This document shows positions 1 through 27,656 of a stretch of DNA of 27,656 nt, piece after piece. The DNA comes from a virus. The number at the start of each line of letters is the position of its first letter. Position 1 is the first letter of the stretch. The stretch spans positions 1 to 27,656 of IMG/VR virus record IMGVR_UViG_3300042934_000505, one strand, 5' to 3'. Under the pieces are notes generated by a model. The model saw nothing but the letters and a program-made list of their open reading frames with translations, did no database searches and was not told the DNA's origin. A program made the translations under genes and the position numbers.

Positions 1-758
1 CTCTGGTTCCGGGGAATCTGACGATCACGAGTAAGTCGCTTGTGTCTGCGGTTGGTCTCGTGCTTGATGCTGGCCTCAAGGGGCCGATCGGTGCCCCCTA
101 CGCCATCTACCCGCTTCCCATCGTGCTTCCCTCGCTGGTGGAGTCTGGAAGTTTCTCTGCGGTGTATGAGAACTACAACTTTCAGAGGGTGTCGGACATT
201 CTCGATGATTTGCAGGGGCTGGATGGTGGGCCGGATGTGGAGTTCGCTCCGCAGTGGTCGGGTACGGACACGCTCGAGTGGGTGACTCGGGCGGGTGCGT
301 TGACCGGTGGCACGTTCGACTTTGACCTGACCGCTGCGGACTCGCCTGTGTCGTCGTATAAGTCGGCTGAGGACGGGTTGAAGCAGGTTACGGGTGTGTT
401 CGGCATCGGTCAGGGTTACGGGTTGACGATGGCTGTGGGTGGTACGGCGAATGCGTTGCCGTATGTGATTCCGGCTCGCGATACGACGTATCCGGTGAAG
501 ATGGCGACCACACCTGGTCAGGCTGGGGATCTTGCGTTCGCGCGGGTCCAGAAGTACAAGTACGCGACGGTTCAACCGGAGCTCACTGTTCTGGCGACGG
601 AGGTTTCTCCCACGGATCTTGTGCTCGGTTCGACGATTACGGTGACGGATTCGGATGACCCGTTCCTGCTTGATGGGCCTACTGATTTCCGTTTGATCGG
701 GTTGTCGGGTGGGGTTGGCGATTCTTTGACGCTCACTATCGAGGAGGAGTTTGTCTGA
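1..758 (+). CDS. Minor tail protein, 5'-truncated by the window edge
   Basis: The reading frame is open from base 3 to the TGA at 756-758, and codons upstream of the GTG at 42 are also open, so the gene very probably begins before the window. The visible part, about 250 residues, has no membrane segment and is rich in beta-prone stretches. The segment around YENYNFQRVSDILDDLQG followed by an aromatic WVTRAG stretch resembles minor tail proteins of the Gp37-like family in actinophages; this is recalled, not searched. It is followed by a one-base stop/start overlap with the fibre gene, which supports a tail operon. Function is inferred mainly from position. Confidence 0.75.
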   Translation, partial: LVPGNLTITSKSLVSAVGLVLDAGLKGPIGAPYAIYPLPIVLPSLVESGSFSAVYENYNFQRVSDILDDLQGLDGGPDVEFAPQWSGTDTLEWVTRAGALTGGTFDFDLTAADSPVSSYKSAEDGLKQVTGVFGIGQGYGLTMAVGGTANALPYVIPARDTTYPVKMATTPGQAGDLAFARVQKYKYATVQPELTVLATEVSPTDLVLGSTITVTDSDDPFLLDGPTDFRLIGLSGGVGDSLTLTIEEEFV

Positions 759-1522
759 TGGTTGCTATCGACAATCCTGGTAGTGAGATGGCCGACCTGA
801 TGCGGCGTGTGCGGTTTTTGGAGACGCAGTCGGGTGCGGATGGGTCCGGGTTCGGTGGTGGGGATAGTTCTCACCCGGGTGCTGGTGGCGACTCCATCCT
901 GTTGGGTACCGATGGTCTCGCGGACGGGTACGCGTCGGTTGCGATCGGGTTTGAGGCGAAGGCTTCGACGATCACCGAACCGGATGCGGATGAGGCTGTC
1001 GCGGTTGGTACTGCGGCGACTGCTGACGGGTTCGGGGCGGTCGCGTTGGGTGGGCGTTCGTATGCCCAGTACGAAACGTCGACTGCGCTCGGTTGGTCTG
1101 CTGATGCGCTGCATTTGCGGTCGACGGCGGTGGGTGAGAACGCGGTTACGACGCAGGCGGATCAGATTCGTCTGGGTAGGTCTGGGCAGCAGGTGTCCGT
1201 TCCGGGGAATCTTGTGGTCAACGGGACGTTCTCGAACCCGTCAGCGCGTCGGTTGAAGCAATGCATCATCCCGGCGCCGGTCCTTAGTGACATTTTCCCG
1301 GAGCTCACGGAGTGGGAGTACATCGACGGTGACGGGGCGCGCCGGCTCGGTTACATCGCGGATGATCTGGTCGGCACGGACGCGGAACGGTTCGTGACGT
1401 TCGACGATGACGGGCGTCCGGCTGGGATCGACTACCTGGGGTTGCTGGTCGTGCAGAACGCGCAGTTGCTGGCACGGGTCACCGTGCTCGAGAACATGAT
1501 TGAGGGGCTGACGAATGGCTGA
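758..1522 (+). CDS. Tail fibre protein with YadA-like repeats and S74-type C-terminal chaperone domain
   Basis: 254 residues, starting at the ATG that shares its A with the previous TGA. Residues 1-30 look like a short coiled coil, followed by a Gly/Ser-rich linker. Residues about 47-140 contain repeated SVAIG/AVAVG/AVALG/STALG/STAVG units, each followed by small residues, as in the left-handed beta-roll of trimeric YadA-type heads. From residue 160 the C-terminus matches the intramolecular chaperone (endosialidase-type, peptidase S74) pattern: Ser162 and Lys167 have the spacing of the Ser-Lys dyad, followed by an EWEYIDGDGARRLGYIADDL-like core and a terminal helix LLVVQNAQLLARVTVLE. In that family the chaperone trimerises the fibre and cleaves itself off. 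A receptor-binding role is inferred. Confidence 0.8.
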   Translation: MVAIDNPGSEMADLMRRVRFLETQSGADGSGFGGGDSSHPGAGGDSILLGTDGLADGYASVAIGFEAKASTITEPDADEAVAVGTAATADGFGAVALGGRSYAQYETSTALGWSADALHLRSTAVGENAVTTQADQIRLGRSGQQVSVPGNLVVNGTFSNPSARRLKQCIIPAPVLSDIFPELTEWEYIDGDGARRLGYIADDLVGTDAERFVTFDDDGRPAGIDYLGLLVVQNAQLLARVTVLENMIEGLTNG

Positions 1523-1868
1523 ACTGGCCCAACTGCCTGGGGTGTTGGATCTCCGCATCTACCGGGGTGATGACTCGAACTTTCAGGTGACGATGACGGA
1601 TACGGAGTCGGGTGACCCGTTGGTGTTGCCGACGACGGGGTGGCGTGCACAGGTGCGTCTCGACACGGCTTCGACGAGCGAGATTCTGTTTTCGTTGACG
1701 GTGGAAGCGTCGGATGCTGCGACGGGTGTCATCTCCCTGTCGATTGTGGGGGCTGATACTGCGGAGCTCGAGGGTCCGGTGTTCTGGGATTTGGAGAACA
1801 CGGATCTGGACCGCACGTATCTGGCGGGGAAGATTCGCCTGTCGGGGCAGGTGAGCCGCGATGAGTGA
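1515..1868 (+). CDS. Small beta-rich tail-associated protein
   Basis: 117 residues. The ATG at 1515 overlaps the fibre gene by 8 bases. The protein is almost all predicted beta strand: an N-terminal [13 protein letters not shown] stretch, a central [11 protein letters not shown] strand and a C-terminal [15 protein letters not shown] strand. This order resembles the BppU-type N-terminal domains and small minor tail proteins found between fibre genes in Gram-positive phages. That link is from memory and moderate. No signal peptide or membrane segment. Its position between two fibre-type genes supports a baseplate or tail-tip adaptor role. Confidence 0.65.
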
Positions 1869-2340
1869 TATCAGCGTTTCGGTTGTCGCTCAGCCGGCGA
1901 TCACGGTTGGTGTCACACCGACTGGGGCCACGGGTCCGCAGGGTGAGCCTGGTGCTACTGGTGCGACCGGCCCGGCTGGTGCGACGGGCGCTACGGGTCC
2001 TGCTGGACCTCAGGGTGACCCGGGTGCTGATGGTGCCACTGGTGCGGCGGGTGCAACCGGACCCCAGGGTGAGCCTGGGGAGACCGGGCCGCAGGGTCCA
2101 GCGGGTGACACTGGCGCGACGGGGGCGACTGGTCCTGCTGGGCCTGAGGGTCCGCAGGGGCCGGCCGGTGAGGACGGTGGTGACCTGTCTGTTGTGGCAG
2201 GGTCTGCGAACAACCCGCACACCACGCAGGGCGCTACACGCAATGCGTCACTTCCGAAGAACCACTGGCGTTACGCAGGCACCGAAGGTGTGGACGACCC
2301 CACTAACTGGGTCGACGGCGACGAATGGATCACAGTATGA
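1861..2340 (+). CDS. Collagen-like minor tail protein
   Basis: 159 residues, overlapping the preceding gene by 8 bases. After about 20 N-terminal residues, roughly residues 21-105 are Gly-X-Y triplets of the [16 protein letters not shown] type, the signature of a collagen-like triple helix. The C-terminal 50 residues are globular and include [21 protein letters not shown]. Collagen-like stalks are common in fibres of phages of Gram-positive hosts and form trimeric rods. Other frames are also open across this stretch because the repeat is GC-rich, but only this frame gives a meaningful protein. It probably forms part of the adsorption apparatus with its neighbours. Confidence 0.85.
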
Positions 2341-3305
2341 CGTACGCTACCGGCACCATCACTGACGCCAACCCGGGGCCGACGCTCTATGCGGCGATGG
2401 AGTCAACGTTCCTCGCAGCCGGGTTCACTCTCGTCGATACTGTGGTCATCTCGACCCGCACCCACAAGGTGCTCAAGTCGGATGCGGCAGACAATGACCG
2501 CGGCAAGACGTGGTATCTGGACATCCACTATCCCACCACGGGGATTACGGGTGGCATGTTCATGGCACCGTTCGAGGACTTCAACCCGACTACCGATCTC
2601 GCATTTCGTGGACCGTACACGGGTGCGAGCAACACGACGATTGAGTCAACTTACTACTCACGGTTCGGCGCGACGGGTAGCGCGCTCGAGGCTTCTTGGG
2701 CCAACACGGCATCTTTCACGAACCTCGACTGCGCCCTCACGACAGGCGCGATGGGATGGTTCCTGTCCGCGACGACGGATCGTGTGATCTTCATGTCGAC
2801 CGCAGCCCCCGCGGAACTGCACTATGTCGGGTTCTTCGAGCCGACTGCGGATCATGTGGCAGCCGCTGGTGCGGCTCTCTACCCACTGGTGGTGGCTCAC
2901 TTCAACACCGCCTCGTCGTCGGCCGCGTGTACGACATCATCGGCGGCATCGATGGCGTTTACACGCGTGCCTCCGATGGCTGCCATCAACTGGGGCTCGG
3001 CCGGTTTCATCGATATGCCATACGCCCAGATGGGCGGCACGATTGGGACGGGCGGCAATTTCGCTGCGACGGGGAAGACGAACCTCGCAAAGCGTCCCGT
3101 CGTCATGGGTACCGGTAGCCTGACGAGCTCGGCCGCTTCTGCTGCGACGGGTGGCCTTGGTCTCGTGGGATTCCTGATCGACGTGGCGAATTCATGGACC
3201 GATGGCACGGTTCTGCGTGGAGACGACCTGACTGACACGAACTCAGACGTGTGGACTGGTATCGAAGACAGCAGCAACGTCGGCCTCTGGTTTAGGCAGG
3301 TGTGA
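2337..3305 (+). CDS. Putative tail-tip or receptor-facing protein
   Basis: 322 residues from the ATG at 2337, which forms an ATGA overlap with the preceding stop. An ATG at 2325 is also in frame but lacks this coupling. The protein has no recognised motif. It is rich in Ala, Thr, Gly and Ser, with an N-terminal helix containing [19 protein letters not shown] and then mostly beta-prone sequence with many aromatics. No signal peptide or convincing membrane span is visible. Its position as the last large gene of the tail operon, after the collagen-like protein, suggests a fibre head or receptor-binding protein, but this is inference. Confidence 0.65.
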
Positions 3306-3308
3306 CCG

Positions 3309-3458
3309 GTGCCTTCCTTCACGGGCGGAACACCGATCAATCATCCCGACCGGGGCGAGGTTGTCTCGTATCAGCCGCTCATGCCTGGCGGTGGTGGGGA
3401 GCCGGTTGATCCGAAACGGTTCCTGAACGTCGGCGGCGTGGCTGTCGCGATCCAGTAA
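3309..3458 (+). CDS. Small conserved-looking tail-operon protein (49 aa)
   Basis: GTG start four bases after the previous stop, ending TAA at 3456-3458. It encodes 49 residues beginning MPSFTGGTPINHPDRGEVVS, followed by a Gly-rich hinge and ending FLNVGGVAVAIQ. The Gly/Pro-rich hinge and short beta-prone ends resemble tiny proteins placed at the end of tail operons in actinophages. An alternative GTG at 3302 opens a different, less protein-like frame and was not chosen. No catalytic motif. A weak inverted repeat (3461-3465 with 3475-3479) follows, without a T-tract. Confidence 0.6.
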   Translation: MPSFTGGTPINHPDRGEVVSYQPLMPGGGGEPVDPKRFLNVGGVAVAIQ

Positions 3459-3528
3459 TCCGAGATTCGTTCAGTCTCGCTGTATCAGGGGTTGGTGTAT
3501 CTGCTCGTAAGGGTCATGGGCGAACATC

Positions 3529-3557
3529 TTGTGAACCGTAACGACAACCAGTACACT
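3529..3557 (+). promoter_or_regulatory. Sigma70-like promoter for a leaderless cassette
   Basis: TTGTGA at 3529-3534, a 17-base spacer, then TACACT at 3552-3557. The ATG at 3564 lies seven bases after the -10 box, about where transcription should begin, so the mRNA would be leaderless. No Shine-Dalgarno sequence precedes that ATG. Strength and use are predicted only. Confidence 0.6.
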
Positions 3558-3563
3558 TCACGC

Positions 3564-3716
3564 ATGGAGACCACAATGGACGTCGACACCAGCATCTTCC
3601 CCGCACGCTGGCTCCACATCGACGACTTCACAGTGTGCGACAGGCACGAGGTGTGCACCAGGGACACGTTCGTCCGCGGTGGGCGACCAGAGCACCCCGA
3701 TAACCTGACCGTGTGA
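3564..3716 (+). CDS. Small protein of a separately promoted cassette (50 aa)
   Basis: The ATG at 3564 was chosen because a promoter ends seven bases upstream and no ribosome binding site is present, matching leaderless expression. The frame is open further upstream, but those starts would lie before the promoter. The product is 50 residues, with a hydrophobic/aromatic stretch IFPARWLHIDDFTV and two Cys (CDRHEVC) that could bind metal. Not a recognised family. The stop overlaps the GTG of the next gene (3713), so the two are probably co-translated and end at the terminator near 3920-3950. Expression independent of the late operon, including in the lysogen, is inferred. Confidence 0.6.
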   Translation: METTMDVDTSIFPARWLHIDDFTVCDRHEVCTRDTFVRGGRPEHPDNLTV

Positions 3717-3904
3717 ACCCGCGCGGCACCGTGACATCTGAAGACGCCGACCTCATCAAGCAGGCACACGCACAGAAGGTCGCAGCGGACGCGAACTGGC
3801 GTCGCGTGGTCCTCGACGTAACCACCCGCTCGAGCGTCCGCGAAACGGCGAAAGTGGCTGGGATCTCCCCGGACACGATCACGCAGTGGAAGAAACACAA
3901 CTAG
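3713..3904 (+). CDS. Small helix-turn-helix DNA-binding protein
   Basis: 63 residues from a GTG overlapping the upstream stop. The C-terminal half, residues about 40-61 (VRETAKVAGISPDTITQWKK), has the helix-turn-helix pattern of small phage or transposase-like regulators: a helix with AKVAGI, a turn, then a recognition helix starting at PDTITQW. The N-terminal half is helical and charged. It closes the two-gene cassette between the tail and lysis genes and is followed by a strong terminator. A regulatory role, possibly on its own cassette or on host promoters, is likely but no target is visible. Confidence 0.65.
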   Translation: MNPRGTVTSEDADLIKQAHAQKVAADANWRRVVLDVTTRSSVRETAKVAGISPDTITQWKKHN

Positions 3905-3916
3905 ACACGTAAGCCC

Positions 3917-3954
3917 ACGAAACCCCCGGAACCGTATTGGTCCGGGGGTTTCGT
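3917..3954. terminator. Bidirectional intrinsic terminator before the lysis genes
   Basis: A nearly perfect 14-bp stem (3917-3930 with 3941-3954) contains a CCCCCGG/CCGGGGG core and a 10-base loop. Short T-rich sequence follows on the plus strand. It separates the small cassette from the endolysin. Confidence 0.75.
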
Positions 3955-3972
3955 CTTGCCCGGAGGTAGCAG

Positions 3973-4932
3973 ATGCCGTCCTACACCAACGGGTACATCC
4001 CCGAGAACCTGCTAGTCATCTTCAAACGCGGGTGGAGCAAGATCGACGGCGACTGGTACTGGGGACTTCCCCCGGCCACCTACGCACGGCATCTCGCCCT
4101 CGTCGCCCTCGCCCGCAAACGCAACCCCAACGTCACGCTGACCCCCACAGCCGGGTTCTCCTGCTACCGCCCCTACTGGGCGCAGGTCATCGCACAGAAA
4201 GTGTGGGGCATCGGAGCCGCAACCCCCGGAACTTCCTCCCACGGCGGGTTCTGGGAAGGCCGGCAAACACTTGCGATCGACTACCACAACTGGGGTCAGG
4301 TCTACGGGTGGAATCAGGCGGCATGGTTCGCCGACGTCCGCGCGGTCGGACTCACCCCCGGGATGATCATGCGCTCCCGCGGCTACCCCGACGAACCGTG
4401 GCACGTGATCGACCTTGACCCGTGGGGTCCGGTGCCCGCGTTCAGCGGCACCTTCACACCTTTCGTGGGCGCAGCGCCCCAACCAATCATCGAGGAGCCC
4501 GAGATGACTCTCTACATTCGCAACACGGCTCGAGGGGACTATGCCGTGCAGCCGGGCGTCGTGAAGCACATCGCCAATCAGAACGTGCTCAACATCCTCA
4601 TGGCGGCGAACCCCGACGCGGTGAAGCGTGTTGATGTCACAGACGGGAACCTTGACGCCGTGCTCGGTGGCATCGGTGGTATCACACCGGCCGAGATTGC
4701 CGCTCTGCCCGCGGACGGGCTCTGGGTGTCGGGACAACTCACGTCGAACCCCACCCTGGACTACGGCACGTCGCGGCCGACACAGGAAGTTGTACTCCGC
4801 TCCATCGACGCGAAGGTTGACACGCTCCTCGGCGAAGACGCAGCGGCCGAAGTTGAGGCGCGACTCCGTGACGAGTTCGGAGCGATCCCCGCCGCAGTCC
4901 GCGACGAGTTCAAGAAGCGTCCCCTCTCGTGA
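3973..4932 (+). CDS. Endolysin with M15-type (VanY-like) peptidase domain
   Basis: 319 residues, preceded by a good GGAGGT Shine-Dalgarno sequence. The N-terminal domain (about 1-155) carries the zinc peptidase M15 pattern: SSHGGFWEGRQTLAIDYH gives His90 and Asp103, and DEPWHVID gives the likely catalytic Glu141 and His144. Such enzymes cut peptide cross-links or stems of peptidoglycan (D-Ala or L-Ala-D-Glu bonds). After a Pro/Glu linker around 165-177, residues 178-319 form a second domain without a recognised catalytic motif, presumably for wall binding. There is no signal peptide, so export relies on a holin. An internal in-frame ATG at 4504 may give the C-terminal domain alone. Confidence 0.85.
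   Translation: MPSYTNGYIPENLLVIFKRGWSKIDGDWYWGLPPATYARHLALVALARKRNPNVTLTPTAGFSCYRPYWAQVIAQKVWGIGAATPGTSSHGGFWEGRQTLAIDYHNWGQVYGWNQAAWFADVRAVGLTPGMIMRSRGYPDEPWHVIDLDPWGPVPAFSGTFTPFVGAAPQPIIEEPEMTLYIRNTARGDYAVQPGVVKHIANQNVLNILMAANPDAVKRVDVTDGNLDAVLGGIGGITPAEIAALPADGLWVSGQLTSNPTLDYGTSRPTQEVVLRSIDAKVDTLLGEDAAAEVEARLRDEFGAIPAAVRDEFKKRPLS
4492..4506 (+). promoter_or_regulatory. Candidate internal ribosome binding site and start in the endolysin
   Basis: GAGGAG (4492-4497) stands six bases before an in-frame ATG at 4504 (codon 178). Initiation here would make a 142-residue C-terminal domain. The same bases encode the linker Glu-Glu-Pro-Glu, so chance is possible. Confidence 0.45.
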
Positions 4933-5276
4933 CCATCGCCACCGCTGCCACAGACCCAGGGCTCTGGGAGTCGGTACCACCCGCGGTATGGGGAACGCTC
5001 GGCATCCTCGGCGCCGCACTCCTCACCGCCGCCGGTGCCGTCTTCGGCACGTGGCTGACAAACAGACGCAACGCAAAAGTCGACGCCGGCCAACTCGCAC
5101 TCACCTACGCCCAAGGTTTGCGGGACGACGTGAAGAAGCTCGAAGACCGTGTGACGACGTTGGAGAACGAACGGAACGCGTACCGCTCCCACGCGCACGT
5201 CCTCCACGAGTGGGGCGGGTACGTGGAGACCTCCGACCGTCCACGCCCTATCTGGCCGGTGAACCTTCCCCGATGA
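4929..5276 (+). CDS. Lysis-cassette membrane protein with coiled coil
   Basis: 115 residues from a GTG overlapping the endolysin stop (GTGA). One hydrophobic segment at about residues 19-43 (VWGTLGILGAALLTAAGAVF) is followed by a basic NRRNAK motif, then a charged coiled coil at about 62-90 (DDVKKLEDRVTTLENERNA). One TM plus a cytoplasmic coiled coil is a common design for accessory holins or holin-like proteins in actinophage lysis cassettes. It is placed between endolysin and holin candidate, which supports a role in timing or forming membrane lesions. Confidence 0.65.
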   Translation: MTIATAATDPGLWESVPPAVWGTLGILGAALLTAAGAVFGTWLTNRRNAKVDAGQLALTYAQGLRDDVKKLEDRVTTLENERNAYRSHAHVLHEWGGYVETSDRPRPIWPVNLPR

Positions 5277-5297
5277 GCAACCAACTTAGGAGAACCC

Positions 5298-5537
5298 ATG
5301 TCTGACATTCCCAACGCGGCGCACCTTGGCGTGATCGTGAAGAACGCGAAAGCCCGCGCCATCATCTACGGCACCTACGTGGTCGCCATAATCGTCGCCG
5401 GCGCCGCACAGGTCGCCTACGCGTCACTCGAGCTCGGACAGCCTGACGTCCTTGTTGCGGGTGTTGCGGTGCTCGCCTACCTGGGTGTCCCGGTCGGCAC
5501 CCTCGCTGTCGCGAACACGAACAGCAGCGCCGCTTGA
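5298..5537 (+). CDS. Putative holin with two membrane segments
   Basis: 79 residues after a clear AGGAGA ribosome binding site. Two hydrophobic helices are visible, residues about 22-44 (AIIYGTYVVAIIVAGAAQVA) and 49-72 (VLVAGVAVLAYLGVPVGTLA), joined by a short acidic loop containing LELGQPD, with a charged N-terminus. This size and topology match class II holins, which open the membrane for endolysin release. It is the last sizeable gene before a strong terminator. No family is certain from the sequence, but the cassette position makes holin the best call. Confidence 0.7.
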   Translation: MSDIPNAAHLGVIVKNAKARAIIYGTYVVAIIVAGAAQVAYASLELGQPDVLVAGVAVLAYLGVPVGTLAVANTNSSAA

Positions 5538-5605
5538 TCCGGTTCACGCCCTTCAAGGGCAACTCGATCCGCCTCGCCTTCGGGTTCCTGTTCCCCTGGT
5601 TCTAA
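5534..5605 (+). CDS. Tiny hydrophobic ORF overlapping the holin stop (23 aa)
   Basis: TTG start forming a TTGA overlap with the holin stop and ending TAA at 5603-5605, just before a terminator. The product would be MIRFTPFKGNSIRLAFGFLF plus PWF, basic and strongly aromatic. A second TTGA-coupled micro-ORF occurs at 11384, which slightly strengthens the call. It could be a lysis-associated micropeptide or simply untranslated sequence. Confidence 0.35.
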   Translation: MIRFTPFKGNSIRLAFGFLFPWF

Positions 5606-5611
5606 ACAACA

Positions 5612-5649
5612 CGCCCCGCATTCCACCTTCATTGGTGGGGTGCGGGGCG
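5612..5649 (+). terminator. Intrinsic terminator after the lysis genes
   Basis: A 16-bp stem, counting two G-U pairs, runs from 5612-5627 to 5634-5649 with a six-base loop and is followed by GTTTCGTCGTTTC. It probably ends the late transcript. Confidence 0.8.
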
Positions 5650-5678
5650 GTTTCGTCGTTTCAGGTTGGGAGAACCCC

Positions 5679-5931
5679 AGTGGCGGTTTAGTGGCTGTTT
5701 TCAGAAGCTACTTGTGACTCCCTGTGGCTACTCGCCCGCAGAATCACGGCACACGGTAGAGGGAAGTAGGCCCAGGTAACCGCGACTGCATACCAGACTG
5801 CTCAGCATTCGGGGGTTCGAATCCCTCACTCGCCACAAGGCCCACAGCCCCGGAAAATCAACGAAACCGCCCCGCCAGTCTTCGGACAGGCGGGGCGGTT
5901 TTCTGCGCTAGTGGCTATTTAGTGGCGGTTT
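5679..5931. other. Candidate attP: tRNA-like core with tandem arm-type repeats
   Basis: On the left, AGTGGCGGTTT (5679-5689) and AGTGGCTGTTT (5690-5700) are directly adjacent. On the right, AGTGGCTATTT (5910-5920) and AGTGGCGGTTT (5921-5931) are again adjacent and in the same orientation. Between them, 5811-5827 forms a tRNA T-arm (GGGGG, loop TTCGAAT, CCCTC), followed by an acceptor-like ACTCGCCA. The upstream half does not fold as a full tRNA, as expected for an attP that carries only the 3' end of a host tRNA gene. The 11-bp tandem repeats match the usual layout of integrase arm sites. A partial copy, TGTGGCTACTC, lies near 5731. This stretch otherwise has no gene. Confidence 0.75.
5865..5902. 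terminator. Bidirectional intrinsic terminator inside the attP region
   Basis: A perfect 12-bp stem (5865-5876 with 5889-5900) with an inner GTC-TTCG-GAC hairpin is followed by TTTT on the plus strand and A-rich sequence on the other side. It separates the rightward late genes from the leftward operon ending at 5940. Confidence 0.85.
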
Positions 5932-5939
5932 TGCTCGCT

Positions 5940-6206
5940 TCACCGGTACGGGTTCGACCGCGGCATCCCACACTCTTCGTCGGAGCCGTAACCCTCGTCC
6001 CACGCCACAGCTTTGGCATCGCGCACCATGGCGGCGATATGCCCCTGCAACCAGTCGATGAGCGCGCGTCCGGCCTCGCCCGCATCCTCGACCCGCCCAT
6101 CAACGGACCCGTCCGGATGGATCGTGAGGAGCGGCGGTTCCCCAATGACGATGTCGCCCACCGGATGGTGCTGGCCGATCGCAATGCCCAGATCGAGATC
6201 GCTCAT
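5940..6206 (-). CDS. Hypothetical protein, last gene of leftward operon
   Basis: 88 residues. The ATG at 6206 overlaps the stop of the upstream gene (ATGA). The first half is beta-prone and contains GEPPLLTIHPDGSVDGR. The second half is a helix with ALIDWLQGHIAAMVRDA. Acidic overall, no membrane segment, no known motif. It ends nine bases from the right arm repeat of the candidate attP, and the bidirectional terminator at 5865-5902 would end the operon. Function unknown; co-expression with the four genes upstream is inferred from the overlaps. Confidence 0.65.
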   Translation of the reverse strand: MSDLDLGIAIGQHHPVGDIVIGEPPLLTIHPDGSVDGRVEDAGEAGRALIDWLQGHIAAMVRDAKAVAWDEGYGSDEECGMPRSNPYR

Positions 6207-6415
6207 GACTCACTCCTATCGGCGGCGGGTGAGAAATGCGCCGAGCGCATCACGGTCGATGACCCATCCAAGAAACGTACTTGCGCGACCTGCTCGATCC
6301 GCGGGCTATGCCGAGGTCCGAACGTATCGAAGCGCACCTCCTCGACCACGGCGGCGCGTGACCCTAGGCGCACCTTGTCTCCGGTGCGCCACTGCTCTTC
6401 GATAGACTCGGTCAT
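6203..6415 (-). CDS. Hypothetical small beta protein of leftward operon
   Basis: 70 residues with ATGA-type coupling on both sides. The sequence WRTGDKVRLGSRAAVVEEVR followed by a second strand around QVAQVRFLDGSSTVMRS looks like a compact SH3-like beta barrel of the KOW/Tudor kind (GDKVRLG is a typical opening). No family can be assigned. Such small barrels often bind nucleic acid or protein partners. The neighbour upstream is an HTH protein. Confidence 0.6.
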   Translation of the reverse strand: MTESIEEQWRTGDKVRLGSRAAVVEEVRFDTFGPRHSPRIEQVAQVRFLDGSSTVMRSAHFSPAADRSES

Positions 6416-6639
6416 GTCGACTCCTTTATAGTCGGCTCTTGCCCTCGGCCCGTCGCAATCGGGTCGGGGGCTTCCTTACGCCACGCGCGAATGGTCATCC
6501 GGGTTACGCCGTACTGACGCGCCGCTTCCACCTCCGACATGCCTGCCGCCAGGGATGACCGCGCGGCCGTCCTAGCGGCGCGTGTGGCTTGTGCGAGGGC
6601 TTCCCGCGCAGAAGCTAACGCTTCACCCTCTGGCATCAT
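6412..6639 (-). CDS. Small HTH protein (transposase/regulator-like)
   Basis: 75 residues. After an alanine-rich helix (residues about 8-32), the sequence MSEVEAARQYGVTRMTIRAW (34-53) is a clear helix-turn-helix with the recognition helix beginning at VTRMTIRAWRK. A Pro-rich tail follows. The design resembles the small HTH protein at 3713 and helix-turn-helix-only phage regulators. It is coupled to both neighbours by four-base overlaps. It is one candidate for the factor binding the palindromes at the head of this operon (7192-7238). Confidence 0.65.
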   Translation of the reverse strand: MMPEGEALASAREALAQATRAARTAARSSLAAGMSEVEAARQYGVTRMTIRAWRKEAPDPIATGRGQEPTIKEST

Positions 6640-6941
6640 GCAGCCGACTCCTCCAATTGCCCGGAAGCCCCTGACAGCTGAGTCGGCCAGCGGTCCCGTA
6701 AGTCTGGATGCAGTAGTTCGATGATCTCGCGCGCCGGTCCGAGTTCGTCGGCGGGCGCTTCGAGAATGAGACGGAGCTTAGGCTTGTGCGAGAACCGCCA
6801 CTCGGCCTCTTCGATCCGAATCACACGAGCCCTGCCTCGTTCGGTCATCAACCAGTCGCCTAGGGCAACTTGTAACGAATGCTTACAGGTTGAATCCTCG
6901 AACGTGTAGTGCGTCCACGTTCCATCGACGGGCGCAGGCAT
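6636..6941 (-). CDS. Hypothetical protein of leftward operon (101 aa)
   Basis: Start chosen at the ATG at 6941, which overlaps the upstream stop as TGATG; a start at 6971 would overlap the previous gene by 31 bases. The protein has a WTHYTFEDSTCKHSLQVALG stretch, then WLMTERGRARVIRIEEAEWR and a beta strand KLRLILEAP, so it looks like a mixed alpha/beta domain of about 85 residues with a flexible end. No catalytic motif or membrane segment is visible. Function unknown. Confidence 0.6.
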   Translation of the reverse strand: MPAPVDGTWTHYTFEDSTCKHSLQVALGDWLMTERGRARVIRIEEAEWRFSHKPKLRLILEAPADELGPAREIIELLHPDLRDRWPTQLSGASGQLEESAA

Positions 6942-7192
6942 CAGATGCCAGTCTCTTCCAGCATCGCGCAACGGATGCCCTTGCCCACCGCACGGAAGAC
7001 CCTGTCTCTGCGGCTGGTTGTGCGGGCGAGTTCGAGGACGCCCGCCACGTCGCCCAGGTCCGAGGGGATGCTGTGGTGTGCGTCGAAGTGCTCCACCCCG
7101 AGATCGAATGCTTGACGCTCAACAGCCATCCGAAGGTTGTTGCGAGCGAACTCGAGGTCGCTCGGCGTGGGGGTCTGGGTGCCTGTGCTCAT
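6941..7192 (-). CDS. Hypothetical protein, first gene of leftward operon, leaderless
   Basis: 83 residues starting at the ATG at 7192. The promoter ends eight bases upstream, so the message is predicted to be leaderless. The sequence is largely helical: LEFARNNLRMAVERQAFDLG, then a VAGVLELARTTSRRDRVFRA helix. No known motif. It is the first of five overlapping genes (7192 to 5940) and the one most tightly controlled, because an operator-like palindrome covers its start codon. Role in lysogeny or superinfection control is inferred from location only. Confidence 0.65.
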   Translation of the reverse strand: MSTGTQTPTPSDLEFARNNLRMAVERQAFDLGVEHFDAHHSIPSDLGDVAGVLELARTTSRRDRVFRAVGKGIRCAMLEETGI

Positions 7193-7238
7193 GTATAGAA
7201 CTATACAGCCCCTCGGGTCTAATGTCTAGTGCTATACA
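7192..7238 (-). promoter_or_regulatory. Leaderless promoter under two palindromic operators
   Basis: On the minus strand, TAGACA (7228-7223), a 17-base spacer and TATAGT (7205-7200) precede the ATG at 7192. Two 16-bp palindromes overlap it: TGTATAG-AA-CTATACA at 7192-7207 (perfect, covering -10 to start codon) and TGTCTAG-TG-CTATACA at 7223-7238 (one mismatch, covering -35). Their centres are 31 bp apart, about three helical turns. Confidence 0.7.
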
Positions 7239-8389
7239 GAAGATTCCCCAGACAGAAGTTTTTGAACTGCCCCCGCCGACGCCGGCCCGCGTGACGCTTG
7301 CTCCACGTAATGCCGCAGATTCCCGAACCCCGTATGCCCGAGCTGGTCACGCGCCGCCTCAACACCCAGATCCTCGGCAAGCAGCGTCGCCACCGCCTTA
7401 CGGAACGCCCCAGGAGTCACCGACGCGTAACCACTCCCCTCCAGAGCGGCCCGCCAATCCCTACGGAGGTTGTCAGGCCACCGCGGCGTCCCCGCAGCAG
7501 ACGGAAACACAAGATCCGAGTACGCCCCTGCCGCACGAGCCACGAGCATCGGCACAACAAACACAGGCAACTCGAGCTCGCGGCGGGACTTGTCCGTCTT
7601 CAGCGTCTCCTTCACGACAAGCTTCCCGTCGATGCTCCGCGCAACGGTCCCGTTGATCGTTACCGTGGGCGGCATCGAGTCGAAGTTGAAGTCAGACCAC
7701 CGCAACGCCAGAACCTCGGACGTCCGGGCGCCGGTTGCCGCGTACATGTCCATCGTGTCCCGCAGGCTTCCGTTCCGTGGGCGCTGGTACCTGTCGTACC
7801 CGGCATCCCACGTTTCCAGCAGGCCGCGAATGGCGGCGATGTCGTCCGCACGCAGCGCCTTCACCTTCGGTTTCGTCCGCGTCACCGCCTTGGTCTCCGG
7901 CACCGGGTTCTGATCCACCGCCCCCGCGTACACGGCATACGCCATCATGTGCTTCAACACGATCCGAACCGTCCGCGCCTGCCCTGGAGTCTTCTGCGCC
8001 ACAGCCTGGATGTAACGGTTCAGCTTCGCGGGGGTAGCCTCCCCAACCCGCACACCAGACAAACCCCGCAGAACAGCCTTCAACGCCTCCTGGTAGGTGA
8101 GTTTCGTGCCGTCCGCGAGGTTCGTGTCTGCCAGCATCTCCACCTTCCACGCATCCGCCAACTGCTGAAGCGTGGAATCACGGGTGATGAGTTCACCGGC
8201 CGGCGCCAGACGATCCCGCAGAGCTTCCTTGAGCGCGTTGACCGCGAGGGCCTTCGTCCGCCCCGTCCGCATCATGCGTCGCGTCTCACCGTCACTGTCG
8301 CGATAGTAGGCGCTGGCCGCAGGCTTCCCGTTGTGGGTGAACGTACGGATCGTCCCGTACGTCTCCAGCGGCAGCGGTGGCCTAGCCAT
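7232..8389 (-). CDS. int: Tyrosine site-specific integrase
   Basis: 385 residues, the usual length. Residues about 10-60 match the AP2-like N-terminal arm-binding domain (SAYYRDSDGETRRMMRTG), residues about 70-160 the SAM-like core-binding domain, and residues 175-365 the catalytic domain. Visible catalytic residues are Arg222 (ATGARTSEVLALRW), a Lys in KTDKSRR (264 or 267), Arg330 (GAFRKAVATLL), His352 (QLGHT) and the nucleophile Tyr361 (RHYVEQ). The first His of the HxxR box is replaced by Gly327. The start has only a weak ribosome binding site and lies 11 bases after the upstream gene, so translation may be coupled. It should act on the attP at 5679-5931 with the excisionase-like protein at 10500. 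Confidence 0.92.
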   Translation of the reverse strand: MARPPLPLETYGTIRTFTHNGKPAASAYYRDSDGETRRMMRTGRTKALAVNALKEALRDRLAPAGELITRDSTLQQLADAWKVEMLADTNLADGTKLTYQEALKAVLRGLSGVRVGEATPAKLNRYIQAVAQKTPGQARTVRIVLKHMMAYAVYAGAVDQNPVPETKAVTRTKPKVKALRADDIAAIRGLLETWDAGYDRYQRPRNGSLRDTMDMYAATGARTSEVLALRWSDFNFDSMPPTVTINGTVARSIDGKLVVKETLKTDKSRRELELPVFVVPMLVARAAGAYSDLVFPSAAGTPRWPDNLRRDWRAALEGSGYASVTPGAFRKAVATLLAEDLGVEAARDQLGHTGFGNLRHYVEQASRGPASAGAVQKLLSGESSV

Positions 8390-8400
8390 GAGAACGCATC

Positions 8401-8661
8401 TTAGGGCTCATCTACTTGCCAGGGCTCGTCGCGCCAGTCGTTCAAGCCGCGGTAGAAGACCACCCCGGGAGCGGTCATGGCCTGTGCAGTCTCGCCCGCG
8501 TTGCCCGTCTCGGATCCGTCTTGATTGAACTGATACCGAGTCATCCCGGTGATGCGCAGCACTTCGGACACACTGCCAGCCGCAACGATGAAACGAGCCT
8601 GGCCCATCGGCATCCCAGTCTTGAATCCCCGCCACCCATAGACCTTCATCCGCGCGCTCAT
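8401..8661 (-). CDS. Hypothetical protein between GIY-YIG protein and integrase
   Basis: 86 residues from the ATG at 8661, which shares its A with the upstream TGA; a longer start at 8679 is less likely. The sequence is beta-rich, with MKVYGWRGFKTGMPMGQARF and a later strand GVVFYRGLNDWRDEPWQVD. The repeated WRG/WRDE patterns and small size suggest a compact single domain. No family is recognised. Its place in the integrase operon suggests a role in establishing lysogeny, but this is inference. Confidence 0.6.
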   Translation of the reverse strand: MSARMKVYGWRGFKTGMPMGQARFIVAAGSVSEVLRITGMTRYQFNQDGSETGNAGETAQAMTAPGVVFYRGLNDWRDEPWQVDEP

Positions 8662-9125
8662 CACTCGCCTCGCTTCCATCGGCTTATCGTGTTCGTCGAC
8701 AGGCCCGTGAACGCGGCTAGCTCGCGCACGGACGCCCCATGCCGCGCAGCAGTGACGACCGATTCGCGGAGTGCAATCTGCGCCTCATCCCTCTTGCGCA
8801 TGACGTCCAGGACGTGCGGCGTCCACTCCGGCACAACGCCTTCCGGGCGGCGCGCGGGATACGGGATGTGCCCGGTCGTGACGCCACCACGGTTATGCAT
8901 CGGCGTACGTTCCCGGATCAATTCGCGCTCCGCTTCACGCGCCGCCCAACCGTCAGCGTAGAAGGTGACGACAGTCCGCGTCGGGTCCACATCGCCCCAC
9001 CACGGACTCTTGCTGTTGTGCAGGGCGAACCGATTACCCATGTTGCGGGTCGCGCCGACGTAGATGCATCGACCCGACCGATCGAAGAGTTCGTACACGG
9101 ACACCGGGCCGGCAGTTCTGGTCAC
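8661..9125 (-). CDS. GIY-YIG-type nuclease domain fused to HTH domain
   Basis: 154 residues from a GTG at 9125 that overlaps the RHH gene stop (GTGA). Residues about 8-75 fit a GIY-YIG fold: a VYELFDRSGRCIYVGATRN start (V-Y in place of G-I-Y, then IYVG), an Arg in NRFALH, and downstream a Glu in AAREAERELIRERTP followed by HNRGG. The last 35 residues (ARHGASVRELAAFTGLSTNT plus ISRWKRG) are a classic helix-turn-helix. The domain may be a homing-type nuclease, or a binder whose catalytic Glu should be checked. Being inside the integrase operon is unusual for a homing enzyme. Confidence 0.7.
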   Translation of the reverse strand: MTRTAGPVSVYELFDRSGRCIYVGATRNMGNRFALHNSKSPWWGDVDPTRTVVTFYADGWAAREAERELIRERTPMHNRGGVTTGHIPYPARRPEGVVPEWTPHVLDVMRKRDEAQIALRESVVTAARHGASVRELAAFTGLSTNTISRWKRGE

Positions 9126-9328
9126 GGCGTCTCCTCCTTCTGGCGGTGCTCGGCCACGCGGTGCTCGAGACATTCGCGGACCATCTCACTCACGCCGGAG
9201 AACCCTTCCGCAGCCGCAACCCTCTTGGACTCTTCCCACAGTTCATCTGGCACGCGGATGCCCCGGATGGTGGTACGGGGCTGGTTTGGCATGCGGGACA
9301 GTTTGCCAGCATTCGGCTCAATGTTCAT
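9122..9328 (-). CDS. Ribbon-helix-helix (CopG/Arc-type) regulator
   Basis: 68 residues. The pattern TTIRGIRVPDELWEESKRVA followed by AAAEGFSGVSEMVRECLEHR is typical of ribbon-helix-helix proteins: a beta strand (TIRGIRV), helix one (PDELWEESKRVAAAEG) and helix two (GVSEMVRECLEH). These proteins bind as dimers of dimers to short palindromes and commonly repress their own operon. Three matching operator-like repeats lie at and just upstream of its start (9322-9405), so autoregulation of the RHH/GIY-YIG/unknown/integrase operon is likely. The start at 9328 lies within the first repeat; a weak GGGGCG ribosome binding site precedes it. Confidence 0.8.
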   Translation of the reverse strand: MNIEPNAGKLSRMPNQPRTTIRGIRVPDELWEESKRVAAAEGFSGVSEMVRECLEHRVAEHRQKEETP

Positions 9329-9407
9329 ACAGACGCCCCGTTCGGATTCGGGGGGTGTTCATACACCCGCTATGTCCGAGGCTACCAGAGGTGTTCATAC
9401 ACCTCAA
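9322..9407 (-). promoter_or_regulatory. Three palindromic operators and promoter of the integrase operon
   Basis: Site A is TGTTCATACA (9322-9331), overlapping the RHH start codon. Site B is GGGTGT-TCAT-ACACCC (9353-9368). Site C is GAGGTGT-TCAT-ACACCTC (9388-9405), a perfect 7-4-7 palindrome. Centres are 34 and 36 bp apart. A minus-strand promoter, TTGAGG (9407-9402), 17-base spacer, TAGCCT (9384-9379), is overlapped by site C. Confidence 0.75.
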
Positions 9408-9659
9408 CTGAGCAAATCCTGAGGTTCGCCTGAGGTGAGGCACAAATAGCACATCTGTGCATACATGTCGTGCGAATTCGTTTAACTTGGCTAGCGTCGT
9501 TACCAAATCGTTATCGTTTGTCCGCCTTAAGGGGGACAGGCGAGCGCTCTCCAATGTCGCCGGGGTGGCTTAGCCTTCGCTTAATGGTCGACAGGAACCC
9601 GCTCGGACGGGTTAATTAGCCTCCCGCAGACCAGATGTCACCGGGGTTGGGGGAAACAA
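9406..9659. other. Gene-free regulatory region with direct and inverted repeats
   Basis: No convincing gene in about 330 bases between 9328 and 9660. It contains a tandem CCTGAGGT pair with an 11-bp period (9418-9425, 9429-9436), a GCACA-TC-TGTGC palindrome (9449-9460), and an AACCCG/CGGGTT hairpin near 9596-9613. The sequence is more AT-rich than its surroundings (for example TTTAACTTGG near 9481), as expected for promoters, but no consensus promoter stands out. Confidence 0.45.
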
Positions 9660-9881
9660 TTGAACGAACCACGCGCAAGCACCAGCGGACCCGACGCGGC
9701 AAGCCCAGATACCGTCCCCCAGACCCCGGGACATATCATCTGCGGAGCCGGAGCCGCCTGCGAACAGATCTGCCCAGTCATGGCGATGGGGCGATCTTGC
9801 CCCGGGCTCATGCAGCTCATGGAAGAGCTCGAAGCGCTCAGTCACCCTTGGTTGGCACCGACCGGGTCGCTCGTGCATTAG
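9660..9881 (+). CDS. Possible small Cys-containing protein (73 aa)
   Basis: TTG start with GGGGG five to six bases upstream. The product has an Ser/Pro/Asp-rich N-terminus, then four Cys in residues 28-47 (CGAGAACEQIC, later SCPGL) that could bind a metal, and a short helix LMQLMEELEALSH. Third codon positions are mostly G or C, in line with coding. It runs toward the repressor gene and overlaps its 3' end by 44 bases. It could be real or chance; the reverse strand here has no better ORF apart from the repressor end. Confidence 0.4.
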   Translation: MNEPRASTSGPDAASPDTVPQTPGHIICGAGAACEQICPVMAMGRSCPGLMQLMEELEALSHPWLAPTGSLVH

Positions 9882-10158
9882 CGAAGAACTGTTCCGGGGT
9901 GACCCCGAGAAGAACGATGGCCCGCAGCAGGAAGTCGGCCGGCATCTCGCGTTCACCCCGGAAGTACCGCCCAACAGTGTTGTCGGACTCGTTCATGGCG
10001 TCGGAGAACTTCCCTCGAGTGCCGTACACGTCGAGGGCTTCCTTCTTTAGTTCGCGCACCACGTCAGCGGTGGTCAGAGGCGCGTCATCCACGGCGTCGA
10101 TACTAGCCGTTCCGGTTGCGAGAAACGTGGCGGAAGCGGCCTTTTGGGTCTCTTTCAT
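9838..10158 (-). CDS. HTH (Cro/C1-like) repressor candidate
   Basis: 106 residues. After a flexible Ala/Thr-rich N-terminus (1-30), residues about 31-100 form a lambda-repressor-like domain: helix LTTADVVRELKKEALDVYG, then FSDAMNESDNTVGRYFRGER as the HTH with recognition helix, then a helical FLLRAIVLLGVTPEQFFANA close. The FLLRAIVLLGVTPEQFF ending is typical of XRE-type regulators. It is transcribed away from the early promoter at 10234, the normal arrangement for an immunity repressor that controls lytic genes. It is short for a full C1 with a cleavage or dimerisation domain. Confidence 0.75.
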   Translation of the reverse strand: MKETQKAASATFLATGTASIDAVDDAPLTTADVVRELKKEALDVYGTRGKFSDAMNESDNTVGRYFRGEREMPADFLLRAIVLLGVTPEQFFANARATRSVPTKGD

Positions 10159-10161
10159 GTC

Positions 10162-10236
10162 CCGTCAGAGACGGCAGGTGGCCGTCTGATACATCGATGT
10201 GGCCAAAAGGTTGCGCGATATTGCCGAAAAGGGTTG
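10162..10236. promoter_or_regulatory. Putative operator region between repressor and early promoter
   Basis: This 75-bp stretch contains CCGTC-AGA-GACGG (10162-10174), the palindrome ACATCGATGT (10191-10200), and a direct repeat GCC(G)AAAAGG(G)TTG at 10202-10213 and 10223-10236, about two helical turns apart. The second copy overlaps the early -35 box. Likely binding sites for the divergent regulators. Confidence 0.55.
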
Positions 10237-10263
10237 ACGTGTTGCCATATGGGTATCTAGACT
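10234..10263 (+). promoter_or_regulatory. Early rightward promoter, leaderless
   Basis: TTGACG (10234-10239), an 18-base spacer containing CCATATGG, and TAGACT (10258-10263). The ATG at 10270 is seven bases after the -10 box and has only CCAGG upstream, so the first early gene is probably read from a leaderless mRNA. Confidence 0.7.
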
Positions 10264-10269
10264 CCAGGT

Positions 10270-10503
10270 ATGGCAACCAACACACCCCTCGCAGACGGCG
10301 AAGCAGCCGCGCGAGTCTTGCGGGTACTCGAGACCGAGGGCCGCAAGTTCTCATGGTTGGCCGACGCGTCTGGTATCGCACGGTCGACGCTGCGACACCA
10401 GCTCAAGGTCAAGCCTGAAGCGCTGACCGTCAAGAACTTCCTCCGCATCGCTGCCGCACTCGACCGGCCCGTTGAGGCCCTTATCGGGGAGCGTGCAGCA
10501 TGA
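10270..10503 (+). CDS. HTH regulator, first gene of early operon (Cro-like)
   Basis: 77 residues from a leaderless ATG. The middle is a clear helix-turn-helix of the XRE type: EGRKFSWLADASGIARSTLR (residues about 24-43), with LADASGIARSTLRHQLK as the turn and recognition helix, then helices VKNFLRIAAALDRPVEALIG. It is divergent from the repressor-like gene at 9838 and the first gene read from the early promoter, the position of a Cro or of an immunity repressor in some actinophages. Which of the two proteins maintains lysogeny cannot be decided from sequence. Confidence 0.75.
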   Translation: MATNTPLADGEAAARVLRVLETEGRKFSWLADASGIARSTLRHQLKVKPEALTVKNFLRIAAALDRPVEALIGERAA

Positions 10504-10733
10504 GCGGCCCGGTTCTCACGTCGAAAGCCGCCGCCGACTACTGCGGTATGGCAGTGCAGACGCTGTACAACCTGATCTCGCAGGGTGCCGGCCCGAAGCA
10601 TTACAAGCAGGGCAAGCGGAACGCGTTTTACGCGGCAGACCTTGACGCTTGGAATCAGGCCCGCCTCGTCCTCGCGGGCGAAGGCGAAGATGACGACGCC
10701 GCTGACGACGCCTCCGAACTGGAGGTGGCGTGA
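10500..10733 (+). CDS. Excisionase-like HTH protein
   Basis: 77 residues, ATGA overlap with the HTH gene. VLTSKAAADYCGMAVQTLYN plus LISQGAGPKHYKQGKRNAFY matches the MerR-like/HTH_17 excisionase pattern: helix, turn, recognition helix, wing with GP, and an aromatic ending (FYAADLDAWNQA). A highly acidic tail (GEGEDDDAADDASELE) follows. Such proteins act as recombination directionality factors with tyrosine integrases or as regulators. Early lytic position fits a role in prophage excision. Confidence 0.75.
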   Translation: MSGPVLTSKAAADYCGMAVQTLYNLISQGAGPKHYKQGKRNAFYAADLDAWNQARLVLAGEGEDDDAADDASELEVA

Positions 10734-10939
10734 TGCTCCGTGCGTTGAATGCTCTGGCCGGCGGGTTCCTGTTCTTCTTCGGCGCCGTCCTTGTGATGTT
10801 CGGTGTGGACGGGTGGGTGCCGCTCAGTGTCGGGGCGGCTCTTCTCTCGGTGGATCTGCTTGTTGAGCATCGGACGGTTGAGCCGGTGCGTGACCGGCCA
10901 CGGTATGAGTCCGACGTTGACCACATGGGGGGCGTGTGA
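10733..10939 (+). CDS. Small membrane protein
   Basis: 68 residues; ATG shares its A with the previous stop. Two hydrophobic stretches are visible, residues about 3-24 (LRALNALAGGFLFFFGAVLV) and about 29-43 (VPLSVGAALLSVDLL), with a soluble charged tail (HRTVEPVRDRPRYESDVDH). Probably two short TM helices in a hairpin with the tail in the cytoplasm. Unknown function. Early small membrane proteins of temperate phages can act in superinfection exclusion, but nothing specific supports that here. Confidence 0.65.
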   Translation: MLRALNALAGGFLFFFGAVLVMFGVDGWVPLSVGAALLSVDLLVEHRTVEPVRDRPRYESDVDHMGGV

Positions 10940-11061
10940 TGTCTGATCGTGAGTTTGCGTTTGGTCAACTCCTCGCCACCATGGGGCCGTTGTCCGAACT
11001 GGCCGTGGTGGACCTTCAGGCCGCGTTCAATGCCGGCTCCGACTGGGAGGCAGGACGATGA
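10939..11061 (+). CDS. Small hypothetical protein (40 aa)
   Basis: ATG overlapping the previous TGA, ending TGA inside the next gene's ATGA, so it is tightly coupled on both sides. The sequence is MSDREFAFGQLLATMGPLSE then LAVVDLQAAFNAGSDWEAGR, an amphipathic helical peptide with no motif. The conserved coupling is the main evidence that it is translated. Confidence 0.6.
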   Translation: MSDREFAFGQLLATMGPLSELAVVDLQAAFNAGSDWEAGR

Positions 11062-11387
11062 GCGCTCTCGAAGACGCCCGCGTGGCCCTGGCGCGCATCG
11101 AAGATCTGTGGGAGTCGCGGCTGTTCAGCACCGCCCTGAAACTTGCTCGCTCCACAATCGTGGGCCTGATCTACGAGCGTGAACACGTGACACCGCCCAC
11201 CGAAGACGACGAGCACGAGGCGCTGGCCCGGATCATCTGGGAGGCGAGCGGGGAGTTCAGCGCGCCGAGACGGGGGAGGGCCACGGCGTGGGGTGACGTT
11301 CGGGTTAGCGCCGCACGCCAGTCCGCCCGGTATATAGCTGAAGCCGCCATCGCCGCTGGCTTCCGCCGACAGGAGAAGGCGTCTTGA
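11058..11387 (+). CDS. Hypothetical protein (109 aa)
   Basis: ATGA coupling with the upstream gene. Mostly helical: LEDARVALARIEDLWESRLF, then HEALARIIWEASGEF, an AWGDVRVSAARQSARYIAEA helix and a basic AAIAAGFRRQEK end. The ALARIIWEA ... AAIAAGFRR layout recalls a short protein type common in actinophage early operons, of unknown role; this is recollection only. No TM, no catalytic motif. It ends in a TTGA overlap with a possible micro-ORF. Confidence 0.65.
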   Translation: MSALEDARVALARIEDLWESRLFSTALKLARSTIVGLIYEREHVTPPTEDDEHEALARIIWEASGEFSAPRRGRATAWGDVRVSAARQSARYIAEAAIAAGFRRQEKAS

Positions 11388-11461
11388 TTCCGTCTCGTCC
11401 TGTTCCGGACATCCTCACAGAAGACCCCGTACTCCCCACGGACATCCCAGAGCTCGAGTAA
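11384..11461 (+). CDS. Possible micro-ORF (25 aa)
   Basis: TTG start coupled to the previous TGA, with AGGAG eight bases upstream. It would encode MIPSRPVPDILTEDPVLPTD followed by IPELE, acidic and proline-rich. The ribosome binding site and overlap support translation; the size and TTG start argue for caution. It ends just before the long non-coding stretch. Confidence 0.45.
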   Translation: MIPSRPVPDILTEDPVLPTDIPELE

Positions 11462-11974
11462 CCCGAACTCGGCCACCCGCTCGGCAGGCGCTCACAGATC
11501 GCTGCCTAGCACTATTCGTCGCGCCATCGTGCGGACGGATCACAACTGAATCCCGCTCTATCCCGGAAACCACCGGCAGAACATGAGGCGGGCTAACTCA
11601 ACAGCAGAAAGTACCCGGAAGGGTTCTGTTAGCGGTGACGTGGTGGTTCGCGTGTGCCGATCGCAGTAGCCGGGGAGGTCCGAAGGCGGAAAGCCGAGAA
11701 GGATCGAAGGGAATTGACGACTGGAAACTTGGAGGTTCGCCAGTCGAGAGCAGCCTCTGTGTGCTGCTGATACATCAAGTTTTGGATTCGAGAGCTACGG
11801 GAGTCACGTTCCCTCATGCCCCTTCGGGAGTTGACGTGGCTGCTACACGGTCGTCAAGCGCGTAGAGGCGTACGGAGGCGATCAGGAACGGCTCGGATCA
11901 GCGCGACGTAGCAGACACCGGGGGAGCGAGTCCCCGGCGCGCACCGACCATCCATCACATCGAGAGGAATTGCC
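11462..11974 (+). ncRNA. Proposed large structured non-coding RNA (core about 11483-11937)
   Basis: No credible gene in 513 bases, yet the plus strand can form many helices: 11483-11506 (7 bp), 11520-11533 (5 bp), 11552-11592 with a nested CCGG hairpin, and 11592-11633 (GCTAA/TTAGC, CAGAA/TTCTG and CCC/GGG under a GGAA tetraloop). Others are 11718-11746 (7 bp), 11750-11767 (GCAGC/GCTGC), 11805-11838 (CACGT/ACGTG plus TCCC/GGGA), 11840-11914 (CTGCTAC/GTAGCAG plus GTCG/CGAC) and 11918-11937 (6 bp). CGCGCC at 520-525 of this kilobase could also pair with GGCGCG at 11936-11941. Size and ornamentation recall GOLLD- or ROOL-class phage RNAs, but no sequence match is claimed. It lies inside the early operon, sense to the genes. 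A structured leader for 11975 is an alternative. Confidence 0.55.
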
Positions 11975-12223
11975 ATGACCAAGACAGCCACATTCGTCCG
12001 CAACCTGACCGGGTACACGGGTGACGCGAAGCTCTACAACACCACTGACCAGGGCTACTTGATCGTGTCAGCCGTCGTCTTCCCGTACACCGGCCCCGAG
12101 ACGTACATCTTCCCCGCCGACGAGGACGGGGAAATCACCGACTGGCTCGAGCTTGACGGTTCGTTCCGGGGTGGCCTTGACCACGAAGCTGCGCTGGTCG
12201 GCGCCGGGTACACGGTCGCGTAA
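11975..12223 (+). CDS. Hypothetical protein (82 aa) after the structured region
   Basis: ATG with a strong GAGAGGA ribosome binding site. 82 residues, beta-rich and acidic: KTATFVRNLTGYTGDAKLYN, then YLIVSAVVFPYTGPETYIFP and ADEDGEITDWLELDGSFRGG. The pattern looks like a small beta-barrel or sandwich. No known motif. It is followed within seven bases by a 12-bp hairpin that may separate it from the next gene. Confidence 0.7.
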   Translation: MTKTATFVRNLTGYTGDAKLYNTTDQGYLIVSAVVFPYTGPETYIFPADEDGEITDWLELDGSFRGGLDHEAALVGAGYTVA

Positions 12224-12229
12224 CGACTT

Positions 12230-12267
12230 GTGGGGTTCGGTTCGGCCAAGGGGGGACCGAACCCCAC
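12230..12267 (+). other. Perfect 12-bp RNA hairpin between genes
   Basis: GTGGGGTTCGGT (12230-12241) pairs with ACCGAACCCCAC (12256-12267) around a 14-base G-rich loop. No T-tract follows, so it is not a standard terminator. It ends 28 bases before the next start codon. Confidence 0.7.
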
Positions 12268-12295
12268 AACACACAAACGAAAAGGGGCGGTAGAC

Positions 12296-12646
12296 GTGAC
12301 ATACGCATTCATGCAGGCGACATACCCGCGCGCAGTGAAGGAGCACGTCTGCGAGCAGTGTGGGCGCACCATCGAGCCGGGGGAGAGCTACCGCCGCCAG
12401 GGATACGTCTGGGACGGACGGATGCGGCAGACGAAGTGTTGCGCACAGTGCGAGCGGCTGTCGGAAGTTCTCTACCGCGCCGGGTTCGAGGGCGACGAAG
12501 GCGGCTGGCCATACCTGCCTGAGATTGACCAGGGCGAGGCAGCGCACTGCGGTTATGGCAATGAGATGCGGCTCTTCCGATTCCACTGGCGGGCGGCAGA
12601 CGGGTCGCTCTATCAATGGCCCGAAGCGGACTCGCGCCGTGCGTGA
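12296..12646 (+). CDS. Zinc-binding-like protein (116 aa)
   Basis: GTG start at 12296 chosen because AAAGGGG lies about eight bases upstream; the frame upstream of it runs into the hairpin. The N-terminal half has CEQCGRTIEPGESY (C-x2-C) and later TKCCAQCERL (C-x2-C with an extra Cys), which together form a probable zinc ribbon. The remainder contains aromatic segments such as LFRFHWRAADGSLYQW. Zinc ribbons in small phage proteins usually bind nucleic acids or proteins. No specific family is known to me. Confidence 0.7.
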   Translation: MTYAFMQATYPRAVKEHVCEQCGRTIEPGESYRRQGYVWDGRMRQTKCCAQCERLSEVLYRAGFEGDEGGWPYLPEIDQGEAAHCGYGNEMRLFRFHWRAADGSLYQWPEADSRRA

Positions 12647-12800
12647 TCCGTTGGCGTGGGTGAACGATCGCCCCCCAGCGTTCCGCCGAGACCGGAACCA
12701 CATCACCCGTCAAGCCATCTGCTACGGCCTCGCCCTCGCGTTGATAACCCACGCGACCATCACCGTCCTACTCTCACCCACCCGGAGGAACCCGAAATGA
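12639..12800 (+). CDS. Small single-TM protein (53 aa)
   Basis: GTG at 12639, overlapping the previous gene by eight bases and ending in an ATGA overlap. The N-terminus is basic and soluble (RDPLAWVNDRPPAFRRDRNH). Residues about 26-44 (AICYGLALALITHATITVLL) form one hydrophobic helix, followed by a short basic tail. Predicted inner-membrane protein with most of its mass in the cytoplasm by the positive-inside rule. Function unknown. Confidence 0.55.
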   Translation: MRDPLAWVNDRPPAFRRDRNHITRQAICYGLALALITHATITVLLSPTRRNPK

Positions 12801-13051
12801 CCGACTACTTGACGATCCTCAGCAACGTCGCGGGAGCGATCTTCAGCCCCTTCCTGGCGATGCTGGCGACACTGTCCGCCATGGGCGCTTCGCTCATCTG
12901 GGCCTTCTTTTCGGGGTCGGAGGAAGCCGCGTTCGCGTGGTGGGGAACCGCGCTCTCATGGGTCGTGTTCGCCGTCGTGGTCACTGGCGGTGTGTCGCTG
13001 CTGTTCTTCCTCACGCAGTTTCTCCCGTTCGCTTGGGCGGTGGCATCGTGA
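12797..13051 (+). CDS. Small membrane protein with multiple hydrophobic segments
   Basis: 84 residues, ATGA coupling at the start and GTGA coupling at the end. Hydrophobic stretches at about 5-38 (ILSNVAGAIFSPFLAMLATL continuing) and 48-75 (ALSWVVFAVVVTGGVSLLFF) flank a short acidic loop with SGSEEA. Probably two or three TM helices. Overall make-up is holin-like, but the position is deep in the early operon. It pairs with the single-TM protein upstream and may form a complex with it. Confidence 0.65.
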   Translation: MTDYLTILSNVAGAIFSPFLAMLATLSAMGASLIWAFFSGSEEAAFAWWGTALSWVVFAVVVTGGVSLLFFLTQFLPFAWAVAS

Positions 13052-13314
13052 ACGCTGCTGATGCTGACGATGCACTCACCGAAGCCATCGGCTACCGGGA
13101 CGAAGCACTCCGAATCCTCGAACAAGCGCAGGCCGGTGTTGAACACGCCGAGTCCGCAATGTACGTCGCCAGGTCTAACCGTGACTCCGCTGAACGCCAC
13201 CTTGAGGCGATGGAGAAGTGGGTTGCGTCGCGGGAGCGGGTGGTGCGGGAGTTGACCATCGCCGACGACGGCGGATTCCACCCCACGACGCACACGGATG
13301 GGAGCACGACGTGA
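13048..13314 (+). CDS. Coiled-coil hypothetical protein
   Basis: 88 residues from a GTG coupled to the upstream stop. Residues about 5-70 form one long charged helix with heptad-like spacing (EALRILEQAQAGVEHAESAM continuing through SAERHLEAMEKWVASRERVV), so a dimeric or trimeric coiled coil is likely. The C-terminus is short and His/Thr-rich. No known family. Possibly a partner of the adjacent membrane proteins. Confidence 0.65.
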   Translation: MNAADADDALTEAIGYRDEALRILEQAQAGVEHAESAMYVARSNRDSAERHLEAMEKWVASRERVVRELTIADDGGFHPTTHTDGSTT

Positions 13315-13550
13315 TCGAGGACATGGGCCAGCTGCTCGACGTGCTGGATGACATCCCGTATCCGCCGTTCGAGCTGGCGGTGCGTGACAGCGCCGGGCGT
13401 ACGGCCCTCGTCTTCGCGGACGAGGACGCCGTGCTCGGGATTCTGCGACTGCCATACGAGGACGAGGCATGCCGGGTCGAAGCGCTCACCGCCGACTCGT
13501 TCCCCATGCTGCGGCTGGTGCCCGAACCGACCGATTCGGATGCGTCATGA
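13311..13550 (+). CDS. Acidic hypothetical protein (79 aa)
   Basis: GTG start in a GTGA overlap. The protein is strongly acidic, with LLDVLDDIPYPPFELAVRDS, TALVFADEDAVLGILRLPYE and a C-terminal LRLVPEPTDSD. It may be a small alpha/beta domain. The high negative charge is seen in some phage DNA-mimic or inhibitor proteins, which is only a suggestion. Coupled on both sides. Confidence 0.6.
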   Translation: MIEDMGQLLDVLDDIPYPPFELAVRDSAGRTALVFADEDAVLGILRLPYEDEACRVEALTADSFPMLRLVPEPTDSDAS

Positions 13551-13696
13551 ACCGTCCCACTGATCTTGGCCCTATGGGTGAAGCCGCCCCCGTGAAGGGT
13601 GCCCGTCGACACCACGGCCCCAACCTGTTCGTCATCGTCGGCCTGCTGTTTACGGCCGTCACCATATGTCTCGTCATCGTGGAGGTAACCCTGTGA
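13547..13696 (+). CDS. Small single-TM protein (49 aa)
   Basis: ATGA overlap at both ends. The N-terminal 25 residues are polar and end in a basic cluster (GARRHH). Residues about 26-46 (NLFVIVGLLFTAVTICLVIV) form one TM helix. The third small membrane protein in the early operon. Unknown function. Confidence 0.6.
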   Translation: MNRPTDLGPMGEAAPVKGARRHHGPNLFVIVGLLFTAVTICLVIVEVTL

Positions 13697-14115
13697 TCTT
13701 CGCCAGCACACCAGCCACCGGATCGGCGCGACACAAGGGTCCGGGTGTGTACCTCGCCGCGGGCGTCGGATGGGGGCGAACGCACGAACCGAACCCGATC
13801 CTCGTTTCGTTCCGGGCAAACGACCAGAACCCCGATCCGGCGCAGTGGGCTGAGTGGCTACGGCTACCGAGTCTTGGCCCATGGCACTACGCGCGACGAG
13901 ACCACATCGACCACGCCCGCAAGGTTCTCAGCCGCCTAGCCGAATCGAGGAACCGCGTGACTCGTTTTCTCGCGTCGAACGGGGTGACGGTCATCGAAAC
14001 CCCCGACTACATCACCTACCAGTACCCGGACGACCTTTGGACCGGTGTCCACCTGTCTCGTAGAACGACGGATGCGTTGCGGGAATACTTCACCCACACC
14101 CAGGAGACAACATGA
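13693..14115 (+). CDS. Hypothetical protein (140 aa)
   Basis: GTG start coupled to the previous stop. The sequence has a Gly-rich N-terminus (GSARHKGPGVYLAAGVGWGR), an acidic/aromatic core around DPAQWAEWLRLPSLGPWHYA, then a helix HARKVLSRLAESRNRVTRFL and a strand-rich end (VTVIETPDYITYQYPDD). Mixed alpha/beta, soluble. No recognisable motif or family. Confidence 0.6.
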   Translation: MIFASTPATGSARHKGPGVYLAAGVGWGRTHEPNPILVSFRANDQNPDPAQWAEWLRLPSLGPWHYARRDHIDHARKVLSRLAESRNRVTRFLASNGVTVIETPDYITYQYPDDLWTGVHLSRRTTDALREYFTHTQETT

Positions 14116-14354
14116 AAGAGATCCCTGTAGGCGAACTCAACGGGTTCGACATCGGCCGGCGAGCGATCGTCACCTATGAAGGCGCCGCGATCGCAGGCAC
14201 CATCCAGGACTTCAACTGGATCAACTTCACCACCTCGCGCGGCGTGGAGCTGCACGGGATCACCGTCGCGACGGGTGGCACTTCGAGCTTCAGGCTCCAG
14301 TCTCTGCCGCTTGACTACCGCATCCAGGTCGACCGGCCCGAGGAGACGACATGA
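14112..14354 (+). CDS. Small beta-barrel-like hypothetical protein
   Basis: 80 residues, ATGA coupling on both sides. Residues 15-65 alternate hydrophobic and polar residues: RAIVTYEGAAIAGTIQDFNW, then VELHGITVATGGTSSFRLQS. This is consistent with an SH3-like or similar small barrel. The upstream residues GELNGFDIG start a short strand. It directly precedes the RecE-like nuclease gene. Function unknown. Confidence 0.6.
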   Translation: MKEIPVGELNGFDIGRRAIVTYEGAAIAGTIQDFNWINFTTSRGVELHGITVATGGTSSFRLQSLPLDYRIQVDRPEETT

Positions 14355-15205
14355 CTGTCATCCACGATCTTCCTGACGCCGATTACCATTCGCGCCCCGA
14401 GCTCTCAAGCACCGGGGCGCGACTTCTTTTGCCCGAGTTCGGTGGGTCGCCGGCGAAGTTCAAATACCGGCAAGGACGCGAATACCACTCGGCCGCGTTC
14501 GACGTCGGCAAAGCGGTACACGCTGCGGTGCTCGGGGTTGGTGCGGAAGCGGTCGCATACCCGGACGATGTGCTCGCGTCAAACGGTGCCGCATCAACGA
14601 AGGCCGCGAAGGACTGGGCTGACAGTGTGCGGTTCGAGGGGAAGATCCCGATGAAAGCCGCCGACCTGCGACCCATCACCGGCATGTCCGAAGCCGTCCT
14701 CAAGCATCCGACCGCACGCCCGATCTTCGAAGTGTGCGAGTACCGGGAGGTGTCCGCGTTCGCGTCCGTCGATGGTGTTCAGTCACGCGCACGGTTCGAC
14801 GCACTGTCCGGGGAGACGCGGAAGGGCATCATCGCAGCCGACCTGAAGACGGGTGATGACGCGACGAAGGCCGGGTTTGAACGGTCGGTCGCGAAGTGGG
14901 GATACGACGTTCAGAACGCGTTTTACGACGACGTGTACGAGGCGTCCGAGGGTCGCCCCATCGACGAGTTCTACTTCGTGGCCGTGGAGCGATCGGCGCC
15001 TTACGAGGTCGCAGTGTTCCGCCTCCCCGAACTGTGGATGCAGATGGGGAAAGCAAAGGCCGCTGAGGCCCGCCGCATCTACCAGGAGTGCACCGACTCG
15101 GGTACCTGGCCCGGATACGACACGACCATCCAGTTCCTCGACCCGCCCACCTGGGTCGTGTTCGAGCACGAGATGAGATACGAGCAGCAGGAGATACGAA
15201 TCTGA
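14351..15205 (+). CDS. RecE-like PD-(D/E)XK exonuclease
   Basis: 284 residues, ATGA overlap. The opening (LPDADYHSRPELSSTGARLL) matches RecE/exonuclease VIII-type and Cas4-like phage nucleases: D-Y-H-x(5)-LSSTGA, then SPAKFKYR. AFDVGKAVHAAVLG supplies the helix with an active-site His. VQSRARFDAL and IIAADLKTGDDATKAGF supply the Asp and D-x-K acid and lysine, and KWGYDVQNAFYDDV the QxxxY motif. Such enzymes resect double-strand ends 5' to 3' for phage recombination or circularisation. The gene at 15651 is the likely partner, separated by an HNH gene. Confidence 0.85.
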   Translation: MTVIHDLPDADYHSRPELSSTGARLLLPEFGGSPAKFKYRQGREYHSAAFDVGKAVHAAVLGVGAEAVAYPDDVLASNGAASTKAAKDWADSVRFEGKIPMKAADLRPITGMSEAVLKHPTARPIFEVCEYREVSAFASVDGVQSRARFDALSGETRKGIIAADLKTGDDATKAGFERSVAKWGYDVQNAFYDDVYEASEGRPIDEFYFVAVERSAPYEVAVFRLPELWMQMGKAKAAEARRIYQECTDSGTWPGYDTTIQFLDPPTWVVFEHEMRYEQQEIRI

Positions 15206-15648
15206 TGGGCAAACCGAGCGGTCGTCCGCCGCGCCCCGTCATGGAGCGCATCATGCGTCTGGTCCACGAGCGCGAGTCGGGTTGCTGGGAGTACGCCTCG
15301 GAATCCCGCCAGGGCACCTCGTACCGACAGGTTGAGGTGACCGAGGGTGGGGCCAGGGTGCTTCGCTACGCCCACCGCGTCGTATATGAGCACATGGTCG
15401 GAGCGATACCGGAGGGGCTTCAGCTCGACCATCTGTGCAGAAATCGCATGTGCGTCAACCCCGAACATCTCGAGCCGGTCACGGGGCAGGAGAACAAGCG
15501 TCGGGCCGTTGCGCTCATCACTGAGTGCCCCCAGGGGCACCCGTGTAACGAGGCCAACCTGCGGAGACAGCCGGATGGGCGGCGCTACTGCCGCGAGTGC
15601 AAGCGGCTGCAATCCGCAGCGAAGAGATCCAGGCAGAGGAGTACCTGA
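15205..15648 (+). CDS. HNH endonuclease (HNH_3-like) with second zinc motif
   Basis: 147 residues starting one base after the overlap with the nuclease stop. The HNH core is YAHRVVYEHMVGAIPEGLQL followed by DHLCRNRMCVNPEHLEPV: first His in HR, the D-H pair, Cys-rich zinc positions and N-P-E-H. A further Cys set (ECPQGHPC and YCRECKRL) forms a C-terminal zinc element. Probably a homing-type endonuclease inserted between the RecE-like gene and its partner, as free-standing HNH genes often are. Confidence 0.8.
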   Translation: MGKPSGRPPRPVMERIMRLVHERESGCWEYASESRQGTSYRQVEVTEGGARVLRYAHRVVYEHMVGAIPEGLQLDHLCRNRMCVNPEHLEPVTGQENKRRAVALITECPQGHPCNEANLRRQPDGRRYCRECKRLQSAAKRSRQRST

Positions 15649-15650
15649 CT

Positions 15651-16205
15651 ATGGACATCACGAAGACTGTTGAGCCTCGTTCGGACCAACTCAACTACGA
15701 CGACGTCGCCACGACACCGTTGACGATCACCGTCACTGAGGTGAAGGCTGGCCCACCGGATCAGCCGGTGGAGCTGCACAACGCCGAGTACCCCGGGCGA
15801 CCGTTCAAGCCCGGCAAGTCAATGCGCCGCGTGTTGATCGCCGCGTGGGGAGCGGAGGCGTCGGCGTACGTCGGCCGGCGCATCACCATCTACGGCGACC
15901 CGACGATCACGTTCGGACGGGACGCGGTGGGCGGCATCAGGATTCGTGCCCTGTCGCACATCACCGAACCACTCACCGTCGCGCTCACCGTCACGCGTGG
16001 CAAGCGTGCACCGTTCACCGTCCAGCCGCTCCCCACTGATACGGGCGGACTCGAGGCTGCACTGGCCGACATCGCAAACGCCGACTCCATCCCCACGTTG
16101 AAGGCGGCATGGGATCTCGCCGGCAAACGCGGACTCGCAGCACACCCCGACGTCGTGGCCGCCAAGGAACGACGCAAGACCGAGCTCACCAAGGAGGAGT
16201 CGTGA
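15651..16205 (+). CDS. Conserved-looking phage protein paired with the RecE-like nuclease
   Basis: 184 residues, with an AGGCAGAGGAG ribosome binding site upstream of ATG 15651. Beta-rich first 120 residues (TPLTITVTEVKAGPPDQPVE, RRVLIAAWGAEASAYVGRRI, ITFGRDAVGGIRIRALSHIT, LTVALTVTRGKRAPFTV) and a helical tail (LEAALADIANADSIPTLKAA). I recall this pattern from proteins next to RecE/RecT-type genes in actinophages, without an established function. It could be a DNA-binding or annealing accessory. No TM or catalytic motif. Confidence 0.7.
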   Translation: MDITKTVEPRSDQLNYDDVATTPLTITVTEVKAGPPDQPVELHNAEYPGRPFKPGKSMRRVLIAAWGAEASAYVGRRITIYGDPTITFGRDAVGGIRIRALSHITEPLTVALTVTRGKRAPFTVQPLPTDTGGLEAALADIANADSIPTLKAAWDLAGKRGLAAHPDVVAAKERRKTELTKEES

Positions 16206-16381
16206 TGTCCAAGCCCAGAGTTTTCCACTCCAAGACACGCCTCACCGACCCGTGGGGTGTCAGGTACAGGGCGTCGGAGACCACTGATTGGTTCCCGAAC
16301 TGGACCGACGCGATGCGGAAAGCGCTCCTGTGGGCGCGTATCTCCAACGGTGCCGCGAACGTCATGCGAGACCTGCCGTGA
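16205..16381 (+). CDS. Small hypothetical protein (58 aa)
   Basis: ATG shares its A with the upstream TGA; an in-frame GTG one codon earlier also exists. Basic and aromatic: HSKTRLTDPWGVRYRASETT, then a WTDAMRKALLWARISNGAAN helix. Short helix with basic and hydrophobic faces. Coupled to the next gene by GTGA. No known family. Confidence 0.6.
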   Translation: MSKPRVFHSKTRLTDPWGVRYRASETTDWFPNWTDAMRKALLWARISNGAANVMRDLP

Positions 16382-16545
16382 GTTACCCGCGCACCGATTA
16401 CATCGACGCCCAACCCGACGAGTTCCAGGTCGGGTACTACAGAGGTATCAACCAGAGCCTCACCCGCGCACTCGCGCGAACGACGGCCCGATGGTTGAAG
16501 GCTGCGGCCCGTGTCAAGGAACTCGAAGCCGAGGGGGAATCGTGA
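16378..16545 (+). CDS. Small helical protein (55 aa)
   Basis: GTG start in a GTGA overlap and GTGA overlap at its end. The central and C-terminal part (INQSLTRALARTTARWLKAA then ARVKELEAEG) is one long amphipathic helix, possibly a short coiled coil. Nothing specific about function can be said. Confidence 0.55.
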   Translation: MSYPRTDYIDAQPDEFQVGYYRGINQSLTRALARTTARWLKAAARVKELEAEGES

Positions 16546-16811
16546 CTGTTCTCGACACGCCCCGGGTAGACACGATCATCCTCGACGAAACCATCCTCGC
16601 CGGAGAACCGAAGTGCGAGTCGGCCCACTGCCGCAAGCATGGGCGCGGACCACACCCCGCCACGTTCACCGTCCGCCTGTCGTGCGGGAGCCAAATGCTC
16701 GCGTGCACTACACGTGTCCTCGAGTACCGGTCGGTGGACTATCGGATCAAGTGCACGAGGTGTGGCGGGTCGGTGCACTTCACCTCCGATTTCGCGTGCA
16801 CGCCGCTATGA
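16542..16811 (+). CDS. Cysteine-rich hypothetical protein (89 aa)
   Basis: GTG start coupled to the gene before. It contains CESAHCRKHG, then SCGSQMLAC, then KCTRCGGSVHFTSDFAC near the end, enough Cys and His for two zinc sites. The C-terminal KCTRCGG looks like half of a zinc ribbon. No known family. It precedes an HNH gene and may bind nucleic acid. Confidence 0.6.
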   Translation: MTVLDTPRVDTIILDETILAGEPKCESAHCRKHGRGPHPATFTVRLSCGSQMLACTTRVLEYRSVDYRIKCTRCGGSVHFTSDFACTPL

Positions 16812-17128
16812 GTCGCGCGAAACCTATCCCACCCGGCAACCGCCGCATCGTCATGGAACGGTGCGGCGGTCTCTGTGAGGGCTGCGGGAAACGACCCGTC
16901 ACGGACCTGCACCACCGCAAGTACAAGTCCCGCGGCGGAACCCACGATGTGTGGAATTTGCTCGCACTCTGTGGCGGCGACGGTGGCATGGCAGGCGGTA
17001 ATCACTCCGGTTGTCATGGCATCGCGCACAGCACTGAGGGGCACGAAATGGGCTGGTCAATCCACTCGTGGGAAGACGCCGAGACGGAACCGGTTCTGTA
17101 CCGCGGCGTGATGCGCCGACTCGACTAG
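16808..17128 (+). CDS. HNH endonuclease
   Basis: 106 residues, ATGA overlap. CGGLCEGCGKRPVTDLHHRK followed by YKSRGGTHDVWNLLALC and NHSGCHGIAHS gives the full HNH pattern: zinc Cys pair, D-L-H-H, the Asn of WNLL and the HSGCH end. The short, basic N-terminus (MSRAKPIPPGNRR) could bind DNA. Possibly a homing-type nuclease or a recombination nuclease. The Cys after Asn-Leu-Leu-Ala-Leu completes a likely zinc site. Confidence 0.8.
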   Translation: MSRAKPIPPGNRRIVMERCGGLCEGCGKRPVTDLHHRKYKSRGGTHDVWNLLALCGGDGGMAGGNHSGCHGIAHSTEGHEMGWSIHSWEDAETEPVLYRGVMRRLD

Positions 17129-17139
17129 GGAGGCCAGTT

Positions 17140-17334
17140 ATGTCGTCAGAGTCATATTCGTGTGGCGATGCGTTCCATGCGCAGATGATCGACTTCGCAT
17201 CATCCAACTGGGCGTCTAAGCGACCCGCGATCCGGTGGTTGTACCAGCACGGTGGACACTGGCCCGAAGAGATCGCCGAGATGTGCGACACCCCGTTGGC
17301 AGATGTTCAGGACGCACTCAACAACATCCCATGA
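17140..17334 (+). CDS. Small HTH-like protein (64 aa)
   Basis: ATG 17140 after an AGGGAGG ribosome binding site. The C-terminal half contains WPEEIAEMCDTPLADVQDAL, which fits a helix-turn-helix (IAEM-CDTPLADVQDAL) in length and spacing. The N-terminal half has IDFASSNWASKRPAIRWLYQ. A small DNA-binding role is possible but weak. It lies between two HNH genes. Confidence 0.55.
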   Translation: MSSESYSCGDAFHAQMIDFASSNWASKRPAIRWLYQHGGHWPEEIAEMCDTPLADVQDALNNIP

Positions 17335-17346
17335 AAGAAGGACGAC

Positions 17347-18132
17347 ATGGCAATCACGAAGCGCACACGATTCGAGATCCTTCGCCGCGACAACCACACC
17401 TGCCAGTACTGCGGCGAGAAGGCACCCGACGTCGTGCTGCACATCGACCACGTCGTACCGGTGGCGCTCGGAGGTGACGACAAGCCCGGGAACCTCGTGG
17501 CCGCATGCAAGGACTGCAACGCCGGCAAGTCCTCCATCCAGCCTGACTCGCCCCTCGTGCAGGGGTTGTCGGCCGAAGCTGCCGCATACGCGCTCGGGAT
17601 GACGGACAAGATGACGCGGTTCCGCGCGGACCTTGAGTCGCTGGATGACTACGCTGACGAGTTCCACGAAGTCTGGGACCGGTGGACCGTACAAGGTGAG
17701 GCCATCGAACTTCCGGTCGACTACCGCGCGTCCCTGTTCCGGTGGATGACGATGGGCGTCCCGGTGTCCATCTTCGAGCTGGCCATCCCGCCCGCACACC
17801 GCAAGTACAACCAGACCCCGCACATGAAGCAAGATGCGATCTTCGGCTACACGGCCGGCGTGGTGTGGAACATGGTCAACGCCCGCGAAATCGACCACTC
17901 TGTCACGTCGGAAACCGCGTCCGTATACACCGCCAGCGAGTACGAAGCATACGGCGAGGAACAGTGGTGGGCTGGGCGGGGACGGGAAGGCCGCGCTGCC
18001 CGCAGGACCGGTCATCACTGGGCGCAGGACATCGTTCAGGCGCACATCGACGGCACAACCACCCCACTGATCGACCAGTTCCGAAGCGGCGCGGAAGCCC
18101 CCTGGGAGGTGTCTGCGAGTGCCTTGGTTTAA
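17347..18132 (+). CDS. HNH endonuclease with large C-terminal domain
   Basis: 261 residues, with an AAGAAGGA ribosome binding site. Residues 1-60 are a textbook HNH domain: FEILRRDNHTCQYCGEKAPD, then LHIDHVVPVALGGDDKPGNL and ACKDCNAGKSS (two zinc Cys pairs, D-H, the Asn and the final CN..K). The remaining about 200 residues are unlike classic homing enzymes: aromatic- and acid-rich helices with no recognised domain, perhaps a DNA-specificity module. It overlaps the next (replication) gene by 14 bases. Confidence 0.82.
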   Translation: MAITKRTRFEILRRDNHTCQYCGEKAPDVVLHIDHVVPVALGGDDKPGNLVAACKDCNAGKSSIQPDSPLVQGLSAEAAAYALGMTDKMTRFRADLESLDDYADEFHEVWDRWTVQGEAIELPVDYRASLFRWMTMGVPVSIFELAIPPAHRKYNQTPHMKQDAIFGYTAGVVWNMVNAREIDHSVTSETASVYTASEYEAYGEEQWWAGRGREGRAARRTGHHWAQDIVQAHIDGTTTPLIDQFRSGAEAPWEVSASALV

Positions 18133-18877
18133 GGTCGACGACGGATTCCACGGGCACCCCAAGGTGATGGACCTGTCCCTTGCGGCCGTGGGCCTCTGGT
18201 CGCTCGCCGGCTCGTGGTGCGCCAAGTACCTCACAGACGGGTACGTGCCCAGCAAGACCCTGCCCCGTCTAGGCGGTTCGCCCGCCGAGGCCATGGAACT
18301 GCAAGGCGCGGATCTGTGGGAAGCGGCGGAGGGTGGCTGGCAGTTCAAGGACTGGTCTGACTACCAGCCGACGAAGGAAGAAGTCGAAGCGGAGCGGGCT
18401 GCGGCAAGGGCGCGGATGAAAAAGGTGCGCGCCGCCAAGAAGGGTGTCGGTTCGGGCGAACAGAAGGAGAACGTCGCCGGAAGTGACGGAGAAGTTCCCA
18501 TTGCCCCATCCCAGTCCCCTTCCCCTCCCGACCCACTTCCTAACGGAAGTGTTAGCCCGCAAAAGCGGGGCACTCGCATCCCCGATCCGTTCGTACTCAC
18601 AACCGCGATGAGGCAGTGGGCGGCGACCGAGGTTCCCGCCATTGACGTGGATAGAGCGACGAAACAGTTCGTCGACTACTGGCGTGCCGCATCAGGGCGA
18701 ACCGCAACGAAGAAGGACTGGGTCGCGGCGTGGCGGTTCTGGCTGAGGAATGAACGCGGCGGTAACCCCGCCCCGAAGCAGTCGAAAGCCGCTGTGAACG
18801 CGGCCGAGTACAGGAGGTTGTTCGGAGATGGATCTGAGGGAAGCGTTCCAGCTCTTGACGCTGGCATCAGCCCGTGA
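18119..18877 (+). CDS. Replication initiation / replisome organiser-like protein
   Basis: 252 residues from a GTG within the preceding gene. The N-terminal 75 residues (WFKVDDGFHGHPKVMDLSLA, SLAGSWCAKYLTDGYVP) form a winged-helix-like domain typical of actinophage replication proteins. A charged linker (residues about 85-150, Pro/Ser/Glu-rich) follows, then a helical domain (TAMRQWAATEVPAIDVDRAT, QFVDYWRAASGRTATKKDWV, AWRFWLRNE), which resembles the end of DnaD/DnaT-type loaders. Its place just upstream of a likely helicase loader supports a role at the origin. No helicase or primase motif is visible. Confidence 0.7.
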   Translation: MPWFKVDDGFHGHPKVMDLSLAAVGLWSLAGSWCAKYLTDGYVPSKTLPRLGGSPAEAMELQGADLWEAAEGGWQFKDWSDYQPTKEEVEAERAAARARMKKVRAAKKGVGSGEQKENVAGSDGEVPIAPSQSPSPPDPLPNGSVSPQKRGTRIPDPFVLTTAMRQWAATEVPAIDVDRATKQFVDYWRAASGRTATKKDWVAAWRFWLRNERGGNPAPKQSKAAVNAAEYRRLFGDGSEGSVPALDAGISP

Positions 18878-19166
18878 CGGGAGAACCGTTGACCGTGAGG
18901 TTGCTGCGGTGTGGGCGAAGGATCTTGAGCGGGTGGAGATCGGGGAGGCTGTGGAAGCCGCCACACTCCATTACCGCGAATCGACTGCCTGGTTGATGCC
19001 GAACCACGTGATCGCGAACGTGCGCCGGGTCCGTGAAGCGCGGGACCGGGCTGGGCGGATTCGCCGGCAACTCGAACCCGAGAAGCGGGTGTTCTCCGAC
19101 GAGGGGATCAAGGCGTACTGGGATGAAGTCGAACGCCTCAAAGGACTGAAGGCGGCGGACTCGTGA
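18828..19166 (+). CDS. Helicase-loader-like protein (G39P-type)
   Basis: 112 residues, overlapping the previous gene by 50 bases, with AGGAGG 12-17 bases before ATG 18828. Helical throughout: AFQLLTLASARDGRTVDREV, AVWAKDLERVEIGEAVEAAT, LHYRESTAWLMPNHVIANVR, then a basic helix of RRV/REARDRAGRIRR. This order resembles the phage helicase-loader/inhibitor family typified by SPP1 G39P, from memory. It would work with the upstream organiser to bring the host DnaB helicase to the phage origin. No ATPase motifs. Confidence 0.6.
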   Translation: MDLREAFQLLTLASARDGRTVDREVAAVWAKDLERVEIGEAVEAATLHYRESTAWLMPNHVIANVRRVREARDRAGRIRRQLEPEKRVFSDEGIKAYWDEVERLKGLKAADS

Positions 19167-19420
19167 GGCGTATGTCTGATGCTGTTGCGACGGCCCGCGG
19201 TGACCTGCTCGAGAAGTACGGGCACCCACACACCTGGGTCCGGTACGACCTGCCGGTGCGGATTGTTGACGCCCGCCCGCGGAGGAACACACCCAACTAT
19301 CTCGGGTGGGCGCGTGTCGACGCGGAACCGGGGCCGTCTGGTCGTGTCCCGGTGAGGTGGATTTATGAAACCAACTTCAACAAGTACTACCGAAAGGTGC
19401 CAGGCGATGAACAGCGCTAA
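19163..19420 (+). CDS. Hypothetical protein (85 aa)
   Basis: GTG coupled to the upstream stop; an internal ATG three codons later is an alternative start. The sequence has AVATARGDLLEKYGHPHTWV, then a strand RYDLPVRIVDARPRRNTPNY and an aromatic WIYETNFNKYYRK end. Basic overall. No known motif. It overlaps the next gene by 14 bases. Confidence 0.6.
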   Translation: MRRMSDAVATARGDLLEKYGHPHTWVRYDLPVRIVDARPRRNTPNYLGWARVDAEPGPSGRVPVRWIYETNFNKYYRKVPGDEQR

Positions 19421-19619
19421 GAAGTGCCGAGCCGAGGGATGGGGTCCGGGCACGCGACTCGCTGGCGATGAAGGCTACGGGGTCACGGTGATCGAGATAA
19501 CCGCGGTAGGCGAACAAGCCATCCTCGCCAAGTCCATCTCGCACAAGGGCGTCGAGTATGAGCGGACGCGCGAGTCAATGTGGACGCTGGCGTGTCGTGA
19601 TTGGCAGCCGGTCTCGTGA
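19407..19619 (+). CDS. Small beta-rich hypothetical protein (70 aa)
   Basis: ATG 19407 with GAAAGGTG about 15 bases upstream. GDEGYGVTVIEITAVGEQAI and LAKSISHKGVEYERTRESMW suggest a small barrel, with WTLACRDWQPVS at the end. No known motif. It is coupled by GTGA to the following Cys-rich ORF. Confidence 0.6.
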   Translation: MNSAKKCRAEGWGPGTRLAGDEGYGVTVIEITAVGEQAILAKSISHKGVEYERTRESMWTLACRDWQPVS

Positions 19620-19765
19620 ACACTCCTCGTGTTCGTGTCCCTATGACCATGTCCGGGTACTGTCAGCACCCGTCAACACCCGAACATTCTGGGTGCAGGC
19701 GGGTGTCGTGTACCTGCACCGACTGTAACCACAACGAACGGAGCCGAGATGCCGTATCAAGCTGA
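19616..19765 (+). CDS. Small Cys/His-rich protein (49 aa)
   Basis: GTG start in a GTGA overlap; the stop lies 17 bases inside the next gene. It contains GYCQH, then HSGCRRVSCTCTDCNHNE, giving five Cys and several His, enough for one or two zinc sites. A minimal zinc-binding protein, probably interacting with nucleic acid or protein. Recognition of a family is not possible. Confidence 0.5.
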   Translation: MNTPRVRVPMTMSGYCQHPSTPEHSGCRRVSCTCTDCNHNERSRDAVSS

Positions 19766-20018
19766 GCCGCAAATCGTGCGCGGAACGGGCGGCCACAGCC
19801 AACGCGGATGGCGAGCAACCTACGTCATGTCGCGTGACGGCGGGCAGTCCTGGGAGGCAGGCGGAAACCGGCCTCAGAAGTGGCGTCCGTTCGCATGGTG
19901 GGCCGTCCGCAAGGCCCGGAGTATGGCGCGCCGAGACAACGCCAAGCGGGCGCGCTGGCACGTCAACTACGCGCGGGAGTCAGCGATCAACGATCGCTTG
20001 CGCGCGGAAGTCCGATAG
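19749..20018 (+). CDS. Basic hypothetical protein (89 aa)
   Basis: ATG after AACGGAG. It starts with a strand-rich segment (GWRATYVMSRDGGQSWEAGG), then a long basic helix (KWRPFAWWAVRKARSMARRD continuing NAKRARWHVNYARES). High Arg content and aromatic patches suggest nucleic-acid contact. Function unknown. A hairpin follows before the next gene. Confidence 0.6.
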   Translation: MPYQAEPQIVRGTGGHSQRGWRATYVMSRDGGQSWEAGGNRPQKWRPFAWWAVRKARSMARRDNAKRARWHVNYARESAINDRLRAEVR

Positions 20019-20044
20019 CTCGACATCTTCATCCATTTTTTCGG

Positions 20045-20069
20045 GGGTCACACCGTCACGGTGTGGCCC
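20045..20069 (+). other. 10-bp RNA hairpin between genes
   Basis: GGGTCACACC (20045-20054) pairs with GGTGTGGCCC (20060-20069), one G-U pair, around a five-base GTCAC loop. A T-run precedes it and none follows, so it is not a normal plus-strand terminator. It ends 21 bases before the GTG at 20091. Confidence 0.6.
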
Positions 20070-20090
20070 TCACTGCATACCAGGAGACCC

Positions 20091-20366
20091 GTGAAGATTC
20101 AGATCGACCTGGACCCGAAAGACGTGTGGCGCATCCAAGAAACAGCGGAACGTCGCGGCATCACACCCGGCCAAGTCCTCCGCGACGAACTCGCACGCCA
20201 ACGCCACGGCCGCGACTACCGAGAAGCCGTCCGCTCCCGTGTCATCGCCGGCATGTGCGACGCCGACATTGCCACCGAACTCGGTTGGCCCACCGTTGGC
20301 ACCATCGCCCAAACCCGCAGGTCACTCGGCCTCAAAGCAAACCCCAGATACAGGAGAACCCTATGA
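20091..20366 (+). CDS. Two-part DNA-binding protein: RHH-like N-terminus and HTH-like C-terminus
   Basis: 91 residues from GTG 20091, which has AGGAG six bases upstream; a GTG at 20061 lies in the hairpin and is rejected. The first 35 residues (KIQIDLDPKDVWRIQETAER then RGITPGQVLRDELARQR) fit a ribbon-helix-helix fold. The second half (VRSRVIAGMCDADIATELGW, PTVGTIAQTRRSLGLKAN) fits a helix-turn-helix with an R-rich recognition helix. The two-part build is unusual and the halves could bind separate sites. Confidence 0.65.
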   Translation: MKIQIDLDPKDVWRIQETAERRGITPGQVLRDELARQRHGRDYREAVRSRVIAGMCDADIATELGWPTVGTIAQTRRSLGLKANPRYRRTL

Positions 20367-20698
20367 GCGGTGACGTCATCGTCCCTTGCCCCCGATGCGG
20401 TGTTGCACGGCAGGTGAAGACCGGTGCTGCCGGGAAACACTGCATGGACTGCAAGACGTTGCGGGGTGCGCCGACTGTGTCTCGGACGTGGATGGACGAC
20501 GCGGCGTGCGCGACGACCGACCCGGAGTTGTTCTTCCCGAGCGAGGACGACACGTGGCGTCCGACCCGGGCGGCTAAGGAAATCTGTGCAGCGTGCCCGG
20601 TCCGCGACCTTTGCCTTGCTGACGCACCGTCCTGGGATCGGTGGTCGATTCGGGGTGGGCAGACCGCGACTGAACGCCGACGAAAGGCCGTCGCATGA
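20363..20698 (+). CDS. WhiB-family Fe-S protein with N-terminal zinc ribbon
   Basis: 111 residues, ATGA overlap. Residues 44-105 match the WhiB-like domain: W-M-D-D-A-A-C49, PELFFPSEDDTWRPTRAAKE, then C75-A-A-C78-P-V-R-D-L-C84, and the GG turn in SIRGGQTATERRR. The four Cys (C49, C75, C78, C84) should hold a 4Fe-4S cluster. Ahead of it, C9-P-R-C12 and C27-M-D-C30 form a probable zinc ribbon, which ordinary WhiB proteins lack. WhiB proteins are specific to actinobacteria and their phages and bind sigma factor region 4. Here it may redirect host RNA polymerase or block host WhiB, as phage TM4 WhiB does. Confidence 0.88.
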   Translation: MSGDVIVPCPRCGVARQVKTGAAGKHCMDCKTLRGAPTVSRTWMDDAACATTDPELFFPSEDDTWRPTRAAKEICAACPVRDLCLADAPSWDRWSIRGGQTATERRRKAVA

Positions 20699-20808
20699 CC
20701 CATAAGCATTTCTGGCGGGTCAGGAACCGTGTCGGAACCGTCGTCCTGTTCTACTGCGACGGATGCCCCCAACTACTACCACGACGGATCGAGGGGAACA
20801 GCGCATGA
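20695..20808 (+). CDS. Very small protein (37 aa)
   Basis: ATGA coupling at both ends. It reads THKHFWRVRNRVGTVVLFYC then DGCPQLLPRRIEGNSA, with a Cys pair (C-x2-C) and an aromatic strand, a possible half zinc ribbon. Tight coupling between the WhiB and nuclease genes is the best support. Confidence 0.5.
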   Translation: MTHKHFWRVRNRVGTVVLFYCDGCPQLLPRRIEGNSA

Positions 20809-21194
20809 CTAGATCGAGAGCGACCGCGAAGCAAGCGGGTACGAGGTTCGAGTCCGATGTGGTCCGGTACCTGCGGGAACGTCTCGGGGATGACCGGATC
20901 GAACGACGCGCGAAGTCTGGGGCGAAGGACCGGGGCGACATCGCCGGGGTCCGCACAGCACTAGGTGAACGGGTCGTCATCGAATGCAAGGATGTTGCCC
21001 GCCTGAACCTCTCGGGGTGGGTGAACGAGGCCGATATCGAACGCGGCAACGACGACGCCGCGGTGGGCATGGTGGCACACAAACGCCGAGGGTATGGCCC
21101 CGCGCAGATGGGTGGGACGTACGTGACCATGACACTCGACGACGTCGCCGCACTACTCACCGGAACGAACCACACGAACGGGAGTGAAGCATGA
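20805..21194 (+). CDS. PD-(D/E)XK nuclease, Holliday-junction-resolvase-like
   Basis: 129 residues, ATGA start. The pattern is GTRFESDVVRYLRERLGDDR (first Glu in a helix), SGAKDRGDIAGV (Asp of the D in R-G-D-I), VVIECKDVARLNLSGWVNEA (E-x-K, residues about 60-62). These match the archaeal Hjc/phage resolvase-type PD-(D/E)XK core. Such enzymes resolve four-way junctions or process branched DNA in packaging and recombination. The lack of an additional specificity domain suits a small structure-selective nuclease. Confidence 0.75.
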   Translation: MTRSRATAKQAGTRFESDVVRYLRERLGDDRIERRAKSGAKDRGDIAGVRTALGERVVIECKDVARLNLSGWVNEADIERGNDDAAVGMVAHKRRGYGPAQMGGTYVTMTLDDVAALLTGTNHTNGSEA

Positions 21195-21427
21195 TTCGGT
21201 ACAGCGGCTCGGAGATCGCAGCAGCATTCGGGATGCCCGATCCGATCACTCCCTGCTCCACTTGCGGACACAAGCGCTATGAGCATCGGCGCGAGATCAT
21301 CGTGCCCGGCCCTGCACCCCAGCATCGTGAGGAACACCACGAGTGCGAGCGGTGGGATCGCCGCCGTCGATCCGGAGTCTGCTCATGTGAGAAGTACACC
21401 GAACCGATTGAACCGGATCCGACGTGA
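21191..21427 (+). CDS. Zinc-binding-like hypothetical protein (78 aa)
   Basis: ATGA overlap. Contains CSTCGHKRYEHRRE, EEHHECERWDRRRR and GVCSCEKYTEP, so several Cys/His pairs that could hold zinc. Very basic in the centre. C-STCGH near YEHR is seen in small phage zinc proteins. Function unknown. Confidence 0.6.
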   Translation: MIRYSGSEIAAAFGMPDPITPCSTCGHKRYEHRREIIVPGPAPQHREEHHECERWDRRRRSGVCSCEKYTEPIEPDPT

Positions 21428-21573
21428 GCCCGGTCTTTGCGGGGTTGCTCCCACTCATCATCACCGCCGCCCTGACCGGGGTGGCGTTTCTGTTGGCGGT
21501 CGCGGGTGCGGCCGTCATGCTTCTCCGCCAAGCGCGCGGGGAATTCGAGCTCGACAACGAGGAAGACGACTAA
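21424..21573 (+). CDS. Small single-TM protein (49 aa)
   Basis: GTG coupled to the previous stop; ends TAA with TAATG overlap. Residues about 3-33 (VFAGLLPLIITAALTGVAFL plus LAVAGAAVMLL) form a long hydrophobic segment, one or two TM helices, followed by an acidic tail (ARGEFELDNEEDD). Predicted cytoplasmic acidic tail. Function unknown. Confidence 0.6.
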   Translation: MSPVFAGLLPLIITAALTGVAFLLAVAGAAVMLLRQARGEFELDNEEDD

Positions 21574-21881
21574 TGACTGGACCGAAGCGATACCGAAAGA
21601 AGCCCGTCGAGATCGAGGCGGCACACTTTGCGGACCTAGGGCGACCTGGCCTGAACCAGCAGGAGGCGCGCGAGATCGCATGGTGGATCGCTGGACGCCC
21701 GGACGACCTCGGGGGCGGTGAAGAGAACCTCCCCGAGTACGGATCGAACTACATCGTCATCGAGACGCTTGAGGGCGCCATGACGGCCAGCCTCGGGGAC
21801 TTCATCATCCAGGGAGTGCAGGGCGAGTTCTACCCCTGCAAGCCCGACATCTTCGCTCAGACCTACGAGGAGGCCAACTAA
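21573..21881 (+). CDS. Conserved-looking phage protein (102 aa)
   Basis: TAATG coupling on both sides. The motif KRYRKKPVEIEAAHF at the start, NYIVIETLEGAMTASLGDFI and IQGVQGEFYPCKPDIFAQTY at the end match a widespread small phage protein that I recall as annotated without function. The C-terminal YPCKPDIFxxTY and the internal GDxI are its fingerprint. Beta-rich, probably a small barrel. Presence beside SSB suggests a replication-region role. Confidence 0.7.
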   Translation: MTGPKRYRKKPVEIEAAHFADLGRPGLNQQEAREIAWWIAGRPDDLGGGEENLPEYGSNYIVIETLEGAMTASLGDFIIQGVQGEFYPCKPDIFAQTYEEAN

Positions 21882-22261
21882 TGGCTGATATCAAGTTCAC
21901 CGCGTTCATCGAAGACACCGTGACGAACCAGCAGGGCGACGTGTTCGTTCTCAAGACCGCCGAACCCCACTCGAAGAAGAACGACCAGGACCGGTGGGAG
22001 ACAGTTTCGCGCACGTTCCGTGACGTGAAGGTGTCACGGGAGGCGGGTATCCAGCTCGCCCAGTTCACCAAGGACGAGCGCATCGACGTCACTGGCACGG
22101 AGAAGACCGAGACACGCACCGACACGACGGGGAAGAAGCATTATTCGCTGGTGGTGTGGGCGACGTCGATCACCCGTGCAGGACAGGCGCCGGCCGCTGC
22201 GCCCGAACCGGTTGACGCATGGGCCACGCCGGGCGGCTTCGGCGACGACACCCCGTTCTGA
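21881..22261 (+). CDS. ssb: Single-stranded DNA-binding protein
   Basis: 126 residues, TAATG coupling. An OB-fold-like series of strands (IKFTAFIEDTVTNQQGDVFV, WETVSRTFRDVKVSREAGIQ, RIDVTGTEKTETRTDTTGKK, HYSLVVWATSITRAG) leads to a flexible Ala/Pro linker and a C-terminal acidic tip GGFGDDTPF, the classic SSB docking tail (D-D-x-P-F). It should bind ssDNA during phage replication and recruit replication proteins through the tip. It is shorter than the usual 150-180 residues. Confidence 0.72.
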   Translation: MADIKFTAFIEDTVTNQQGDVFVLKTAEPHSKKNDQDRWETVSRTFRDVKVSREAGIQLAQFTKDERIDVTGTEKTETRTDTTGKKHYSLVVWATSITRAGQAPAAAPEPVDAWATPGGFGDDTPF

Positions 22262-22440
22262 TGGCTAAGCCTCATTGGTCGCGCCCGTCGAAGAAGGAAC
22301 AGGCGCACATCGACGCTGTCCTCAACCCTGTACCCGAACCCCCACAACACAAGTGCGGGGTTTGTTTCGGGCCGTATGGGCGGTCCGCCATCCCCTGCCG
22401 AAACGACCCAGGAGTGAGACACCATGCCGCGGATACTTGA
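22261..22440 (+). CDS. Small zinc-ribbon-like protein (59 aa)
   Basis: ATG shares its A with the SSB stop; overlaps the methyltransferase start by 17 bases. A lysine-rich first part (KPHWSRPSKKEQAHIDAVLN) is followed by KCGVCFGPYG and later PCRND, a possible zinc site. The translational overlap suggests a link in dosage to the methyltransferase. Confidence 0.6.
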   Translation: MAKPHWSRPSKKEQAHIDAVLNPVPEPPQHKCGVCFGPYGRSAIPCRNDPGVRHHAADT

Positions 22441-23140
22441 CTTGTTCTCCGGGCAGGGCGGAGCCGGTACGGGATATCACCGTGCCGGCTTCGACGTTGT
22501 CGGGGTCGACATTGACCCGCAACCCCTATACCCGTTCCCGTTTCACCAGGGCGACGCGCTCGAGGTTCTGCGGGATCTGCTGCTGTCCGACATCCTCGGT
22601 ACCCCCGTCATCCTCGGCGGGGTCGAGTACGTGTTGCAGGACTTCGACGCCATCCACACGTCACCCCCGTGTCAGGCGTATTCCACGATCACCCCGGACA
22701 AGTCGAAGCATCCGGAACTCATCGAACCGGTGCGGGAGTTCCTGATCGAATCGGGCCTCCCGTACGTCATCGAGAACGTAGACGGTGCAAAGCGGGAACT
22801 CATCGACCCGGTCATGTTGTGCGGGTCATCGTTCGGGCTGAGGGTTCGCCGGCACCGCTGGTTCGAGTCCAACACGCCCATCATGACGATGCCCTGTCAG
22901 CACAAGACGCAGGGGCAACCCGTGGGTGTGTATGGGGATCACCCGGACGCGCGGCAGGTTCTCCGCCCGAACGGTACGTCACGCGGCGCCAAAGCCACAT
23001 CGGTAGACGACGCCCGCGACGCAATGGGCATGCCGTGGGCCGACTGGGCTGGATGCGCAGAGGCCATCCCCCCCGCGTACACCGACCACATAGGCCGTCA
23101 ACTGATCGACCATCTCACCCGTGAAGGAGCAGTCGCATGA
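22424..23140 (+). CDS. DNA (cytosine-5) methyltransferase
   Basis: 238 residues, short for the family but with the main motifs: motif I LDLFSGQGGAGTGYHRAGF, motif II around VVGVDIDP, motif IV SPPCQAYST with the catalytic Cys, motif VI ENVDGA, motif VIII RVRRHRWFE and a late motif near IPPAYTDHIGRQLIDHL. The target-recognition domain is short. No restriction endonuclease is linked, so a protective or regulatory role (anti-restriction) is more likely than a complete restriction-modification system. The TPDKSKHPELI region between IV and VI has a usual length. Confidence 0.9.
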   Translation: MPRILDLFSGQGGAGTGYHRAGFDVVGVDIDPQPLYPFPFHQGDALEVLRDLLLSDILGTPVILGGVEYVLQDFDAIHTSPPCQAYSTITPDKSKHPELIEPVREFLIESGLPYVIENVDGAKRELIDPVMLCGSSFGLRVRRHRWFESNTPIMTMPCQHKTQGQPVGVYGDHPDARQVLRPNGTSRGAKATSVDDARDAMGMPWADWAGCAEAIPPAYTDHIGRQLIDHLTREGAVA

Positions 23141-23307
23141 GCAAGAAGCCGAAGCGTGATCCGATCCCGGATGGTGTTCGTGAGGAGGCCCGTTCGTCGT
23201 GGACGTGTGCGTTCTGGTGTGACCGGCCGATGGTGGGTACTGCACGGGATGTGGACGGGTCTGTTTTGCCGTCGTGTGGGTTGAAGGGACACGGGAAACC
23301 ACTATGA
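23137..23307 (+). CDS. Small hypothetical protein (56 aa)
   Basis: ATGA coupling at both ends. It starts with a basic segment (SKKPKRDPIPDGVREEARSS), then WTCAFWC, a VGTARDVDGSVLPSCG and a basic end. Three Cys could bind zinc. Coupled between the methyltransferase and a larger unknown protein. No known family. Confidence 0.55.
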   Translation: MSKKPKRDPIPDGVREEARSSWTCAFWCDRPMVGTARDVDGSVLPSCGLKGHGKPL

Positions 23308-23861
23308 CCGAAGGCGACGTCGGCTATCTGAGCGAGGAGCAGTTCAACCGGTTCGGTTGGGCCATGCACCACTCCCGCGACCTCGTCAGTTGGTTGCGGG
23401 TCGCCGGGTACATCAAGTCCGCTGACGCTGATGTGACCGTCGCCACCACACGTGACGGTCACATCGGCCTCCCACCCACATGGTTGGCCGCTGACGCCAT
23501 CTCGAGGCTTCTGTATGAGTTGAACGGGTTTCGGGAGCTCGAGGACGCCGCCAACGACATCCACGGCGCCGACCTCGCCAGTGTCTTCACCCGCGAGGTG
23601 GAGACCGCACGTGCCCGGTGGCCGTACGAGGACCGCGCCCACTATGTGCAGTGGATTCGCTGCCCCGCATGCTCACACATGTCACTCCGGTACCACCCGC
23701 CAAGGTTCGACGGGGACCGGATCACCGTGAAGTGCATGCTCTGCCAACACGTCGCCGAAGAGGACACGTTCTCTGCTGCGGCCATGCTTCAGGAGATGGA
23801 ACTTGCGGGACGACTGGGTGACGATCAAACAGGCGATGGCCCGAGTGAGGCGATCGCGTAG
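23304..23861 (+). CDS. Hypothetical protein with C-terminal zinc ribbon (185 aa)
   Basis: ATGA start. Helical first 130 residues (LVSWLRVAGYIKSADADVTV, ISRLLYELNGFRELEDAAND), then a CPACSHMSLRYHPPRFDGDR zinc knuckle and KCMLCQHVAEEDTF that completes it (two C-x2-C pairs). The exact CPAC...SLRYHPPRFDGDR...VKC run is one I recall from other actinophage proteins, but no function is known. It is coupled to the HTH gene downstream, which suggests a regulatory pair. Confidence 0.65.
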   Translation: MTEGDVGYLSEEQFNRFGWAMHHSRDLVSWLRVAGYIKSADADVTVATTRDGHIGLPPTWLAADAISRLLYELNGFRELEDAANDIHGADLASVFTREVETARARWPYEDRAHYVQWIRCPACSHMSLRYHPPRFDGDRITVKCMLCQHVAEEDTFSAAAMLQEMELAGRLGDDQTGDGPSEAIA

Positions 23862-23991
23862 CACCATCTACCAGTGGATCGACGGGGGGAAGGTGCGAAC
23901 CATGCGACCGCTCCGCGTTCTGTGGGTCAACCTCCCGGATCTTCTCACCGCCGACGCCACGACCAGACCAGGCCGACCGAGAAAGGAATGA
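23803..23991 (+). CDS. HTH protein (excisionase/MerR-like), TTG start
   Basis: 62 residues. TTG 23803 has AGGAG seven bases upstream and overlaps the previous gene by 59 bases. DDWVTIKQAMARVRRSRSTI plus YQWIDGGKVRTMRPLRVLWV is a clear HTH_17/MerR-like domain (helix, turn, SRSTIYQWI, wing), with a basic end GRPRKE. It may be the regulator that acts on the promoter and inverted repeat directly downstream (24003-24039). Confidence 0.65.
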   Translation: MRDDWVTIKQAMARVRRSRSTIYQWIDGGKVRTMRPLRVLWVNLPDLLTADATTRPGRPRKE

Positions 23992-24002
23992 AACTCGCCG
24001 TC

Positions 24003-24039
24003 AGTTTTGGTTGACAAAACTCCGGAAACCCTGTACAGT
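24003..24039 (+). promoter_or_regulatory. Strong regulated promoter with inverted repeat over the -35 box
   Basis: TTGACA (24011-24016), a 17-base spacer and TACAGT (24034-24039) are the closest match to consensus in the window. A perfect 7-5-7 inverted repeat, AGTTTTG-GTTGA-CAAAACT (24003-24021), covers the -35 box, an ideal repressor site. The ATG at 24048 is eight bases after the -10 box. Confidence 0.8.
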
Positions 24040-24047
24040 TCGTACTG

Positions 24048-24149
24048 ATGGTGGATTCGTATGTCCGCCCACCAACGCCACCAACCGATCCGGTTCCGGT
24101 GGCGTTTCGCATTCTCCCCGCCGAGCGACTGAGTTACCACCGCCAATGA
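24048..24149 (+). CDS. Leaderless Pro/Thr-rich small ORF (33 aa) overlapping hairpins
   Basis: ATG at the predicted transcription start. The product begins MVDSYVRPPTPPTDPVPVAF and ends in TGA at 24147. Codons 7-17 are mostly Pro and Thr. The message can form TGGTGG/CCACCA (24049-24054 with 24069-24074), then a stable hairpin AACGCCACC/GGTGGCGTT (24074-24082 with 24098-24106) with an inner AACC/GGTT stem. It could be a leader peptide controlling read-through by ribosome position, or an unstable micropeptide. Followed by 195 bases without a gene. Confidence 0.5.
   Translation: MVDSYVRPPTPPTDPVPVAFRILPAERLSYHRQ
24074..24106 (+). terminator. Possible attenuator hairpin inside the leader ORF
   Basis: Nine-bp stem (24074-24082 with 24098-24106), CC bulge, four-bp inner stem (24083-24086 with 24092-24095). 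The GTTTCGCATTCT that follows is only moderately T-rich, so it is better called attenuator-like than a strong terminator. Confidence 0.45.
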
Positions 24150-24344
24150 CGGGTTCGAGAAGGCCGGCACTGTAGTCGGCCGCATCCACAAACACGGTTG
24201 TTAGCCGCGATCGCTACCCGCGCTGACCGTCAAACGCCCAGAGCCAGCGCTACCCAGCGGCTGCGGCGGGCACCTTCACTTTCCCTGTGCACGCGCCCCT
24301 GCGTAATCCGGGGGGAGTGTGCACCCAACCCATTGGGAGCGACC
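24150..24344 (+). other. 195-base untranslated stretch with two hairpins
   Basis: No gene seen. A GGCCG/CGGCC stem (24162-24166 with 24177-24181) and a GTGCAC/GTGCAC stem (24287-24292 with 24319-24324) with an inner CCCC/GGGG occur. The second ends 20 bases before the next ATG, which has GGGAGC as ribosome binding site. Confidence 0.5.
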
Positions 24345-24575
24345 ATGGGCCTGAAAACTGCCGCTGTGACCGTTGACCAGAAGAAGCCCGGACCCCGATG
24401 TGGGATGGGTGTGATCCTTGCCGGCCTGGAAATTGAAGACCTCGAGTATTTCGAGGATATGAAACGTGAGGGACGCACGGGTACGTACATTGCTGACGTG
24501 TTCCGTGAGGACGGGTATGACGTGTCCGAGTTCATGGTGCGTCGCCATAATGCGGGGCGCTGCTCATGTCGCTGA
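24345..24575 (+). CDS. Hypothetical protein (76 aa)
   Basis: ATG 24345 after GGGAGC. Contains GLKTAAVTVDQKKPGPRCGM, a helix LAGLEIEDLEYFEDMKREGR, then YIADVFREDGYDVSEFMVRR and HNAGRCSC. The helix-turn-helix-like YIADVFREDGYDVSEFMVRRH could be a DNA-binding element. It overlaps the exonuclease gene by 10 bases. No known family. Confidence 0.6.
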   Translation: MGLKTAAVTVDQKKPGPRCGMGVILAGLEIEDLEYFEDMKREGRTGTYIADVFREDGYDVSEFMVRRHNAGRCSCR

Positions 24576-25396
24576 GAGCGGCGGGCGCCGCGCTGAACCC
24601 GGCAGTCCGTAACCGTATCCTCATCCTTGACGTGGAACGTGTCTCTGGTGTTTCGGAGCAGCAGTGGTGGGACCGGGGTGACCTGAAGAACCGGTACATC
24701 CACCACGAAACGGTGGTCCGGGAGCCTCGCACGACGATCGTGTGTGCGAAGTGGTACGACTCACCTGACGTTCTCCGGTTCGCCGAATGGGACAAGGGCG
24801 GGCGTGGACCGTTCCTCCGCGAAGTTCACTCCCTCATGGGCATGGCCGACATCATCGTCGGCCACAACCTCGACGGAGCTGACGTTCCGTGGTTGAAGGG
24901 TGACTTCTACTTCCCGAAGATCGGGCACAAGCACCGCCCGTCCCTTCCACCGCTTCCCCCGTTCAAGACTGTCGACACACTCAAGGTGGCTAGGCAGTTC
25001 AGGACAGGGGTGCAGTTCAAGTCCCTCGACGCCCTGTGCCAGATCATCGGCATCCCGGCGAAGACCGACGCTTACGACCGTGAAGCGATGAATCGTGCTG
25101 TCGCTGGGTCTGTGGAGGACCGGGAACGTCTCACCGAGTATTGTGCCGGCGACGTCATCGCCACACAGGGTCTCTACGACGCTCTCCGACCCCACATCAA
25201 GAACCACCCGGCACTGTTCGTCGACGGCCAGTCCCGCCTCGACACTTGCCGTGCGTGTGGTGGGGAGACGAAGCCGATCGCTAAGCGGTTCATCGCGGAC
25301 GTGTTCACCTACTCGATGCAACGCTGCGTCTCCTGTGGGTGGCACGGTCGCCTGTCGATCGAACCGGAACGCATGTCCATGGTCAGGGGCGTCTGA
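24566..25396 (+). CDS. DEDD-type 3'-5' exonuclease (RNase H-like)
   Basis: 276 residues. Exo I: RNRILILDVERVSG (D-x-E). Exo II: MADIIVGHNLDGADVPWLKG (N and D). Exo III: LTEYCAGDVIATQGLYDALR (Y-x3-D), as in DnaQ/DNA polymerase B proofreading domains of the DEDDy type. A C-terminal zinc element, CRACGGETK and CVSCGWHG, follows. No polymerase domain is present, so it may act as a stand-alone exonuclease or as a DNA-processing factor. A cut site or partner is unknown. Confidence 0.8.
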   Translation: MSLRAAGAALNPAVRNRILILDVERVSGVSEQQWWDRGDLKNRYIHHETVVREPRTTIVCAKWYDSPDVLRFAEWDKGGRGPFLREVHSLMGMADIIVGHNLDGADVPWLKGDFYFPKIGHKHRPSLPPLPPFKTVDTLKVARQFRTGVQFKSLDALCQIIGIPAKTDAYDREAMNRAVAGSVEDRERLTEYCAGDVIATQGLYDALRPHIKNHPALFVDGQSRLDTCRACGGETKPIAKRFIADVFTYSMQRCVSCGWHGRLSIEPERMSMVRGV

Positions 25397-25566
25397 TGCT
25401 CATCAACCCCATGGACGACATCGTGCGGGACTGCGTCTACTGTCAAGCCGGCTACCACGAGCGGTCAGCGCACATGCTGACTCTCGAGCAGCTCGACAAG
25501 TTCATTGCGGACGCCAAGGCGGGCATCTTCCCCGACAAGCACCCCAACGGGGACCGCAACTACTAA
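25396..25566 (+). CDS. Small hypothetical protein (56 aa)
   Basis: ATG shares its A with the exonuclease TGA. Contains CVYCQAGYHERSAHMLTLEQ then LDKFIADAKAGIF, with a C-x2-C and His that may bind zinc, and a short helix. No family. Translational coupling suggests co-expression with the exonuclease. Confidence 0.55.
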   Translation: MLINPMDDIVRDCVYCQAGYHERSAHMLTLEQLDKFIADAKAGIFPDKHPNGDRNY

Positions 25567-25596
25567 CTTCCATCTGCCAAAACCTCCGGCGAACGA

Positions 25597-25624
25597 TTGA
25601 ACGGGCGAACGAGCCTGATAAGTG
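25597..25624 (+). promoter_or_regulatory. Weak candidate promoter upstream of the perfect hairpin
   Basis: TTGAAC (25597-25602), a 16-base spacer, TAAGTG (25619-25624). Weak -10. It would start a transcript about 30 bases upstream of the 25663 hairpin. Confidence 0.35.
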
Positions 25625-25662
25625 CACTGCGGAGACGAGCGGCGGCGGATCGGAAACTTCCC

Positions 25663-25699
25663 GCAGTCCCACCAGACACTCAACGTCTGGTGGGACTGC
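25663..25699 (+). other. Perfect 15-bp hairpin in a 158-base intergenic gap
   Basis: GCAGTCCCACCAGAC (25663-25677) pairs with its exact complement (25685-25699) around a seven-base ACTCAAC loop. No T-tract follows. It ends 25 bases before ATG 25725. Possible RNase site, sRNA or protein-binding site. Confidence 0.75.
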
Positions 25700-25724
25700 A
25701 CTAACCGCGTGAGGGCGGTGCGTC

Positions 25725-25871
25725 ATGGTTCATGCGGTCTACATGCGCGAACTGGGCGGCTACTGGCGTGCCGTCGATCCCAGAACACCGAACTGGTACT
25801 TCACCGCCGACACCCGCGCCGAGGCACTACGCATCTGGCACGAGGAGTGGCGGCAGGATCGTCATGCTTGA
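25725..25871 (+). CDS. Small hypothetical protein (48 aa)
   Basis: ATG after GAGGG at nine bases. The product, HAVYMRELGGYWRAVDPRTP then NWYFTADTRAEALRIWHEEW, is rich in Trp and Tyr and reads as two strands and a helix. Overlaps the next gene by eight bases. No known family. Confidence 0.6.
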   Translation: MVHAVYMRELGGYWRAVDPRTPNWYFTADTRAEALRIWHEEWRQDRHA

Positions 25872-26046
25872 TGCGACCAGACGGTGTGACGGGAAAGAGT
25901 GCGGCGCGCAAGCGTACGTATTCGTCGAGATCGGTGAACACGAGCTCGGGTACTGCGGGCATCACGGCACGAAGTACTGGAAGCGGCTTCATGAGGTTGC
26001 TGACCGGGTGTTCGATTTCCGGTACCTCATTGCTGAGGAGTCCTGA
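25864..26046 (+). CDS. Zinc-ribbon phage protein (60 aa)
   Basis: ATG overlapping the previous stop by eight bases. CDGKECGAQAYVFVEIGEHE followed by LGYCGHHG is a zinc ribbon with a strand between its Cys pairs and is a pattern I recall from many actinophage small proteins (C..CGAQAYV...CGHHG). The rest (KRLHEVADRVFDFRYLIAEE) is helical. Function unknown. Confidence 0.7.
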   Translation: MLDATRRCDGKECGAQAYVFVEIGEHELGYCGHHGTKYWKRLHEVADRVFDFRYLIAEES

Positions 26047-26183
26047 TGTGCCGGTGTGAGTCGGACGTGTGCTGCAACCTTCGGGCTGAGTACATCGACT
26101 CCCGCATTGGCCGTCTGGTGTCAGAACAAGCCGACCCTGTAAGCGGTGAGGCTCAAGAGGCGCATGTTGAGGGTGAGGGCTAA
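26046..26183 (+). CDS. Small Cys-rich acidic protein (45 aa)
   Basis: ATG shares its A with the previous TGA. Starts MCRCESDVCCN (four Cys) and ends with a Glu/Gln-rich segment (SGEAQEAHVEGEG). Two C-x-C or CC groups could bind metal. Unknown; coupling is the main support. Confidence 0.5.
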   Translation: MCRCESDVCCNLRAEYIDSRIGRLVSEQADPVSGEAQEAHVEGEG

Positions 26184-26185
26184 CT

Positions 26186-26317
26186 GTGACGGAAACCTGC
26201 TCGATGACGTTGGTCCTCGATTACGACTCCGTGGACTGCTACCTCACCGCTGGTCACGCCGGCCCCCACAAGTGCGCGGGTGAGGGTGGCAATCTCTGGT
26301 GGGATTACGCCAGATGA
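26186..26317 (+). CDS. Small hypothetical protein (43 aa)
   Basis: GTG two bases after the previous stop, ending in ATGA with the next gene. Reads TETCSMTLVLDYDSVDCYLT then AGHAGPHKCAGEGGNLWWDY. Three Cys and two His (YLTAGHAGPHKC), possibly a zinc site. The phrase CYLTAGHAGPHKC is seen in other small actinophage proteins as I recall. Confidence 0.6.
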   Translation: MTETCSMTLVLDYDSVDCYLTAGHAGPHKCAGEGGNLWWDYAR

Positions 26318-26559
26318 GCGCTTATGACGACCTGTGTGCAGCAGTCCGCACCTACTACGAGAAGGTTGAACCCGACTCGTACGTAGAAGCCTGGGTACTC
26401 ATCACCCACCGACTCAGTCCGGAGCTCGAGCAGGACGGGCAATCCACGGTGGGTGTGTTGTCGTCCCCCGAAATGTCGTGGGTGATGAAACGTGGCCTGT
26501 TGGATGTGGCGCTCACTGAGGACCGGGCATCAGCAACAGTCCCGGAAGATGACGAATAG
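26314..26559 (+). CDS. Hypothetical protein (81 aa)
   Basis: ATGA coupling at the start. YDDLCAAVRTYYEKVEPDSY and VEAWVLITHRLSPELEQDGQ are helical, and a SSPEMSWVMKRGLLDVALTE helix follows. Acidic end. No motif, no TM. Ends 11 bases before the next ATG. Confidence 0.65.
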   Translation: MSAYDDLCAAVRTYYEKVEPDSYVEAWVLITHRLSPELEQDGQSTVGVLSSPEMSWVMKRGLLDVALTEDRASATVPEDDE

Positions 26560-26570
26560 GAATCGCCAAC

Positions 26571-26732
26571 ATGAACTTCGGCTTCATTGCGCTCGCCCGA
26601 ACCTACGGACTCAGCGCACAGCAGATGGATGCCATGTGGTCGATGATTCAGTACGACGCGCCTTGGGACTCGCCATCGTACGGACTCGAGAGGTTTGAAC
26701 ACGTAGCACGCACGTTCGGCTTCATCGAGTAA
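26571..26732 (+). CDS. Small hypothetical protein (53 aa), last rightward early gene
   Basis: ATG with AGGAA eight bases upstream. The sequence NFGFIALARTYGLSAQQMDA then MWSMIQYDAPWDSPSYGLER is aromatic and helical, with a GL...FEHVARTFGFIE end. The repeated YGL/FGFI motif at both ends suggests a small symmetric fold. No known family. Confidence 0.6.
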   Translation: MNFGFIALARTYGLSAQQMDAMWSMIQYDAPWDSPSYGLERFEHVARTFGFIE

Positions 26733-26804
26733 CACAAACGGTTGACGACTGATCTGAGGGGGTTCTCGTCTATCTCGTCGCGGTGACGACGCAAACCACA
26801 CCAC

Positions 26805-26894
26805 GGGCCGCACTGGGAACGCCCGACACACCACACGGTACTAAGCGACCGTGAGGCCAGTGTCGGATAACGGGGTTCGATTCCCCACGGTCCA
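26805..26894 (+). other. tRNA-like folded element
   Basis: 26872-26886 is a T-arm (GGGG, loop TTCGATT, CCCC) followed by ACGGTCCA, which can pair with GGGCCGC at 26805-26811 (6 of 7, one G-U). GGG/CCC at 26815-26824 mimics a D-arm. CCGACAC (26823-26829) pairs with GTGTCGG (26860-26866), enclosing CACGGT/ACCGTG (26834-26839 with 26848-26853). An alternative pairs GACCGTG at 26847-26853 with CACGGTC at 26886-26892. The D-arm is too short and U8 is absent, so it is not a normal tRNA. Confidence 0.45.
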
Positions 26895-26917
26895 CACGAT
26901 TCCCTTCGACGCTGGGC

Positions 26918-27079
26918 CTACGTGCGGGCGACATCCTCGGGCGCAAAGGGCTCCGGGATCAACCCGGCACGGATCAGGCGATCCTCAGCAAGAGCCGCCC
27001 TGAACTGCTCCCCGATCCTCTTAGCGAGCGCAGCATCACTAGCGCTCAAGTTCAGATCAGTTCCCTTGAAACCCCTCAT
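26918..27079 (-). CDS. Minus-strand small protein (53 aa) at the early-region end
   Basis: ATG at 27079 on the minus strand with GGAGG five bases upstream; a second ATG at 27091 lies inside the ribosome binding site and is less likely. The product, MRGFKGTDLNLSASDAALAK then RIGEQFRAALAEDRLIRAGL ending EPFAPEDVART, is helical with a hydrophobic repeat. It points against all neighbouring early genes. Codon use looks real (good third-position GC). It may be made from the lysogen or late. No known family; a plus-strand ORF in the same place is less convincing. Confidence 0.65.
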   Translation of the reverse strand: MRGFKGTDLNLSASDAALAKRIGEQFRAALAEDRLIRAGLIPEPFAPEDVART

Positions 27080-27131
27080 GGTCCCCTCCATACGTTCGGA
27101 TTAGCGAAGCCTAGCGGCAAGGGGGCAGGGC

Positions 27132-27503
27132 ATGGCATCCCCCAGACATAACGCCAACGGGCACCGTAGACGCGAACTGGTCAAGCGAGTACGTGCGGAA
27201 GAGACCCACTGTGCCCTCTGCGACAAACTCGTGGATAAGGGGCTCGGATACAAGGCGGGGGAGCATGGCCCGAGATGCCCCGGTGGTACATGCGCCGGGT
27301 GCATCCCACATCCCATGCGTGGAGAAGTAGACGAAGACCTGCCCCGCAGTAGAGGTGGCTCACCCTACGAGCGTGCGAACTGCCGCCTCATGCACCGCAA
27401 GTGCAACAGGTGGAAGTCAGACATGACGTTGAGTGAAGCGCGAAAGAAACTTCACGGCACCACAGGAACAGTGGCTCCAACCGTCGCGTCACCCATCTGG
27501 TAA
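27132..27503 (+). CDS. HNH endonuclease of the terminase-adjacent type
   Basis: 123 residues. CALCDKLVDKGLG and RCPGGTCAGC supply zinc Cys, then HPMRGEVDEDLPRSRGGSPY plus ERANCRLMHRKCNRWKSD gives the HNH core with the N..LMHR.CN ending. The VDE..P.SRGGSP pattern is the form usually found directly beside terminase genes, where HNH proteins assist cos cutting and packaging. It is followed by hairpins and the next late gene. ATG 27132 lacks a strong ribosome binding site, although GGGGGCAGGG lies upstream. Confidence 0.8.
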   Translation: MASPRHNANGHRRRELVKRVRAEETHCALCDKLVDKGLGYKAGEHGPRCPGGTCAGCIPHPMRGEVDEDLPRSRGGSPYERANCRLMHRKCNRWKSDMTLSEARKKLHGTTGTVAPTVASPIW

Positions 27504-27577
27504 CCCCCGTACACATGTACCCAACGGGGGACCCCTCCCACCCCCCGCCTAGGCCCACCCGAGGTACTGGGCCTTTT
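27504..27577 (+). terminator. Hairpin and intrinsic terminator before the terminase gene
   Basis: CCCCC-GTAC...GTAC-...GGGGG (27504-27530) is a GC-rich hairpin. Then AGGCCCA (27551-27557) pairs with TGGGCCT (27568-27574) and TTTT follows (27574-27577), a standard terminator. The C-rich gap between them (about 27531-27549) is a plausible cos neighbourhood. Confidence 0.65.
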
Positions 27578-27612
27578 CACACACGGCAGTTTTCGACCCC
27601 TTTGGAGGCGTC

Positions 27613-27656
27613 ATGGCTGATCGTGCGAGGGAGCTTGAGGACCTGCGGGCGTTCCT
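27613..27656 (+). CDS. Start of next late gene, probably terminase small subunit (3'-truncated by window)
   Basis: ATG with GGAGG five bases upstream after the terminator. The first residues read MADRARELEDLRAF, a charged helix. Following an HNH gene of the packaging type, a small terminase is the usual next gene in such phages. Only 14 residues are visible, so the call rests on context. Confidence 0.5.
   Translation, partial: MADRARELEDLRAF

Follow-up and report, generated by a model that had tools for sequence, protein, structure and literature searches.

A probable attP with paired 11-bp repeats and a tRNA-Tyr(GTA) core in an IMG/VR virus record

The 27,656-bp stretch of viral DNA analyzed here in full (IMG/VR record IMGVR_UViG_3300042934_000505, hereafter the window) carries at positions 5679-5931 two tandem pairs of an 11-bp repeat on either side of a sequence that resembles the 3' end of a tRNA, and encodes a tyrosine integrase some distance to the right. 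Is this region the phage attachment site (attP) of that integrase, and at which host gene would the phage insert? A first-pass annotation had called the region a complete-looking attP with a tRNA 3'-end core, a reading that the host tRNA gene and the prophage junctions of relatives now support. We consider it very probable that 5679-5931 is the attP of the lambda-like tyrosine integrase encoded at 7232-8389, with arms that would be bound by Int and a core that would direct insertion into tRNA-Tyr(GTA).

Repeats, tRNA-Tyr core and hairpin

The repeat AGTGGCNNTTT is found in four exact copies in the 27,656 bp (both strands counted), starting at 5679, 5690, 5910 and 5921, all on the plus strand and forming two head-to-tail pairs; neither strand of the window has a fifth exact copy, and none lies at the start of int. 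The units are P1 (AGTGGCGGTTT, 5679-5689), P2 (AGTGGCTGTTT, 5690-5700), P'1 (AGTGGCTATTT, 5910-5920) and P'2 (AGTGGCGGTTT, 5921-5931). Among 100 dinucleotide shuffles, 0.09 copies were expected, the maximum was one and four were reached in none; the tandem, same-orientation pairs described in the first-pass annotation are thus confirmed. With one mismatch allowed, eight matches were obtained against 3.14 expected, the extra four being scattered. A scattered operator family for AGTGGCNNTTT was rejected, exact copies being restricted to 5679-5700 and 5910-5931. We regard both pairs as putative arm-type integrase sites: the left pair (5679-5700, plus strand) from the count of only four copies, its presence in relatives and a similar pair at the attR of two prophages, and the right pair (5910-5931, plus strand) from the copy count, the relatives and a Mycetocola attL, in which its counterpart adjoins int at the same place. 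Read from sequence, repeated arm-type sites stand on both sides of the core. The left arm between P2 and the core (5701-5793, plus strand), as aligned among relatives, contains two CTAC motifs (5708, 5728) and three inverted GTAG/GTAA motifs (5756, 5766, 5776). With spacings of 10 or 20 bp they are in helical phase, they are largely kept among relatives, and they are possible candidate sites for a directionality factor (excisionase) or a DNA-bending protein.

The core, CAGACTGCTCAGCATTCGGGGGTTCGAATCCCTCACTCGCCAC (5794-5836, plus strand), is a 43-bp block identical to the 3' part of a host tRNA-Tyr(GTA) gene, the identity spanning the 3' strand of the anticodon stem, the variable arm, the T-arm and the acceptor, to the tRNA end. 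The T-arm/acceptor sequence noticed earlier at 5811-5835 is indeed present, but the real block is longer and begins at the anticodon stem. When GTDB genomes were scanned with a 24-base piece of the core, at least 120 stretches matched, mostly in Microbacteriaceae, with some in Amycolatopsis and unplaced MAGs. ARAGORN, run on 20 of the 120 listed loci, called tRNA-Tyr(GTA) at the match in 19 (none in L071), and the exact 43-mer was present in 21/120 loci among the matches listed, which answers the earlier proposal to look for a host tRNA carrying the core. The variable arm of tRNA-Tyr differs from host to host, and the hosts that match the core, including Microbacterium yannicii, Agromyces, Leifsonia and Okibacterium, are therefore better guesses for the host of the window. 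After the acceptor the window has CACAAG and most relatives have CACCAG, so the CCA end is not encoded by the window; no tRNA gene was found in the window. In a Mycetocola zhadangensis genome the tRNA-Tyr 3' end occurs twice on the minus strand, at 838 and 5814 of the locus (L120), about 5 kb apart, one copy in a tRNA-like context and the other with a different left side; this duplication probably points to a further small element at that tRNA.

Between core and right arm lies a GC-rich hairpin (5863-5902, plus strand), a putative intrinsic terminator by its folding and its presence in relatives. The fold of 5856-5908 has a free energy of -33.5 kcal/mol on the plus strand (z -5.8) and -32.1 on the minus strand (z -5.2), followed by T-runs of four and three, respectively, and a simple terminator scan reported there only a 5-bp version on the plus strand. 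Of the strong bidirectional terminator claimed previously, the strong hairpin holds on both z-scores, and bidirectionality is plausible at most, given T-runs of this length. A hairpin-like stretch is also found in the Mycetocola attL, at the position matching 5863-5902. After integration the hairpin would stand just 3' of the repaired tRNA-Tyr, where it could act as a replacement terminator, and it might additionally stop leftward transcripts from int. A second strong hairpin (5608-5652; -36.8 kcal/mol, z -8.1) lies just left of attP, after three unassigned plus-strand ORFs that may be lysis genes, and is common to only some relatives.

Conservation in relatives and junctions in prophages

A search of IMG/VR with the integrase returned 21 loci, two of which (L138 and L140, provirus records without a complete attP) were left out; the 19 with a whole site plus one from a core search (L161) make up a set of 20 relatives, all from two metagenomes (3300042934 and 3300042923). 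In all 20, GTGGCNNTTT pairs are found on both sides of the core. The cassette of pair, core, hairpin and pair measures 252 bp in 17/20 and 253 bp in 3/20, and its mean identity to the window is 0.93 (range 0.87-0.95), whereas the 40 bp beyond it show 0.51 on the left and 0.53 on the right, compared with 0.50 for random 40-mers. Conservation thus stops at the outer repeats, as expected if the repeats bound the functional site. Exact AGTGGCNNTTT copies number four in 4/20 relatives and three in 16/20; loss of the repeat at P1/P2 was considered and rejected, as the first base of P1 alone varies and the GTGGCNNTTT pairs are complete in every relative. Two more distant relatives with integrases 76 and 75% identical to that of the window (G007 and G008) share this layout, GGTGGCTACTTAGTGGCTACTT being an example of their pairs. 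Among annotated phages, no such cassette was detected when 5540-6000 was compared by blastn with 50,697 phage records, and the leading 25,000 bases of the window gave only short matches there. In three annotated phages with 38-40% identical integrases, the best 11-bp tandem matches were 7, 7 and 9 of 11. Just before the integrase 3' end, a tRNA-3'-end-like stretch with a GC-rich inverted repeat was recognized by eye in Vasanti and NancyRae, and none was recognized by eye in Coral.

Junctions were located in lysogens of relatives whose integrases are 74-79% identical; no lysogen of the closest relatives (90-98%) was found. In Mycetocola reblochoni NZ_FUKR01000022.1 (integrase 74% identical), the order is intact tRNA-Tyr, GC-rich inverted repeat, GGTGGCTGTTTAGTGGCTGTTTTC and integrase 3' end, and by its sequence this junction is an attL. 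The sole other copy of the 24-mer in M. reblochoni, on a different contig, is preceded by GTGGCTATTTAGTGGCGGT and a phage-like left arm, and no tRNA gene was called there; it reads as the attR, i.e., left pair plus tRNA fragment. In provirus 2838243717 (integrase 79% identical), GTGGCTATTTAGTGGATGTTTT is followed by the left arm, a tRNA-Tyr 3' fragment and then host-looking sequence, which is likewise the arrangement of an attR. The flank of this provirus was searched in 361 Microbacterium genomes and the best 12 matches were taken as loci. An intact tRNA-Tyr is present in seven of the best 12 (L202-L206, L208 and L210), directly beside the flank in six; another (L213) has a tRNA fragment, and at the remaining four no tRNA-end match was found in the fetched stretch. 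The flank 3' of a whole tRNA-Tyr is the uninterrupted site, as seen in related species and not in the strain of the provirus. An attL and an attR with one arm each are accordingly found in lysogens of these relatives, with the tandem pair where it would be expected.

The pattern extends to more distant integrases. Of 18 genomic integrase loci (31-74% identical to the window's), ten have a tRNA in matching orientation no more than 500 bp from the integrase 3' end, and six of these contain a clear tandem pair (9-11 of 11) that was matched by 0/300 control windows each: L189 (Tyr), L190 and L194 (Leu), and L193, L198 and L216 (Lys). A GC-rich inverted repeat was seen by eye between tRNA and pair in all six. 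A clear pair is absent from the other four (L185, L215, L217 and L218), with 7/11 matches that 57-145 of 300 controls also reached. The pair sequences differ from locus to locus, as they should if every integrase recognizes an arm site of its own.

Under the attP reading, the N-terminal domain of the integrase would bind the two tandem 11-bp pairs, the units of which are one helical turn apart, and its core-binding and catalytic domains would act on the 43-bp core, close to its left end. The phage would insert into the host tRNA-Tyr(GTA) and supply the tRNA from the 3' side of the anticodon stem onward, leaving tRNA-Tyr whole at attL, and the displaced host 3' fragment with the host terminator would end up at attR. 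Directionality would presumably be controlled as well.

The integrase, its variable insert and Int-B contigs

The integrase (7232-8389, minus strand; 385 aa) was identified by PF00589 (E 5.3e-11), phrog_1 integrase (E 9.6e-42) and alignment of the catalytic boxes. Judged by length and alignment, its core-binding and catalytic domains are preceded by an N-terminal region, to which no Pfam family was matched; a tyrosine integrase with such a region is therefore present near the site. The canonical tyrosine-integrase motif at Box II is HxxR. In the window integrase (residues 325-337) Box II reads TPGAFRK, and none of ten integrases aligned with it has a histidine at that position. A candidate excisionase or directionality factor, an HTH_17 protein, is encoded at 10500-10733 on the plus strand (PF12728, E 5.2e-09; phrog_66 excisionase, E 1.4e-06).

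The integrase lies 1.30 kb (1304 bp) from the right pair, beyond an insert (5940-7192, minus strand) of five co-directional small ORFs, i.e., 5940-6206, 6203-6415, 6412-6639, 6636-6971 and 6941-7192, among which one (6412-6639, HTH) has a clear family match. The first-pass annotation was right on this distance and on the five ORFs; as a feature of the site, the spacing does not stand. In 19 relatives (L161 was not counted, the fetched piece having no such integrase) the gap is zero in three (L129, L134 and L139) and 236-1014 bp in 16, and the spacing is therefore a variable slot and not part of the site. The small ORFs vary among the inserts of relatives, a few of them reappearing in changing combinations, and a defence-protein search with the five ORFs and one ORF of a relative gave two weak matches (E 0.032 and 0.01). 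The sequence CGGGCCGAGGGCAAGAGCCGA, followed by AAGGAGTCGACATGA, is found repeatedly in relatives, several of which have it 41 bp past the integrase. The window copy (6412-6474, minus strand) instead stands at the end of the HTH ORF and encodes a 20-residue tail 90% identical to the C-terminus of Int-B, the integrase described next. CGGGCCGAGGGCAAGAGCCGA resembles start-associated sequences mentioned for cluster K phages.

The L161 record (contig G010; loci L222, L247 and L248) has a complete cassette, and the sole integrase found in it is Int-B, which is 25-28% identical to the window integrase over part of its length. Int-B at 91-100% identity is found in five contigs (G010, G1131-G1134); the remaining five rows of that search, at 28-29%, were Int-A loci and were left out. 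In G010 and G1133 (L240 and L246) a complete tRNA-Tyr cassette lies beside Int-B, and a search of all 38,972 and 31,323 bases, respectively, of these possibly incomplete genomes found nothing closely related to the window integrase. In G1133 an insertion has lengthened the T-loop of the orphan core by 2 bp, which would be expected if the tRNA half was no longer under selection. G1134 (L239) and G1131 (L238) contain a left half only, at 93% and 74% identity, ending at window positions 5806 and 5804 (13 and 11 bp into the core) and running directly into the Int-B 3' end; in G1132 only a left-pair-like GGTGGCTACTTAGTAGCTACTT is present. The same arrangement in contigs of two samples makes an assembly artefact less probable.

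A tRNA-Arg(CCG)-like 3' half lies upstream of Int-B in all five contigs, and for this reason Int-B probably has an attP of its own. The exact 41-mer of this core was found in none of 59 Microbacterium genomes, a 38-mer with up to three mismatches in 47/59, and four loci taken from these are tRNA-Arg(CCG). In one genome (G011, contig C26) two exact tRNA-Arg 3' parts occur on the same strand at 151790 and 173152, a distance of 21 kb, and may be where an integrated element begins and ends. Scans of 40,000 of the 40,359 bases of G1131 and of the whole of G1134 found no tRNA-Tyr gene (G1131 gave only a tRNA-Asp), and tRNA-dependent lysogeny was rejected for the half-site contigs on this ground and on account of their own tRNA-Arg-like core. 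We tentatively raise the possibility, which we would not yet favor, that the 252-bp attP is a separable module, that integrase-swapped phages keep orphan or half sites, and that use in trans or exchange of modules at att cores occurs. If so, the integrase of a co-resident phage could act in trans on the orphan tRNA-Tyr site, and att cores may be exchange points for integration modules between phages. The orphan cassettes suggest how integration specificity passes around within one phage population. A literature search by titles and abstracts, covering few subscription journals, returned nothing on orphan attP sites or on the present site.

Alternative readings and known systems

The attP could be real and its tandem repeats operators for a repressor, a directionality factor or a host bending protein. 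The arm-site role is assigned by sequence comparison, and the left arm holds further conserved motifs that another protein may read. Yet the repeats are confined to the site, paired on both sides and placed where conservation ends on either side, divergent loci at other tRNAs have a pair of different sequence beside the integrase 3' end, and pairs of 10-11 bp repeats are the arm sites predicted for the cluster J and K attP (PMC3706429, PMC3203893); we therefore think this alternative improbable. It is somewhat less probable still that the site is an inherited relic which the resident integrase has ceased to use. Decay of that kind might be seen in the two contigs with a complete cassette and no cognate integrase, one with the T-loop insertion, and in CACAAG at the tRNA 3' end of the window against CACCAG in most relatives, but the window retains an intact 43-bp tRNA half, four intact repeats and an open integrase frame. 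Repeats that arose by chance next to a stray tRNA fragment can be practically dismissed, being contradicted by the relatives' junctions, the repeat count and the conservation of the cassette.

The reading as a tRNA-Tyr attP, which we prefer, makes this locus a candidate tRNA-Tyr integration system for Microbacteriaceae, and related integrases with differing tandem 11-bp sites (tRNA-Tyr, tRNA-Leu and tRNA-Lys) could show how the arm-binding domain reads DNA. Among mycobacteriophages, anticodon-loop cores are common and putative arm-site pairs flank the core, according to PMC10865867. The paper also describes tRNA-dependent lysogeny, in which a phage tRNA gene stands in for the host tRNA that integration destroys; we rejected this for the window, as tRNA-Tyr is intact at the attL of the 74% relative and the window contains no tRNA gene.

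The cluster J attP (Omega, BAKA; PMC3706429) lies on the 3' side of int and has a 44-bp tRNA core with its left end in the anticodon loop and direct-repeat pairs on both sides. The window shares the 3' location, the tRNA core and the flanking direct-repeat pairs, but cluster J uses tRNA-Leu and 10-bp repeats (TGCATACg/tPuPy) with extra inverted copies at the start of int, whereas the window has tRNA-Tyr, the 11-bp AGTGGCNNTTT and no exact copies there. The cluster K phage CrimD, as described in PMC3203893, is similar in that two 11-bp repeat pairs flank the core and a putative terminator stands between core and P3; it differs in its tmRNA core, an attP 5' of int and an inverted right pair, where the window has direct orientation and a site on the 3' side of int. 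In Boilgate (a cluster K subcluster), PMC10865867 gives a 43-bp core over the tRNA 3' half, restoration of the tRNA at attL and putative arm sites flanking the core, all as read for the window, with the differences that the tRNA is tRNA-Lys(TTT), the host is Mycobacterium and the core has five mismatches to attB. The site at 5679-5931 is an attP of a familiar kind, like those of clusters J and K, and differs from them in its tRNA, host family and repeat sequence.

Follow-up and report, generated by a model that had tools for sequence, protein, structure and literature searches.

The gap and its relatives

The window is a virus record of 27,656 bases, and the region of it examined here, 11462-11974, is bounded on reading the sequence by a stop codon TAA at 11459-11461 and an ATG at 11975. 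The locus consists of the following parts, with a tRNA-like element (TLS) at the 3' end of the RNA:

11384-11461, plus strand: upstream cistron, a 25-codon ORF with a TTG start and a TAA stop, ending ...SRPVPDILTEDPVLPTDIPELE (sequence reading); 5' limit of the gap
11462-11594, plus strand: 5' segment exchanged among relatives, outside the conserved RNA (alignments)
11595-11899, plus strand: body of the structured non-coding RNA (identity to relatives, frame-breaking indels, covariation)
11900-11945, plus strand: TLS, a tRNA-like minihelix (match to covariance model R1, E = 5.5e-9)
11975-12223, plus strand: next cistron, an 82-aa DUF7572 protein (Pfam PF24457, E = 8.5e-8)

Conservation among the relatives defines a unit of 11595-11945; the ATG at 11975 follows the TLS at a distance of 29 nt. 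The DNA of the upstream 25-codon ORF is near-identical in the alignment of L010, L045, L201 and L135; being almost invariant 5' of the structured RNA, this ORF could encode a microprotein. A GC-rich, terminator-like palindrome at 12225-12287, about 95% conserved in most relatives, forms the far boundary of the stretch where relatives carry different genes after the RNA. Elsewhere in the window a tyrosine integrase (Pfam PF00589) is encoded on the minus strand at 7232-8389, so that the phage is probably temperate, and a long plus-strand ORF overlapping it (7298-8404) is likely spurious.

The original prediction held that the richness of structure in this gap far exceeds that of a normal untranslated region. 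By folding energy this fails: region 11462-11974 has a minimum free energy of -190.6 kcal/mol against a mean of -197.1 for dinucleotide shuffles (z = +1.0), 83 of 100 shuffles fold as well, and z is 0.03 for 11590-11945. Folding energy was dropped as support for a structured RNA, the region being no better than its shuffles. The covariance search against Rfam that had been proposed as a check matched no family, either at the gathering threshold or at E up to 5, in keeping with the description of the element as undescribed, and ARAGORN called neither a tRNA nor a tmRNA. Since the folding energy is ordinary and Rfam is silent, the case for an RNA must rest on relatives.

Pattern scans of the viral collection yielded at least seven homologous loci (L135, L250, L249, L252, L248, L045 and L201), which together with the window are the eight loci compared below; L010 and L269 form a diverged pair besides these. 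Among the matches listed, the known members are the eight close loci and the diverged pair, and they come from a few metagenomes. L251 and L253-L259 were chance pattern matches, a scan of the genome collection returned chance matches only, and the plasmids searched gave no good match. Over the body the window is 97% identical to L045 and L201 and 74% identical to L135 and L250; genes nearby are about 88-90% identical in L045 and L201, compared with the 97% of the body. Neighbouring phage genes are common to the window and those homologous loci tested, and the body sits at the same operon position in most homologous loci. At the corresponding position, L010 and L269 have a folded RNA of diverged sequence, which shares the motif CTGATACATC and the tRNA-like end. 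A clean mobile insertion with L010 as the empty site is ruled out by this RNA. It also bears on the idea that the body, with about 350 nt and a complex fold, is a self-splicing intron or another known ribozyme: no exons are joined by removal in L010, and the Rfam search without a match covered group I and group II introns, so that we find this scarcely plausible.

A reading frame conserved across 11462-11974 was sought in the relatives and none was found, the longest open frame varying by locus. Indels of 1, 2, 5 and 8 nt among the relatives break the frame; because of these indels and because no frame is open in all relatives, a coding reading of the region is ruled out. The gap, flanked by a stop codon and an ATG, is gene-free as had been claimed. 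Its extent as an RNA had to be reduced from the whole of 11462-11974 to the conserved unit, which starts at 11595 because the preceding segment is not common to all relatives: L045 and L201 carry a different sequence there, and so do L249 and L252 (alignment). The segment 11462-11594 is possibly a promoter or leader. Pairings between the 5' and 3' ends that had been thought to close the RNA use this exchanged segment and are not a feature of the family.

What follows the RNA differs among the loci. A DUF7572 gene lies behind it in the window and in L010 and is absent there in L045, L201, L135, L249, L250 and L252. On sequence reading L135 has an HNH-like gene downstream, L249, L250, L252 and L269 have other genes, and L045 and L201 are without a nearby gene after the RNA. 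This variation argues against a gene-specific leader or riboswitch. Although a gene follows the body in the window as well as in several relatives, that gene is not conserved and is missing in L045 and L201, so that a leader or riboswitch for it is largely refuted and highly improbable. A cis-acting RNA that antiterminates transcription, as do the put RNAs of phage HK022, would work on RNA polymerase over the remainder of the operon whatever gene follows, and the body is indeed non-coding, structured, placed inside an operon and independent of the next gene. However, put RNAs are much smaller than the roughly 300 nt of the body, and the RNA of L045 and L201 is followed by a terminator-like palindrome with no intervening gene. 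We give antitermination a slim chance.

Helices of the RNA body

Comparison of the eight loci yields the following helices, all on the plus strand:

11600-11630, plus strand: P1 arm, 11600-11604 with 11626-11630 and an inner stem of 11613-11616 with 11621-11624; paired in five loci
11633-11659, plus strand: P2, 11633-11636 with 11656-11659 and 11638-11642 with 11651-11655; five loci, one-sided change only
11719-11745, plus strand: P3 hairpin, 11719-11724 with 11740-11745; paired in all eight loci
11749-11768, plus strand: P4 hairpin, 11749-11754 with 11763-11768; paired in all eight loci
11785-11899, plus strand: Pa, closing helix of the 3' domain, 11785-11792 with 11892-11899 (locus-by-locus pairing)
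11803-11840, plus strand: Pb, 11803-11810 with 11833-11840; 100% of cells paired, two-sided changes in four of eight pairs
11812-11868, plus strand: candidate pseudoknot, CCUC 11812-11815 with GAGG 11865-11868; invariant in all eight loci
11849-11883, plus strand: Pd, 11849-11853 with 11879-11883, enclosing Pe, 11858-11862 with 11869-11873; two-sided changes in both

Pa, P3 and P4, which MAFFT misaligned, were read locus by locus instead. Pa is paired in all eight loci with differing sequences, namely GATTCGAG/CTCGGATC, GGATTGGT/ACCAGTCC or GGATTCGAG/CTCGAGTCC. P3 occurs as GACTGG/CCAGTC, GGCTGG/CCAGCC or GAGCAGG/CCTGCTC, and P4 as AGCAGC/GCTGCT or TCAGGCG/CGCCTGA, followed by the conserved TGATACAT. 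When Pb, Pd, Pe and the candidate pseudoknot are taken together, 99.4% of the cells in the eight loci are standard pairs and six pairs show two-sided changes; the covariation score is 0.349, compared with at most 0.149 when the partners are slid. RNAalifold lengthened Pd by further pairs with two-sided changes. Because the sequences are related and small in number, shuffle counts are not probabilities here, and weight is placed on the slid controls and on direct double changes. As CCUC and GAGG are invariant, covariation neither supports nor refutes the candidate pseudoknot. Another pseudoknot, between the P3 loop AACUUG and CAAGUU after P4, was dropped: in L135 and L250 the loop is altered while its downstream partner shows no corresponding change, and the pairing also competes with the inner P3 stem.

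Two individual helices of the original prediction fared differently. The arm with a GGAA tetraloop is kept in five loci, trimmed to 11600-11630 (P1), but its change from AACAG/CTGTT to AATAG/CTGTT is one-sided only. The 11-bp, two-part junction stem of 11840-11853 with 11904-11914 (CTGCTAC/GTAGCAG) is absent in all seven relatives and exists in the window only because the linker copy of the window's TLS is abnormal. The central proposal of a structured non-coding RNA gained no support from folding energy and is borne out by compensatory changes, which are present in at least five body helices across the homologous loci. Two observations that would have counted against it, an ORF conserved in homologues and helices lacking covariation, did not turn up. 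On this comparative basis, it is well supported that the body is a real structured non-coding RNA of a family absent from Rfam.

The tRNA-like element and its copies in other phages

The most informative part of the RNA is its tRNA-like 3' end, which the original prediction overlooked. The TLS comprises 44-46 nt and is made up of an acceptor stem, a D-loop-like linker with GG, a T-arm with a TTCRA loop and then AC. It adjoins the body directly, Pa ending at 11899 and the TLS starting at 11900. In the window its parts are:

11901-11905 with 11938-11942, plus strand: acceptor, 5 bp
11906-11917, plus strand: linker
11918-11923 with 11932-11937, plus strand: T-stem, 6 bp
11924-11931, plus strand: T-loop
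11943-11945, plus strand: ACC tail

The TLS has neither a D-stem nor an anticodon arm, the linker measuring only about 11 nt, and with its acceptor of 5 bp it offers 11 bp coaxial with the T-stem, compared with 12 in tRNA. Model R1 detects one strong TLS in each family record, always at the 3' end of the RNA; that of L010 is weak. The copy in the window deviates at 11906-11931, where the GG of the linker (GTAG) and the TTC of the T-loop (GAGCGAGT, 8 nt) are lost, whereas relatives such as L201 have an intact TLS. This deviation fits a loss of elbow contacts or a sequencing error, and the window copy may be impaired or decayed or may reflect an error of sequencing or assembly. In L045, a further tRNA-like stretch lies just 3' of the TLS on the minus strand (5070-5200); it has the ends GGTGCCG...CGGCACC and two T-loop motifs, and ARAGORN makes no call there.

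BLAST of the region against phage records matched only its last 45-85 nt, in short hits to Streptomyces and Gordonia phages, and the matched stretches contain GGTTCGAGTCC, which is a tRNA T-loop. With model R1 we counted eight TLS copies in Streptomyces phage Joe, nine in Verse, seven in Mycobacterium phage Thumb, 11 in Zenon, three in Gordonia phage Aleemily and two in Microbacterium phage PhillyPhilly. The negative control phiC31, whose host genus is that of the Streptomyces phages, had no copy, its single match being insignificant (E = 0.7). An exact-core scan of the viral collection matched 61 stretches with up to six copies per stretch. The TLS stands alone in these phages, unannotated and with many copies per genome in Streptomyces and Mycobacterium phages and fewer in Gordonia phages. 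Joe (L260, 43054-47676), Verse (L264), Thumb (L262) and Zenon (L266) carry such unannotated intergenic mimics of the tRNA elbow in multiple copies. This multi-copy phage TLS is probably the wider discovery behind the finding in the window; a search limited to open-licence papers found no description of it.

The aligned consensus has a 5-bp acceptor-like stem, the linker ACYGGCAGACA, a 6-bp T-stem, the loop TTCGAGT and AC plus one base, the linker resembling a tRNA D-loop (A..Y GG C A) minus its stem. Across 31 distinct copies all cells are paired, with two-sided changes in 10 of the 11 pairs, and 99.7% of cells are paired in a second group of 33 that partly overlaps the first; both alignments were fitted to model R1 and hence lean towards it. 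In the MAFFT-aligned set A2, 98% of cells are paired, with two-sided changes in seven of 11 pairs. T55, C56, R57 and A58 are invariant in 58 seven-base T-loops, 58 of 60 linkers contain GG, and the tail reads AC(T/G/A/C). These conserved unpaired bases are those of the tRNA elbow, which is more than a plain hairpin requires. The existence of the structured RNA together with its TLS is well supported.

Tyrosine integrases that use tRNA genes often have attP cores matching tRNA 3' ends, and the phage carries a tyrosine integrase, so the tRNA-like stretch could be conceived as an attP core. A tRNA fragment, however, would not show covariation between the 3' acceptor strand and a 5' strand about 11 nt upstream of the T-arm; moreover, there are up to 11 TLS copies per phage, and phage Joe has a serine integrase with its attP annotated elsewhere. 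These observations rule out an attP core as the main reading and leave it a next to negligible probability.

Nearly all copies in Joe, Verse, Thumb and Zenon fall between genes and share the strand of those genes. A TLS typically starts 5-14 nt after a stop codon and ends 30-50 nt before the next start; exceptions include a Verse copy within annotated gene 74 and a few copies whose spacers are longer. Median distances are 9 nt to the stop and 45 nt to the next start in 302 distinct contexts, collected with a strict pattern demanding full pairing. The cassette order of stop, tRNA mimic, leader and start is thus repeated, and in the window the body takes the place of the usual short spacer upstream of the TLS.

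Several further stretches were observed along the way. In Mycobacterium phage LittleE (L265, 3001-3044) a TLS overlaps gp35 on the opposite strand, upstream of gp34, and gp35 may be misannotated. Riemerella phage CRP6 (L267), a phage of Bacteroidota, gives two weaker matches resembling the TLS (2997-3034 and 3134-3177), both within a stretch that lacks genes, and the TLS may therefore not be confined to actinophages. Gene-free stretches of about 0.9-1.2 kb head TLS-bearing operons in Zenon (L266, 10395-11283), Thumb (L262, 3871-5064) and Morgana (L003, 1555-2500); compared with the RNA body, they showed no similarity to it.

Proposed TLS processing and known tRNA-like systems

We estimate a probability of about 0.55 that host RNase P and RNase Z process the message at the TLS, which would thereby divide up the operon and, in the window, free a structured RNA acting in trans. 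The tRNA elbow with an acceptor stem is the minimal feature for RNase P, RNase Z and CCA-adding enzymes, and bacterial RNase P makes an RCC contact that the AC(C/U/G) tail of the TLS suits. The TLS lies on the coding strand at the boundaries of cistrons, which suggests processing. We infer that 11595-11945 is transcribed as a non-coding RNA gene embedded in the phage early operon, with two modules, a multi-helix body of about 305 nt and a minimal tRNA elbow of about 45 nt at the 3' end. Host RNase P would read the elbow and cut at the 5' edge of the acceptor stem, possibly with additional cutting by RNase Z on the 3' side of the TLS. In other actinophages this would cut the polycistronic message a few bases past each stop, and in the window it would set the 3' terminus of the body near 11899. 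Once released, the body would act in trans in the infected cell as a structured RNA; this role is argued solely on the ground that the body has no fixed downstream gene. The window's own TLS, without GG and TTC, counts against the proposal, this copy being possibly impaired or mis-assembled. So do the 5-bp acceptor, the sub-threshold resemblance to mascRNA and the small number of known family members.

The TLS copies just past stop codons are also placed as terminators would be. They could remain uncut and serve as compact 3' folds that block exonucleases or stop RNA polymerase without a U-tract, the body then being a long stable 3' UTR. Yet a plain hairpin would need neither the invariant T-loop nor the GG of the linker, and with a terminator in every operon gap the genes further along would stay silent unless a promoter were present in each gap as well. 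We regard protection or termination as doubtful.

Among known systems, GOLLD and ROOL are nearest in kind to the window RNA, whereas mascRNA and mitochondrial tRNA punctuation are nearest in mechanism. mascRNA and menRNA, the RNase P/Z products of MALAT1 and NEAT1, are tRNA-like folds that delimit the 3' ends of these long non-coding RNAs. One TLS copy comes closest in Rfam to the mascRNA-menRNA model (RF01684), at E = 0.044 and 26.2 bits, below the threshold of 42.5; the window TLS gave no match to this model. In contrast to the mammalian elements, the TLS is found in phages, has a linker of about 11 nt instead of the D and anticodon arms, and is repeated between genes. In mitochondrial punctuation, tRNA structures between cistrons serve as cutting sites, and the TLS is likewise a tRNA-type structure between cistrons where cutting would be expected; however, it is not a tRNA, has no anticodon arm and is not called by ARAGORN. 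With tRNA itself, the TLS family shares the invariant TTCRA T-loop closed by a G-C pair, from which the window copy deviates, but not the D-stem and anticodon arm. The tmRNA, known in some phages, also joins a tRNA-like part to a larger folded RNA, as the window RNA does. Here, however, both acceptor strands of the TLS lie within 46 nt at the 3' end, unlike the tmRNA arrangement of 5' and 3' ends forming one acceptor stem together with a tag frame, and ARAGORN and Rfam detected no tmRNA.

GOLLD and ROOL are non-coding RNAs, large and structured, that phages and prophages carry, in many cases close to tRNA islands; their function is unknown (PMC12286853). The window RNA is also phage-borne, extensively structured, covarying and tied to a tRNA-like element, and the suggested trans action of the freed body would resemble that suspected for GOLLD and ROOL. 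Membership, which the original prediction had brought into play, is not upheld by Rfam; the window RNA has about 300 nt compared with 600-800 or more, and the element linked to it is a non-decoding tRNA mimic. The tRNA-like structures of plant RNA viruses are reported as a further case of viral tRNA mimicry at an RNA 3' end (PMC5723415); the TLS differs in belonging to a DNA phage, in being internal to transcripts and in its many copies, and aminoacylation is not indicated for it.

We see an even chance that many actinophages have operons punctuated by minimal, non-decoding tRNA mimics, which host enzymes of tRNA processing cut, and that one group of them has joined this signal to a new family of structured non-coding RNAs acting in trans in the course of infection. 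If the TLS is cut by RNase P or RNase Z, a widespread set of phages whose hosts are established laboratory species (Streptomyces coelicolor and Mycobacterium smegmatis) divide their operons via tRNA processing, a strategy so far best known from mitochondria. This would account for the regular gaps of 90-100 nt left blank in the annotations of TLS-bearing phages and would provide an annotation rule as well as a ready-made 3' processing signal, while the body represents a new structured RNA family that is open to direct probing.

Follow-up and report, generated by a model that had tools for sequence, protein, structure and literature searches.

We describe here a control cassette, probably serving the late genes of a temperate phage of soil actinobacteria, in which a strong promoter is followed by a terminator-like hairpin and a long untranslated leader. 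This architecture is conserved in all 17 cassettes compared, and the hairpin is under selection. The analysed stretch of DNA, hereafter called the window, is the virus record IMGVR_UViG_3300042934_000505 (27,656 bases), which ends before terL; the other 16 cassettes are from relatives. We give even chances to the reading that a late promoter is coupled to a proximal terminator that is overcome by antitermination, in the style of lambda PR'/tR' or of Pseudomonas aeruginosa AlpA. The features of the window to which we refer are as follows.

23304–23861, + strand: DUF7341/DUF7340-like protein (phrog_1467 at 3e-5) with four conserved zinc-ligand cysteines, a candidate trans factor
23803–23991, + strand: 62-aa helix-turn-helix (HTH) gene whose end lies shortly upstream of the promoter, HTH_17-like at a score below the Pfam cut-off
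24000–24015, no strand: inverted repeat GTCAG-N6-TTGAC from sequence comparison, to which the HTH protein may bind
24003–24021, no strand: dyad AGTTTTG-GTTGA-CAAAACT of the first-pass annotation, present as a single exact copy in the window, its arms not preserved in L212, L213 and L011
24011–24039, + strand: promoter TTGACA (24011–24016), 17-nt spacer and TACAGT (24034–24039), 10/12 consensus, its position kept in 16 relatives with differing sequences
24046–24048, + strand: transcription start predicted from the sequence (±2 nt), 6–8 nt past the -10 box
24048–24149, + strand: 33-codon ORF (ATG 24048, TGA 24147–24149), probably non-functional
24050–24069, + strand: 5' hairpin GGTGGAT/GTCCGCC predicted by folding, with a TGAAC/GTTCA hairpin instead in L212, L213 and L217
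24074–24113, + strand: promoter-proximal terminator-like hairpin with the T-rich tail TTTCGCATT, with counterparts in 16 relatives
24114–24344, + strand: untranslated leader starting from CTCCCCG, with a hairpin at 24162–24181 that has a CTG/CAG loop
24311–24344, + strand: 34-nt block directly upstream of the start codon, with the same sequence in 14 viral contigs
24345–24575, + strand: 76-aa gene, the first in the operon of the window
24566–25396, + strand: DnaQ-like exonuclease (phrog_403 at 5e-62)

The first relatives were found by searching with the exonuclease, and more were added via the HTH protein, the window hairpin and the 34-nt block; most cassettes stem from two metagenomes and, being related, are not independent of each other, while the L008 contig seems to originate from the genome of an isolate. 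The promoter pattern GGTTGACAAAAC was abandoned as a search key of its own, as it retrieved mostly unrelated promoters. At the loci obtained with the exonuclease, DNA similarity to the window starts only downstream of the hairpin; the region upstream of it is nonetheless similarly built. In 17 out of 17 cassettes we found the same order: a promoter, a terminator-like hairpin within the first ~70 nt, the motif CTCCC(G/C)G, an untranslated leader of 170–315 nt and then the late region. Where terL was found (contigs L005, L006, L007 and L012), it lies 4–5 kb downstream, a position fitting a late promoter of the Q/AlpA type, so that the cassette promoter is the last one found before the late genes.

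Within this common layout, promoters and terminators are combined independently of each other. L215 and L221 have one terminator behind different promoters, while L212 and L217 share a 5' hairpin and then continue into different terminators. The first gene also varies among the cassettes, and the next large ORF in L212 codes for a 419-aa protein in place of the exonuclease. The module is thus not specific to the exonuclease, and the first-pass annotation, which had it control the exonuclease operon, was too narrow since the same module precedes other first genes. The 419-aa ORF (L212, 3671–4930) resembles a metallophosphoesterase when inspected by eye. In F1 mycobacteriophages (e.g. L026, L030 and L053), a DnaQ-like exonuclease gene likewise comes after a small gene, there without the promoter-leader module.

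A search of genome contigs yielded two nocardioidal relatives, L085 and L086; in the latter, which holds a prophage region of Nocardioides phosphati, a terminator-like hairpin is present, but a comparable leader is absent. The matches comprised a Marmoricola bin, Nocardioides phosphati and two Mycolicibacterium genomes. The hosts are therefore probably nocardioidal actinobacteria, with the Mycolicibacterium matches leaving other hosts possible. Elsewhere in the window (1861–2340), a tail-region protein with collagen-like Gly-X-Y repeats is encoded.

The promoter of the window begins 20 nt past the end of the HTH gene. The strong promoter recognised in the first reading is supported as one of sigma70 type that is likely under the control of a regulator. 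Candidates for a -10-like pause element in the first transcribed bases, read by eye, are non-uniform: TAGGTT in L016 and L216, CAGGTT in L008 and GATGGT in the window.

The strong hairpin that follows (24074–24106) has the 9-bp stem described before (24074–24082/24098–24106) with a 5-bp stem on top, and the T tract TTTCGCATT behind it is weak in the window. The whole leader folds with -30.6 kcal/mol (z -3.8), a stability reached by none of 200 shuffles. In each of the first ten cassettes, a stem of 7–12 pairs with a T-rich tail lies at most 67 nt from the predicted start and is rarely matched in dinucleotide shuffles (p ≤ 0.027 each; Fisher 9e-11); when windows drawn at random from these genomes serve as the background and each unrelated hairpin is represented by a single cassette, the Fisher value is 3e-7. 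The seven further cassettes score similarly, the weakest being L217 (21/300) and L224 (36/300, with a poor T tract), and nearly all cassettes have a T-rich tail behind the hairpin. In the group of GGTCG hairpins (L003, L007, L008, L215, L221 and L224), all 42 cells are paired and two pairs have changed on both sides (A-U/C-G/G-C and C-G/U-A); the covariation score was reached by 0 of 500 shuffles and was lost when the partner was slid. Judged by its sequence, the hairpin is a selected, terminator-like element located, as for an intrinsic terminator, between promoter and first gene. The earlier description of an attenuator-like hairpin ahead of the operon is in this respect supported by sequence, conservation and compensatory changes, and we infer that the hairpin stops transcription.

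Promoter, 5' hairpin and terminator form a compact unit with a strong fold, which might also have a trans-acting small RNA of ~60 nt as its main product, similar to the 6S RNA of lambda. We regard this as improbable: the sequence is freely swapped among close relatives, which a trans RNA with a fixed target would resist, and the conserved leader sits past the terminator.

Could a translating ribosome decide on read-through? The first-pass annotation had proposed that the RNA starts at the ATG of a leaderless, Pro/Thr-rich ORF and that ribosome progress over the Pro codons selects between two stems competing for base 24074. The 33-codon ORF indeed exists and its ATG lies at about +2 of the predicted start; 'leaderless', however, is an overstatement, as the promoter fixes the start only to within ±2 nt. 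The two stems do share one base, but both form together (-28.2 compared to -30.6 kcal/mol), which led us to reject their competition. We found no strong alternative antiterminator, the pairing tested, which would break the terminator, reaching -14.9 compared to -30.6 kcal/mol (about 16 weaker). The mutually exclusive terminator and antiterminator of a leader-peptide system are thus replaced here by coexisting stems.

The ORF itself is not conserved. In addition to the window, ATG GTG stands at the predicted start of L212, L213 and L217, three of the four relatives closest to it in their promoter; the ORFs comprise 33 codons in the window, 39 in L212 and in L213, and 60 in L217. The remaining 13 of the 17 cassettes, although built alike, lack an ATG ORF at this position. 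In shuffles of the region, a random ATG opened at least 33 codons in 30% of cases. The Pro codons come from CCACC repeats in the arms of the hairpin, and the Pro-rich translation is common to the window and L212/L213 because their terminator is identical. Before the terminator hairpin, the peptide is replaced (DSYVR in the window versus VNCVHPV in L212/L213) while a 5' hairpin persists, and just past the hairpin the frame is lost via a 1-nt indel (CATTCTCC versus CATCTCC). When conservation of ORF and stem is compared, it is hence the hairpin that is kept. Instead of a conserved short ORF with a codon run, we found 13 cassettes without the ORF and four in which it is unstable.

Attenuation by a leaderless Pro-rich peptide is consistent with the four ATG GTG starts, with the differences between window and L212/L213 before the hairpin, which comprise whole codons, and with leaderless short-ORF attenuation in mycobacteria (Canestrari 2020, as cited in PMC9031893). 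As far as that citation goes, these polycysteine attenuators likewise carry an ATG at the RNA 5' end (here predicted) of an operon leader; they act on translation via Cys codons, whereas here the ORF is unconserved and the codon run is not kept. Moreover, the first genes of our cassettes vary and none is proline-linked. Given the ORFs expected by chance, the unconserved peptide and the non-competing stems, we rejected control by Pro codons and consider it very improbable. The expectation that such a mechanism would be new in a phage needs tempering, as related precedents are known in these mycobacterial attenuators and in the leader termination signal of mycobacteriophage Ms6 discussed below.

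If not a ribosome, what would act at the promoter? The dyad over the -35 box was confirmed in its sequence and in being a single copy; against shuffles, however, it is marginal (p = 0.048), and the closest relatives have not preserved it. In L212, just 4 of 7 arm pairs remain, although the HTH protein there is 97% identical, and we consequently rejected the dyad as a conserved operator. The exact 19-bp dyad AGTTTTGGTTGACAAAACT was also seen in the viral contigs L210 and L211. The repressor and Cro of the window (9838–10503), L006 and L016 are 96–97% identical, while their late control cassettes are entirely different, including the palindromes, of which each genome has one copy. The late palindromes are thus not read by the immunity repressor, and, together with its single copy, this excluded the dyad as an operator of that repressor.

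A second element, GTCAA-N6/7-TTGAC, recurs in L212, L213 and L217, with the left arm reading GTCAG in the window and GTAAA in L011; in GTCAA-N6/7-TTGACA, the right arm is the -35 box. All cassettes whose promoter is of the GGTTGACA form have a relative of the HTH gene adjoining it (5/5, versus 0/12 of the others), a count from related phages that does not give a true probability. Taken jointly, palindromes at the -35 box or in the spacer are enriched (p = 5e-4); individually, they are modest. The matching pair of HTH gene and predicted operator in all five cassettes speaks for the main rival to antitermination, a plain repressor-operated promoter whose hairpin is a 5' stabiliser or an unregulated partial terminator, and a repressor alone could indeed time expression. 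On the other hand, the T-rich tail in nearly every cassette would be needless for 5' stabilisation, and the long leader is present in all of them. We rate this rival as possible, though doubtful; a constitutive partial terminator that only tunes the level is equally compatible with the sequence.

Within the leader, one hairpin pairs across seven distinct leader types in 45 of 49 cells, a value reached by 6 of 5040 permutations of the arms; the pairs were counted on a hand alignment (MAFFT misplaced gaps in short hairpins). Overall covariation of the leader is weak, and a search of Rfam gave no match at gathering scores and only chance-level hits below them, hence no known RNA family could be assigned. 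With its presence in all cassettes and its widely paired hairpin, the structured leader might itself be an antitermination element for terminators further downstream, like the put RNA of HK022. Following the first hairpin, it cannot act on it, however, and together with the weak covariation, the Rfam result and the alignment by hand, this makes it very improbable. At the end of the leader, the 34-nt block GGGGGAG...GAGCGACC precedes different first genes and is likely a recombination joint combined with a ribosome-binding module. Searching the viral contigs with the small gene retrieved near copies only.

We now return to the reading in which antitermination carries the polymerase past a terminator close to the late promoter. 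Host RNA polymerase would start at about 24047, make an RNA of ~60 nt and tend to halt at the hairpin. To express what lies beyond it (in the window, the small gene and the exonuclease; in relatives, HNH and terminase genes further downstream), the polymerase would have to read through the terminator and pass the ~230-nt structured leader. The site at the -35 box would be suitably placed for a promoter-bound regulator or for an antiterminator loaded onto the polymerase as in the case of lambda Q and AlpA, and we infer that read-through is regulated by a phage protein.

Q of lambda and phage 21, AlpA and Caulobacter GafZ load at promoter elements between -35 and -10, join RNA polymerase and bypass downstream terminators before or within the operon (PMC6606751, PMC7969949, PMC9371919, PMC11150451). 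The cassette appears to fit in the place of its promoter and in its terminator-like hairpin, and its predicted binding element may fit as well. As in PR'-tR' of lambda and phage 21, a late promoter with a (here candidate) binding element is followed by an early terminator before the first gene, and the sequences are diverse. In contrast to these systems, the cassettes have palindromes where phage 21 has a direct repeat, their leader is long and conserved, pause-like bases are non-uniform and a Q homologue was not found. PalpB-tB of P. aeruginosa, on which AlpA acts, likewise combines a promoter element with an intrinsic terminator before the first gene, in another host and with another protein; AlpA is unrelated in sequence to Q, so that the same logic arises with unrelated proteins. 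Among actinophages, the Ms6 lysis-gene leader RNA has a termination signal, judging from the title of Garcia 2002 as cited in PMC3111421. By that title, promoter and leader termination signal are arranged as in our cassettes, although the Ms6 leader drives lysis genes.

Which protein might mediate read-through? A relative of the DUF7341/DUF7340 zinc-ribbon protein lies within about 2 kb upstream in 10/10 contigs examined, with CxxC...CxxC invariant. Its subtype tracks the promoter group of the window; elsewhere, near-identical copies precede different palindromes, and the zinc protein can thus not be the sole specificity factor. Its AlphaFold model was poor (pLDDT 66) and gave no Foldseek match in the PDB that would support a Q fold. 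The 62-aa HTH protein looks too short for a Q-type nozzle. We found neither a Q homologue nor an AlpA-like protein in this material, which says little as Q, AlpA and GafZ share no sequence similarity with each other. Tentatively, and with rather low confidence, the zinc or the HTH protein may represent a new class of promoter-loaded late antiterminators of actinophages, acting on exchangeable promoter-terminator cassettes whose structured leader is conserved.

To our knowledge, the way in which actinobacterial phages switch on their late genes is largely unknown. The 17 cassettes, which share a layout while exchanging their parts freely, offer a direct and testable place to seek such a switch and its protein. 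They also show that a DNA control module is exchanged among phages irrespective of the genes placed behind it.
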